NCBI GenBank assembly: GCA_918026815.1
Contig: CAKJVC010000014.1
Coordinates: forward strand, 124,001-188,000
Reading direction: 5' to 3'
DNA length: 64,000 nt
DNA from: Chalara sp. BL73
Taxonomy: Eukaryota; Ascomycota; Leotiomycetes; Helotiales
Shown: one piece after another, positions 1-64,000 of the stretch
Position numbering within the stretch: position 1 is the first letter of the stretch
Layout of the letters: each line of letters opens with the position of its first letter
Translations under genes and position numbers: made by a program
Notes under the pieces: generated by a model
The model's database searches: none
What the model was told of the DNA's origin: nothing
Seen by the model: the letters and a program-made list of their open reading frames with translations, nothing else

Positions 1-1273
1 ATGGGGTGTAGGCGACAAGAGGTCAGGGTACACGTATTCTGAACGCAGGACAGGCTCGATAAGAAGCTGTAAAGCCAGGCTGCAACTAGCTGTCTTCCTA
101 GAGGCAAGGCCGCTTCCGTAGTCAAGGGAGCTTCGGTCTTGGCACTTCCGCTTTGCCGAAGTGACTGTGAAGATATTTTTGGGTTGCCTGAGGCAATGTG
201 GCTGAGGCGATTCTTTCTGATAAAGGTAAGCTAAAATCTTGGCTGCACGTGAACACGGGTTTTCTTCCCAGCATTTGCTATTCGACAAAGCGTGTATGAG
301 TGGCGTGTCGAGCATACATGTGATTTCATCATCGTTTGGCAGTACATACAGTACATATACACAGTCTCGGGAACATCTAACTCCAGGTTTCCATGAGACC
401 ACTTGGCAGTTAAGCGGCGAATTGAGGGTCCGCTATTGGTGCGGAGATTCCTCCGGCCGAAAAGGCACGTCACCGCCTTAACTCAATCATGGCACCTAGG
501 CGGGTTCGCTGTATATTTGTCGACCCCTAGCCCCTTTCTCTATATCGCGGTATCTATTGCTTCATACGTCATAAGAAAAGGAAGAATTTCTTTGATCGTT
601 GGTTCGCTACATTTTAGCATTTAAAGATATTCTGAATTACCTAACTCTGAGTTTTGTTTCCCTTGAAAGTTCTTGGGGTCATGATCGTACGTGGGTATAC
701 CTCCGGATGTCAAATCCGTCCAGTGACGACAATAGTATTATTTTGCCCTTTTTGCACCGCTTTAATTGCTTGCTTCTCTCTTTTTTTTGTGCAAAGCACT
801 ATAGAAAAAAGAATTCGCAACGCAAAATCCACCTGTTGTTCAACATTCAATTCCTCAGCAGTCAATTTTGCGAATGTCAGGCTGTCCGTGGATAAAAAAG
901 AGGCTGTCATCGGTCGTAACAAGTCATTTGCAGCTCCATTCCAGATCAGTGAACGCGAAGCGACGATAGTGTGAATACGCACGCACATCGGTGAGCACGG
1001 CAGCTTTGTTTATGATAGATATTTGTTGGGACAGGGACTGCATGGCATGGCTACAATAGGTCCGAAACTGCACTGCAGAAAATAAACCACCCAACTGGTG
1101 GTGACGCAAACTCGGGATCGGCTTCTGTCGTTTCTTTGTATCAACGGACTCGTCGCCGCCGCCGATACACGGATCGTCCATACCTCTTAAATCAGGCCAA
1201 ACAATTCAACATCTCTGAACAGCTGATCGCTTAAGCTGCAGCCATTAGGAGACTACCCGATCGCCATCTCTCG
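1..1273. other. No gene recognised; 5' flank of the Zn2Cys6 gene
   Basis: Only short overlapping open frames are present and none has a recognisable motif, codon bias or convincing splice pattern. The last few hundred bases are the presumed promoter of the gene starting at 1274. A T-rich tract lies near 778-790. Confidence 0.5.
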
Positions 1274-4200
1274 ATGCCTGGATCAGAGAAGCGTGGCCCA
1301 CGTCGTGGCCGTGGTCGCTCAAAGCGACCTCGAGAACAGGACGTCGAAGAAAATTCTCCTACTCCACGTGATCCTCTTGCGCCTCCTACGCCTTCTTCAG
1401 TCATTGCATTTCCGCCCGATAACTATTCTGCCACATCGATGCCATCGTACTCGAACTTCGGCCCCCCCAGGCCATATGCCGCTTCCGAGACGAGATCTCG
1501 CAGCGCTGCAGGCCCATCTAGTGCTCCTCTCACACCAAGTATCATTCCAACTGCACCAATGAGGGCTCCTCCTGGAAAGGTCGCTATTCCATCCATCACC
1601 GCCTCTTTAGGGACACAATCTACAAGAAAGGGAAGTAAGAAAGGGAGGACCTCACACGCCTGCAACGTTTGTCGAAAAGCAAAAGCCGGCTGTACTGGCG
1701 ATCAGCCGTGTACTCGCTGTAATAATCTGGGAGTTCCCTGCATCTATGGAGATGGAAAACGAGACAAAGAAAGAAAGTAAGCGATTAGTGAAATTTCACT
1801 TCAGTCTACTAAACTTGCTCTAGGAGATTGTCCAAACTGAGCAAGGAGACAGACTCTCTAAGCCAGCACAGTAATGAAGTAGCTGAGGCTTTGAGGCGAA
1901 TGCGGTTCGATGAAACTCTAACATCAGATGCTATGCGCTCTCTATTGGACGATATTCTAGCGATGGTAGCGACCCTTTTGTTTATGTAGTTTTTTGCTAA
2001 TATTTGAAGACACCCTCGCGACTGAATATATCCTCAGATGAAGAAAGAGACACAGTATCTACTAAAGCCTCGAGGCGAAATGCTTCAGAGCTCGGCGAGA
2101 AGCAAGGTAGTGATGATGAAGATGACGACGAAGGCGACGATGTTGGCTCGATTGGTTCCGTTGATGCGGTCAATATTGATGCAGACCGTGAAGAAAACAG
2201 AGCAACTGGGCATATGGGGAAATCCTCATCTGTATCATGGGTCAAACGCGCCGTTGATGAGATCAAAGAAGATAACAAAATGATCAGAGGTGTTGGGGCA
2301 AACGAAGCTGGCTTCACCTCTTCAACATACCATATTGAAGATAAGGATGTTGAACATGTTGAGCCAGACCAAGTCGACCTATTCTATTGGCCAGACTCAA
2401 CAATTGCGGATACATATGTACAGTCATACTTTGATCACGTTCATCAATATTTCCCGATATTAAACAAAGCCCAGTTTCTAAACGAGTACAACGATTTTAG
2501 ACGGGGTGCACGGGATATCAATAGAGACCAAAGAATATGGCTCTGCACTTTGAACACAGTTTTCGCCATTAGTTCATATTATGCTCATGTCACGGAATTT
2601 CAGAACATGGAGTTCCACCTAGAACACCTCATATTTTGCGCTAGGGCAAGGGGTCTTTGTAAGGGTGAAGACTTTCTGTATAGCGATGTAACTATTAGAT
2701 CATTCCGTGCTTTAGGCCTTCTGTCTCTATATTTTGTTACGACCGATAGAATCAACCGGTATGCCCAAAGCCAAGCTGGGGAATGCCTTTAGAAAGCTAA
2801 TTAGTACAGAGCCTGGTTACTTTGCGGTTTAGCTATGAAGCAAGCCCTCACTCTCGGACTAAATATTCGCAGTGAAGCTACAGAGCTGTCAGACACAGCC
2901 AAAGAACATCGGGTTCGAATGTGGTGGTCCCTATATTCTATTGAATGCTCATTGGTTCAATTAACTGGCCGACCGGCTTGTATCTCTCCCAAGGACATTA
3001 GCACCCCACTGCCTAGAAACTCAGATGTAGATAATCTAAAACCAGGTCAATCATTGTATAAATATGGCGAAGAGAATGCGAGTTCACGAGATAACAGCAT
3101 GGCTTTAGTAGGTGAGTGTCACTCATGATCCTAGTCACCGCCACCACTAATAAATATAAAGATCGCCAAGCAGGGAATTATAAAATGCTGGAAGGTGTAG
3201 GATCTAGTGCATACTCTCATCCTGTAGCCCAGCAGTCAATCACTTCTGCAACCTGCTTCATCTATCGCACACAACTTACGACTATCTCTCACGCAATAGC
3301 ATCCGAACTTTATTGTGCATCGGTCACCAAAGAAAAATGGACCGAAATCCAAGAAGCCATCCAACGCATTGATGCTCGCCTACAGAGTTGGCGAGGTAGT
3401 TTGCCAAAACCACTCAATATTGATTTTGATGACTGGACGGAGCCAGACTGGGATAGTGAATATACACTGCCTCGCATGGGACTTGCAATGCTTTATAACA
3501 GCTCACGTATGATCCTCTTCCGGCCCTGCCTTTGTCGCTTCGATGGCCGTTTTGGTGGGCAGAGCTCGAAGGCCAAAGATTTCAACCAGAGAGCAGTCCT
3601 GGAATGCGTGACGGCCGCACGCAATACTATATCACTTCAAAATTGGGTATCTCAATCCTCCAAACAGTTATTCAGTATTGCGCCATGGTGGCAGATATTA
3701 CACTACCTGTGCGAAGCACTGTCTATTTTGCTCCTAGAACTTAGTTTCAAGGCCGAACACATGCCTAATGACACAGCTTACATTCTGGAAGATGCCAAGA
3801 AAGGTGTCAGTTGGTTGGCGAAAATGGCAGGCCGATCAATCTCTGCACGCAAGGCATGGGAGATTTACGATATACTGATTAAGGCTGTGGCTCCGATGAT
3901 CAAATGGTCTACCTTTGATATGCCAAATGAGGCGCCTTGCCCCCCAGGATACAGAGTAAGCATATCACCGTACCCAATTTTCATACTCATGTTGACAATG
4001 AACAGCACTGGCGCTTCGCTGACCCTCCTACCCAACTGCCTCTTTCCCAATCAAATCCTAATCAATACTATTCGCCCCAGCAGCCTATGTACCCCAATGA
4101 CTTTGCCACAACGGCTTGGGCCAATAATCCTGGTCACGAGACATATTTGATGAACCCTCAACCAATGATGCCGAATTCGCTAGATAACGAGGCAGCTTTG

Positions 4201-4431
4201 GAGAGGTTCAACGGGAGCTGGAGCATGCGTAACAGGTTTGACGATCCCTGGCAGCATCTGTTCAACTTTTCACGATCTGTTGGAACAGTGGGGCGCGACC
4301 CGAATCAAGTCGGCCAAGGTGAGGTGGTTGAAAGTGGCTTATCCCCGGAATTTGATGCTCAAACCTTTCTCCCTACTTACGAATTTGGTTCTGGCTTTAG
4401 CAGCGGCTCAGGGGGCCAATCAGGTGGCTGA
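1274..4431 (+). CDS. Zn2Cys6 (Gal4-type) fungal transcription factor, six exons
   Basis: This is a nuclear DNA-binding regulator. I join exons 1274-1776, 1824-1965, 2010-2758, 2810-3111, 3162-3955 and 4006-4431 (introns 44-51 bp), giving 2916 nt and 971 residues with phase kept at every junction. A binuclear zinc cluster (C-x2-C-x6-C-x5-C-x2-C-x6-C) starts at about residue 130. It is followed by a basic stretch and a short coiled coil (about 168-215), then an acidic linker. From about residue 355 comes the fungal_trans (middle homology) domain, beginning near the motif FDHVHQYFPILNKAQF. The C-terminal tail is rich in Q, N, P and G and could be an activation region. The N-terminal 120 residues are R/S/P-rich. 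The family regulates carbon use or secondary metabolism; no specific target can be named. The gene lies 1.3 kb upstream of an esterase gene on the same strand, so a regulatory link is possible but unproven. Confidence 0.88.
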
Positions 4432-5711
4432 TTAGTAATGAGGCAAGATATGGCAGTCGAACTGGTGAAGGCACATGATTTGTTGAGATGCAACTCTCCT
4501 ACTTGAGAAAGGTATACCTTACCGAGATGATAGACGTACAGGAAGATATGCAGCAAGCGTGCTTTCAGATAGTGTCTGGTGTATGACCGTGCGGAAAATT
4601 ACAATCCTCGCTCGCATTTGGCTTACTGCTACTTATGCCCATGGTATTATGCCTCAACACAAACCCGCACTGGTAAGGACCTCTCATATTGCACCTGACG
4701 GCGATTGCTAGACGGGAATTCTGATCACACAATTGTAACGCCGGGTTCGGTGCTTGATTGTGGTTCCTTTGTTGAGTAGCACGATCAACTTTGCCCGATA
4801 CCTCTGCGAGTTGACGTGAGCATACATGAGAGCCAGTATGAGATGTCATATCACCCATGAACTGATAATTTATACGCTAGGCAATTTCCCATACACATCT
4901 AAGGCTAAGCGTTGGAACCCCAAATGCTACGCAAAATACTGTGAAAAAGGTCCTTAAGCTGTGCCACTGCTAGTCAGGATCGTCCTAACAGCGTGTGGCT
5001 TAGCGACCCGAAGATCTTCACGGCCACGGCCACGGCTCCGCTAAAGGATAAGCTTGGATCTTAGCACGAACTAACCGAGCACGATGTAGGAATTGATCTT
5101 CATCTCATGATGACCCTTACTCGGGATTCCTGGTTCCTGTGCTCAAGAGAGTCGAGAATGGTCGCCGTTGAACTGATTGAATGACAGAGAGAACCAGCAA
5201 CTTCGATGCACAGAATAATTAGATAGAAGCAACCTCGAAATGAAGACGTATAAGAACGATGATTGGATTAAAGGACGTACTCTTGCTAGTACTCCAGGAT
5301 GTCCAGTTCGGGCTAGATTACAGGCATTGTGGTAGGAGCTTTTTGACGCATTAATTGTAAGCCTAGGTGTCTTCCTCTCTACCAGGATCACGGCGATGAT
5401 GACATATCATTCCTTCCGTGGGAAGTCTTAGAGCCACCAAAGTTGGTATAACGCCGTTTTGCATCTGCTTTGTTGAGTGCATATGAGAGCCGAAGTTCCT
5501 AGCTCATCTCATCTCATATCCCTTCATTGTATATATCAAATAGGCTTCACTCTATTTGTGGCCAGGGATCTGTATTGCAGCCTCCTTGATATTCTAGCGG
5601 ACTTGGTGTTCCTTCTTGGCGGGTGTTATCCGCATTCTAAATTTGAAGAATTGCATGGACTTATATATCTAGCTTGTTTACTTCAACTACCTAGAAGCGG
5701 TCTCCCAAACT
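4432..5711. other. Intergenic, no gene recognised
   Basis: About 1.3 kb with only short frames and no motif. A TATATAT stretch at 5662-5668, 44 bp before the esterase ATG, is a plausible TATA box for that gene. Confidence 0.45.
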
Positions 5712-6943
5712 ATGGCTTTCCTATTCAACATCTTCCTCATTGCTGGCACTCTCAGTTCGTCATCTTTTGGCGCACCTCAACCTCAGGTTGGCTTGATCAC
5801 ACGTACTTCAGCTAAAAGCTTAGGCTGTGGCAACGCCGTTCCATCAGGTCAAACACCCGGTGAAAACAGCTACCACATTTCGAACTTCAACACCTCCGAT
5901 GACGCTACGCGCTCTTTCCGCCTTCATATCCCACCAACTTACGACAAAGATAGGCCGGTGCCGCTGATTTTCAGTTTCCACGGTCACGGCAAGGACTCAG
6001 ATAATCAGGAGAAGCTAAGCGAGTTTAGTGATGCAAAATATAATCCAGATGCCTTCGCTGTTTATCCAGATGGGCTACCAGTGAGTTTTCCATTTTTTTA
6101 AGGGACTGAGCAAATCGGATTTTATGAGAAAGAGGCTAAGGGCTAATGTTGCGGTAGCTAAGTGGTGGGGAGAATAGCCAAGGGTGGCGAGGCGACCCCA
6201 AGCATAACACTACGAATGATAAAAGGTTTGTCACAGATATGATTGCACATTTCAGTAACACTTATTGTATTGGTGGGTGCATCTACCACTTCACAGCCAT
6301 CAAGCTACTAAAGTGGCCCAACAGATACAGCCCGCATATACGCAACCGGCAAGTCCAATGGTGGTGGTTTTACCGGCCATGTATTAGCGTGTGATCCAGT
6401 TCTCTCGAAAAAATCGCAGCATTTGCACCTATTTCTGGAGCGTACTATCTCAAATCTTCAAAATCAGCATGCGAAACCCACGCGCAGCGTCAAAACATCG
6501 TGATTCCATGCTCACCAGCCCGTGCGAACGTCCCCGTCCTAGAATTTCACGGCTCAGCAGATGAAACCATTCCTTACGCCGGCGACTGGCGCAACGGTGC
6601 CTGTTTACCGACGATACCGCGTTGGGTGAGGGAGTGGAGTAAAAGGGATGGTATGGCCTTGACGAACAAGACGACGAGCTTGAAAGATGGAAAGGTCTTG
6701 AAATATGAGTATGGGACAGGGGAGAGGCAGGGAATGGTCACGCATTATTGGGTCGGGGGGTTGAGGCATTGGTAAGTTTTTTGGTGCGAGATTTAGGTAA
6801 ACATTTGAAAGAGTGTTGATTGCTGATTATCGATTAGGTGGCCAAGCACGAAGCCGAATGTGGATAACAAAGGCGTTACGACTGTTATCGATGCTACGCC
6901 TATTATCATGGAGTTCTTTAATAAACATTCTCTCGAGCTTTGA
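5712..6943 (+). pseudogene. Secreted feruloyl esterase-like (CE1/LpqC family) with a frameshift
   Basis: The family releases ferulate from plant cell-wall xylan, outside the cell. Segments are 5712-6080, 6158-6272, 6325-6771 and 6838-6943. The N-terminus has a signal peptide (hydrophobic to about residue 20). Family motifs are clear: the oxyanion block FSFHGHGKDS, the nucleophile elbow GKSNGGG (serine in G-x-S-x-G), the Asp loop FHGSADETIPY and the His loop GLRHWWPS. Introns at 6081-6157, 6273-6324 and 6772-6837 all keep frame. Inside exon 3 the frame breaks near 6400-6415: the sequence before it reads ACDPVL and the sequence after it reads EKIAAFAPISGAYYL one frame over, as if one base were missing beside a run of six A. 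Read straight through, a stop arrives within about 35 codons. No intron with acceptable sites and length spans the break. It is either a recent pseudogene or an assembly indel in a homopolymer. Confidence 0.75.
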
Positions 6944-8188
6944 TTAAATTGGTCTTCACGCATGAAAATCGATGCAATGATATTTCCTGGCTATCATGGA
7001 AAATTATACTGTGGACATTTGGGTTGTAGAATAAGTTTGTAACTTCGAGGTTGCATTAACCTGCCTATCTCTAATATTGCATACGAACTATGGTTATTCG
7101 GCTTCATGTTTTTAATATTTATGTTCATCTCGGTTAATAAATAGCGCTGCTTTGCGAGAGCCACTACATATTTACTACCATCCTAAGCGCGGACTTCGTA
7201 CACTAAAGTTGAACAATAGGTAAATAGATGGAGACAAATGGCTTTCCATCTGCACACACAGCTACCTGATTCGGCGTCCCCCGTACTCCGCTGTCTCCAT
7301 GTTGATATTAGTTACTAGTTTTGAACTAGTGGCGGTGTTATGTGTACTTTGTAATTCGGACGTAGGTTGAATCCCACATTCAAGGCATGATGTTCAAGTT
7401 TCCCTAATAGTTACCTATTGTTATTGCTTCTTTAACCTAGATTCTATCCTTCGCGTTTCATGCCGCATTCTTGTGACATTATGAATATTCATTAGTATTC
7501 TATAGGAGACAAGAACATATGCAGCCTCAACAACGGCTATGATATTTGAACCGGTCTTGGATCCACATTGTTTAGTCACTCCTGTCTGTTAACTATATAA
7601 CCTTTATCGGATTTATACTGCAGGCCCAACAGTTATACGCAACTGTGTATGTCTCTTAGTAGGGATTGACACATGTAATCTGAACATTGAGACGCTGAGG
7701 TCTTGACCAGTTGACCTTCAGAGCAGATGGGACTCGGGATATGATGTAGAACAGGCTGCAAGCTAATATCTTTCTTCATCCGCATCTCCCTCAGCGTTAC
7801 GTATAACAGTCAAGCTTATTTCGCTCTTTTTTTGTTTAAAGCACTTCGTTCCATCAACACAAACATAGGCAGGAAAAGAGCCACTCAGTGAGAAAAATAT
7901 TAAAAAAATCAGGCAGGATTTTAAATATCTTTCTTTACAAAGCGCTATTATTGACCTAGCGGATTTGTAGATCCAATAGCTTAGACATCTAGATTTGGGG
8001 CCTGGAATATTATTTTGATATAATGAGCCGTCTACTGTTATCCTAGATTTCTTAAAATGCTATACAACTGGATCCCACTATCGGCATAGCTGCTATTTTC
8101 TATGCAAAGCTGAAATCAGTGAATATTATCGTTCTAGTCTACAAAACACGAAATAAGGTAATCACTATAACACGGAAGCTACAGCTTC
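6944..8188. other. AT-rich intergenic, no gene recognised
   Basis: About 1.2 kb, A/T-rich, with short frames only. It lies between the esterase stop and the displaced 3' end of the enoyl-reductase gene. Confidence 0.5.
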
Positions 8189-8381
8189 TCAGTTACTGGA
8201 GTTATGCCCAGCCTCACCAATGGCGTAGACCGATTTCTCTGCGCTTAGTGGTTTCATCCACGGCTCATTCCTATCTTTTGCACGATCTTCCATTGCTCCA
8301 GCCCCCAAGAGTGCAAACCCATCCTGAAAGACTCTGCCAAGCCCGCCAGGCATCTTTCTGACGGGGTTTGCTTGCAGCTTG
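8189..8381 (-). pseudogene. Displaced 3' coding end of the enoyl-reductase-like gene
   Basis: Read on the minus strand across the 5 bp duplication GCTTG (8377-8381), this stretch continues the frame of the oxidoreductase at 14241-15232 exactly. It encodes about 61 residues before a TGA at 8189-8191. It contains the conserved C-terminal blocks of the ToxD-like/trans-enoyl-reductase branch of the medium-chain dehydrogenase superfamily (for example MPGGLGRVFQDGF and WMKPLSAEKSVYAI). It has no promoter or start of its own. It was separated from the rest of its gene by the copia insertion. Confidence 0.88.
8377..8381. repeat. Target-site duplication, left copy
   Basis: GCTTG directly precedes the 5' LTR and is repeated directly after the 3' LTR at 14236-14240. 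A 5 bp duplication is usual for Ty1/copia integration. It also marks the exact break in the enoyl-reductase frame. Confidence 0.93.
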
Positions 8382-8516
8382 TGTTGAAGGCCATATGTGT
8401 CATGTGAACTGTCACGTGATCCATGTACGGAATAGGTTTGGTCTCAGCCTACAATATGTATATATCACTCGTTTTCTCTGATTCTGTAGAAGAATCAAGC
8501 ACTTTTCACTTCAATA
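8382..8516 (+). repeat. 5' long terminal repeat (135 bp)
   Basis: It is identical base for base to 14101-14235. It starts TGTTGAAG and ends CTTCAATA, so the termini are an imperfect inverted repeat. A TATA-like stretch (TATGTATATATC) near 8456 probably directs element transcription. One GTACG core is present in each LTR. Confidence 0.95.
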
Positions 8517-8530
8517 GTTATGAGCCCGGC
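8517..8530 (+). other. Primer-binding site (initiator tRNA-Met anticodon region)
   Basis: GTTATGAGCCCGGC immediately follows the 5' LTR. Its complement contains GGGCTCATAAC, the anticodon stem-loop of fungal initiator tRNA-Met (anticodon CAU), rather than a tRNA 3' end. This fits half-tRNA priming as known for Drosophila copia. The complementarity is seen directly; the tRNA sequence is recalled, and the priming mode is inferred. Confidence 0.7.
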
Positions 8531-8653
8531 CCCCTTCCAAAACGCACAGAAAGCACAGAAAAAGACTTTTCAACTACATTCACATCTCGTACAATACTTA
8601 TAAATATCTTTATATATTTTTCTTCGTACATACAGAAAATCCATTAATTCACA

Positions 8654-11600
8654 ATGGCCCAAAAAGCACATACAGTTGTGCTGGGTAGTGACAAAGAATG
8701 GATTGAATGGCTGGAAATTGTGAAGTCCTACGCAATCAAAGCGGACATTTGGAAAAACGTGGATCCATCAGAAACCGTACGAAAAGATCTCAAAGCGCCA
8801 GTTCGCCCTACGCCTGCTTCCGTACGACAAAATGCAGAGTTGTATTCGACCTTGACGGCTGATGAAAAAGAGCAGTTAAGGATTTTGCAGCTCGAATTCG
8901 AATATGAAAGAAAGGTGTATGACAGGCAAAAAGCTGGTATGAACGATCTTCGTACGAAAATCCAGGAAACAATCAAGATCGACTACCTTCACTACACATA
9001 CAAATGCGATACTCCGTACGAGATGCTGGTGAACCTGAAAAACAGGTTTGCTCCTACGGATGCTGTACGAGAAAGGGAATTGATTCATCAATGGAAAGGA
9101 CTTGCTCAGACCCCGAAAGATCAAGACATGGAAGCATGGATTATGCAGTGGGAAACGTCGTACGACGAATGCGTCACAGCCAGTATTCCTGATGTCGCCG
9201 GAAACAGACCTTTGTACGACTTTGTTGCAGCTGTCTCCACTGTGGCTCCAGGATTCGCGGATGTGTGGAATGTAAAGTTGGCCGAAGGTTCAACGGAAAC
9301 TTTCAAAGGACTAGTACAAAACTTTCGCAACTATCGCAGGACAGTTTCTCAATATTATTCGACAACGTCGTACGGAGTGTTCACGACTCAAAAGCCAGAG
9401 CTTAGCGCTACAAAAGCGGACAAAAAGTCAAAAAAGAAAGAGCGCTTGCTTCCGTGGTGTGTTTGCAAACAGCGACATTATTTTGCCGATTGTCCATACT
9501 TCAATCTAGACCTTCGTACGAAAGACTGGAAATCAGACCAATCAATTGTGGCCAAAGCAGATAAAGCAAGACAGAACCCCAAGTACCAGACATCACTGTC
9601 AAAAATCAAAAATCCAGTTCGTACGAACAACGAAGTTACCCCAAGTGCATTTATTACTTGCTTCACGGCAGATTCATCAACAGATTTCATGCTTAAAAAC
9701 AGCATAATCTTGGACTCGGGAGCCACAATTCATGTATGCAACAATTTGTCCAAGTTCATTTCGTACGAAGACGCAAAAAACAAGGAAGTAGTGATTGCAG
9801 GAGCTAGTCAAGTGGAAATTACCGGATGGGGCACTGTAGAAATAGTTGCGAAATGCAAAACTCAACCAGACTCCGTACGAAGATTTGTTCTGACAAATGT
9901 TGCGTATGTACCAACATTCAGGACAAGTGTTGCTGCATTGCGAAAGTTTTTGCAACGGGATGTTCATTTTGATACAAAGCAAAGCTGCTTGACTTTCCAA
10001 AATCAGGTGTTTTGTGAACTTATCAATATTGCGGATCAATGGGTCATCGAATATAATCCAACTTCGTACGAATCAAAAAATGACATTTCAGCATTTCCAT
10101 CTTCATCACACAAACCCAAGCCAGTACGAAAAAGTACAATGACAGAATGGCATGCTCGAATGGGACATTTGTCTGAAGAAGCACTGTCTCACCTGCCGTA
10201 CGAAGCTGAGGGGGTGGAGTTTACAAACAAGGCATACAACAACAATTGCGAAGTCTGTCGTACGACAAATGCGAAAAAGTTAGTATCTCGCAGACCAACA
10301 AACAAGTCAACAATTCCGTTTGAGAGAGTTCATTTTGACTTGATTCCGATGAAAGAAAGCTCAGGAGGAGAACAGTTAATTTCGCATTTTCTTTGCGATG
10401 CAACTCGTACGAACTTTGTATATACAATTGCCAACAAACGAGAAGAATCAACGTTAGGCACAATTAAAGCATTTGCAGCACTCGTACGAACGCGTTGGAA
10501 CTGCACAATCAAGTTTTTTCACATGGACGGCGAAAGCTCTTTAGGAAAAGCATTTGATGCTTGGATTCTGGAACAAGGCATAACTGTGGAAAAGTCACCT
10601 CCGTACACAAAGGAGCAAAATGGTGCTATTGAACGATCAGGTCAAACACTCATTTTACGGGCAACAAGCCTTCGTACGAGTGCTGGTTTGCCAGAACACT
10701 TATGGCCAGAGTTTTTCAAAACTGCCGCTTATTTGCTGAATCGATCACCAACAAAGTCGCTGCACTGGTTGACGCCTTTGGAAAAACTACAAGCCTTCGT
10801 ACGAATTGTCAATCCATGTCCTGACTTAAGGCACCTTGTTTCGTACGGATGCAAAGCTTATCCACTGATCCAGAAAAGACTTAAACTGGATCGTACGGAT
10901 CCAAGAGCTGAAATTGGGTTCCTAGTAGGATATGAATCATCAAATATTTTTCGAGTATGGATTCCAAGACAAAAAAGAGTAATTGCAACTCGAGATGTAA
11001 CATTTGATGAATCACAGTTTTATGATTCTTCGTACGACTACAATACAATTCCGGTTACTACATTTCACACACTTCAAACGCTAAATGCAGAACCAGAACA
11101 AGAAGAAATATATAATTCAATTACAGTCGACACAGGAACTCAATATCAAGACGAAATTGACACGGAATCTTCAAAGTCTGATTTGAATGTTCAAGCTTCG
11201 TACGAAAACAACCGCCAGTTGATTACTCCTGAACAAACTCCGGAGACAGAAAATCAACCCGCAGACACAAATACAGATTCGTACGAATATGAAACATTCA
11301 AAGAAATTGGTCTAGACTTGAACGAATCCAATATTTTACCAAGCCGTACAAGAACGCAAAAACAAGGCTTTACACTTCAGCACAAGGCATATTTCACAGC
11401 ATTTCTAGCACAAAGCTCACAGAAAATTCATCGTACGACGCTCCCTCCAGCTCCAAAGAACTGGAAAGCTATGCTACAGCATTCACATGCTCGAGAGTTT
11501 CAAGCTGCAGCAGAAAAGGAATACACTGACTTGAAGAACCGAGACACTTTCAGACTCGTACGACAAGAAGAAACAGCTGAATACTATTGTATCCCGGTTA

Positions 11601-12706
11601 TGTGGGTGTTTACTTACAAATTCGACAAAGACGGGTTTTTAACAAAATACAAAGCTCGGCTAGTCGTACGAGGTGATTTAGAAAAAACTACAGCTGAAGA
11701 AGAAACATATGCTGCAACATTAGCTACCAGAGTGTTCAGGGCACTTATGGCTATTGCAGCTTATTTCGGTCTTGACATTTATCAATTTGATGCAATCAAT
11801 GCTTTCACTAACAGCTTGATTGACAAAATAGTGTTCGTACGAACTCCAGAAGGTTTTGAAGTCCCAGGATTCGTTTTACGTCTCGTACGAGCACTATACG
11901 GTCTTAGACGCTCTCCACTACTTTGGTTCAACGACCTTAAAGCAACTTTGCAAAGTCTAGGATTAACTCTAGTTCCAGAAGCACAATGCTTGTTCACAAA
12001 TCGCTATTTGATAGTGTTTTTCTATGTGGACGACTTTATTATTCTATGCCACCCAACGCACAAAAAACACTATCTGGAGTTTCGTACGAAGCTTATGCAA
12101 CAATATGAACTTCGGGAGATAAACAATTTTGAATGGTTTTTGGGTATACGTGTCGTACGAAATAAAGAACAAAGAAAAATCTGGCTTATTCAAGATTCTT
12201 ACATAGAAAACATAGCAACAAAGTACAATTTGATCGGCCAGTCAGCTCCAAAAACTCCATTGACAACATCTATTCTAAAGCCGTACGAAAGTCAAGCTAC
12301 GCCAGAAGAAATTCGGGCATATCAACAACGAGTAGGATCTTTAAATTATGCTGCAGTATCATGCAGGCCTGATATTTCACGAGCAGTGCAAAAACTGTCA
12401 GAATTCTTAACTAATCCTAGTCCACAACATTTGGACGCAGCAAACAAAGCAATTTTGTACTTGTACCAAACTCGTACGAAAGCAATCGAGTACAATTCCG
12501 ACTTGACTGAAGCAGTATTTCAAACAATGAGTGATGCAGCATTTGCAGATGACGTACGAACAAGACGCAGCACAGAAGGCTATTTATTTACGTTGTTTGG
12601 AGGGCCAATAGATTGGCGATGCACTAAACAGTCAACGGTGTCTACTTCAACAACTGAAGCTGAACTATTAGCATTGTCACATACTGTACGACAACTATAC
12701 TGGTAG
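8654..12706 (+). CDS. Copia Gag-Pol polyprotein, ended by a premature TAG in RNase H
   Basis: One frame of 1350 codons from the first ATG after the primer-binding site. In order: UBN2/Gag-like region (about residues 1-260); a short zinc-knuckle-like CxC-x3-H-x4-C (about 270-282); aspartic protease DSGA (about 354); GAG-pre-integrase (WHARMGH, about 498); integrase with the D...D...E triad (HFDLI about 561, HMDGE about 623, NGAIERS about 657); reverse transcriptase (YKARLVVRGD, YQFDAINAF, catalytic FYVDDF about 1125); and RNase H up to TEAELLALS. It stops at TAG 12704-12706 just after LYW, where copia elements normally continue. The same frame stays open to 13006. The stop probably disables the C-terminal RNase H, although readthrough cannot be excluded. 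Codons overlapping the GTACGA motif give a visible excess of VR, RT and SYE/SYD dipeptides. Confidence 0.95.
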   Translation: MAQKAHTVVLGSDKEWIEWLEIVKSYAIKADIWKNVDPSETVRKDLKAPVRPTPASVRQNAELYSTLTADEKEQLRILQLEFEYERKVYDRQKAGMNDLRTKIQETIKIDYLHYTYKCDTPYEMLVNLKNRFAPTDAVRERELIHQWKGLAQTPKDQDMEAWIMQWETSYDECVTASIPDVAGNRPLYDFVAAVSTVAPGFADVWNVKLAEGSTETFKGLVQNFRNYRRTVSQYYSTTSYGVFTTQKPELSATKADKKSKKKERLLPWCVCKQRHYFADCPYFNLDLRTKDWKSDQSIVAKADKARQNPKYQTSLSKIKNPVRTNNEVTPSAFITCFTADSSTDFMLKNSIILDSGATIHVCNNLSKFISYEDAKNKEVVIAGASQVEITGWGTVEIVAKCKTQPDSVRRFVLTNVAYVPTFRTSVAALRKFLQRDVHFDTKQSCLTFQNQVFCELINIADQWVIEYNPTSYESKNDISAFPSSSHKPKPVRKSTMTEWHARMGHLSEEALSHLPYEAEGVEFTNKAYNNNCEVCRTTNAKKLVSRRPTNKSTIPFERVHFDLIPMKESSGGEQLISHFLCDATRTNFVYTIANKREESTLGTIKAFAALVRTRWNCTIKFFHMDGESSLGKAFDAWILEQGITVEKSPPYTKEQNGAIERSGQTLILRATSLRTSAGLPEHLWPEFFKTAAYLLNRSPTKSLHWLTPLEKLQAFVRIVNPCPDLRHLVSYGCKAYPLIQKRLKLDRTDPRAEIGFLVGYESSNIFRVWIPRQKRVIATRDVTFDESQFYDSSYDYNTIPVTTFHTLQTLNAEPEQEEIYNSITVDTGTQYQDEIDTESSKSDLNVQASYENNRQLITPEQTPETENQPADTNTDSYEYETFKEIGLDLNESNILPSRTRTQKQGFTLQHKAYFTAFLAQSSQKIHRTTLPPAPKNWKAMLQHSHAREFQAAAEKEYTDLKNRDTFRLVRQEETAEYYCIPVMWVFTYKFDKDGFLTKYKARLVVRGDLEKTTAEEETYAATLATRVFRALMAIAAYFGLDIYQFDAINAFTNSLIDKIVFVRTPEGFEVPGFVLRLVRALYGLRRSPLLWFNDLKATLQSLGLTLVPEAQCLFTNRYLIVFFYVDDFIILCHPTHKKHYLEFRTKLMQQYELREINNFEWFLGIRVVRNKEQRKIWLIQDSYIENIATKYNLIGQSAPKTPLTTSILKPYESQATPEEIRAYQQRVGSLNYAAVSCRPDISRAVQKLSEFLTNPSPQHLDAANKAILYLYQTRTKAIEYNSDLTEAVFQTMSDAAFADDVRTRRSTEGYLFTLFGGPIDWRCTKQSTVSTSTTEAELLALSHTVRQLYW

Positions 12707-13006
12707 CAACGATTCTTTGCAGCTATTAAGTTTAACTTGAAGCAAGAACACCAGGTATATTGTGACAATATGCAAACCGTACGATTAGTGGTTCAAGAAA
12801 CACCAAAACTTGTCACTAAGCTGAAACATGTAGACATACATAATCATTGGTTGCGACAAGAAGTTGAGAATGGAAATCTCAAAGTTGAATGGATTCGTAC
12901 GACAGACATGAAAGCAGATGGATTTACTAAAGCATTAACTCGCCAGAAGCACGAACACTTCGTACGACAACTCAACTTGGTGGAGTTGCAAAAGGAACAA
13001 AACTAG
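12707..13006 (+). pseudogene. C-terminal RNase H remainder of copia Pol, beyond the in-frame TAG
   Basis: The frame is the same as the polyprotein (12737 and 8654 are congruent modulo 3). It includes the conserved copia endings: a CDN motif (VYCDNMQTVRL), then KHVDIHNHWLR and the terminal TDMKADGFTKAL. Only one codon separates it from the upstream domain: TGG-TAG-CAA, where related proteins have two tryptophans (YWW). A TGG to TAG change is the simplest explanation. Confidence 0.85.
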
Positions 13007-13228
13007 GCTTATGCAAACAATCATTTTATGTGTTGCTTTTTATGTATTGAGCTTTAGTGTATTGTCTTTTGCTTCTTGGTTTCGCTTTGCAGCTACTGAT
13101 CTCAAGCACCACGTAACGGTGAAGCAACAGCTTGAGTGCCACTTGACAGTCGACGTTTAAGCCCGTACGACACAGCCAGACACAGCCAGACAATTGTGCT
13201 TGCAAACATAAAAAAGACTCGTACGAAC

Positions 13229-13714
13229 CTAAAGAATTATAGGGTTCCCTCTGTCCCCTGGCGGTGGCAGCGGCAATGGTCGCCTACGATCGCCTTCAGG
13301 TTCACCGTCGCCAATGAACCTTCCAGCATCATCCGGCGGCGGACCAGGTACACAACGTGCAGCATGGTCACGCCACTTGCAATTGCCGCAGGCATTCCCA
13401 AAATGTCCCCACACCGTACGACATTCAGGAAATGGGCGGAGCCCACGGCGTTGGCATTCAGAACAGCCATCTTGGATGACAACACCAGCCCGTTGTATAA
13501 GGATAGCATTGATGTAGGACGGCCGATGAGTAGCCACCTGCTGAGGTGTAATGGCTCCTCGTACGAAGAGCACATTACGTCCTGGCATTGCCAAGACTGC
13601 TTGTTGCAGGTTGTTGTGGACCAGCGGTGCCAATTGCTGGCCAGCCACGTAAAGGACAGAGTGACCCTGTCCGTTGGCGTTGGCGTTGGCGGCGGCGACA
13701 ACGGCATTGTACAA
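13229..13714 (-). CDS. Antisense open frame in the copia 3' region, DUF3716-like cysteine motif
   Basis: A minus-strand frame of about 160 residues lies between pol and the 3' LTR. Its C-terminal half contains CSECQRRG, RPFPEC, then GNACGNCKW and a final C. This spacing resembles the fungal DUF3716 zinc-ribbon-like domain, a resemblance from memory not tested by search. The end is proline- and arginine-rich. There is no ATG at the 5' end of the open frame, so it probably continues upstream by splicing. On the minus strand a Q-codon repeat ends in GTAAGT near 13912, the next exon begins after TATAG near 13838, and a second GTAAGT follows near 13780. The exact exon structure is unresolved. It could be a captured host gene or an element-encoded antisense accessory gene. 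Confidence 0.5.
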   Translation of the reverse strand: MYNAVVAAANANANGQGHSVLYVAGQQLAPLVHNNLQQAVLAMPGRNVLFVRGAITPQQVATHRPSYINAILIQRAGVVIQDGCSECQRRGLRPFPECRTVWGHFGNACGNCKWRDHAARCVPGPPPDDAGRFIGDGEPEGDRRRPLPLPPPGDRGNPIIL

Positions 13715-13780
13715 AACAAGAGCCCTATCACCGTACGAACTCCAATCAGCTACAGTTTCGTACGATGACCACTACTTACA

Positions 13781-13831
13781 TGATGATGGTGGTGATGGTG
13801 GTAGTGGTGGTGGTGGTGCTGCTGCTGCTGT
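13781..13831. repeat. GGT/GCT trinucleotide microsatellite
   Basis: An imperfect GGT/GAT run grades into GCT repeats. On the minus strand it reads as CAG then CAC/CAT codons (Q then H in one frame). It is flanked on that strand by a TATAG acceptor and a GTAAGT donor, so it may be an exon of the antisense gene. Confidence 0.8.
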
Positions 13832-13913
13832 TCTATAACAAAAGTTAGCCATTGGAAACAACATCGTACGAAGCTACACAGTTTTATTATTGCACAATCA
13901 AAAGAATACTTAC

Positions 13914-13943
13914 GTTGTTGCTGTTGCTGTTGCTGCTGTTGTT
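13914..13943. repeat. TTG/CTG trinucleotide microsatellite
   Basis: On the minus strand it reads CAA/CAG codons and is followed directly by GTAAGT. Splicing to the microsatellite at 13781-13831 would join Q codons in phase, which favours an exon over a simple repeat. Confidence 0.75.
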
Positions 13944-14091
13944 CAAGGAAGAAAAGAAAAAAAAGGGAAATTCAGTAAATACATTGTGGGAAAAGCTAGG
14001 AGATTCCCAAATCAGGAAGGGACCTCATCAGGAAAGCACCTGGTTACACATGGCTTTCGTACGAAGCGAGGCTTGGCAGGAGCACAAACCT

Positions 14092-14098
14092 AAGGGGG
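14092..14098 (+). other. Polypurine tract of the copia element
   Basis: AAGGGGG ends two bases before the 3' LTR, the expected place for the plus-strand primer in reverse transcription. Confidence 0.65.
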
Positions 14099-14100
14099 TG

Positions 14101-14235
14101 TGTTGAAGGCCATATGTGTCATGTGAACTGTCACGTGATCCATGTACGGAATAGGTTTGGTCTCAGCCTACAATATGTATATATCACTCGTTTTCTCTGA
14201 TTCTGTAGAAGAATCAAGCACTTTTCACTTCAATA
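14101..14235 (+). repeat. 3' long terminal repeat (135 bp)
   Basis: Identical to 8382-8516. On the minus strand its last bases supply the codons LLK and the TGA (14225-14227) that now terminate the interrupted oxidoreductase frame. Confidence 0.95.
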
Positions 14236-15232
14236 GCTTGCCACCTTTGGATAACCACTTATAGAAAGAAACCGCAAATCTGCGAGCACCGGAATCCGCC
14301 TGAACGACAAGATTCTGGTACTGAATCTCGACTCCAAGACCCTCCCAGACTGCCCCATAGATCGGCTCCACATCTGGAAGCAGGCCTTCAGAATCCCAGG
14401 CACCTCCTTCTTTGGACCTTACGATGGCTATCTTTCCACCATGTTGAAGCAAACTAATTATTCTCTTGACAGTAGAACCTTCCGAGATGCAATCGAACGC
14501 GTAATGGAATCCTGCACCTCCAGTTAATTGCAGAGCTTGTTGCTGCCATTCGCTGTCTCTATAGTCTACAAGGTCATTGTAGAAATAAGGCGCGTTCCGC
14601 AATAAAGAGAACCGCGCTTTGCTTGCAGAACCAATGAGCTTGATTGGACGACCGCTAGCCTCGGAGAATCGCCGAATAAGCTGAGCAGCATAAAGTGCGA
14701 CACTTGTGGATGCGCCATATATGAAAAAGTTTAATAACTCGCCTTCTTCTAAATTTAATACCGTAGAGCTACCATCCTTCACTTCTGAGGTGGATTCCCA
14801 CTCAAATGGAGCCGGCAATCGCAGGCGGTAGAAAAGTGCTTGAGCCGCGGTCAGCGCGCACAAGCTCACGGTAGCTGCCTGCGCGAACGAAACAGGACCG
14901 GAAATCTCCCATAGAAGGTCTGCAGGACATATCAAGTATTCTGCAAAAGCACCAGGCCGATCGTTTGAGCTACAAGCCCCTTGCAGGAACCCAGCGACCC
15001 TGTGGTCCGGCTTGAAGTTGACGCCCCCTCCATCTGCAACCACAGTGCCAGCAAAATCGCTACCAACAATCCTCCCAGTCTCCCCCAGAGGGTTGAATAC
15101 GTAAAGAGCGTCTACGGGGTTGAGAGCGATCGCCTGTACTCTGATAAGCACCTCACCATGCGCTGGTTTTGGTATATCGACTTCCTGAACCGATGCTGTT
15201 CTTGTTTGTGCGTCGAGTACTAGTGCCTTCAT
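14225..15232 (-). pseudogene. ToxD-like/trans-enoyl-reductase-like oxidoreductase, truncated by copia insertion
   Basis: An MDR-superfamily NADPH-dependent oxidoreductase of the fungal ToxD/trans-ER branch (no zinc ligands seen). These act in the cytosol on quinones or as enoyl reductases beside polyketide synthases; no synthase is in the window. It is an uninterrupted frame of 335 residues. The GroES-like N-terminus has PKPAHGEVLIRVQAIALNPVD and the block GRIVGSDFAGTVV; the nucleotide-binding Rossmann region starts near FIYGASTSVALYAAQL. Up to GGKL the protein matches the family, then three LTR-encoded residues and a stop replace the last 61 residues, which now lie at 8189-8381. The loss removes the conserved C-terminal EK-V-Y region, so the product is probably non-functional. 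The start ATG is at 15230-15232. Confidence 0.88.
14236..14240. repeat. Target-site duplication, right copy
   Basis: GCTTG directly after the 3' LTR, matching 8377-8381. Confidence 0.93.
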
Positions 15233-16131
15233 AGCGGTACAGTGTCTATGTTACTATCTATTCGTGTGAGGCTAGATATTTCCTTCATTTGAAAGTAGAG
15301 TCGGTTGCGTGCAAGTTTAATAGTTGCAACGTAAAAGACTTGATTAGTCATCATGATGGCATCAGCCATTTTGCAAAACCGATCATTCCCCACTTGGTCA
15401 TTAGAGCAATGCATATCACTTGATAAGAATTTTGGACTTGAACTAAGAAAAAATCCTATGATATGCCTCCTTTTGCCCAAAGGCAGATTTATTTCGTTTT
15501 AGTGGACCCAGCCCAGGCGTAGCCGATCCTCAAGCTAATAGCCGATCCTATAGCCAATGAGACACAAGTATATAGCCAATGCGACCCACTTTACTTAGCC
15601 AGCTCTCAACGTCCATCTCCAAAGGCCTTTCCCTCGCCATCCTTCACTATGGTCCGCAACTACTTCATACATCTCAGGATGTCCAATATGTACTCAGAGA
15701 TTCTACTCCCACGATTGCGAAGTGCAGAGACTGCGCCGATCTATCGAACCTCATCGTCTATCCTGGAGTATGGGTGTTTGGGAGAGATCTTCTACCTAAA
15801 AGGGATGCTGTCTCATGGATCGATCCAAGTTCGCTTGTACCGAGTATCTCTGGCGATTGAGAATGTTATCGGCGATTTTGTGACTTTATCTTCCTTCAGG
15901 GTATCCTCTGAACGTATCTTGGGACGAGGTGCGCCAGCCTAAGTGCGCCAGCTATCCCAAGTTCAACTACATGTAAGCCAATTATATGCCATTATTCTTC
16001 ATGATTAGATACAATGGTTGCCTAAATATGGTGAACTTTACGGACGGCTGGCATCTACAGGGAGTAGGAGGAGGGAGTCACCATTACCTGAGGTGTCCAT
16101 CCTTGGCTTAGCCCGAAATGAACCGCTTGGA
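15233..16131. other. Intergenic, short direct repeats
   Basis: No gene recognised. Two copies of TAGCCGATCCT lie at about 15519-15550, two copies of TATAGCCAATG at about 15550-15583, and GTGCGCCAGC occurs twice near 15928-15952. Frames at 15579-15942 lack motifs. Confidence 0.4.
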
Positions 16132-16139
16132 TATAAATA
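16132..16139 (+). promoter_or_regulatory. TATA box of the rvt gene
   Basis: TATAAATA lies 104 bp upstream of the rvt ATG, at a usual distance for a core promoter. Confidence 0.55.
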
Positions 16140-16242
16140 GTGAGCACAACCCCTCTTTTGGCGAACGCCTTTCTCCTTCTCTCACTTCTATGAACAATTA
16201 AGTCTGAACTTCAACCAAAAACATCGGCATTACCCATACATC

Positions 16243-19200
16243 ATGACTTCATCTAGTGGAAGTGTCTTTTCTAACACCCTACAAGAGATCACAACTACGA
16301 AGCTGCAGGAAGTTTCCAAGCGGCGTGCAGAATTTGAACAAAAGAAGAAGACTCTTCTTTCTGCTCTAGAATGTGAAAAGGATGGCATCAGACGTCTCAC
16401 TATCTTATCTGATGGTGTTAAGGATTGTTATGGTGTAAAGACAAATGCTACGGGATGCGTTATTAGAGGCCAGATCGACAATAAACGTCTCGAGATTGAA
16501 CTGAAGAATCTCGACTCCTTGTTAACTCAAGCCCGCTACGATCCTTCTGTCTCCACCAAAGCTTTCGATTCTTGGGAAACTTCGCTCCTGTGCCACTTGG
16601 ACACCCAGTCCCTTAAATTTGCATATGCTTCCTTGTACGGGCAGCTGGTGACAGAATGGCTGTCATCTGATGAAGCAATTCAGAATGACGACGCGATTGT
16701 CGGGGACAGTAATAGCGAATCTCAACTCCAGGAAGAAGAACTTCGCAAGCAGAGGCTGGAGTCCAGGCTGGAATGGGAGCGAAACGTATTCGAGCCTGCC
16801 GAAGTGGATGTGGACAAGCTTCAGAAATTTTTGAAGACTCTATTTGATGATGAAGGGCCAACTAAGACAAAAGCCAAAGCCTTGAAGCAGTTCCATGATG
16901 AAGTAGCAGAATTCGAGGTTGAACTCTCAAGGCCAAATCAGTTCAACATGTACACACTGGGCTGGGCGATAAAAGGATTGTTGGCGTCAGATCTCCTCTC
17001 AAACGAGAAGCGAGAGGTCTTGAAAGACTTCGATGGTAATAATATTATCCTTACTGAACTGGCAGATGTCCTTAATATGAGACTCGCGGCATTGCATTCT
17101 TGGTCGTGGGGATCTAGCGTCGTTCTCGAGCAGCGTCGAAAAATCAGTGGTGACTACAATATTCACATGCATGAAGATCTCTTGCAGGCTATCTTCCTTC
17201 AGTACATTGGGGTAAAGTGGTCGGTATTCTTCAAAGGCGCGTTCAAACGCTTCTGTAAGGTCGGCGGACCCTGGATCGATGTTCGAGCGAACGTTCCCGG
17301 TATCGATAAAAAGAGAATCGGGTACTATCTTGGCCCAATCATGCAACAAGGGGCCAGAGTCATCCAGACCGCAAGACGAAGTCGACATCGCAAGAATTAC
17401 TTTATGGCTCAGCTTCTTGATGCGGAAGATCAGGGGATTGAGGCTGTGGATGGAGAAGAAGAAGCTAAGTTCCAAACCGCTTCCACGAGCCATCGAACTA
17501 GGCAAACAGCAAGAATATCCACAGGCGGTAAAGCCCCACGAAGACAAATAGCCTCTAAAGCAGCCAGAAAATCAGCGCCACCCAGAGATGAAGACTCTCT
17601 AACAGAGTCAGATGATGATGATTACGGGAATAAGAAACCCATGGAGACCAAACAGCGCCTTCTACATCTTCTGTCGACTGAAATCGCTGTAAATACTAAG
17701 ATTCACGGCGAGATTACTGTCTTACACTCTGCTTTTGACAGCTGGAACTCACTCCTGCCCCACGTAACAATCCAGACCGCACTCGAATTCTTTGGCGTGT
17801 CTGATAAGTGGCTAAAGTTCTTCCGGCAATATCTTGAGGCGCCTCTCAAATTCCTGGATGATGACGAGTCCCACCCAGCGCGCATTCGACGACGTGGCGC
17901 TCCTGCTTCCCATGTTCTTAGTGAAGTCTTTGGCGAGGTGGTCTTATTCTGCTTGGACTTTTCAATCAACCAATCGACTTCCGGGAAATTGCTATATCGA
18001 CTTCACGACGACTTCTGGTTCTGGACCCCGGAGCATGCTATTGCTGTGAAGGCTTGGAATGCGGTGCAAAGGTTCACTTCTGCCACAGGTACCGACCTAA
18101 GCGACATGAAGACCGGATCCGTTCGTATCTCTGGGAACTTAGATATCGAGCTACCCATAGATAGAAGTCTACCAGAAGGAGAAATTGCATGGGGCTTTCT
18201 TCGACTGTCACCGCATACCGGACGCTTCGAGATTAATCAAGAAGCGGTAGAATTGCATATAGAAGAGCTCCGTAAGCAATTACAGGGAGAGCGCACAAGC
18301 GTGTTCTCGTTCATCCAGACTTGGAACACCTACGTTGCGGTATTCCTTACAGCTAACTTTGGCAAACCGGCCAACTGTTTCGGCCGTCAACACGTTGATG
18401 AAATGTTAGCCACGCATTCGCGCATTCAGCGTGAAATCTTTGGTTCTGAATCACCCCTCAGCTCCAACAAGGGTCTTAAGGAGAGAAGCGTGGTGGATTA
18501 TCTTAAAAAAGTCATTGAGCAACGTTTTGGTGTCACTAAAATCCCAGACGCATTTTTTTACTTCCCAGTCGAGATTGGGGGCCTCGATCTTCAGAGCCCC
18601 TTCATTAACATCCTTCCGATCCATAATTCTGTCATTGATGACCCCGCTACTCTGCTCAAGACCTTTGAAGAGGCTGAGTTGGCACATTATCACAATGCCG
18701 AGGCTAGGTTCAAGAAGGGCGAAATCGATGACGAGCGCTACGCCCTTGATGATCCTGATTGTAAGTGGCATTTTCATAACTAGACTTCCTGCGTTCATGC
18801 TTTCTCTGATTTGAGGATTGCTGTGCGGCTTTCAGTCAATTCTTATAATTGATAATTGCTAAAGAAAACATAGGGGAGCCTATAGAACCTGAAGGAAAAG
18901 AAACGTTTTTCAGCTTCGAAGAGTTTACCCGGTGGCGAGAGGAATTGTGTTTCGATTACCAGAATGAGCTTTGCGATGTCTACCAACAACTTCTCAGGGA
19001 GCCTGAGCCGGAAAGTCTTGATGCGGATGCCAAGATTACCAGTGCCTTATCGGCACTAGGGCAGCACAGCAATCTGAGAGGCATCTATACAAATTGGGGC
19101 AGCATGGAGCCGTACTGGAGATGGATTGTCATGTCCTACGGGCCGGAAGCTATTGACCGGTTTGGGGGACTGAACCTTGTGGACACGGGATTGCTGCCTA

Positions 19201-19250
19201 TGGGAATGGTCAGTTTGTTCAGGAACAAGAGAGTAAATTGGCAAGGCTAG
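16243..19250 (+). CDS. rvt: Domesticated cellular reverse transcriptase (RVT family), two exons
   Basis: Exons 16243-18760 and 18874-19250 give 964 residues. RVT genes are single-copy cellular reverse-transcriptase relatives in many fungi, not mobile; their biological role is unsettled. The N-terminus is the typical coiled coil (TLQEITTTKLQEVSKRR...FEQKKK). The finger/palm core includes GAPASHVLSEVFGE...LFCLDF (motif B region), the catalytic block RLHDDFWFW with two adjacent Asp (about residues 589-590), and IAWGFLRLSPHTGRFEI (about 645-662). The C-terminal MEPYWRWI and VDTGLLPMGMV...WQG blocks come from exon 2. The region aligned with motif A reads VLHSAFDSWNSLLPH (around residue 497), with Ala where I expect the first catalytic Asp. 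A basic, low-complexity insert lies at about 410-460. There are no LTRs, repeats or endonuclease around it. The intron (18761-18873) has a GTAAGT donor and TAG acceptor. Confidence 0.85.
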
Positions 19251-20211
19251 TATCATGGTCATGGGCTGTGTAATATATTCTGGCTTTCCTTTGTCTTGAA
19301 TAAATTTTTGTCATGCTTTTCGTGCTGTACTGTTGCAATTTGCCGTTTTGTCATCTCCAAATCTTTCCTAAAAGGCGCTGCTACAGCCTTTTCCTTCAGC
19401 TCTCCGATTGTGGAATTTTGGTGTTCCCGAATGGGAGTGTTCAAAGCGAAAGTGTCAGGTCATGTATTTTTATCTTGATGCACGGTGCGGAAGGCCAGAA
19501 TGAGGCACCTAAATTGACTCGAGTGATGCATCTTTTGCGGAAATCTCCAGATGAGCATTTACAAAGGCCTCGATTGTCATTGCTTTTCTCTTCTTTTCCT
19601 TTCGCTCTGTCCACGAAAAAAATCTAGGCGCCAATTATGCGTTTGAAAGTGGAACAGGAGTTACTTCTTGAGCTTCAGCTTGGAGTTCACAGTTCCAAAT
19701 GTCGAGCTCTAGTTCTGCAAACACCTTGATGTTTAACTTTTAATCCTCACCATCTAGTTCAGTCAGAATGAGGCTTCCTTGAGTTTTTGCCTTTCTGGTT
19801 GAGCGATGCGGAAGTCCATCTAATCTAGATTAGGCGACCGGGGAAAAGAAAGCCCAACATCGTCAAAAGAAGGGAAGTCGACGAAGTGTCATTGGCGGTT
19901 TGGTCGCCGACAAGAGTTTTGGCGAGATTGCGGTGCAGAATAGGGTCTTCTCAAGCCACAGCTGAGGTTTTCGTGTAACCTCGGCTTTCTAGAGCCTCAG
20001 GAAACCAATATCTGGTCCCTGCATGTCTCGAGTGCTGCCCGTGCTCAGTATTTCCTTTTTTAGCACTGCCTTGATCGTGGGAATGTTATGATGAACAGTC
20101 ATACCTTTAGATCCGAGATCATCCCGTTGCTTTGGATCTGATATAGATCTTACCCCTCATCTATGTAAGTCACCCAGAGCACCAGATAAAACAAGACACC
20201 AGTTCATCACG
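19251..20211. other. Intergenic, no gene recognised
   Basis: Rvt terminator region and presumed CFEM promoter. Frames near 19296-19627 show no motif. Confidence 0.45.
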
Positions 20212-21168
20212 ATGCACTTAAACCCAGTACTCAAGCTAGCTCCCCTTCTTCATGTGCGTCAGGCACCAGCCGATTTCTCGAACTATAATCTTTGTGCGCA
20301 AAATTGCCTCTATGGTCAACTATCCATCTCAGGCTGCACTACATATGGAACTGCGACCGTAGCTGCAGTTGTTCAGACGAATGCTTGCTTATGTAGAAGC
20401 ACCAATTATCTGAGGGCAGTTGCGAAATGCGTATATTCTGGTTGCGGTGCTGCGATATTGCAGAATACGGGCCTAGTCCTACAGGACAATTGCAATCTAT
20501 CAGGTACCCCATCGGTCCTCAACGCAGGAGCTTTCGTCAACGCAGGCTATCCTGAAGGTTTGTTCTTTTCACCACTTGTCCATTACTCGCTATCGGCAAC
20601 AATTATGCTCATGAGCATCTGCAGCTTCCAACCCGCCAGCTCCTACACCAGTCGAGGGTTCGACATCCTCATCCTCGGTGCAAGAGAGAGCGCCGACGAC
20701 CACAACGACGACGCCAATAGCTGCGGCATCAGAAACAACGCCAGCATCATCGTCGGATGGTGGAATAAACCTCAACATTAATGGAGCCGGCGGTGATGGT
20801 GGCAATGGTAATGGAGGCAATGGCGGCACCAACAATATCTGCGTGAATTGCAAAAATCCCGATACCCCGACCGGTGGTGTACCACAATCCGATAAAATTG
20901 CTATAGGCGTTGGTCTCGGCGTTGGCTTACCAACAATTATAATTGGAGTTTGGGGACTGTGGTGGTGAGTGTGACATCCCCACAATGCTGTCAGGGGATG
21001 GCTGACTGATTCAGTGCTAGAAAACGGAAGCAGAGAGGGAAGAAGTCAGAGGAGCCTGATCTAGAGAGCAACGCAACGGTGTCAGATGAAGAAAGGAAGT
21101 TCAGAACGAACAATGTCGAAATAAATGGGAGGACTCGTGATCTGCCTGAGCTTCAGAGTGTAGTCTGA
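20212..21168 (+). CDS. CFEM-type cysteine-rich membrane protein
   Basis: Exons 20212-20557, 20625-20964 and 21015-21168 give 279 residues. The first 100 residues hold eight cysteines in CFEM-like order (LCAQNC, GC, NACLC, KC, GC, DNC). Fungal CFEM proteins sit at the cell surface and act in heme/iron capture, adhesion or host signalling. A T/S-rich stretch, a G/N-rich linker and one transmembrane helix (IGVGLGVGLPTIIIGVWGLWW, broken by intron 2) follow. A basic anchor (RKRKQRGKK) and an acidic cytosolic tail of about 45 residues complete it, so it is membrane-anchored rather than GPI-anchored. The N-terminal signal sequence is weak (short hydrophobic VLKLAPLL), so the true start might lie in an unseen upstream exon. 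This layout (CFEM outside, one helix, short tail) resembles receptor-like CFEM proteins, but no GPCR domain is present. Confidence 0.75.
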
Positions 21169-22697
21169 ATTATTATTGGCTGATATTGACAGGTCCTTTT
21201 TGTGCTTATCCGATTTTGGAACAGGGGAGCTTTTGTATCTTGATGAAGGACCTCAGCATTAGAGCGCGAGGTTTTTAAAGCGATGGTGTATGTAAATCGT
21301 CTTAATGTATATTCCCTTTCTCATCAAGCTACTGGAGACTGTAGGAACACAGAGGACTTCCGCGATAACCTCAAGGTCCAGCTTCTGCCTAGCGACTTAT
21401 ACGTCACAATATGCACTACTGTGATCTAAATTGGATCCAAGGCAGTGGTTTGGGTAAAGCTTGAGAAATTGGGAGGAGAAAATGAGGGGAGCAAAACATA
21501 GAGGAGCAGGTGTAAGGGTTGTTTGGCATACCCCACATGCTTGTGATACAGTGCCAAGGATGGTCAACGATAATCAATGTGTTCCCTTTACCGGAGCATC
21601 GTCAAAAAAAGTCGGTGCTGTTTGACACTCTGGATTCTAGCACAACTCCTTTGTAAAGCATAGCATGTGCTATGCAGAAGATACAGCACGTCTGGCATAG
21701 ACCGCTCTCGGCCTCACGGTTCAAGTCAGCAGTTCGTATACACTCCACAGCAACACGATTCGCGAAAGATCCTATTTGCAGTTAGCGCGTGGGAAATCAG
21801 CATTCTTCAGGTTGGAGAAGTGCTAAAGATGGATCCAAGTCCAATATCATGGCACATCGTGCCATATTGCGAGTCGTGCACTGTGCACCACCTAGAGGCT
21901 GAATGCCAAGTTGCGGGGCGTCCCATCAACCTTACCATCGGAGAAGAGCATCCAGACGGAAATAATGTTGTAAAGCTGCTGGCGGATCTTCAAGACTGTG
22001 AGATATTCCGCATTCCCGAGGATATTGTTTTATTATAAGATCTTGAGGCAACAGAACAGAGTAGCACGTGCCACATCAAGGGTTTGTTAAACAAAAGAGC
22101 CTAACCCTCACCCGATGCTGATTTGCAGAGGAAGAAGCGATGACACACAGTCGACCGCCACAACCGAATTAGGTAATCTTCTCTGTAAGTTTTAATTCCC
22201 GCCATCATTGAGGATCCGCATTGGGAAAAGAAAAACCGAGCGTGCCTGAAGCCTTATTTTTGAATAGTTCTACACGAGCCGCACCTGCGGCTTAATTCAG
22301 CCACGTCATGCTCTCGTAGGTCCGAGCTTTGAATGTGGTGTCTCAGCGCAACGTGGTGCTGTATCCAGATCTGATTCTTTCTCGAAACTCTGCGGCTTAA
22401 CTCTTTGCTATCATGGTCTAGCGAATATTTTACCAATGCAAGATCTTGTTCCTGATATGTGAAGAGGATCTCCCATCTTAGCAACACCGAATTCGGAAAT
22501 GCGATGGGAATTCTAGATCCATCTTTTGTTTCCCCAGACAGGATCTAGTTCTCAAGGATTATCCGAAATGTGAGCATGAGATGGTGGGATGTCTATTTTC
22601 TGGCGACCATGGGCTAGAGTATAGAAAGGGACGAAGCTCCCCTTCTTCGAGGTTACAAATCTTCGTCTAGAAACACGCTCTTGAACCGCATTTGAAG
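21169..22697. other. Intergenic with one weak open frame
   Basis: Contains the uncertain frame at 21667-22038, described separately. Nothing else is recognisable. The last 120 bp are the presumed promoter of the gene at 22698. Confidence 0.4.
21667..22038 (+). CDS. Uncertain hypothetical frame
   Basis: An open frame of about 123 codons beginning with GTG; the first in-frame ATG is near 21829. The C-terminal part (WHIVPYCESCTVHHLEAECQ, then NLTIGEEHPDGNNVVKLLADL) has a coding-like composition but no known domain. It could be the last exon of a decayed gene. Confidence 0.2.
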   Translation: MLCRRYSTSGIDRSRPHGSSQQFVYTPQQHDSRKILFAVSAWEISILQVGEVLKMDPSPISWHIVPYCESCTVHHLEAECQVAGRPINLTIGEEHPDGNNVVKLLADLQDCEIFRIPEDIVLL

Positions 22698-24770
22698 ATG
22701 TCTTTTCTATACTTACTACTGGTCCTTGGTGCTTATATACAGCTAGCAGTGGCCCAAGTACAACCATTCGCAGTCACCGGTTTTCTGGATAGGTAAGCAG
22801 CTTATGAGAATTTGAGTACGGACTGTTTTGCTGATTCCTGTAGCGTAAATGCAAATCCTGGCACAGCTGCCAACCGAGGAGGAACTGTCACCATCTCTGG
22901 ATTTACTGTCAAGATCCCAGACAATCTTCTTGTCGAATTTCCAGCATTATTTGTTCCTTTCGCAGAGTTTGCCGCAGCCGGCGCAGCAGCGCGGGCACCA
23001 CCAAATGAGGTTTCGGTAAGTCGTGCCCAGATTTGGGCATAGTCCACGATTAATTCTTGTTTCAGATAGTCGGAAACATAGTCAACAATGTAATCATAGC
23101 AGGCCAAATGAGCATTGCTCAATTGGACCTAGCTGGATCCTCAGGCATAGTCGAGAGCCTTAGTTTTGATGGCCGTATCAAGATCAAGAATGGGCCATTC
23201 ATCCGCATTAATGACCCAAGAGAAGTGTACAGCGATGGGTTTGACGAGCTGCCTTTTTATACTGCTGACGATGAGAACCCCTCGATCACCAGCTTCAGTG
23301 GTTTTCCAATGTGCGTACCACGATCCAGCAATGATCCGAAATGTCCTTCCTCAAACCGCCCCGCTGGTACCACCACTTTGTATGTCTCCTCTGTCCCTCT
23401 ATATATCCAAGTATTAATTAAATTTAGCACTGTTGCCGATGCTACCCATATGGTACCAATACAGGTAGGTGACTATATCGAGTACTCTGGGGTGCAGTTC
23501 GAGGGAGAGACCATCTGTTACGGAATCGTTGTCAACATCGGCATATCGACCGCCGGCACACAACCTGGGTTTGTGAGAGTTGAGGACGCCCTCATTGGAA
23601 TTGCAGACAACAACCCTGATGTCGAGGCTGCAAGGTTTAGAGTACGTTTCTCCTGAGCGCTCGCGAATCATTTCTGATAATGTTTAGTTTGTCGGCCTCG
23701 CTTCAAGAGCTGACTTGCCCATCACTATATGGGCAATTGACGAAGACCCATGCACAGGCGCGACGACTGATCGCTTGTTAACCACCGCGACTGTCGAGAC
23801 AGCTGCAGCTCGAAACAAGTGGAAAGTTGATATTCCCCGCGGTTCCAATATTGGGAAGTACACCAGAAATTATCGAATCAAGATTGGTGACAACATCGTG
23901 ACTACGACAGATGGCATACTGGCAGGACAATACGTTCAACCTGTTACGGAATGGATATTTCCCGAGCTAGTCACGCCAGGTGGAACGCCTCCTCCTATGG
24001 ACTTCTCAAACATTGGCCCATTAAGAGATGGTTTCGGACCTGGAGAGGATGGAACTATATTTGGCCAACTGAATCCATGGCCGGGAGCCACTGCTCCAGC
24101 CCCGCTGGTTGCAAACTGCGCTCCCGCTACATCGACCTCAACCTCGACAACACCATCACCAACAAGCACTTCAACCACCGTTCCGGTTCTCCGTGCAGAT
24201 GCAGGAGCTGACCAAACTGTCCTCTCAGGCCTCTTTGTCACCCTTTCTGCGACTCAACTAACAGCCGACGTCCCAGCCGGAGAACTCAAATACAACTGGA
24301 CGCAAATCGCCGGTCCTGTGCTCACGCTAACCAGCACCACATCCCCGAAACTCAATATCTCCACCCCCGTGATTGCCTCTGGCTCCGTGTCCCGCGAGTT
24401 TCTCGTCGTCATCACACACGCCCCCAGCGGCGCAAAAGCCAATGATACCGTTGTCGTAACCTGCAATCGCGCCTCAACATCCTTCGACCACCCGGTCATC
24501 GACTCTCTAACCTGGACAAACCGACAATCTGGCACCGCGACGGCATCGGTGCATACAGATCTTGTTGACCCCGCAGGCGGTATGCGGATCAGCTTTGGGA
24601 ATGCAGCGGAGGCGCCGATGATCAGAGCGGGGACGGTAAACGGGCAGGCGCTGTATACTTTTAACTCGAGGAATGTCAATCGGTATACGACGGCGACAGT
24701 CAGGAGTTATATTAATGGAGTTCTGGTACAAGGAAGTAGTGGATCGAGTGCAAATGTTGTTTTCCTTTAA
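22698..24770 (+). CDS. Secreted protein with a C-terminal PKD-like domain, five exons
   Basis: Exons 22698-22792, 22844-23015, 23066-23379, 23428-23641 and 23688-24770 give 625 residues with all phases kept. A clear signal peptide (SFLYLLLVLGAYIQLAVA) is present. The body (residues about 30-430) belongs to a fungal secreted family that I recognise by pattern (RIKIKNGPFIRINDP, CVPR...CPSSNRPAG, VGDYIEYSG, AIDEDPCTG, KYTRNYRIK) but for which I know no function. After a T/S/P linker (about residue 480) comes a PKD/fibronectin-like beta-sandwich: ADAGADQTVLSGLFVTLSA...YNWTQIAGP, typical of surface adhesion modules. It ends in a short Val-rich beta segment. No catalytic motif is seen. The protein is probably a cell-wall or extracellular matrix component. 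Confidence 0.72.
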
Positions 24771-25262
24771 TATTGTTTGGTCACGGCGTTTTGACTAATA
24801 ATTTCGGGATATGGAAAATAATATTACATAAATAAGTAATTCTTGTTCCTACGACTCGATGGAGCTTTTGTGAAGCTATATAATGAAAGGCAACAGCTAT
24901 ATAATACAGGCTCCATGAACAGTTGTTCAGAAGTGCCGCCACACAGGCTGGCTTACACCTTGCTCTTGAATCATTCTTAGATTGCTTGCTGAAGATAATT
25001 ATGCATCTAGAACCATGAAGCAGCAAGAGCAATGAGGGGGCAATAATGGTTAGGTTTAGTCCAAAAGTCAAGCAGTCTAAATCAAAGACGTGATGCGAGG
25101 CATCAACAGAAGAAAGTAAGCCGGCATGCATATAAAGCATGCCATTTCTGTATACTGGTTCCTCAGGCCCAGGATCAGGGAGGCAAAGGCTCAAGACAAA
25201 CGGCACACTAGGCCTTCAAGCCATTAAGATTAGGCTCCTGTCTTACCCTCTACATGAACCGT
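24771..25262. other. Short convergent intergenic region
   Basis: Lies between the 3' ends of two convergent genes. Nothing recognised. Confidence 0.5.
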
Positions 25263-26815
25263 TTAGACGCCAGAGTCTTCCTGCTTGCACAGTGCAGTGG
25301 AGTAGTAATCAACCCATTTGCTACAATGGTTTTTGGTATCCTCATATTCTACGGCCACCAGATTGGATATCTCCGATTCTCGTTCCACAAACTGCAGTGC
25401 GAGGCTCTGACCGGCGTGCCAGGCAATGTGGCAATGAAACAACCAAGAGCTAGATAAAAAGATCAGCCAGACCCTGCCGCAAATAATCTCGAGGGCTGGA
25501 AAGCACCATACCCTGGATTGTCGGTCTTGAAAGCGATGGCCATGTAGCTGTTACCGGGCATAGAGGCAGTATCCCGACGCGGCTGGTTCACGAGGTTCAG
25601 CTTCACGGTTATGGGGTTGTATATGCCCTTACCCTGAGCAAGGACGTGGAAACCATGCCCGTGAAGATGAAATGGATGCGTCACATCAATGGGGAAAGTT
25701 TCTTGGATAATCTAGTAGGTCCACTAGGCCTTGTCAGCCTGAAAACTTATTCAACATCGCAATAGGAACTTACTTGGTCCATAATGGGAACCTCGTAGAC
25801 ATTATACTTAATTGGAAATATGGAGGTATTCTCAGATATCAGCATATTAGTAGGCCGCTCTCATCCAGTAATTTCCAACGGCTTGGTTGGCCGCAATAAT
25901 AAGGTCGTAACGCTGTCCCGGTCCAAGCACAATGGCGTCCATGGTGTATGGTACGATTGGAACTAGGTCATTTGCTATGACCGTGAGTTGATGCCCGTCG
26001 ACAGAAAATCGCATGAATGAGTCTACTTGAGAATCAATAATTCGTATACGATACTCCTTTCCTGGCACAGAGTTGACAAGATTTCTCTTGCCGGCCCCCT
26101 TACACGCCGGATCAGTCGATGTGGTGCAGTCGAAAGTGTTCGTGCCATTGACCAATCCGTTGTGGGCGATAGAATTGCGTCGGAGCGGCTCTCCCCTAAA
26201 CTTTGCACTCTTCTCGAATTCCTCAAAGGCACCAGTGTGAAACCACTCAGTTATCATGACTAGGCACAAATCCTCATCGTAGTTTGAAGTAGCCGGACTA
26301 TGGATGATCAATGGACTATAAATCCTATCTCCTATCTGTACAGCGTAATGGGAGTGATACCATGACGTCCCATATTGTGTGAGACGAAACTTATATGTCA
26401 TAGTGTCACCCGGAGCTATCGGACATTGTGTGACACCAGGCACTCCTGAAAGTACATTTTTCTTAGCACAATGATTAATGTTTTGCAGCAGCGATAGGAT
26501 TACCATCTTGTTGATTGGACATCAGCTGGCGGATACCATGCCAGTGTATTGCCGTTCTGGGATGAACTTATAAATATTGGGGATATTCTTGTTTCCCGGA
26601 GCTTACCCATTGAATTTCATGTCATTCTTGACGTGTATTACGAGATTATCCCCCCAGTTTGCCTCTATCGTAGGCCCCGGATATGTGCCATTGAAGACAA
26701 GGACCTGTCGCTCGTAGCCATCTGGTGCCAATGTAATATTTTGTGCTGCTTTGGGAAGAACAATAGCAGTAACCAGAAGCGAACAAAAGGAAAAGTATCT
26801 TTGGGGGAAAGCCAT
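25263..26815 (-). pseudogene. Laccase-like multicopper oxidase with an internal deletion
   Basis: Laccases oxidise phenols outside the cell. Start ATG at 26813-26815 with a good signal peptide (FSFCSLLVTAIVLP). Pieces: 26607-26815, 26504-26556, 26445 down to about 25859, about 25845-25774, 25711-25512 and 25449-25263. All four copper-ligand motifs survive: HWHG, WYHSHY, HPFHLHGHGF and FHCHIAWH. The gene breaks at about 25845-25858. Upstream reads GNYWMRA and downstream reads ENTSIFPIKYNVYEVPIMDQ in another frame. Family members have roughly 100-150 residues between these blocks, so part of cupredoxin domain 2/3 is gone and the frame is shifted. In the original frame a TAA follows at 25847-25849. 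The other introns have good splice sites, so the damage looks local and recent. Confidence 0.82.
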
Positions 26816-26884
26816 GACGAAGTGATGACGATTAAGAGATGCTTCAAAAGAGTCCTGGTTTTGAGGTGCCAATTATCTGGAACC

Positions 26885-26891
26885 CTTTATA
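26885..26891 (-). promoter_or_regulatory. TATA box of the laccase pseudogene
   Basis: TATAAAG on the minus strand, 70 bp upstream of the ATG at 26815. Confidence 0.5.
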
Positions 26892-28756
26892 AGCCGGAAG
26901 CCACAAGTATACCTCAGCACCATTCTTCACCTCGACGATGCTAGTGGAACAGATGGGTCTGAGCCAAGCAAATATACTGATGCCCAAAGGCTGAAGGAAA
27001 GTGTGGTTTCTAATGAAAATTTAGGCTGGCAATCAAAATGATGAAGTATTACATGAGTAAGTCAGAGATTGTACTTCGATAAGAGTAAAAATCGAAGCAA
27101 AATACGGAAAATACGAAGTCATTTGGCTAACATAACCCGCTCGGATTAAAACTATTGTAATATGAGAACGGCTTGGAACTCTATGCTCTCCCGGTTTTGG
27201 TCCAAAGTTGAGCCAATTAAATCTAAGTACCTAGGTAAGTACAAATTGAAGCCTGGCAATGATTCAGTAAGTTGAAGTCAGGTCAGTTCACTAGCCTGCA
27301 GTGACTAGTCCCGAAATAAACTAGTGCCACGTGAGACCGGTAGTAAATCCATGAAGGTGAGCCATAGAAGCTGGGTAAATACCGAAGCGGCTAACGTCAG
27401 TTCCGTTGACTAGCTATTAAATGCTAGTCCTGAAACAAACTGTTGTCATATATGTTGTCCAAGTTCCGGCTTAAAGCTAAGATAATAAAGCTTAAGTAAG
27501 GGCCAAAACAATGCTCGGCAATTGTTTAGCAAGTTGATTTCGGTCAAGACACTAGCGTTACCGTTTTGTTGTAGTACTTCTAACACATTAAGTTACTTGA
27601 AGGCGCCATTTACACACTATCACACTATCTATTACACCGATAGGTATATATTCTATCATTTTATTTAAAGGCGCTCATATACTTTAACTGTGGCTAAAAC
27701 AGGAAAAGTACCAGAATTGATATATTTTCCCCTAAAGTGAAGACAAATCCTCAGCACCCTTAGCAAAGTCACCACCAAAATTACATACCTGCGTTGACTT
27801 GAGTCCGTGAATCCTAAGCTGCTATTCTGAGAGCATGATGTGAATTTGTAGTCTTCACCTCTTACGCAGCGGCGCGGGCAGCAGGCGGAATCTCTACCCA
27901 GAGCTTGTCTCCCTGTAGATGAGCATTTATCATCCGTAGTGCGAATATAGTATAGCTGCCACAGAAGATTTTTTGAAAGGTCGGTTTTCCGATAGCTCGC
28001 GCAAAGGAAACCCATTGCGAGCGGCTGCAGACAGGGCTCAAAGTAAAAACAGACTGCATGACCTGCTTCACCAACGGCCCAAAGCGAAATAACAACATCG
28101 GCATCTGATGAGGCTAGCGAGGAATGGACTGTTGCTGTCACATAGCCCGCTGATGTCGAGGTAAGTCTGCAGCAGTTTTTAATATCGAGCCTGAAAGCGG
28201 ATCTAAACTCCAGCATATAAACTAAGATTTAGTCTGTGTCAGAGGCAGACGAATAAACATTGGGAATTAATGCATGGCATACCTGTATGGGATCGGGCAA
28301 TACTTGAGGTGGTGGTGCGTAATGGATATTAAGCTTCTGGAGGTCTGTCGATGAATTGTATGGACATTATTTGGATTAGTTTTTGGAATAATTAGATGCA
28401 TTTGGTGGCTAAGGGAAGAGGAATTCATACACTGTGTCTTTTAAACCTAGGGCATACAGATGTTGCTCCAACTTCCCAACTAGCCAATTATCCTACCAGT
28501 CTTCCCACGGGCCATTGTACAATTTATTGATCGAGGTTATTTCCCTGGCATTCTGTGAGCACCATGGTTGCATATACATGTGTGTGCAGGTTTGGATTGG
28601 CAGAGAATGAGCGAGAGACTTTTTTCATTGATGGCTGTGTGCTAATTACAACAATTATCCGCTAGACTACTATAACGTACAATCCTGCTGCTTTCTACAG
28701 GATCCTCTAATTACATTGCCGAAATGGCCGTACACGAAATCGAGCAAACATGTTGC
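26892..28756. other. Intergenic, AT-rich, with degenerate repeats
   Basis: No convincing gene. A minus-strand frame of about 180 codons at 27665-28216 has no recognisable domain and unusual Cys/Ser-rich composition; I do not call it a gene. Degenerate repeats at 27197-27556 are listed separately. Confidence 0.4.
27197..27556. repeat. Diverged direct repeat blocks
   Basis: 27197-27296 and 27455-27556 align over about 100 bp (shared TCCAA-GTT, GGCAAT, AAGTTGA, GTCA, CACTAGC). The short blocks at about 27304-27321 (CTAGTCCCGAAATAAACT) and 27424-27441 (CTAGTCCTGAAACAAACT) differ at only two sites. Many differences are C/T or G/A transitions. This looks like the remains of an old duplicated or mobile sequence. 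Confidence 0.45.
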
Positions 28757-30696
28757 TTATGACGCAAAGTGAGGTGCGTTCAGGAAAAGCCCCATAAGCA
28801 CACCTCCGAGAGTACCAGCGATGGGGATTGTGACGACCCAGGCGAGAAGCAAGAGCCCAACTCGCTGCCAGTTGACGGCCTTGTACGTTCCATTGCAAAG
28901 ACCGACACCGACGGTGGCACCAGTAATGCACATGGAGGTAGACACTGGGAGAGAGTATTGAGAGAACAGAAGGACGGTGATGGCGGCGCCCATCTCCATG
29001 GAGCAACCTCTGCTTGGTGAGTGGTATGTGATCTTGTTACCCATAACTATTCACCTGTTAGTATGATTCTTCAAGAATAGATCATGTTTGCTCACCCTTC
29101 ATGATGTTGTAACCATAGGTACAGAAACCGATAGAGATGGTAGCGGAGAGAACAGCAAGTTGCCAGACGGGGACCGGGGCTTTAGATGCGGCAGCATTTC
29201 CGGTGTTCCATGCGCCATAAATGACAGCCCAAGGACCAACTGAGTTTCCGATGTCGTTGGCACCGTGAGCAAAAGATGCGGTACAGGCGGTCAAGATCTG
29301 GACAAAGGAGTATGTATGCTCAACCTCGTTGGGGTATTTAACAGCGTGCGAGTAAACACGCTGCATGCGCTTGCCTTCTGGGGTGCCATGAATGCCGCTC
29401 TGGGCGGCGTGGATGTCGTAGTGAAGGCCATATAAGAGACCAGCAATGACGGTGGCAGGAACCCGGCTGAGAAGGATCTTTAAGTTGGATAGTTCGTACC
29501 ATCTGCCTTCGCCAAGAGGGTTATTCGCTAGAGTGCGCATAGCCCAGCCAAATGGGCCGCGTTTCTTCAACATGACTTCGTGCAGCCTGCGATCGTTTAG
29601 GGCTTGAAGCTCTGCGTAGGTAAGTGACTTTCGACGTGTTGGCGTCTGGGCGGCAGTGGCTCCCTTCTCAGAGTTTGGCTCGGAAGTGATATCCTCGCTG
29701 CCAACCTTCTTGGTTTCATACTCACTCTCGGACTCGACCGACCGGCCCGAGGATTGGTGATGCTCATCTTCGTCCTGGACAACCGCATAGTTGGGGACAT
29801 TGACGTAGTCGAGGTCCGACGCAGGAGCTGGACGATTGAAAAGGAGAGGACCATACAAGAACATCCACCACTTGACAGTCGCATCGCGCTTAATGATTCT
29901 TGTGTAGATGAAAGGAACAAAGAAGATTGCTGACAAGATCGCAACACCAGAGCCAGTGCCCATGGTGACGGAAGCGACATACCAAGCAGGCTTTTTGTTT
30001 AAGCCGAGCTTTGGAGAGCCCTTGTATACGACTGACAGCGTGCAAATGGTGCCAGCAACGAGGAACCAGAATGGTGAGGAGTAGACAGCCCACGGTACGG
30101 GATTCTTGCGCATGTGCACGACAACCTTGATGAGCATGAAGATAGTAGCAGCGAAACCTGCAGAGATTGCTGGGGCCATTCCAAGACCGGCGAAGATGGC
30201 GCCAAGACCTTTTCCACCGTTCCAGCCCCATTGAACCTTCCCGGCTCCAACTGTTGCAACACCAACACCAGCAACAGCCGAGATGAGGGAATAGGTCGAA
30301 GAAACGTGAGCTGAGTGTCGTGTACACCACATGACCCAGGAAGATGCGGCGGCGAGAGCGCATGTGAATGCGAGCATTTGGACACCTGCATCACCCTTGA
30401 AGGCGGTGTTGGGAATAATGCCGTTCTTGATGGTATCCGCTGTTCGTGCACCGACCGTAATTGCTCCTACCATCTCAAAAATAGTACCGAATATCATAGC
30501 CTGTCTATATGAGATAGATCTCGAAGACACACTGGTTGCCCACGCATTTGCAACATCGTCTGCCAAACTGTCAGTATCGAGTTCATCCAGTGATACCTTC
30601 GGATGGCTGTTACTCACTTGCACCATTGTTGTAGGCATCGAGCATGGCAAAGAAAGTGCCGATGACGAACACATAGGTGAACTGGTCAAGCGCCAT
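28757..30696 (-). CDS. pho-4: PHO4/PiT-family phosphate transporter
   Basis: Exons 30696-30618, 30559-29096 and 29046-28757 give 610 residues. High-affinity sodium- or proton-coupled phosphate uptake at the plasma membrane, homologous to Neurospora PHO-4 and yeast Pho89. The PiT signature occurs twice: NNGANDVANAWATSV at the N-terminus (formed across intron 1) and SFAHGANDIGNSVGP in the second half. About ten to twelve hydrophobic helices lie in two blocks, separated by a long hydrophilic, acidic loop (about residues 300-400) that is probably cytosolic. The first ATG (30694-30696) gives the family N-terminus (TYVFVIGTFFAMLDAYN). All splice phases fit. In fungi this family is induced by phosphate starvation; no binding site was identified here. 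A minisatellite lies 50 bp upstream of the start. Confidence 0.95.
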
Positions 30697-30747
30697 TGTT
30701 ACGGTAAACAAGCTTTATGGCGATTGGCCAAGTGTTTGGCACTTTGG

Positions 30748-30857
30748 TACCGAGGTGCTGGTTGCTTATACCAAGGTGCTTGGTCGCTGTATACCAAGGT
30801 GCTTGGTTGCTGTATACCAAGGTGCCGGTTGCCGTATACCAAGGTGCTGGTTGCTGC
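30748..30857. repeat. Minisatellite, about five 22-bp units
   Basis: Imperfect tandem copies of TACCAAGGTGCTTGGTTGCTGTA (21-23 bp; given here only as the approximate unit beginning TACCAAGGTGCT). It lies within the immediate upstream region of the phosphate transporter and could affect promoter spacing. Confidence 0.85.
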
Positions 30858-33800
30858 CTCTCGAAATTGGGCAGTACAGATGCTTTATATTTCTGGATGC
30901 ATAAGCTCATGTTGCCCCCATGCACCTCCTCGGTCCAAACAGGCATGCAAACGTACCTTCCCACGTTCCCTTGTCAATGGGTATGATTCGCGATAAAGAG
31001 TAAAGCCAAGAGTCTTGGGTATGGGGCATTAGTTGGGAGGGAACATTAGACAAAACTAGACACACTATTTTCGCAGAGGCTCCCAATGGCTCATGGTGGT
31101 ATCAGCATCTGATTTCGGTGGCCCCGTAAAGCTGTTATTAACCATAGGATCCCACAACGTGCAGATAGATGATTGACGGCGCAGCCAGCCTAAACGAAAG
31201 AAAGAAAGCCTTACGGCGGAGGCTGCCGAATTTCAATATATTGAGCACATATTGTAACCTTTCCAGGAGCTGTCGAGCTGGACATGGCACACGACCTTTT
31301 GCTGTATATGACATCTGGCTATTTAGCCAATTCGTGCGAATTCTAGCCAATGTTGCTTCGCGTTCTTCGTATTCTTGGCTGCTGCACAGCATCGATGTAC
31401 TCGTGAAACACAGAAAATGGAGAAGAGCCGAATCGATTTGTCGTGGCCATCCACTTCGGCTTCTTCAAATTGGAAGTCGTTATGACTGAAAGTTCCGGTA
31501 AGGTGGTAGCGGCGGATGAATCTCTTGGCAAAGTCTTAAAATTCTTGGCTGTCCGCTCCGCGCTGACCTGTGAGCGTCCTGTTTCTTACACGTGGGTGGG
31601 GGAATGGCTCGGAATAAAGCTTGGCATATTCAGCCATGCGACCACCAAATCTTGGCAGATTCTACGTTTGTTCTAGTTGGCATAATATTCCAAGACCCCA
31701 CTGGGTTCGAGAGAAGAAAAAAGGTAATCATCTCAAATTGAAGATCTAGATAGGTGATTCTATCGCCACTAATGATCTACAGGTATTTGATATCATGGGG
31801 ACAGAAGAGGCAAAAAAGCAAGTTTTGAAACATATCAAGACATTGAGATACGACGAAGCCATACGACATGTAATGTTGCTATGTCGAAAATGTGCTCCTC
31901 TCCGTCCTTCTAATAAGCCGAACCCTTTTTTTTCCTTGACGCCACATCCAGAGTTCGCTCCGTAATCAACCTGCTTCGAGACTCAATTACACACGTCGAA
32001 TTCTAGGGCGAATACACGGCTGTTGTACATTACAAACTTCACAAGGCTCCAAGAATATCAGTCTCCTATCTACAAGCTGCATAGGCAGCTCTCGAGGCAG
32101 ACAAATAGGCAGAGCGTCGTCCAAATTTTGGGCTGACTTGCGGCATATACTGACAGGAGCATGTACGGACATGCCCTCGCTTATAATTTCGCCCCCCTGA
32201 GTAGCCCTTTCATGGAAACGCTGGAGCTGCCATTCTGGCATTTCAGCATCTCGTTGTAGCCGAGGGAAAGTTCCAGGCTGTATACTATCTATTCTCGAAT
32301 CTTACAAGCTCTTTCAAGGTAAACTTGATACAAACCATGCCGCGTAGTAAAAGCAGGATCAACTTTATTGAGACTGCATCCCCTTCTTAATCATTCGATA
32401 TTAGCAAAGCAATATCTCTGGATCTGGTTGATAGTACCAAGATATTGGATGATCTTTCACAGAAAGGACACCTCAAAGGGTATCAACTGGATAGATGACT
32501 TGAAGAAAAAGTAGCGTCCAGCTCATTCCGGTTGTTGTGGTACTTTTCCCATCAATCTATTTCTCTTCTCAACTAGAAAATCGGGCTGTATGTCATCAAC
32601 ATCCTTCCATCCTCGTTTCTCGTAGCTTCCATCAACACTTTAAGCCATCAGCACACGTCGTATACGTTTCGTTCTTGCACTGCACGACCACCTTCTGTAC
32701 GCCTGCAAAGCACAGCATATCAAGACAAAAAGCGAGTCTCGACTATGAATCCCTCACCACACCTTCTAGCGCAACACTCGGGCCATGCAAACAAAATTAT
32801 GCCAAAAAATCCGCCTCACCCCTTAACTTACCTCAATCATACCTCCTTTGTCGACCCTTCGCTACCTCTGCTCAACAGCAGTAAACATATACTCTACTCC
32901 AAGGATCTGGAATCTCATCCAACAAGCACCAAGATACATCTGCAAGCTGGTATTGCCACCAACCTCCGAAACTCTCTTTCCGCCCTATACCATTGGTATG
33001 GATGATCCCCTCACTCTCTCTCGATACAATGTGAGCATCTACGAAAGAATGAAGGATGAGGAAGACATAGCTGGAGAGTGAGACGATGAGGAATGTTACA
33101 ATTGATGATAGTGAACATCTCGGAAATGACTTCAAATGTCTTGAATAGATCCCAGAAATGCCGTCAATTCCTAGAGGGAAAGCTTTCTTCCCACGAGCCC
33201 GAGTGCGTGATAACAACCTCTTCCGACAAACCTCGTTTACTCCCCCCCGAACTCCCGTATATACTCCCAGTTTTGCGCGGGCTCGTTCCAGTCGGTAGTT
33301 CTGATGAGTTACTGTCGTGAAAATAGCTTCTCCAACGACCCGATGCCGATTTCGACAACTGCTCCTTTACGTGATATCTCTTTATGTTGCATCAAGTTCT
33401 CTCATTGTACCTCTGATCTCACTTTCTTCAGTCTTTACCACCAAATTCGCACCACCCAGGAGATCGCTCAGCGCGTATTCAACGTTGCCCAGCATCACAC
33501 GTTCGGTGTTGCCATTCAATATGATCTAGAATCTGATCATCTATGTGAAAACCACAATATGCTGCCTTAAATGCGAATCTTTCACTATTGTGATGTATCT
33601 CCTACTCATAGATCAGCACCATACGGGTTACTAAGGCCTCGAAGCAGAGAGAATTTTGTTAATTTGTGAATGAAGTCAAGTCATGCGGCTGGTCTCTAAA
33701 GATTCTTTTGGTTTGTCAAAAGCCTGGTATAGGGAACAGTTTCGACGGCTGAGGTAGTAGCTTCTATTGATTAGGAAGACTCACCACGTTGAGAGAATCG

Positions 33801-34458
33801 GAAAGATTGCAGCTTGCGATTTTGGTGGCAGCTGAAGAGCTCGTAGAATCCTCTCAGGTGTAGGCGTTCTGATTGATCTCGGAGCAGCACCTGATGGCGG
33901 ATCTTTTCGGCCATGGTTCCGTTCCGCAGATTCTGGTAACTGTGCTCCTGCGCAATTTCTAGCCCCTATAACTAGTAATATTGCTTTACTCGCGCTTCCA
34001 CCATTTCCTTGGTTACTTGCAAACCTCTATTTTGCTCTTTGGATGTTATTGAGGCTCTGATTGTACAGGCAAAAACTAGCTGGTGTTTGTCGCGTCGAGC
34101 TTTGCTCATGTCATCCTGTTACAGCTTGGATACTTAGTACTTTCTAAGAATGTTGAATGTAAGCACAGGACTTGAAATCCTGCGGAATATTAACAATTGC
34201 TAGCATCTTAGGCTTATTGGAGTCGATCAAAGGCTCAGGCTCACAAGACCTTATGTTGGGAATAGGCCGAAGGGATCTCGTGGTATTCAAGGCATACATT
34301 TCATTGTGTGACTTCACTGTATTGAATTGGAAATGTTAACGTATGCTCACACTAACATATGGTCGTCGACAAAACAATCTACAGCCATCATCGAAACGCT
34401 TTCTTACCCAGCAGAAGCTCCACATTCCCCCTCGACACCCAAGCCCATCAAGACGGCA
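30858..34458. other. Long intergenic region, possible gene relics only
   Basis: 3.6 kb without a gene that I can support. Weak signals: a minus-strand stretch near 32160-32241 reading HERATQGGEIISEG, similar to the 'old yellow enzyme' active-site neighbourhood but isolated; an ATG-started 86-codon frame at 32745-33005 with no motif; and P450-like fragments near 33200-33530. They may be decayed genes. Confidence 0.35.
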
Positions 34459-36147
34459 TCACAACTCCGACTCAATCCGATAACTGCCCATCCTCCTCGG
34501 TGGTACCCTCTGGAAAAACATCTCGTCGATCTCCCCAAATGTCCGCCCCTTTAACTCTGGCACATAAAAGAACGAGCCCACACTCGCCACCGCCGCCAAA
34601 CCTCCAAATACGAACCCCACCTTCCCCTTCAAATTCCCGCTATCAGGATTGACCATATACGGAATTGCAAAGTTCATCGCTATGCCAAACACAGCCTGTG
34701 TAGCTGTCGCCAGCGCCGTTGTCCTCGCTCGCAACGCTGCGCTCGACGTCTCGCCTAATATCACGAACGCCATCGCACCAATGGTGAGGAAGTATACAAA
34801 TGCGTAGATGACGGTCGCGGACGCCTGGACCCATTTGGCGCCAGAGGAAGGCACCACATCCATAATGCCGATAAGGAGCAGAAGCGCAGTGAGTATGAAC
34901 ATACCCAGCAAGAATATCTTGCGCCGCCCATAAGAGTTGACGACAAACCAGGAGCAGAAATTACCAAGGACACCACACGCTGTGACGCCGACGCCGAGAT
35001 CAAACGAGTTAGATGTATCGAGGCCGGCGAGCTGGAAGAAGTAGGTTGAGTATCCGAGCACAAAGATGATGCCGACGAAGTGCTGGCACGCGAAGACACC
35101 AGTGGAGATACCGGTGCGGATTAGGTTAGTGCCGCGGAAGCAATCGAGGTAGGAAGGGGACTTTTGGGCGACTTCGTCAGCAATTGTACGTTCTATGTCT
35201 GCAAGTTTAGGGGAGATGTCAGTTTGAGCACCCCAGAGGCGCTGCAACGACCGGCGGGCTTTGTCGACTTGGCCTACACGAACGAGATGCCAGGGTGATT
35301 CTGGGGAGAAGATGAGTCCAACACTGAGGAAGACGGCGAAGAAGAGCTGGATTGCGAAGGGAGCTCGGTATGCCCATCTATCGGTCCTCTCACCAAAAAT
35401 CTTGATAACTGAGTTGGAGACCAATTGCCCAATAGCAATACCCAAATTGATACCCGCGGTAGAGATTCCCCTCAGAACTACAGGCGTAATCTCGGAGCAC
35501 ATCAGAGGACCCAGGGTCAGGTAAAAACCCAGACCAAAACCCAAGATGAGTTTGCTGACTAGAAAGCCAGCCTTAGAAGTCGTGACAACTTGTCCGATTA
35601 TGCCACCGCTGCAAATGAGAATTCCGGCCGCCAGGCTGGGCTTTCGACCTGCTCTGTCGGAGATCCAGCTGCAAATAAAGCCGCCTATGAACTGGCCAAC
35701 TGCGCCAATGATGTTAAATGCTGATTGCCAGTCTGCGGGCAGCACAGCCTGGCCGTCGAAGATATATCTGCGTCTCCAGTCAGCTTGGCGCTTCTTGACG
35801 GGTCCCATTAATGAATTAAGGAGAGACGTGACTTACCCAAAGTCTCTTCGGAATGAAGGCACGCCAATCATTGCTCCATTGACTTGAGCATCGAAACCCC
35901 TGTTGAAAGAGTTGGACACAGGTCTCGTGAGGAGGAAGGAGGTCATGGCAGCTTACCATCCCACGGCACACATTGCCCAAAAGAATGACCACCCAATAAT
36001 AGCCTTGTGGTATTTCCAGACATCACGAAAGGTGAGCTGATGCTCCGTCTCAGCATAGGCATGGTCGACTTTGCGATCTCCATTGGCAGCAGTTTCTGTG
36101 TGTTCAACAGCCTCAGGGCTTGGCGCGAGGGAGGAATCTTTCCCCAT
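34459..36147 (-). CDS. MFS sugar transporter (hexose/alpha-glucoside type)
   Basis: Exons 36147-35957, 35899-35837 and 35767-34459 give 520 residues. A plasma-membrane sugar:proton symporter of the MFS sugar porter family. Twelve transmembrane segments are evident. The signature loop between helices 2 and 3 reads SDRAGRKP, the sugar-porter PESPWHL block follows helix 6, and the second-half loop is NSYGRRK. The C-terminal PELKGRTFGEIDEMF is the PETKG-type motif. The N-terminus FFWAMCAVGWGFDAQVNGAMIGVPSF (formed across two introns) resembles maltose/alpha-glucoside permeases, so a di- or oligosaccharide is a likely cargo. The gene is followed on the same strand by an intracellular GH5 and a Zn2Cys6 regulator. 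Three ATATTCCGC motifs stand in its promoter. Confidence 0.92.
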
Positions 36148-36373
36148 GTTTCGACTACTTGGTAGCGATGGTAGTTCTTGCCAAATGGCAGTGAAAATCA
36201 GCGATTTCTTTATCGTAAGGGGGAAAAAACAATATGTGTGATGATGGTGATCGACAGCATGACCAGCTTCGTGAGATTTCGCGTCGTCTTATAGTTTTTT
36301 TTCAGTCAATACTTGTCGCTACATATGGGACCACATCCGCACATGGAGGAGATCCGGGGTAAGGCCCTGAAAC

Positions 36374-36514
36374 ATATTCCGCATCCCCAGCTCTCCACGC
36401 GCCTAGCCGAATTCTGGGGATGAAGCGATATTCCGCGGTAGTGTCTCAGGTTTATATTCCTAAGGTCGGGTTAGCCCCATCTTGGCCAGTCATGCCTGGA
36501 AGACGATATTCCGC
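36374..36514 (-). promoter_or_regulatory. Three ATATTCCGC motifs upstream of the sugar transporter
   Basis: Exact ATATTCCGC copies start at 36374, 36428 and 36506 in the same orientation, 227-367 bp upstream of the transporter ATG. Each contains a CCG triplet on one strand (CGG on the other), the core recognised by Zn2Cys6 proteins. The neighbouring regulator at 38.7-40.5 kb is a candidate binder; this is inference. The rest of 36148-36923 shows no gene. Confidence 0.4.
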
Positions 36515-36923
36515 GACAATTTCTCCACCAAACTTTACCACTTTCGGCGTTGCTACTGGAATAGCCTTTTAAGAGAATCTTGTTGCCGGAAACGCCTCAT
36601 TGTGGCGCTCGCTATAGTGGTCTAATTTGGAGGCTAAATGCCTTGGTCAGTCGCTTTATAGTAATATTCATGGAATTTTTTGCTCGAACTTATTCTTGTC
36701 AACGAGTGGAATATTTGCAAGTCTAGTACAGGATATGTGAGTTTGGAACTATCGGACTTTCGGCGCACATTGGGCAGAGGACTGCAAGTGACGAGTGAGC
36801 CATCTGTTCTAGACATTTAGAAGAAGCACCTCAAAGGCTGTAACGAATGCCAGAAATCAGAACTGTTGCGCTTGCACTAAAATTTAATAAGTGCTAGAAT
36901 ATTTCTATGAATACAGTTGCTTA

Positions 36924-38483
36924 TTACTCTACATAAAATCTCGCATCCTCCTTCAAAATCAGGTTCAACTCATCCCTAACAACACAATTCTCAAACTTGA
37001 AACTCGCCGCCAGCTCATCAAGCTCTTCTTCACTCTTTCCGCGAAAGAGCTCTGCCATTTCCAAACCCATATACTCGCTCAGTAAACACTCTCTTACCAC
37101 CCTTTCCACCTGCCTCTCAAAAGTCCAAAGTGGAGACGGGTATTTAATAGCCCGCAGATGCTCAGGCACCATCTCTTTCAGATGCTTAAGAAACGGATCA
37201 TAAACATGAGCCACTTTGCTGTCCGAGCATCCCCAGAAGTCCAAATTGAGCGCCTTCTTCTTCACCAGAAATGATGAGATGAGCTGCATATATGGTGATG
37301 AAGGCGAGATGTGTACCATGCCTTGGTATCCGATATCCTTATAAAGCCAGATAGACCAGGACACGTCTGTCTCTCTATATATAGACAATTGTTCCCTGAG
37401 CAGCTCGAAACGTTGTGAATTGGTAGTGGCGAAGTCCTTGTCATCTTCAGCAGATGCGTAGACGGGCCCAAACTCGCCATTCCAAATTGGCACTCCCTTC
37501 TCTCTCATGAAGGCCACTTTTCGCTCAAAACTCTTTCGTAGCTTCGCTTTTTGAGTTGAAGTCCCAAGATATGCCTCTCCAGTTGGAAACCCCATCATCG
37601 AGTAGTCGTGGCATGCATATACTGTGTTGGAGAGAGGTGTGGATGGGAAGTGCGAGAAATCCATAGCGTAGGTATTCCCATCTATGAAGAGAACATGATC
37701 AGGGTCGACCTCCCTTATCGCTTTCTCAACTCGATTGTAGAAATTGATAAGATTGATATGCTCTGGGTCTGCAGGCTCGTTAAGTGGATTGTAGCCTGCG
37801 ATAAAGGGGTTCCCTCGATAATGTTTTGCTAATGCTACCCAGAGGTTGATCATTCGATCTTGGAACTCTTTAAATTTCCAAAATAGCGCTTTACTTGTTC
37901 CAGAATCAGAATGCCAGTCTTGATTTTGACCACCTGGAACAGCGTGAAGATCAAGGATGACGTAGAGATTCTGCTCCGCACAAAGGTTGACGATACGATC
38001 GAGAAGTTGGAATCCTTCCTCTTTGTATATTCCAGGATTGAGGTCATCTTCAAAATGGCGATAGTTGAAAGGCACCCGAAGGCAGTTCACGCCAAGGGAG
38101 GCAAAAAAATTGGCATCAGATGAAGTGAAGAAGTAGTCCAGAAACCTGTCAAAGAAAAATTTGTACTTTTCCGGACCCAGAACAGAGAGCATGGCTGCAC
38201 GGTGTTCCGACTCGTGACCTGAGAATCCTGTAATGAAGTTCTCCATGTTGAGATGCCCACCAAGTCCAGCACCCTTGAGCACTACCTTTCGTCCATTGCC
38301 GTCAACGAGGCCCGTACCGCTGACCTTTATAATGGTTTTGATCGGATGTTCTTTACAATCCGCTGGTGAACCCATCCCTTTTGTTAAGTCATATATGGGC
38401 GAAGAAACCGTCTTTGCTCGTAAACCGTTTGTCATATATGGACCGTTGCCGTTCGAGATGATAGCAGAATCTGCTGCGTGCAT
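36924..38483 (-). CDS. Intracellular GH5 glycoside hydrolase
   Basis: An uninterrupted frame of 519 residues with no signal peptide, so the enzyme is probably cytosolic. The TIM-barrel family 5 core begins at VVLKGAGLGGHLNMENFITGF. It includes LGVNCLRVPFNYRHFEDD, LDLHAVPGGQNQDWHSD, the acid/base Glu in GYNPLNEPADP and the nucleophile Glu in IWNGEFGPVYA. The sequence type is that of fungal GH5 enzymes annotated variously as cellulase-like or beta-glucosidase-like; the substrate cannot be read from the sequence. The position between an MFS sugar transporter and a Zn2Cys6 regulator, all on the minus strand, suggests hydrolysis of an imported glucoside. Confidence 0.88.
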   Translation of the reverse strand: MHAADSAIISNGNGPYMTNGLRAKTVSSPIYDLTKGMGSPADCKEHPIKTIIKVSGTGLVDGNGRKVVLKGAGLGGHLNMENFITGFSGHESEHRAAMLSVLGPEKYKFFFDRFLDYFFTSSDANFFASLGVNCLRVPFNYRHFEDDLNPGIYKEEGFQLLDRIVNLCAEQNLYVILDLHAVPGGQNQDWHSDSGTSKALFWKFKEFQDRMINLWVALAKHYRGNPFIAGYNPLNEPADPEHINLINFYNRVEKAIREVDPDHVLFIDGNTYAMDFSHFPSTPLSNTVYACHDYSMMGFPTGEAYLGTSTQKAKLRKSFERKVAFMREKGVPIWNGEFGPVYASAEDDKDFATTNSQRFELLREQLSIYRETDVSWSIWLYKDIGYQGMVHISPSSPYMQLISSFLVKKKALNLDFWGCSDSKVAHVYDPFLKHLKEMVPEHLRAIKYPSPLWTFERQVERVVRECLLSEYMGLEMAELFRGKSEEELDELAASFKFENCVVRDELNLILKEDARFYVE

Positions 38484-38723
38484 TGTGATGAAAACCGTAG
38501 GAAAGATATTCAGTCAGTGATGAAAACAATAAGGGTATAGCTCAGTCAAAACTTCTCAAAGGCATCTATAAAATATAAATAGGTGAATGGAAGAGGAGGG
38601 AAAGCGAGAAGGCTGTACCCCATGCCCCGCTGCCGAGCATATGCCGACCCCGCAGCGACACTCCGCGAACCCTGCCAACTGCAGGATGTTGGTCCACTTG
38701 TGGGTAGAGATTGAATCTTCCAA

Positions 38724-40508
38724 TTATACAGATGCCAATAACTCCTCCAAGATATGGAGGCGGTCACCCGCATCACCTACTTCGTGCTCCCAGAATCGCA
38801 GCATTTCTATCACGTCAATAACAGCGCCATCCCACCCATCTAGAAGCAGCCCAGCTGCATGGGTGGTCCGAGCGGCGGCAAGAATTACCAGAGCGCTTCT
38901 GGTACAAGACTGAATCATAAACCACGTCCCGTGATGGCGGTGCGTGAAGCCTGGCTTGTTGCGTTGGATTCTTTCAATACAGCAATTCAGTCCTTTCTGG
39001 CCATATTCTTCAACAACTGCTGCTCTCGGTCCTTGCTCTTGATTAATGGCCGCCTCCACAAATGGCCAATATATCAGCTCATAGAAATTCATTAAATGTC
39101 CTCTCAGAATAAACTTCAGTACATCATCATCAGCCTCTGGCGTCTGCAAACTCATCATTCCTGGCAAGGAATGTATCCATGTGTTGACTTGCTCTTCGTA
39201 AGACAGCACCGAGTCCGACAGCTCCGCGAATGCCAAGTGCTCATAACTCGGACGCTGAGTATGACAGATTTCATTGCGAACTCGTGCATCCAGCCTTCTC
39301 AAGGATATTTCAGCCAGATAATAGTACCATTCTCTGTGTTCTTGCTTGCCACTCTCTGACGGTGGAGTCGGGAAGAGACGTGGGTACATATAACCATTTA
39401 GTGTAAAATCGGGCAATTGAAGATGCTGCCGTAATTCAATCTCTGATTTCCAACAGGTCCAATATACACTCTCCTCTGAAGGAGGTCCTCTTAAACTCTC
39501 GGACACAGTGTTCCGCTCGAGCGGAAGTGATTGCATAGCAAAATCAAATTCTTGACAACAGGCCAGCGCCTGAACAAAATGTCTCCACGCTTGGATGGGT
39601 TGAAGGACGGACATCAAGTATACGCCGGAGAAAAAGAAGCACTGGGCCTCAACAACTCCTCCTTTTCCAAGCAAAGTTCCAATTCGCTTTTGGGACGCAG
39701 TAAAGTAAGAGTTTGCTCGAGCAGTATTTGTTGAGTCGGGAGACGATGTGCCGAATGATGAGGCTATAGAGCCTAAAGCATAGATCAGTAGAACCAAGCA
39801 TGACTCTGCATCCCAACCAAACCCATCAAGACTAACACGCTGCACCATCTGACGAACGATTTTCTCATCCAAAATTGGATTTTTGACATGAACGTGCTGA
39901 AGGAAGATTTCCAGAAGCTTCATGCCGGTGTTGCAATCCAGATCACCAATAGAAACATATGCATCAGAGGCCGGTGATTGGGAAATTCCATCCAGCGGGG
40001 CCTTCCGTAGCAGCGACTTTACATTCAAGTGTGCATCGTATCGACCTTCGAAAACGGGCCATGAGAGCACGTCTGTAATGCTAATGCAAAGAGTATGAAA
40101 GCTGGGTTCTGATTCAATCGTATTTGTATCGTTCAGTACCGCAGCACCTTGTGGTACCTGCTGTGGCAGGTTCGAATATTGCGCATGTTGTGTTTGGTGC
40201 AACAGCTGTGAGTGCTGCAATGCCAGTGTCTCTTCGAGCTGATCCAATCGTTCAAGAATCTTGAGGCTCGCAGGGTCAAAGGGCGAAAGATCCACTGGGG
40301 AGGAAATGCATTTCGCTCCAACTCTCTCGCAAAAAGAACAAGAAGGTTTCTTGTTGTCACATTTGGTCCTTCTGGCTCTGCACACCTGACAAGCTGTGAC
40401 GGCGCGCTTTCGGGGATAAGCCGCTGTTCCTCGTGGGGCCGGCCGCTTGCTGATCAACTGAGGAGTGTCTGACACGGGCGAGATTGGCGATCCGAGAGAC
40501 GGGCCCAT
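38724..40508 (-). CDS. Zn2Cys6 transcription factor beside the GH5 and transporter genes
   Basis: An uninterrupted frame. I place the start at the ATG at 40508 (594 residues); an in-frame ATG at 40631 would add 41 residues without a motif. The binuclear zinc cluster has C-x2-C-x6-C-x6-C-x2-C-x6-C spacing (ACQVCRARRTKCDNKKPSC...), followed by a basic linker and a short coiled coil (ILERLDQLEETLALQHSQ). The middle homology domain covers the remainder (HVHVKNPILDEKIVRQMV, SCLVLLIYALGSIASSF, WRHFVQALACCQEFDF). It is a nuclear regulator, probably of the two adjacent sugar-use genes, by neighbourhood only. Confidence 0.88.
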   Translation of the reverse strand: MGPSLGSPISPVSDTPQLISKRPAPRGTAAYPRKRAVTACQVCRARRTKCDNKKPSCSFCERVGAKCISSPVDLSPFDPASLKILERLDQLEETLALQHSQLLHQTQHAQYSNLPQQVPQGAAVLNDTNTIESEPSFHTLCISITDVLSWPVFEGRYDAHLNVKSLLRKAPLDGISQSPASDAYVSIGDLDCNTGMKLLEIFLQHVHVKNPILDEKIVRQMVQRVSLDGFGWDAESCLVLLIYALGSIASSFGTSSPDSTNTARANSYFTASQKRIGTLLGKGGVVEAQCFFFSGVYLMSVLQPIQAWRHFVQALACCQEFDFAMQSLPLERNTVSESLRGPPSEESVYWTCWKSEIELRQHLQLPDFTLNGYMYPRLFPTPPSESGKQEHREWYYYLAEISLRRLDARVRNEICHTQRPSYEHLAFAELSDSVLSYEEQVNTWIHSLPGMMSLQTPEADDDVLKFILRGHLMNFYELIYWPFVEAAINQEQGPRAAVVEEYGQKGLNCCIERIQRNKPGFTHRHHGTWFMIQSCTRSALVILAAARTTHAAGLLLDGWDGAVIDVIEMLRFWEHEVGDAGDRLHILEELLASV

Positions 40509-40631
40509 TGCAAGGGATGGAGGGTACAGGTTCAGGTCAGCACCCCTTCTCGACAACGGAGAGCATGTCGAGAAGATGGAAATCTGGATTGATCGCGGAG
40601 TGTCGCCGATGTCGAATCCAGCATTTGGCAC

Positions 40632-41359
40632 ATTACGCTAGCCTGGTCAGGCGATGCGGGGAAATATGGCCTACTAGTCAGGACTTCCCCGCAACACCTT
40701 AGCGACCAGATATCTAGAACAGGGTGAACTGCTGGGGATATCTAGCGGATCTCAGGAGGAACTACCGAAACATAGGTTTTAATCTGCTCAGTATTATATA
40801 GTAAATTAATGCGTTTAAAAAATGCTTAAAATGAAAAGTAAACTTTATGACATAATGGTGTTAGCTAAGGCCTTGCAAGTTCCTCGGTACAGGTTTCGAG
40901 TGCGACTGGGAAACCAGAAATTCGTATATGCAAGTAAACACATTAGTATTATAGATTATTAATGAACGTTATTTTGCACTTTTCAATATCGTTTTCGCAG
41001 GGTAATGGAAATATCGCAAATAGAATATTTTGATTTGTAGACTTGCATCAAACATGGAGAAACATCAGATCTGTCGTCAAAAGCATCCATCCAAATGAAA
41101 AGATCCTTAGATTCTTATCTGAACTTCTGGTGATGATCGGTACCTAGGAGGTAGTTCTGTAAAGATAAACATGCTCTTTTGCAACACAGAGAGAGAGTTG
41201 TGCATCATCCCGGTTAGATATCGCAGGAAGAGCATATCACAACTTTTGAAATCCGGCAATGAGAATATTTTATAAAGAGTTAACATCAATGCTCATCTAG
41301 GTATCTCATACGGCTGGCAATCAAACTGCGCCTTGAGACTGGGAACCCATCGCCATAGC
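40632..41359. other. AT-rich intergenic
   Basis: No gene recognised. Composition is strongly A/T-rich around 40780-41060. Confidence 0.5.
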
Positions 41360-42499
41360 TTACTTTTGTACTTCTTTACTATAATCAATCCTCATCTCAT
41401 TGACCGCATCAGTCAAGCCTTGAAGGATCTCTCCGGTTACTTGCTCACGGACCCTGCCCTTCTTCGCCACTATATTTACCAATTCGTCTCTGCGCTTCTC
41501 CAGCTCCAAGAGCCGATTCAGGCTCTCTCGGCGTTCAGATGTGTAACCACAGAGCTCCATCAAGATGTCTTGGCTCAGCGTCATTGCCCGATTCTCGAAG
41601 CCTAAATAAAGATCAGGCTGTTCTCGTGCTACCTTCCTGCATAGCTCCTCATTCTTCATTTCAATAGCTAACATTTCTTCCTCGACGTCTCTTATTCCTC
41701 GATAAGCATCCAGTCGAGCATCCGTTATCTTTTGCTGAAGCTTCTTGATCAATTCTTGTAGCTCTGTCTCGACGAGGGAGATAATTGCAGCGTTCTCTTC
41801 GTCCATCAAAAGCTTGCAAAACTGCACCATATCCCTTATCATCATGTGAATCTGCTCAACTGTGAATATCTCAGTGGGGTTTTGAGCCCAATTTTGAATA
41901 AGGCCCGATCGGCATGAATATATTTCGAATAATAGGAGTCCAGGTCCATTTGCTAGATGGAGTGCAGCGGCCGGTGCCATTCGCTGCTTCCATATCATCC
42001 TCCAGTAGTTTGGCAAGTCCACTGCTCGCGGGGTATTTTCGGATAGATATATTGAGAGAGACTCGGGATACAAGTGCAGCAAGTTCTTCTTTGACCAGTG
42101 AAAGAAAACTGCCCCCATTGTTTCATAGACTTTGAGGATCACTGACTGTAGCTCTTTGCTGAAGAAAGCTTGAGTCTTAGATAGGATATTATGATAAGGA
42201 CCATGACGGAGATATTGCCCCGTCTCCGTCTGCATACAGAAGTCTGGGCCTACCATACGTTAGTATCCATGGAGTCCATGAAAATGATATTTTTTACATT
42301 GCAATATAACCAGATCTTCGTTCGTTATTACTTCAGGATGTAAGATGTGAGGAACCCCCCGGATTTTTTGCTCGTCTGATACTTCTTCACCATAATTCCC
42401 ATCTCTTTGTTCTTCCCCCGCTTCCGAGCCCCTTCTTCTCTTCTTTAGTGAAGCATCAGAGACAGGATGGGCAGCTAGCTTGGTACTGGTGTTAAACAT
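41360..42499 (-). CDS. Coiled-coil protein of unknown function, two exons
   Basis: Exons 42499-42298 and 42249-41360 (363 residues) are joined by a 48 bp intron with a textbook TACTAAC branch point. I do not recognise the family. The N-terminal 45 residues are charged, with a possible nuclear signal (KKRRRGSEAGEEQ). The middle is alpha-helical and rich in aromatic residues (YWRMIWKQRMAPAAALHLANGP). A long coiled coil (about 195-345, heptads with LIKKLQQKI, EEEMLAIEMKNEEL, LNRLLELEKRRDEL) ends the protein. A mobile-element or dynamin-stalk origin was considered but no diagnostic motif was found. Confidence 0.6.
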
Positions 42500-42533
42500 T
42501 TTCTTACTAGAAGGGTACGAGCGAGCTACAAAT

Positions 42534-42878
42534 TCAGTTCGCTTTAGCTTTGATTTCTAGAACACAGAAATAATCAGGAATATCCAATACCTCAGCTGTT
42601 CTTCTAGCGCTCAAGCTACCGATGCCTTCTAGGATTGAAGATCGATTGATATAGGTATGGATCACAAAGATTCTGGGAGTTTTGTCGCCAATTAGCACTT
42701 TCGATGTGAAGCCACGAAGGTTGTTTGCGTGCAATTGAAGAGCGATGCGAGAATGCACCTCTGGGGTGAGATATAAGGTGGAGGTAATTTTGAAATTACG
42801 AAACTTTGGAGTGTGATTGTGGGTACGACGCGTAGATAACTCCTTGAGAAGGTATTCACTTTGCAGCAACCTCGTCAC
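42534..42878 (-). CDS. Hypothetical frame upstream of the coiled-coil gene
   Basis: An ATG-started frame of 114 codons on the same strand as the coiled-coil gene, with its stop 35 bp before that gene's start. The composition looks coding (FKITSTLYLTPEVHSRIALQ, VLDIPDYFCVLEIKAKAN) and no domain is recognised. It might be an upstream part of the same gene if the annotated start or an intron is wrong, but I found no splice pair that joins them. Confidence 0.35.
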   Translation of the reverse strand: MTRLLQSEYLLKELSTRRTHNHTPKFRNFKITSTLYLTPEVHSRIALQLHANNLRGFTSKVLIGDKTPRIFVIHTYINRSSILEGIGSLSARRTAEVLDIPDYFCVLEIKAKAN

Positions 42879-44729
42879 CGATATGAGCAGTTGTCATGTT
42901 ATATTCAGAAGCTATAGTAATATAGTGGCCTGAATACTATGAAAAACACAGAGGTTGACATAGTGTCATTAGATCTTGAACGATCGCCTTGCTTATATAT
43001 TAAGGTTATAGCGGCTACCAAGAGAGCTTCCACGTTCTATCGGTCAACCCACCTCGAGAAACCGGTTCATGTAGATCTATTTTTGGATTGTGTGACAGAA
43101 CATAACACATCCGCCCATGATCTACACAATGAGCCTACATGATCATTTAGAACGATCCGAGAAAACTGGTGCGTCAGGCTAAGATGATTATACCTTCCAA
43201 CTGCGACAACTGGAGGAGCTGTCTCAAATACAGACTAGTTGTCATGGTCTTAGTTAATTTGCTCTGCAAAAGTTTTCAAGAACGTGTATTGACTTGCGTG
43301 ACCTCCGACTCCAGTAGCTACCAGATATGGCTTCTCCAGCCTCCAGACTCAAAGAGCGAATATATGTTTAAGATTCGCAAGTTAAGGCCCCAATACTTAT
43401 TTGCCTAGTATCTTCTCCAACGCCTAATGTCCCATTCTAGCCGAGTTTATACTGTCCTGCGTGCAATTCGGTCAGGATATATGACTATCTTAAATGCCAT
43501 GATTAGCAATTCCTCGGCGTTCATTTTTGGCCTTATATACAGATTTAAACATACACCTCTCATCTGAAAAGAGTAACCTTAGCGGATATAGCATCTTTGG
43601 GCCGAATTTCACGGGCATCTACCTCTCAAAAGCAACCCTATCAGGCTCAACGAGTGATTGTTCCCTTCGGCACGTGATCATTGGGCTGTTATTCCAATAT
43701 TCAGGCAACTCGGAACCTGCTCACAACATCCACCCTATGGTCACCGAATCATGGGCTGGGCGTTCCGTATGGCACGGTTCGTACAGTTTTGCCACTTCGC
43801 CCAAAAACAGTTACATGTTGCGCATTCTCGTTGTCTACATTTTACTCGGTTGACTCCTCGAATAGGGGTCAGGGTCGCTTAACATCTTAGCTGTTGATGA
43901 AAAGTCAAGTCACATGATTCACCAGGCTAGCGCTAGGCTCCTTGGCACATCCTTAAACCACGGTTCTCTCTGTTCCATCCATACGCAAAGGTTGACATCA
44001 AAATGGTTATCCGAGAGGGTAAATGACTAGACTGTCTGCTCCCAGAAGCACATACAGAAAATCCTTGTCACAAAGGATAGAACCCATGGCTTCTCCGGCA
44101 GCTACCTGTGGTACGACTCGGTCTCGTGCTATTCTAGATTGTCGCCTCTCTACGTAATGTCATTTGCGCTGCCACAAACTATACTTTCATATTCGCAACA
44201 ATTCAACCTCACCACACCCACTCCTACCAAGCGCACACAAGGAAGGTCGCCAATCCACGTGACGCTTGGACCACGCTGCAAGAAGCCGCTTCCCTATTCG
44301 TCGGCTCGTGTGACCTCCCTAGAGGACTCGAAATGACAACTGCATCTCCTGATGCTGGGGGTCTCAGTGCTACCATTTCGGTATTGCATGAAATGGAACG
44401 TTTCTTCCTATCATGCGGTCCGGTGCCGCCATGTTCCTTCCCTCCGCCATTCATAAGACGTTGGCCCTTCTCGGCTTCAGCGCGGCGATGGCAGATCTCG
44501 TCGTTCTGGAGCTTGGGACGCAACTTTGAGTTTAAGTAAGTTCTTTCCAAGGACTTGCGGAGTTTATACGAAGTAGGACTTTGGAACACGTCTCCCCCAA
44601 GTGAGCCAGATCCTATACAAAGCTGCCAAGCATCTCAGGAACGCAACCACCATTACAACAATTTGACGAGCGCGTACCGCGTCACGCGTTGGGAATTTCA
44701 GTTTAAGTAGAGGTATCTGCTCGAAGAAT
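42879..44729. other. Intergenic, no gene recognised
   Basis: 1.85 kb with overlapping short frames on both strands (43527-43890, 44224-44589) that lack motifs and splice logic. The 3' end is the presumed mannosidase promoter. Confidence 0.45.
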
Positions 44730-47422
44730 ATGGCTGTTTTTGCCCATCATCTCGCCATGTGGTTGTATTTCCTGGTGTTATTGTTCACAGCACGTGCTCA
44801 GAGTGCAGGATTCTCACAATATGTCGATATCTTGTAAGTCAATCGACCAGCAGCTAAATTCAAGAAACTCACATGCACCCAACAAAGCACGGGTACAGAG
44901 GCTGGTGGCAACAATTTCCCAGGCGTTGCGAGACCATTTGGGATGGTCAAGCTGGGGCCAGACCTCTTGAACTCTGGGACGGATTCATATTCCGGATATC
45001 TGCCAAATGGCCAATTCTCTGGCTTCAGCATGATGCATGAGCAAGGGACTGGCGGCGCTCCCAAGTATGGAACAGTTGCTCAATTACCATTAGTTGGTGA
45101 TGTCCCAAGTGTTCTGGGTGGAGTAACCGTCGGACGAGCTCGCCCAGATCAAGGTTCTGTGGGTTATTACAACGCTCAAACGACTGGCAATGTTGTCGTT
45201 GAACTTGCCGCTACAGCTCATGCGGGGATGTATCAATATACTTTTCCAGCTGGGAGTACAAAAAACAATATCTTGATTGATGTCAGTCACGTTCTGCCTT
45301 CGTTTAGAGGCCAAGGGCTTGGTCAAGGTTACAATGGAGGAACCTTTACGCTCTTTCCAGATGGGCATTATGAAGCTACAGGAACTTACAACAATGGCTG
45401 GAACAGGTCACCCGACTGGAAGATTTACTCATGTATGGAGACTTCTATGTCATAATGAAAATGCTAATATTCACAGGCGGGTACTTCAATGTTGCTGCGA
45501 CCACCGCATCTGCTTTCAAAGGACAGGTTGGTAGTGCTGCCGTGATACAACTTAATGGCGTAGCAAATTCACCAAATGGCAACGAATATGTTGGTGGCCT
45601 GTACACCTTTCAAGCTCAAGCGGTCACATCACGGGTGGGCATCTCATGGATCTCCACCAAAAAAGCATGCCAAAATGTCAACGACGAAATCCCATCTAGT
45701 ACTGCTTTCTCCACCGTAGTCCAAAACACCAAAAATGCATGGGACTCTCAAGTTCTATCTGGAATCACCACTGCAGCCACAGACACGACCAGCTTAAAAC
45801 TGCTTTATACATCTCTTTACTTCATGAATCTGCTTCCAACAAACCAAACGGGCGAGAATCCAGCCTGGCAATCCTCCGAGCCATATTACTCGGATATCTT
45901 CACTCTATGGGACACATTCCGTTGCTCAACCGCTCTGATGCATGTGTTACAACCTGTAGCATACGAGGAGTTCATTCGCTCCATGATCGACGTCTGGCGG
46001 CACGACGGTTACCTACCCGAAGCTCGTTCGTCCAACTACAACGGGCGCGTACAAGGTGGCTCAAATGCGGACAACGTTTTGGCCGATGCATTCGTCAAAG
46101 GTGTGCGTGGTAAAGTAAATTGGGACGATGGCTACGCAGCTATGGTCAAGGATGCTGAGGTCACGCCTATCAATGACAGGCCTGACCCCATGGCTCCGGA
46201 TTCTTCAACCAAAGAAGGAAGAGGTGCGCTTCCTGACTGGTTGACGTATGGGTTTATCACACCAGCCTACACAAGAGCTGCTTCGCGCGCGGTAGAGTAC
46301 GCGTACAATGATTTCTCCCTATATCAAGTCGCCAAAGGTCTCGGTCATATAACCGATGCGGCGAAGTATCTTGGACGTGCACGAAACTGGAGGAATCATT
46401 GGGATCCAAATCTTACATCTATCGGGTTTAAGGGCTTTATACAGCCGAGAAATGTTGAGGGTTTCCTGAACACCGATCCGTTGAGGGATGCTGGGTACTG
46501 GGGTGATGCTTACTATCAAGGCAGTTCGTGGGCGTATTCGTGGGCTGATATCTTTGATATGCAGAAGGTGGTCGAGTGGATGGGTGGTGCACAAACCTTC
46601 CTCGCCCGGTTAGAGACCATGTTTATTCCTGGTGCAATTCCAGGGAATGCGAATGGTATCATCTTTGACGCTACTAATGAGCCGTAAGTTCCTTCCTTCT
46701 AACCTGAAATCTTTCATACTGAAGGAAGCAGAACATTCAACGTCCCATACCTCTTCAATTTCGTGAACCGGCCGGACCGTTCCATCGAGCAAGCCCGTAA
46801 GATCGCGAAAACTCGTTATAAGCTAGGCCCCAACGGTCTGCCGGGAAATAGTGATGCGGGCGCAATGCAGACTTGGTTGCTCTGGAACATGATCGGTCTA
46901 TATCCTGTGACAGGTCAAACGACATTTCTCATTCACTCTCCTTGGTTCAGTTCCATGACCATAAGTCTTGGCAATAACAAACGTCTGGTCATCACTAGTA
47001 CAGGAGGCGATGGAAACGGCGACACAAACTACCACGTTCAAAGCCTAAAAGTCAACGGTGTGACATGGAACAAAGGCTGGTTGGTATACGACGACATCTT
47101 CAAGAACGGAGGCACATTAGAATTTGTTCTCGGGCCAGACCCTGTCCAATGGGCTACGGGCTCGTTACCACCAAGCCCTGCCACGGAGCCGAAGACGTGC
47201 AGCAGCAATAACTGCTTGGGGAATCTTAAAGACGCAAGGTATTCAGCCTCGGCGACGCAGTTCTGTGCGACGTATCTTGCGAAGGTGGTCACGGCTACGA
47301 GCGCGATTCCTCCCTATGTACAGCATTGCGGTAGAAGTCCAACGCAAGTGAGCGCGGCTTGTAGTTGTATCATGACTGCAATCCCGACTTCTGCGCCAAC
47401 ACGGAGGCGGCATTCTCCTTAG
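44730..47422 (+). CDS. Secreted GH92 alpha-1,2-mannosidase, four exons
   Basis: Exons 44730-44833, 44888-45432, 45477-46683 and 46732-47422 give 848 residues with phases intact. A signal peptide is present (MWLYFLVLLFTARAQS). GH92 enzymes are calcium-dependent inverting exo-mannosidases acting on N-glycan mannose. The N-terminal GH92_N domain opens with FTGTEAGGNNFPGVARPFGMVKLGPD (formed across intron 1). The catalytic (alpha/alpha)6 domain includes FTLWDTFRCSTALMH, DVWRHDGYLPEAR, SSNYNGRVQGGSNADNVLADAFVKG, GYWGDAYYQGSSWAYSWADIFDM and GNSDAGAMQTWLLWNMIGLYPVTGQ. The C-terminal tail (about 60 residues) carries extra cysteines. It acts outside the cell on fungal or host mannoproteins. Confidence 0.95.
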
Positions 47423-47994
47423 CTATAACCTGAGAGGAGTCTGGGACGCTTCGTAGATAAGGTTGTAAGTGGGCTTGGCCTCCTGATATGTGGAGGTCGT
47501 GTATATATTTTTTCTGATATGTATATCTTCCAAACCAAATATTGTCTCTAGATTTCTGATCTTCCTGAGCTTTTGGATTATTGATAGAGTCCATATCCAC
47601 CATTAGTGACAGCCAAGGAAATAAGCCCTGCGAGATACGACACTGCAGTCAGACTTCTAGTCCTTCATGGGTTCTTTTTGTACATTGATTGGTCGATCTT
47701 CAACCACCACTTAATAATGATGCATCATTGCTCTTGCTTACCAAAGCGTTGAATTGTCAATTGAGTAGGGCCCAGGTTTGTCAGCCTATGGAGTGCTTGC
47801 ATTTGTGTAATCGTTATCATTCGCCGTGGGACGGGCAACAGCGTTTTCCAGCCGCAAATCATGGTTTGCCCTCTCATAAACACACAAATATATATGCCAT
47901 CTAATCTTGCGCATTGCGACTTCCTGTCTCTAGTTTTTAACATATTTGATTTTTATTATTATAAGCCTAGGCAAATTTATGGGTCGTATCTGCA
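47423..47994. other. Intergenic, no gene recognised
   Basis: Mannosidase terminator region and presumed promoter of the GMC gene. Confidence 0.5.
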
Positions 47995-49811
47995 ATGTCC
48001 TTGTTCGACATCATAATCATCGGCGCCGGAATAGGCGGTACGGTTCTTGCTTCTCGCCTCCACGAGAAATCCCCGTCTCTTTCGATTCTTCTTGTAGAAG
48101 CGGGCTCAGATGTCTCATCTCACCCGCTGGTGCGAAACCCAGCAAATGCTTTCCTCCTTGAAGGGACCGAGCTCGATTGGCAATATAAAACCGTACCGCA
48201 GAAACAGCTTGATAATCGGGTTTTGGGGGCTGCCGCGGGAAAGGGGTTGGGTGGTGGGAGTGTCATCAACGCTTGTAAGTCTTTTCCCCATTTTGTTTGT
48301 TGGCTGGATAATGAGAATGGGCTGGGAGTGGGATGAATGGTAGCTGATGGAAAGAGCAAGGCGGCTGGATCCGCGGTGCCAAAGCAGATTACGACGCCTG
48401 GGGTAGGCTTGTCGGTGATGAGTAATGGTCATACGATGGGTTCCTCTCCTATTTCAAGAAGATCGAAAACTACCATTCCCGCTCTGATCCTAATGAGCAT
48501 GGCTATGGCGGTAGGATATCCATGTCGCGCGGCGGTTCTTCCTCCAAAACACCGTTTCCACTACGTGAAACTTTTAAGCGGGCGTGGGAGGAAATGGGTC
48601 TTTCTGAGGTTAACGATGGCAATGCAGGGTATCCAATTGGGTTTAGTGAAATGAGCCATAATCGTAAGAATGGGCTAAGGCAGCTAGCCAGTGATATGTA
48701 TCCTCTTGAAGGCGTGACGACGCTGTTTGAGACGTTGGTAAGAAGAGTTGCGATTGAGGAGAGGGGAGGGAGGAAAGTTGCTGTTGGCGTGGAACTTGTG
48801 AACGGCAGGACAATTTCGGCCAAGAAGGAGGTCGTTCTTGCAGCTGGCGCGTATCGAACTCCGCAGCTACTGATGCTTTCTGGTATTGGGCAGAAGGGCC
48901 AACTGGAGACCTACGGAATTAAGCAAGTTGCTGAGTTGCCTGTTGGGAGGAACCTTCATGATCATTTTGGCCTAGAACTATGGTAGAGTACACCCTATGA
49001 GTGGCAATGTCTGTAGTTAATGGCATTAGGTGGAAGCTTCGTAATCTTGAGAAGAGCAACGCAATGGGGCATCCTGCATTCGGAATGCCTGGAGGAGTTC
49101 CTCTCGACTGGCTTGCGACTCAAAGCGTACCCCATGCCGGACTTAAAGTTGCACTCGGAGCAGATGAAGCGCCTGTGAGCGATGGTCACCCACTTCTCTC
49201 TCCAGCTCGAGCTCACACAGAAACATATCTGCTCTATGTTGCAGCTCGCGGGGCGGACCCCGTAATTCCATTTGATGGCTCACATATGACTGCAGGTGTG
49301 ATATCATTCCTTCCAACGTCTCGAGGCTCCATCACGCTAGCTTCGACAGATCCGGCCGATTCTCCTATCATTGACGGAAACTTTTTCTCCACAGAAGCAG
49401 ACCGCTTCGTGTTACGAACAGGGGTGAGAACTTTGGCAACCTTGCTTCTAGAAACGGAAGCAGGTAAGGAGGTCATTTTAGAGGAGGCTTTGCCATTTGG
49501 GTACAACCCAGTGACCAAAAATAGCACAGATGCTGAAATTGATGCGAGGATCAGACATGACGGCCAGTAAGGCACCAGGCTAATCGTCAATTAAAAGACT
49601 TGATCTGACGTGATTCCTTAGCACATACTATCATCCTGGAGGAACAGCCTCAATGGGAGCAGTGGTCGACGCTAACCTGAACGTTTATGGGGTGGAAAGC
49701 CTGCGAATTGTGGATGCGAGCGTGATACCGCTTCCACTAGCTGCCCATTACCAAGCAACTGTGTATGCGCTTGCCGAAAAAGCGGCTGATATAATAGTGC
49801 GAAAGTTGTAA
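47995..49811 (+). pseudogene. GMC oxidoreductase with one nonsense codon
   Basis: FAD-dependent alcohol or aryl-alcohol oxidase/dehydrogenase family. Exons 47995-48274, 48361-48982, 49030-49566 and 49622-49811 would give 542 residues. The dinucleotide-binding start is DIIIIGAGIGGTVLASRL. Other family blocks are [63 protein letters not shown] and the C-terminal [17 protein letters not shown]. No signal peptide is seen. Codon 115 is TAA (48423-48425) in GDE-stop-WSYDGF, where relatives usually have Gln or Arg. A CAA to TAA change explains it. Everything after the stop is in frame and well conserved, so the lesion is single and recent, or the base is polymorphic. Confidence 0.85.
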
Positions 49812-50257
49812 GTGTGTATATTGGCTCAGTCACGCTCTTCCTTAGAGAGCATGAAATGCTCATATCGATCTTGGTTTCTAGCGTCAGCAGAGAAAGTGAG
49901 AAACAAATAAGGAAAATGAGTCTGGAAGCAGTATAATGGATGCTATCGTGATAAAAAACTCATGACAGGGCTAGTTCCATATTCGATATGTAGACAAACT
50001 TACGCTTTCGAATCACATTTGCCAAACTTTCTCATAGATATAACCTCAGTATAAAACTTATTCAATGATGTGTGCTATCCAAGTAGGGTTGTTCCTGACA
50101 CCATCCATCATCCCATCGCGGTAACAGCTGCCTACTAGCTGGCAAGGCTTTTCAGGCACATCGGTTTTCCCCTCAAAGACTACCTCATTATTCTCCTCTC
50201 TCAGAAGGATGGGAATTGAAGACCGTCTATGAAGCAGAACTCATCTGTCTCTTGCGT
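49812..50257. other. Intergenic, convergent 3' ends
   Basis: Nothing recognised between the GMC gene and the HET relic. Confidence 0.5.
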
Positions 50258-52612
50258 TCACACAGGAACAAGAGATAGACGCCCTTGTTCCGTGATAGCA
50301 AAACGATTGCCATAGCAGCAGCGACCCATTTGAAACATCACCCGAGAAACAACAGCACCTCTATCAAGAACATCTGGTACGGAATCCGACTTGTTTGTTT
50401 CGCTAATAGGCTCAAGAAAATACTCTACATCATCTAGTAGATGTTTAGCCGTGATGCCCAATCGCGTAGAGAAGTCGAGCACGGTTTTGCCACCTGTAAG
50501 TGTACGGAGAAAGATCTCATATGGGAATTCGTCAGCCTTCATTTCAGCACCGTAGAGTATTTTGACTAATGCCTTCGCTTCCTGGTACCACGAAAGGTTA
50601 CCGTGCGGGCTCTCGTCCAAACCTCATTTGTATGTGCCCATTGTAAAGCCCCGATGGCGCAGAGCTTTTCAATGGCCATCGCGTTCACTTTAAGATGACG
50701 CGTGCTAACGATCTCTGGTCGAAATAGGTGCTGTAATGCCCATCCGTAGCTTTGGGGACCTCTCCAGCAAAAGCGTGGAGGGGCACAGAGATCTGGGACC
50801 TAGGATGGAAGCCCCGGTGTCTCGCAGGAATTTCCTATCCCAGCCATCTGAATAAAATGTGACACTCTTCCTTCAGTGAATATACATCTCATCGCATCGA
50901 CATACACATCGACAATAGGCTTGCGATAGTCTAGTCGAAGATAATCCGGAATTCCAGATGAAAGGAGCCCGAGCATAGCATATACCTTGTCATGAGAATT
51001 GCTTGATTTGCAATTCCTACTGAGCCTTAGAGCGTAGTTCATGCTGATCCCTGAAAACGCTTGCGTCTTTCGGCGTACTTGTGAAATAATATTCGCGTTT
51101 GAAAGGGAGTTGACTCTCTGGATAAGCTTCGACAGTCCCATATGAGCTGGTCCCTCTCCCGGTCTCTGCAAGAACTGAACAGGTCCACATATCTATGGAT
51201 CGGACAAGATTTGAACGCCAGCGGCTAATGTATCCAATTCAGACAGACATTTCCATACATTATGTGAACAGTAGCGGCAGCTGATACTTCTTGGATTACC
51301 CAGACCCGACTAAACCATGGGTGCTATAGAGACAGGTTAACGTCACTCAACACATTCAGTTGCACAGAGTGCCTCAGCCTAGAAAATACCTACTTCCAGC
51401 ATCTCATTGAGTGCGAACCATCCTGGATTTATAGATGTCATGACGCGTCTATAGAGTTCCTCCGGTGTGTAGAGATGTTCCTCACTGACCAGCCGCGTCA
51501 GTTGCCCCCTCGCCCCGTCTGCATCTTTAACATCTTGCATTGGTCCTAACCAAACTACCACTCGACGAGCACTTTTATATATGTCCTTCATAAGAGGTAT
51601 CTGATCGCTCTTCTCATCGAGATCTTCTTGATTAATACAGAGCACATCAATCCAAAAGAATCGTTCGCCAAAGATTGTTTGTCTATATTCAAGGATTTCC
51701 CGAACAGCAGGCGCGACTTTGAGTGAAGCACCACTAATAGAAGTGCTTATAGACAATCCTTCATCTCTCCATGTGTAAGATATAGCTTCGAAAGGTGGCG
51801 CTTCATCCAGCTTAACGTATGAGTTCGCATCTCATTCGTTGGAACGGCTGCCTCCGTAGAAGTCTTAATAAGCGAATCTCTCGTTGTTCACGCAGAGGCC
51901 TATATATGAACGGAGCTGGAGTACCATGGCGGCGCTCATCTATAACTTTGGCTTCCCAGCGATTGAGGCTACTGCTTGTGTATTTGTAAACGGCGGATAC
52001 CGTGTCAAAAATCCATACTATTGCACGCATACCATTGAAATAGGCCCTCCCTGTTACATAGTTCTCCACAAGAGCATTTCTGAATTCTGCTTTGTACTGA
52101 GAACTCAGAGTCTTGCGTAGAATGTGAACTATACTAAGACATACAAGAAGCGCGGACACGCCTATCGGACTCCCTATAATGCCTGCTACAAGTCTGTAAA
52201 GATGGGGAGCAATCCAAAAGAAGACAATAGTGGATACATATACTGAAAAAATGGCTACACCTTTCACAAAGTCGCCAAGGTTTTCGTCGTCCGTCGCCTT
52301 GCAATTCATGTATCGATAGAGTGGTCGTAAGAAATGGCAAGTTATAAGTAAAAGTATATGAGAATACACAATAGCATCTACTCTTAAGCTGTGTCTAGTG
52401 CATAGTATTAAACCGTCAAGTATCCTATGAAGTCGTGGCCGTGTAGCTAAGATGCCACTGTATGCTAAGATTGTGGTGGAGATGGACACCTTGAGAAGAG
52501 AAGATTTAGGAAAAAGAGCAAGTAACGCATAACAAGCGGCATCGCCAGTGCCGTTGATAAACAATTCTACTACTGAAGCCGCCATAGGGAGCTCTGAGGA
52601 GAAAATAAACAA
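50258..52612 (-). pseudogene. Decayed HET-domain gene with a membrane N-terminus
   Basis: HET proteins trigger fungal non-self recognition and cell death. The N-terminal part (52612 to about 51812) has several hydrophobic helices, then FIYRPLREQREIRLLRLL, the usual lead-in to a HET domain. The domain follows in another frame (APPFEAISYTW, FFWIDVLCINQEDLDEKSDQIPLMKDIYKSARRVVVWLG), then HPWFSRVWVIQEV, then DKVYAMLGLLSSGIPDYLRLDY and a C-terminal region to 50258. I find frameshifts near 51815, 51220 and 50610, an in-frame TAG after ILSDP near 51200, and a TAG where LPSWVPDL is expected (near 50805). One intron (about 51405-51320) still has splice sites. The gene cannot make a full product. Confidence 0.82.
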
Positions 52613-52940
52613 CAGGATTCAAAGGACGCGGTGAAGTCAATTGTATTTTATGTAGTTTGGAAAGCCTATATGCAGCCCATCGAGGCTGAAGGGCCAAAGC
52701 AGAGAAATGGTTAATACGAAGTCTTCAACCTGTCCCCTTTGCACTCACAGAGGGGTCGTTCGGGGAAACAACAGGTCATTTAATTTGGAAATTTTGGGAT
52801 CTGAACTAAGAGAAGTTGTTAGGTAAGGCATGCGCCAAGGCGCTACTGCAACAACTAGAGCCACCTCAACTTGGGAAAACTTTCTTCAACGATATTATAT
52901 TGTGCAGCCATTATAAAACACCACCACCGAGTTTCGTCAG
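52613..52940. other. Short intergenic region
   Basis: Nothing recognised. It contains the HET relic's former promoter and the YbjQ-type gene's 3' flank. Confidence 0.5.
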
Positions 52941-53455
52941 CTAGATTGCACCGTGGCCCACCATGTCAGAACGCTCGTCTATCTTCTCCACTATCACAGC
53001 TGTTCCGTATGCACATACTTGCGAGAAAGCTTGGATCTGCGTATCTAAAGGTCAGCGCAAGCTTCAAAACCTAGCAATTACCCACCATGACTCACCTCTC
53101 CTTGATCGAACCTCAATGCTATAATGGCATTTCCTCCTCTCTGCATACATTCTCCGACAAGTCTCTCCAGCGCCTCGCTTCGAGAAGTATACATCAGATT
53201 TGTTACCATAGAAACTTCGCCTCCAATTGAAGATTTCAACCACGCTCCGATATCAGCACCCCAATTTCTCGTCCGCACCGTGATGCCAAAAATTGCGCCG
53301 AGTACTTTTACAATACGGTAGCCTGGCAGGTCGTTCATGGTAGACGTTATGACACCATGTGTTTCAACAAAACAGCTTGGAACACCAGGATCATTGATAG
53401 GGAGTCTGGCCAATTTTGCTGCCTTTGTAGCTTCTTTTTGGTTAGACGCAGCCAT
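52941..53455 (-). CDS. YbjQ/UPF0145-type protein, two exons
   Basis: Exons 53455-53096 and 53036-52941 give about 151 residues. The domain (YbjQ, DUF74) forms pentamers in bacteria and its function is unclear (often labelled heavy-metal-binding). Seen here: GYRIVKVLGAIFGITVRTRN, SSIGGEVSMVTNLMYTSRSEAL, QRGGNAIIALRFD, then CAYGTAVIVEKI encoded by exon 2. The intron has a GTGAGT donor and CAG acceptor. I chose the ATG at 53455 (MAASNQKE); the frame is open further upstream without an ATG, so an extra 5' exon is possible. Families of this type are common in bacteria and scattered in fungi. Confidence 0.82.
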
Positions 53456-54628
53456 TACGTCTTGAGATGATGACTCGCAGCAATGACTATCTACATTCTT
53501 AAAGAAATTTTGGAACTGAGACCGTCGAAATAGTTGAGGGATTTTCTTACGATCTCTGCCGCTTCTCAATTCTTTACGTTATACGGCACCAATACAAAGT
53601 TATGTGGTGCAACTTTAGCCCGATGCTTATGAGGCACACAACGTAACCATATCGGGACGTCATAAATCTATATGATGTCCTTTTCGTAAAGGTCAGTGAT
53701 ATTAAATCTTCGTTACCACTTTTATAGCTATGATTATACAAGTTCATGCACCACTCATATGGCCTTTAGGCCGTTGATGAGAATAATTACCATATAATTT
53801 TATATGAGCAACAAAATACACCAGATGTTCTGCAGGATTTTGTTCATTCTATGCTAACAATATGGCAGGTCTTATTATAGGTAGACCCACGACCAGAGAT
53901 TCATACGAGGGTGACCTTATCAGTTCTTTAGATGCATTGAGTTGGTTGCAGATACGCGCATTTGGAAGGTGGGAAAAGCATCGCATATTTCGAAATAGAG
54001 CGGCATTCCAGGTGAGTTTCTCGTCTACATTAATGAATCGAGTCGCTGGATGAGCCAACCGCCTTGAAATATGCTTCGAGATCAGGTAAGGATGGCAAAA
54101 CTATCCTCTAGTTTACGCTGCTGCTATGATTAATCAGTGTTCCACCACCCTCATAATAGCCTTCGGGTCGTTGCTGAGAAAGAAACAAGATCATATCTAC
54201 CTCTGAGCATCTTAACATCCTCTTCTCTCTTTGTCTCAGATCATCTACGCAAAGATTTACTAACAGGGGTCAGGTGAGCTTTCGGTTCAATCAATCGTTG
54301 TTCGTAGCAAACAATGCCAGCAAGCCAGTTTAAGCCCTCGCCAGATGAATGTAAGATACTTCTTCCGGCCATGATTTATGAATTAATCAAAAAAAACTCA
54401 ATCAAATTCACAGTCGCATTAATATATTTCTTACTCAGAATCATGAGGAGAGGACCTGTAAGCCTCTGAGAGGTACCTTGGTCAAACAGCCCATTTGTAC
54501 ATAACAAGATACTCAATTCATGAACGTAATTACGTATATTACCACAGACCTACAAATGCAATCATATCTCCACTGTTATGCTCTTTCTCAAGCCATATAC
54601 AAAGAAACTGTTCTTTCTCAACGCATTC
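53456..54628. other. Intergenic, no supported gene
   Basis: A plus-strand frame at 53862-54053 (SYEGDLISSLDALSWLQIRAFGRW) with a GTGAGT near 54013 could be a fragment of a coding exon but has no recognised domain. A diverged repeat of about 45 bp lies near 53747-53790 and 54143-54187. Confidence 0.35.
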
Positions 54629-56602
54629 CTAAAGGCCGGAATCAATCTGGGCGACAACATCCGTATTCGTGTACTGTGCCCAATCTCTACAGGTTTGCGC
54701 CATGATCATCGGAACATGGACATCCTTCTTGATATCCGTGGGTCGCTCTAGAATATTCGCGTACAAGCCACCAGAACTGTGCCAAGCGATATGACAATGG
54801 AAGGGCCAGACGCCGGGATTGTCAGCGTTGATCTGCCACACAACATGGCCGTTCCCAGGCAGCATCTGCGTGTCGCGACGCTGTGGGTTATTAGGGTTGG
54901 TGATAGAGACACCATCCCAATTTCCTGGTCCTACGTGTAGGATGAACATGTTGTGTCCGTGGAGATGCATTGGGTGCGATGCCGGGGTAGGGTTATTGAC
55001 AACGATTCGGATCGAGGAGTTGGACCCGAAGTCTTTGACGTTCCATTCAGCTGTGTAGGTCAGGTTACCTTTGTGTGCGAGCAATAACACCGGGTTGTTG
55101 TAGTTTGCACGGAAAGACTGTTTGTCCAGCTCCCAAAGGAAGATATTAGAGGCGTTGACCCTAAAGCTAACGTCAAGGTTCCTGGTGGTGGCTGGACGTG
55201 GCGGCTTAATGGAGTAGAAAGGCACTGTGAGGGCCAAATCGTCGTTCACACAATTTCCCGGATCAGGCACGTTTTGGGCTGTGCTCTTAGGAGCTTTCTT
55301 GGTGTCGGCTTTGTCGTAGTAGATAGCTGCAAGAGCAAGAGGCTGGTTGGTGCTTGAGCATGGCGTGGAGAGGTTGGAGCGCATCCAGAAAGCTGAGTTT
55401 GATGCACCTTGATCGGCTTTGACGAGGACATCGGCACGCTGTCCAACACCGAGGGTGACAACCTTAGTAGTGTAAGGTTTGACTGGGACAAAATCATTGG
55501 CGATAACTTTCAAATCATGACCATCGATGCTGAAGCGTTGCAAGCCGTCAGCACCCGCGTTAATCTACATAAGTCAGTTGACCATTGAAATTAACAAGTT
55601 CCGAGTTGCAAGTCAACATACCAGTCGAAGCCTATGAACTTTACCTGTGGTGAACTTGAACTTGGAAATGCCAGCATTGCTATTGCATTTGGTCTTGTCC
55701 CCAGCTTTGACGGTGAAGCAGTCAAAATCCATTTTGCCATTGATGAGGTTGTTGTCAGATGACGGTCTAGGGTTACCGCCTTTGTCAAGTGGCGCCATCA
55801 CCGTCTTAACAATATCATAATATTCGTCATGGTAATGGTCGGTCAACATCACGGGTCCTAAGTCAACATCATAGTCGGCGTTCTTGGGACCATGTATGAT
55901 CAAAGGTCCAAAGAGCCCCCCTGGACATGTCACCATAGTGCAATATAGTTCCTATGTAAAACTCACCAGCATATTGGCCAGAATAATGTGAATGATACCA
56001 CGAAGTACCATACAAGTCCGCCTTGAACGTATAGGTAAAGTCCTCTCCTGGTGCAATCGGGCATTGATGTACAGAAGGCACGCCGTCAAACCAGGGAGTG
56101 TCTTTGTGAAGAATACCATGCCAATGGAATGCTGTGCCTTCCTCTGGTCCAGTTATCCTATTTCTTACCGTGACTGAGAGAGTGTCTCCCCAATTGGCTT
56201 CGATTTGTGGGCCAGGAAATTGTCCGTTAATTAAAATAACATTTTTCTCATAGCCATCTGGTGCGATGAGGCCACGGCTGACTGTGAAGGTATAACGCCG
56301 CACAACTCCAGTGTTAGGTGCTTCGGTATATGGATTGTTGCTGTATGCGGTGAGGCCTCCCCAAGGATACCCGAGAGGGAGTGGGTTATTACGGAGGAAT
56401 GGAGGGAATGTCGGGGCTTGTAAAGTTCCCCATGTTGAGGCACTGTAGAAAGTCCATGTTAAAGCCGGCCTTAGACTCTACAAGTCCCAGTCTGTTAAAA
56501 ATTGATGGAAAGAGCTTACCCATTCGTCTGCTGTTGTGTCAGCGCAGGGACTATCCCGAGGACACCATTAAGTATACTAGTGATCAAGGTAAGAATTCCC
56601 AT
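54629..56602 (-). CDS. Laccase (multicopper oxidase), intact, four exons
   Basis: Exons 56602-56520, 56442-55967, 55920-55622 and 55564-54629 give 597 residues. Secreted oxidation of phenols with O2, in lignin, humus or pigment chemistry. Signal region: [19 protein letters not shown]. All copper ligands are present: [24 protein letters not shown] and [11 protein letters not shown]. The C-terminus ends [11 protein letters not shown], close to the Asp-Ser-Gly-Leu type tail of ascomycete laccases that plugs the solvent channel. The N-terminal [18 protein letters not shown] block lacks the usual Cys-rich ascomycete start. It differs clearly from the broken laccase at 25.3-26.8 kb, so it is not a recent duplicate. 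A TATAAAA lies 86 bp upstream. Confidence 0.95.
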
Positions 56603-56687
56603 AATGAGCGTGGGAGTGGAAGAAGCTTAAAGAAGAAAAGACTGGTAGGTTGTCCATCTGAGAAAGCAATGAAGGCATGAGCAAGTG

Positions 56688-56694
56688 TTTTATA
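56688..56694 (-). promoter_or_regulatory. TATA box of the intact laccase gene
   Basis: TATAAAA on the minus strand, 86 bp upstream of the ATG at 56602. Confidence 0.5.
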
Positions 56695-58932
56695 TCAAAA
56701 GGTGATCCTGCTTCTATTTTCCAAGACTATTTCGGCACAAGGAGAAGTGATTCAAGCCTCCTCTTGGAAATACTGGAGAAATTAGGCGCACGTAGAACCT
56801 TTCCAATGATATATCCATGAATGTGCCCACTATCGTTCAAGATGAGTTCTGTCTCTTCGAATAGAACCAAGAGGTCACGGGAAGGGATAAGGAGAACCCG
56901 AGGCTCTGATCAGTACTTCTTTCAGAAGCTAAGGCTCATAGAAAGGGGTCTTGGTGATGTCAAAAGGAATTTATCTTACAGCTCATCAGAAACCCTTCGA
57001 ATGAAGGGAGGCTGCTGTCCCGTTTTGGGAATCAAGATATTGTCAAAGGGTTCTGGGGAAAGCTGCAAGGAAAGCCACCCTTGACAGAGCGGGAGATCTA
57101 CCACATAGCTGAAGTAATGTGGCGTTGGAGGCAGAGGCGCACACTTTCAGTGGCAACACAATAAATACTGCAAGAATTTGAGTAGAGGAGGCAGCAGCAG
57201 CTTCCATACCTATGGAATGAAGAGCTTCATGGTAGCACTTATCTAATTTTTATATTCGATGAAAGGAAAACATTTACGGAAACAAACCTGTATTAACTTC
57301 AAATACTTATTTCGCAGGCAGAACGTATATCTGCGTACCGCTTGTAGTAAGCAGAGATAGGCGGGAACAGACCGCTCCTTCTTAGGCCTCGGACTCAGTA
57401 AGGGGTAACTCCGGACAAGGCGACTTGGTGGCCAAGCCGAGATTTGAGGCTTCTGGCTTTGTTCACGAAATTCTTGTGCCGTAAATACTGATCAAGAAGA
57501 GATTGAAGCCTATGCTGTCAATGTTGAAGTAGACTACTTTCTGATCTGAGCACCTGATATTAGTTGTGCTGCAAATGACTATCACAAATCTGCTAAGGGC
57601 ACAAGACTCTGACTGCAACAGATACCCAATTTTAGCTGAAGTTGCTCGTATGCCAACTTGATATATCGCGAATAAGAAGTTTTCCCGAAATTAAGGGATT
57701 CTGAGTCATGAATCTCGAGATCCAACAAATGAAGAATATGAGATGCACGCTCAAGGAGATATTCGAAGATAGCGATAGGCTTGCATGATGGCGTAGAGAA
57801 ATGCGAGAAGCGGTCTTGGATGACCGCACAGACAATTGAGAGATCATTTTGACTTCAAAGTGACACCTGGAAAGCTGCTGAAGGCTGCTTTCCTCTAACA
57901 TTAGAATTATATCCTTGCTGTCTAAGAAGGAGTGTACCTCTAATGGCTGAAATTTCTAGAATGGAGCCGCTAATATAAGTAGATATAATATGAGGATACT
58001 ATAAGCTTTTATCCTTCGCACATGCAAAGTCATGGACTTTGTCTTCCAAAGTATGAGAAGTCCAGGCAGGCAAGTGGTCGCTAAAGGACGGAAAGCTGTG
58101 GCTCTATTTAACACAGCGTTTAAGCCATTCACACACTTTGTTATATTACAGAAAGTACAGGGGCTTGGCTGGGTCTTCCAGAGACTACGTCCTCTATTCA
58201 AGCCATGGGAGATAAAAAGAAGTTGATGTACGACCCGCATACATGTATTGGTATCGTGCATGAGACCTTCACACAAAATGAGCCAACAGCCAGTACTCCT
58301 GCTTGCAATTGGGCTGAAAATGGATAAAAATAACAAACTTGGGAATGAGCTTTTCCACTCTACCAAGACCTTGGGCCATCGTGATGAAGAGCACACGAAC
58401 ATGCTCGGCAAGCCCGCAGAAGAAAATAGAAAAAGCAACCAATGCAAATCGATCTATTACGAAAAACAAATCTCGTGGCGAGCAAAGATGAGCGGGTATC
58501 ATATCACAGCTTATGATAAGATAGTTTGATCTTAGTAGCACTTGCCAGAATATAATTCTACCTAGTAAAACGTATGTTGACAGCGCCAAAGAATGCCTCA
58601 TGGAAACCGACAACTATGGCAAGACTCTAAGTCCTGTTCTGAGTACATTGACACTAAGCTGAAAGATTGCCGCGTGGCCACTTTGTATTTATTGTGGCTC
58701 AATTTTAGTTGGAGAGTTTCTCGAAACGCAAGCGTCATCGGAGAGCTTTATTGAAGCTTTGTACAAGTTCGCGACTAGTGTATTTGCTTGAATACAATCT
58801 GAATCTGCTATACATAAGCTGTAGAAGCTTGGCCCCCCGATATGTGGTCCCATGTGTCGGCTTCACCGGAAATTCTAAACAAAATAACGCCGCCCATTTC
58901 ATATTCTTTACATCCCTGGATATACTGTATGT
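56695..58932. other. Long intergenic region, no gene recognised
   Basis: 2.2 kb. Frames at 56821-57084, 57632-57901 and 57956-58529 have no motif, odd composition and no splice logic. Confidence 0.4.
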
Positions 58933-59482
58933 TCACTCCTTCTTTCGTGGCATTTGGTTGGATGTGTATTGCATGATCAGTGGGCGTCGCCGTGAGCGCA
59001 CGAATGCCTCCATAGCCTCTTGGGATATTGTGTCCGTTCGGACAACACTGCCAATGGACATAAAAAATCTGCGGCTACACTTTAGTACAGAGTGTCTGCG
59101 AGTCGAGAGCCTAGTTTATACCCAAAAGTAGCACCAGAACCAAGCATATACTGCCCTAAGCTTCTCATGACTCCATTTGGCCCCGCGCCAAACCTCATGA
59201 TGTTGACTGATCCTATAAAGAGTTAGAAGGACAGCCTCTACAAAGGTGTATTGCATACCAAAGATAAATCCAATTATGACACCGACAGCTACGCGATCTT
59301 TTAACTCTCTGCAGACTTGCATATGGTTGTAAATATCTTACTAGTCCCCATCATTGCCCCCATCTTCCCTATAGAAAATGTCAGTACGCTAGTCATCGAG
59401 TTTTGTGCTTTTCACTGATGATGGATTTACATTTGTCAAAGGTGGAGCCCCCTACTTGCGCACCTGCTGGTGGAGGTGGCAT
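58933..59482 (-). CDS. mgr2: MGR2/Romo1-type TIM23 subunit, five small exons
   Basis: Exons 59482-59431, 59368-59342, 59288-59259, 59212-59122 and 59068-58933 (two are only 27 and 30 nt) give 111 residues with every phase fitting. MGR2 is an inner mitochondrial membrane protein that couples the TIM23 translocase and gates lateral release of preproteins. Family blocks: GGSTFDK...KMGAMMGT, the glycine-rich first helix VGVIIGFIFGSV, NIMRFGAGPNGVMRSLGQYM and the second helix GSGATFGFFMSIGSVVRTD. A basic C-terminal tail follows. Exons this small break the gene into fragments that no single-frame search would show. The start ATG precedes a proline-rich leader (MPPPPAG), as usual for this family. 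Confidence 0.93.
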
Positions 59483-60325
59483 ACTGGCTAGATATAATAC
59501 AGTCGAGAGCTGGGAGATAGAAAGGACAATTATCAAGGAAGGTTGGGGTCAAACTGGAGGCTCTCCAGGTCCCAGTAGCTCCTCCAGCATACAACCACTA
59601 CCGGGCTAGTACCGTTTTGGCTTCCCCACACTTCTGAAATTAGTCACGTGGTTGTGAATTTGCTGGGAGATGGAGTGACTAAAAGACACGACCAGAACAG
59701 TGTGTTTGGCTTAATGGATACTATCTAAAGACTCTATATATTTGAGTATCTGCAAGCTTTACTTTGATCCTCATATCGCCTCCATCACCAGCTTCGTTCG
59801 TCTCGTTGTGGAGCAGAGCGCGTGCTCTTATCAGCTTGCATTCCGATTGGTGCTTCACCACCTGTCCTGTCTCACGACGACTACATTTGACGAGCACTCT
59901 GAACTTTCCAGCTTGGCAGAATCCGAATGCCATCCCTCTGCTCACGACAATTCTTTCTGCATCAATCGAAGCCGATGCGTAAGTTGCTGCCAGACATCCC
60001 TTGTCGAACCAAGATTCTTGACAGGTTGCCAAGTACGCTCTGCCACAGCGGCCATCTTTTTGGCCCCTTTCAAGACGAGCGTCAAAAACTGAACCAGAAC
60101 AGCAAGCTGACAACTCTACACAACAGGCTCAGCATAACTTTCTTTCGCCCGTCCCTTGCACACCGAGCGCAGTTAATATTGAGTCTTTGTTGGAACTGGG
60201 ATTCCACCGAAAGCGTCTAGGCAGATCTGTTGGTGTTGGGGGAGAGTTCGTAATTTTCCAAGCCTCAAAGGAAGACGACCCGAGAATCATACATATTGCA
60301 CGGCTTTACGAGTAGACCACCACAG
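59483..60325. other. Divergent intergenic region of mgr2 and ham-4
   Basis: A shared promoter region between two divergent conserved genes. Pyrimidine-rich stretches near 60140-60160 and no TATA box evident. Confidence 0.5.
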
Positions 60326-62668
60326 ATGACGGCAGTCGCGAGTCCACCGAGTTTCCAGCAAAATAATCGCGCAGCATGGAGTGCGAATATTAGCCAAGGA
60401 GGACTCACTGCTATGAACGCCGACGAAGTATCCCGAATGTTCATGCCACGCAAAAGCGCGCAGCGCTCAAACTCATCATCTTCAATATCCTCAACCTCCT
60501 CAGCTTCATCAAACACAACAGTTGCACAGGCATTGCCGCAGACCAATGGCACTCAGATGTCTGCAGTCGGGGATCTAAGTTCTTGGGGTACGGCTGCTGC
60601 TCGCAAGAAGCCCCAAAGAACAGGACCATGGCCAACAAGCAAAGCCGAAGCAATGTCTGGAGTAACTACAGCGAGGCCGCAGTCAATTCTATCAACAAAT
60701 GGTGCCTCCGCGGCATCGTCGATCACATCTATCCACCAGCCACCTATTCTACCCTCGCAGCATCTACAAAATCCTACCCAACAAGTAAACGGAAATCGGC
60801 CGAATGCACCAGCTGTTGGTGAGGGTAACCCTGTGCTCTACCTATTGTCTATGAATGGAACATTCGAGAGGAAAACAATATCAGTCCCATACTATCCCGA
60901 CCACTTGAGGATTGGACGACAAACAAATGCCAAAACCATACCAACACCTGCTAATGGTTTCTTCGATTCAAAGGTACTGTCAAGGCAGCATGCAGAAATT
61001 TGGGCAGACCGAAATGGAAAAATTTGGATTCGGGATATCAAATCGTCGAATGGTACATTTGTCAATGGTGCTCGATTATCCCCAGAAAACCGAGATTCGG
61101 AACCGCACGAGCTACAGACTCAAGACCATCTTGAGTTAGGTATTGATATTGTTAGTGAAGATCAGAAAACTGTCGTTCACCACAAAGTTGCCGCGAAGGT
61201 CGAGCATGCAGGTTATCTTGGAACAACCAATAACGTCTTGGACATGAACTTTGGCGATTTAGACCCCACGAATGGTGCGATGATGGTGCCTTCACAAGGT
61301 GCCATGCAATTAAGGAATAGAACTGGGAGTCAAGGGTCGGTAGCCAGCAGTGGACGCATGGGGCCTCCTAGTAGCATCGCCGGTAGTCAAATGAGTATCA
61401 TGGCTCAACAGAGGCCCATGAACTTTTGGCTAACGCCAGTGACAACGGAGCAGATCGTGAAGAGATTAACAGTATGTAATTCCATGATTCAATTCTGAAG
61501 GAGTACCTAATAGCTGTCACAGCACGAAATGAGAGTCGCCCGGTTGCAAACAAGTGATCTGGGAAGGACTGATCAATTCTTTGGAGCTTTACTATCGAAA
61601 GACCACATTAAAGAAGGGGATAGAGCTTTAGCCACCGAGAACAAAGCTCCCCAAACCAATGGAGTTATTTCGGCTATGAGGGCTGATCCCAAAACCCGGT
61701 TTTCTGAACCTCCAGCGCCTCCACCACAGCAGCCGCTTCCGGAAAAACCAGATGTTGCACGCTCACACCCCTTTGACTCATCATCTCCAGCTTCTTTGAA
61801 GCGATCAAATACTGAACGACCCAGGTCTGTTCCAACTGTGTCACCAGTTCGACAAGAAACTACAAGTCAAATTGTATCTCTGGTCGAAGCTCTCGCTACA
61901 GCAAAGAAAGAACTGGAGGCTCAAGGTGCACGTTTGCGCGATTTGGAGGAAAGTCTTCAGAAGGAGAGACGAGCAAGGGAATTGGCGGAGGAAGTTGCTA
62001 AGCAGCTAGAGATTCAAGCCGGCGTACCAACGACAACTGAGGACGCCAGGGAAGTTGCTGACACGTCGATACTCGAGGAGGCTTTCGAACCGCCTCTAGA
62101 AATATCAGATGCGAAGAATAGCGAGGAATCTGAGCAGCCAAAGGAAATCGATACTAAGGCGATAGCTGCTTCAACAGCGCTACTGGAGCAACACTTGGAA
62201 AAAATGGCGCTTGAAATGCAGAACATGAAGGATCATATGGAGTCATTTAAAACGCGGGCCGAGAAAGCTGAGGCTGAACGAGATAATGCCCGAATTACGC
62301 TAGCACAAATGGTTGAGAAAATACGGCTAAATGAATCGGCGAGATCATCTTCCACCGAGCGAGCACGATCACCAGCTAGAAGACGTGCGCGTTCCCAGTC
62401 ACGTCTTACTAACGGTGATGCTGCGACGCTTGAAATACTGGAATCTTTGGTTGGAAAGGCTACGCTTGAGAATGGGAACGCGATAACTGCAGGGAAAGAA
62501 GACCAGTTTGCAAGGAATCTAACGGGAACGCTGTCGCGACCGCCTGGTGGACACGACCCATTATTGTACCATACAACACCTTATGCTTCGATACTTGGGG
62601 TTGTTTTAATAGGCATGGGGCTTATGGCGTACTTAAACGGATGGCAGCCTCCTAAGGTAGAGCGATAA
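60326..62668 (+). CDS. ham-4: FHA-domain STRIPAK component (SLMAP homologue, HAM-4/PRO45)
   Basis: Exons 60326-61471 and 61523-62668 give 763 residues. In filamentous fungi this protein anchors the STRIPAK phosphatase-kinase complex at the nuclear envelope, ER and mitochondria, and controls hyphal fusion and fruiting. Seen here: an S/T-rich N-terminus; an FHA domain at about 190-300 (LRIGRQTN, FDSKVLSRQHAEIW, IKSSNGTFVNGARLS); an S/Q-rich linker; coiled coils (about 505-560 and 625-680); an RS-rich stretch (STERARSPARRRARSQSR); and a C-terminal tail anchor (SILGVVLIGMGLMAYLNGW, followed by basic residues). The domain order FHA, coiled coil, tail anchor is that of SLMAP, Neurospora HAM-4, Sordaria PRO45 and yeast Far9/Far10. 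I start at the first ATG (60326). Confidence 0.92.
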
Positions 62669-63727
62669 GCAACGCTACTAGGGCGGTATCGGCATAATAA
62701 GCTGGCTTCCACAAAAGCACACATGCACACAGGAGATCTCCTGACCATACATATATTTCCTTTGTCCTTCCTTGGGGTGTTCTGCATAGGCGTTCGGGGC
62801 ATGGCTACGCATATGGGCGAGCTTGGGATCAGCATACTGAGACCTACATAATGAGGTCTTCTAAGTTCTTTCTAAGGAAAACGATGATGACGATGAGACG
62901 AGAAGATGGACAGTTGCTTGAATGCGGTTCATCTTCAGGCGCGGATACCTTCTTGTGGAATATTGTTCTCTTATAGCGAATCAAATGATTCACCTTCCTC
63001 AACATTTCAGCTTCACATTCCCAGATCTATCGGCTCTCGGAAGCAGATTGTATTCAACATTGTTCATAGCATGTGCAAATATAACCACCCTGTCTATAAT
63101 TCATGTCCACCCCTGCCAGACAAGTCCCCCAACTATTGAACTCTCCAGGTACTTGCTTTGTCGGTCACATGAAATGTTAACCATGAGGATACCTGTGATG
63201 CCATGGCGGGACTTGATTGATTGACACTGGGAGGATCCGCCTTCTCCAGTTTCGACGAGCGATTGCTTTTCTCGACATATTGTGAAGACCGAGCGCCAGA
63301 AATGGTGAGAAAGCGCGCATTTTCACGTGATAGTCAAGACTCCGGAGCGGGGGAACAGCCAGGCTAATCTCATTTTGTGTATATCAAGATGCTACATTGG
63401 GACACCGCAATCTCGGCGCAGAGGCTCAACAGTCAACACGCCGCATGAAGCGAAAAGGAACCACCAAATCTACCGGTCATCCCCAGGCCCGATCCCTGGG
63501 GTTGCAAGCCGTGCCTTGCACGCGCACCCACCACCAACCTCCACATCTCACCACGTTTGCCGCAACAAATCTCCCATTACTACTGCTGTTCCGTTTCGTT
63601 TTCCTACAGGACAAAGCATATCATACGAGTAGAGCATCGATTCACCGCAACGTTGCGACAGGTCTAATCAACGTGGGAAGCGAGTTGGATCGACGGCGGT
63701 GCATTAACAGCAGCGGAAGAGACTGCC
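62669..63727. other. Intergenic, no gene recognised
   Basis: Ham-4 terminator and 5' flank of the next gene. The overlapping frames at 62906-63783 show no motif. Confidence 0.45.
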
Positions 63728-64000
63728 ATGTCGCAGCTCGGAGTCCTGGGCAACGCGAGGGAAAGGAGCGCGCCGCAATATAACCACCATTCGGAGCCAT
63801 GCAATGACGATCAGAGACATCTTCAATGGGTAGAGGGTCAAGATACCACAAGGCTTGCGGTTCCTGACACCTTTTATCCTGTGTATCACGATCCTTTATA
63901 TGATGATTACATCGCAGAGAGCTGGCTTCCGCAAGTCCAGGCCATTCCTTCATGGACCAATGCAATCCCAAACGAGAACAGGTGGTCACATGATACCACG
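63728..64000 (+). CDS. 5' part of a gene cut by the window end
   Basis: From the ATG at 63728 the frame stays open for 91 codons to the last base of the window. The composition is clearly coding (DTFYPVYHDPLYDDYIAESW, PQVQAIPSWTNAIPNENRW): hydrophilic and Asp/Tyr/Trp-rich with no signal peptide. No family is recognised from this fragment. The minus-strand frames over the same bases are poorer. Confidence 0.55.
   Translation, partial: MSQLGVLGNARERSAPQYNHHSEPCNDDQRHLQWVEGQDTTRLAVPDTFYPVYHDPLYDDYIAESWLPQVQAIPSWTNAIPNENRWSHDTT

Follow-up and report, generated by a model that had tools for sequence, protein, structure and literature searches.

A Ty1/copia retrotransposon in the genome of Chalara sp. 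BL73 carries the palindromic octamer TCGTACGA along nearly the whole of its internal region, in far greater numbers than its protein or codon usage can account for and at intervals more even than chance allows. Unrelated DNA transposons of the same genome carry it as well, and sites turn over while their density is kept. We give about an even chance to the reading that this lattice is a putative binding-site array for a dimeric, double-stranded-DNA-binding protein acting in trans on transposon chromatin.

The copia element and its lattice

The window analysed is a single stretch of 64 kb, of which positions 8382-14235 were assigned to a Ty1/copia retrotransposon from LTRs and domain matches. 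Two direct LTRs of 135 bp and identical sequence (5' LTR 8382..8516 and 3' LTR 14101..14235, both on the + strand) are enclosed by a short target-site duplication, GCTTG, at 8377..8381 on the left and 14236-14240 on the right, and the integrase precedes the reverse transcriptase (rve, residues 554-652; RVT_2, residues 965-1203). A probable primer-binding site, GTTATGAGCCC, was read from the sequence at 8517..8527 (+); it recalls the complement of the tRNA-iMet anticodon arm and presumably reflects a half-tRNA primer, as in Drosophila copia. The Gag-Pol frame (8654..12706, +), with the domains Pol_BBD, gag_pre-integrs, rve, SH3_retrovirus and RVT_2, closes at a stop within RNase H, and the frame then stays open (12707..13006, +) over what looks like the remaining RNase H.

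The lattice, to which no strand is assigned, occupies positions 8775..14064 and comprises 47 GTACG cores, of which 44 are GTACGA and 29 perfect TCGTACGA; the remainder of the window contains 23 GTACG, 5 GTACGA and no TCGTACGA, and this recount reproduces exactly the numbers of the preliminary description. The lattice is restricted to the internal region, the LTRs being devoid of TCGTACGA; of the two copies in the 5' UTR, one departs from the motif at a single base and the other at two. Within the pol ORF, 36 of the 47 cores lie before the stop, distributed over the codon phases as 14/12/10, three lie beyond it in the continuing frame and eight further downstream, in agreement with the split of 39 and 8 and with the use of all three phases reported before.

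From base composition, 0.08 TCGTACGA would be expected in the element. When synonymous codons were swapped within pol, preserving the protein and codon usage, 2000 shuffles gave a mean of 0.73 and a maximum of 5, against 22 observed. A codon-preserving shuffle had been proposed as the check on the idea that the motif is kept at the nucleotide level independently of frame, and that idea stands, since similar counts were never reached. The gaps between cores range from 27 to 203 bp with a mean of 115, only one of the 46 being shorter than 44 bp and none longer than 203, and this spacing is more even than chance allows; helical phasing of the gaps, sought at 10, 10.5 and 11 bp, was not found.

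Imperfect copies in the copia element are altered in the left half only in 15 cases and in the right half only in 3 (p = 0.008); including the two 5' UTR copies brings the right-only changes to 5 (p = 0.04). The left-half degeneracy from which a directional motif had been proposed is thus real in this element and absent from Fot1 elements, where 61 partly non-independent sites show 9 left and 15 right changes. The dyad itself is perfect and both halves are conserved in the two transposon classes. A symmetric dimer does not predict the asymmetry seen in the copia element alone, which counts against a dimer model.

Lattices in other transposons and in relatives

The preliminary description had treated the lattice as a property of one copia element and had suggested searching the host genome for the motif outside it. 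That search found the lattice in Fot1/pogo DNA transposons, so that the first view is not supported. With one mismatch allowed, the density of sites is 8.1/kb in the copia element and 5.8-7.9/kb in five Fot1 copies; the remainder of the window has 0.07/kb. Integrase-like fragments probably have the lattice too, one Tc1-type element has it weakly, and three further copia elements of the genome have 0-1.25 sites/kb, the frames of two of these being reported free of stops. Across the lattice-bearing transposons the sites are spaced about 115 to 150 bases apart, whatever is encoded. Codon shuffles of four Fot1 frames again gave means far below the observed counts (9 vs 0.23, 6 vs 0.50, 7 vs 0.18 and 4 vs 0.17), and spacing is even in four of the five Fot1 copies, two of these four being 98.6% identical; the fifth, L046, is interrupted by a gap of 463 bp and is not evenly spaced. 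Motif-pair searches gave 33 matches vs 11 and 40 vs 21 for the forward motif and its reversed control; these are weak alone, and the case therefore rests on the per-element counts.

The alignment of relatives proposed earlier indicates that density is preserved while many site positions shift: in a Fot1 pair at 74% identity, five of nine perfect sites are retained and two new ones gained. Judging by peptide signatures, that is from proteins rather than DNA, the lattice also appears to be carried by P0003, a copia relative 43-45% identical, and by a clade of Fot1 proteins, one of them from Hymenoscyphus albidus; DNA relatives of P0003 or Fot1 were sought in IMG/VR and none was found. Pol residues at lattice sites match the lattice-free relative P0001 less often than other residues do (26/70 vs 611/1235, Fisher p 0.049), five other lattice-free relatives, which are not independent, diverge in the same direction, and agreement with P0003 is greater at these residues; these comparisons weakly suggest an extra divergence of Pol at the lattice. 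Motif-pair scans of IMG/VR (85 and 100 stretches) yielded candidate lattices which we rejected, as the densest of the 179 loci are regular arrays unlike the copia lattice (L174, 12 copies about 65 bp apart; L056, 9 copies at 35/70 bp).

One lattice-bearing copy, L006, is mutated in RIP fashion nonetheless, 266 of its 300 differences being C>T or G>A. Its motif CpGs decay as other CpGs do (6/168 vs 9/300) and no protection footprint was found around its motifs, so the persistence of the motif can be explained without local shielding from mutation.

The antisense DUF3716 protein

An antisense ORF of the copia element (13229..13714, - strand) matches DUF3716 (E 4.9e-13), contains two lattice cores (13416 and 13561) and, compared with L038, has a dN/dS of 0.11 over 98 codons; its product is a candidate lattice-binding factor. 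The DUF3716 search gave 102 matches. In an alignment of 59 sequences six cysteines are near-invariant, and their spacing is reminiscent of Zn2Cys6 proteins, whose pattern is CX2CX6CX5-12CX2CX6-8C. The second cysteine spacer is mostly 10-12 vs 6 in that pattern, a Zn_clus profile matched one of the 59 members (E 4.9), and a Foldseek search with a DUF3716 model gave no significant match, its sole line being a HAP1-DNA complex (E 7.5); spacing, profile and fold search thus do not place the protein among the Zn2Cys6 family. No mention of DUF3716 by name was found in the literature searched, which covers few subscription journals.

Proposed explanation and its rivals

We infer that a sequence-specific protein would bind the double-stranded motif as a symmetric dimer with the half-site TCGT/ACGA, and that selection on transposing copies would hold neighbouring sites of the copia element within about 200 bp, so that roughly each nucleosome-sized stretch would have at least one. 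Because the motif is common to unrelated transposons of the host (Ty1/copia, Fot1/pogo and, probably, an integrase-like kind), this factor would act in trans; it could be a host protein or a protein of one transposon exploited by the others, and would most likely counter host silencing by keeping the chromatin of transposons accessible or expressible, in the way VANC proteins act at the arrays of their motif. The gap in L046, the RIP-like mutation of L006 and the three copia elements without a dense lattice count against this explanation.

A special case of it, which we find rather doubtful, is that a dimer of the copia element's own DUF3716 protein binds TCGTACGA and activates or protects the element, Fot1 having evolved sites to exploit it. 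The profile match, low dN/dS and six cysteines favour such a role, as do the HAP1-DNA line, although not significant, and the occurrence of VANC6 motifs in an unrelated transposon, as described in the accessible part of PMC5735166; against it, Fot1 elements have the lattice without DUF3716, the Zn_clus result is poor, the spacers exceed those of Zn2Cys6 and no fold match is significant. Sites serving the host, through a DNA-binding protein that marks or silences transposons or by aiding copy pairing, replication or insulation, would fit a motif common to unrelated transposons and spanning almost the entire internal region; this is nevertheless unlikely, since selection on transposons should purge harmful sites, yet gains appear beside losses, and other copia elements of the genome lack the lattice.

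We regard as similarly improbable a function in RNA (UCGUACGA), by protein binding, self-pairing, export, stability or escape of transposon transcripts from RNA silencing. The strand asymmetry of imperfect copia copies and the occurrence of sites in transcribed parts but outside the LTRs speak for it, but Fot1 copies have no such asymmetry and a single-strand reader needs no perfect dyad. Of the roles listed in the preliminary description, an arrayed site bound by a factor of the host or the element agrees best with the data; self-complementary RNA for packaging agrees poorly, since the motif is also carried by DNA transposons, and these package no RNA. That the motif arose without function, through mutational or insertional processes (RIP, transposon footprints, biased repair), is hardly credible: the host does have RIP-like decay, as L006 illustrates, and pogo elements insert into TA, the central dinucleotide of TCGTACGA, but RIP-like changes abolish the motif, the shuffles of pol and of the Fot1 frames argue against this origin, and alignment by eye to homologous proteins shows no insertions at the sites. 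The idea of pogo landing sites was rejected: the two Fot1 insertion sites inspected by eye do have TA, but in other surroundings.

Comparison with known systems

The gypsy element of Drosophila has an array of about a dozen sites for the host protein Su(Hw), confined to one short 5' non-coding stretch of one element family; the copia element likewise has putative protein sites inside a retrotransposon, but its lattice runs through the whole coding region and is found in more than one element family. The DNA uptake sequences of Neisseria and Haemophilus are also short, frame-independent and dense through genes, but they serve DNA uptake and are bacterial and genome-wide, whereas the lattice is confined to transposons.

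A close parallel is offered by the VANC motif arrays of Arabidopsis VANDAL transposons, which act in anti-silencing (motif YAGTATTAY; PMC5735166, PMC10398659, both accessible in part). Both systems have a short motif at high density in a transposon (here 8.1/kb vs 0.07/kb), and for VANC, according to the accessible text, density matters in recognition. VANC6 motifs also occur in the unrelated transposon AT9TSD1 (PMC5735166, accessible part). VANC21 motifs, as described in the accessible parts of these papers, are found mostly outside coding sequence, share one orientation and multiply along with tandem repeats; the lattice, by contrast, is dispersed and palindromic, has 36 of its 47 cores in pol upstream of the stop, occupies every frame of coding DNA, gains and loses sites by substitution and occurs in LTR and DNA transposons. 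A VANC-type system would also include a transposon-encoded protein that recognises the motif and strips silencing marks, a role for which DUF3716 is a candidate.

The papers listed by searches of the literature, which covered few subscription journals, gave no account of a lattice like this one, and nothing on the motif was found in the accessible part of PMC8214302. Among the 20 papers listed of the 194 matched by a text search for TCGTACGA, the sole lead was the Pfcyp51 promoter of Pseudocercospora fijiensis, where the number of repeats of a 19-bp element containing it tracks reduced fungicide sensitivity; as far as the accessible part of the source describes it, this element, unlike the lattice, belongs to the promoter of a single host gene (PMC6637983). 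A link to CYP51 and sterol regulators was rejected, as the two CYP51-like genes found in the genome have no TCGTACGA in the 2-kb stretches covered; one has an upstream CGAA-repeat stretch like the FgSR element (PMC6420630, accessible in part).

Significance

As a wider proposal, which we advance tentatively, the octamer may be a shared cis-acting code, set at nucleosome-scale intervals by convergent selection across LTR, pogo-type and at least one further class of transposons in several fungal species, with one trans-acting reader, possibly the DUF3716 protein, deciding which transposons escape silencing. Should such convergence of different transposon classes on one motif, independent of reading frame, be borne out, one factor of the host nucleus would influence what becomes of them all, and the selection that maintains sites for this factor would be strong enough to shift protein residues. 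This would be a second DNA-motif code in transposons, independent of the plant VANC system, and one 8-bp probe would give a directly testable handle on the contest between fungal transposons and host silencing.

Motif lattice of the copia element

A recount reproduced exactly the 47 GTACG cores, 44 GTACGA and 29 copies of the palindrome TCGTACGA reported between 8777 and 14064 in the preliminary description, with no copy of TCGTACGA in the remainder of the window. This lattice occupies the internal region of a Ty1/copia retrotransposon (8382-14235) that has two identical LTRs of 135 bp, from which TCGTACGA is absent, and a target-site duplication, GCTTG. A domain search matched Pol_BBD, rve, SH3_retrovirus and RVT_2 in the Gag-Pol frame, which has a stop within RNase H and is then open again to 13006; the sites span gag, integrase, reverse transcriptase, the tail and an antisense ORF. 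About 30 places in the genome match the LTR alone, with 86-99% identity (for example L010-L018), and probably represent solo LTRs or remnants of this family. At locus L037 (3930-4687) a copia fragment is found as two head-to-head pieces, matched on both strands and about 10-20 bp apart, which is a local inverted duplication.

That the motif is more frequent than the encoded protein would require was borne out by shuffling synonymous codons within pol, leaving protein and codon usage unchanged: 22 TCGTACGA are observed versus a mean of 0.73 and a maximum of 5 in 2000 trials. With at most one mismatch and GTAC required intact, there are 45 sites in the 5.6 kb internal region versus 4 in the remaining 58 kb of the window. 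Spacing along the lattice is much more regular than expected by chance: a single one of the 46 gaps is shorter than 44 bp (14.3 expected), none exceeds 203 bp (7.9 expected), and none of 20,000 random site sets was equally even on either gap count. No helical phasing at 10-11 bp was found in these gaps.

Residues lying wholly within lattice sites agree less often with lattice-free relatives: for P0001 the count is 26 of 70 versus 611 of 1235 for all other residues (Fisher p 0.049), and P0002, P0004, P0005, P0006 and P0007 go in the same direction, these comparisons not being independent. These alignments lend modest support to the nucleotide motif overriding the protein sequence.

Motif-rich elements elsewhere in the genome

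The genome (58.7 Mb) contains 725 copies of TCGTACGA versus 1294 of the reversed sequence. Further clusters, part of which were examined, were located by searching for motif pairs; in every element found in this way, two sites were thus selected by the search and are not independent evidence. The lattice, initially described for a copia element, is not limited to copia, as five Fot1/pogo DNA transposons (L035, both L045 elements, L046 and L047) carry 11-14 sites in 1.8-1.9 kb. A DDE_1 domain was detected in every copy tested (L035 and both L045 elements), and L046 and L047 were classed by alignment to these copies (72-85%). Codon shuffles of four Fot1 frames gave means of 0.23, 0.50, 0.18 and 0.17 versus 9, 6, 7 and 4 sites observed. 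Spacing is under-dispersed in four of the five copies, the exception being L046, and two of the evenly spaced copies, L035 and the first L045 element, are 98.6% identical.

L231 (10 sites in 1.6 kb), with a weak HTH_Tnp_Tc5 match (E 0.005), is probably a pogo-like element; L042 (rva_4 integrase core, 4 sites in 0.42 kb) and L232 (Clr5, 4 sites in 0.6 kb) are perhaps pieces of one integrase-like kind. The Tc1-type element L043 has 4 sites in 1.6 kb. A dense lattice is missing from another Tc1-type element, L044 (1.4 sites/kb), and from three copia sequences, namely L048 (0 sites/kb), L049 (0.3) and a part of L040 (1.25). No transposon was recognised in two more motif-pair regions, L233 and L234. 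A CGAA-type stretch was seen upstream of a CYP51-like gene of the host; together with RIP-like decay, Fot1 and DUF3716, it points to a probable filamentous ascomycete. Two IMG/VR contigs, L174 and L056, contain TCGTACGA 12 and 9 times at steps of about 65 bp and 35/70 bp, probably in tandem or CRISPR-like repeats unrelated to the lattice.

Lattice peptides in other species

Translated in its three phases, TCGTACGA gives [FLIV]VR, RT[TKNSRIM] and [SPTA]Y[DE]. P0003 is a copia protein of 1497 aa on a JGI contig and shares 43% identity with the window element by BLASTP (45% by alignment). It contains 14 VR (5.0 expected) and 20 RT (7.8 expected); the corresponding counts in the window element are 16 (4.7) and 17 (7.2). 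No such excess was found in P0001 and P0002, which have higher identity to the window element. Full lattice peptides number 29 in the window element, 32 in P0003 and 8-11 in P0001, P0002, P0004 and P0005. P0003 clusters with the window element (support 0.975), shares 22 of 49 dipeptide places with it, its others being at different places, and matches its lattice-internal residues more than its other residues (0.53 versus 0.45).

Among the best 120 of 2725 Fot1 homologs, the nearest 31 have a mean of 8.7 lattice peptides per protein versus 2.1 for the other 89. Most high scorers belong to a single clade (support 1.0), which includes P0020 of Hymenoscyphus albidus and in which 27 of 31 leaves, query counted, have an observed/expected ratio of at least 1.4. 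Among the matches listed, Fot1 proteins of Fusarium oxysporum, Drechslerella and Verticillium score 0.6-0.8, and a few high scorers are scattered outside the clade (P0129, P0091, P0048, P0083 and P0094). From these protein sequences, we infer that copia and Fot1 elements of other species would also carry the lattice.

Turnover and decay of the sites

The preliminary description had raised the question of whether sites stay in place or drift; in alignments of relatives, positions are partly kept and partly shifted. In a Fot1 pair of this genome that is 74% identical, five of nine perfect sites are exactly retained versus about 0.8 expected from identity, other sites are lost and two perfect ones are new elsewhere. 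In L036, a degraded copia relative 70% identical to the window element, TCGTACGA is present at two positions that lack it in the window element and missing from several that have it there.

A second full-length copia copy, L006 (G000:C86:663992-669868; 94.5% identical), differs from the window element at 300 positions. Of these, 266 are C>T or G>A changes that lean to CpA, a signature of RIP-like decay, and the frame of this copy has many stops. CpGs changed at similar frequencies within the motif (6 of 168) and elsewhere (9 of 300), and no drop in mutation frequency was found close to motifs in this copy. The motif thus gives no shield to DNA under mutation, and we infer that it is maintained by selection acting on transposing copies.

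Candidate reader and proposed mechanism

The antisense ORF (13229-13714, minus strand) matches the DUF3716 profile (E 4.9e-13), and a dN/dS of 0.11 against the homologous fragment L038 (98 codons) indicates that it is under purifying selection as a protein. It has 102 database relatives, mostly from short environmental contigs; in an alignment of 58 of them with the window's own sequence, six cysteines are each present in at least 56 of 59 sequences, mostly spaced C-X2-C-X10-12-C-X10-C-X2-C-X8-C. The quality of its AlphaFold2 model is fair to good (mean pLDDT of 85), with no significant fold match among solved structures, and the name DUF3716 was not found in the literature searched. This protein may be a zinc DNA-binding reader of the lattice; Fot1 elements do not carry it.

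As a perfect dyad occurring in any frame, also outside genes, and in DNA transposons as well as a retrotransposon, the lattice is best read as putative sites for a dimeric protein that would bind the TCGTACGA dyads on double-stranded transposon DNA. The bounded spacing would leave each nucleosome-sized stretch covered by a site and suggests that such coverage matters. The nearest described system, by likeness in working, is that of the Arabidopsis VANC proteins, whose localisation is reported to depend on motif density (PMC5735166; PMC10398659), VANC6 motifs being reported in an unrelated transposon too (PMC5735166). VANC motifs are described, however, as mainly non-coding, directional and tandem, and we therefore do not claim the lattice as a member of that system. 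Since the transposons bear the cost of the sites, they are probably also the ones to benefit, through access, expression or escape from silencing.
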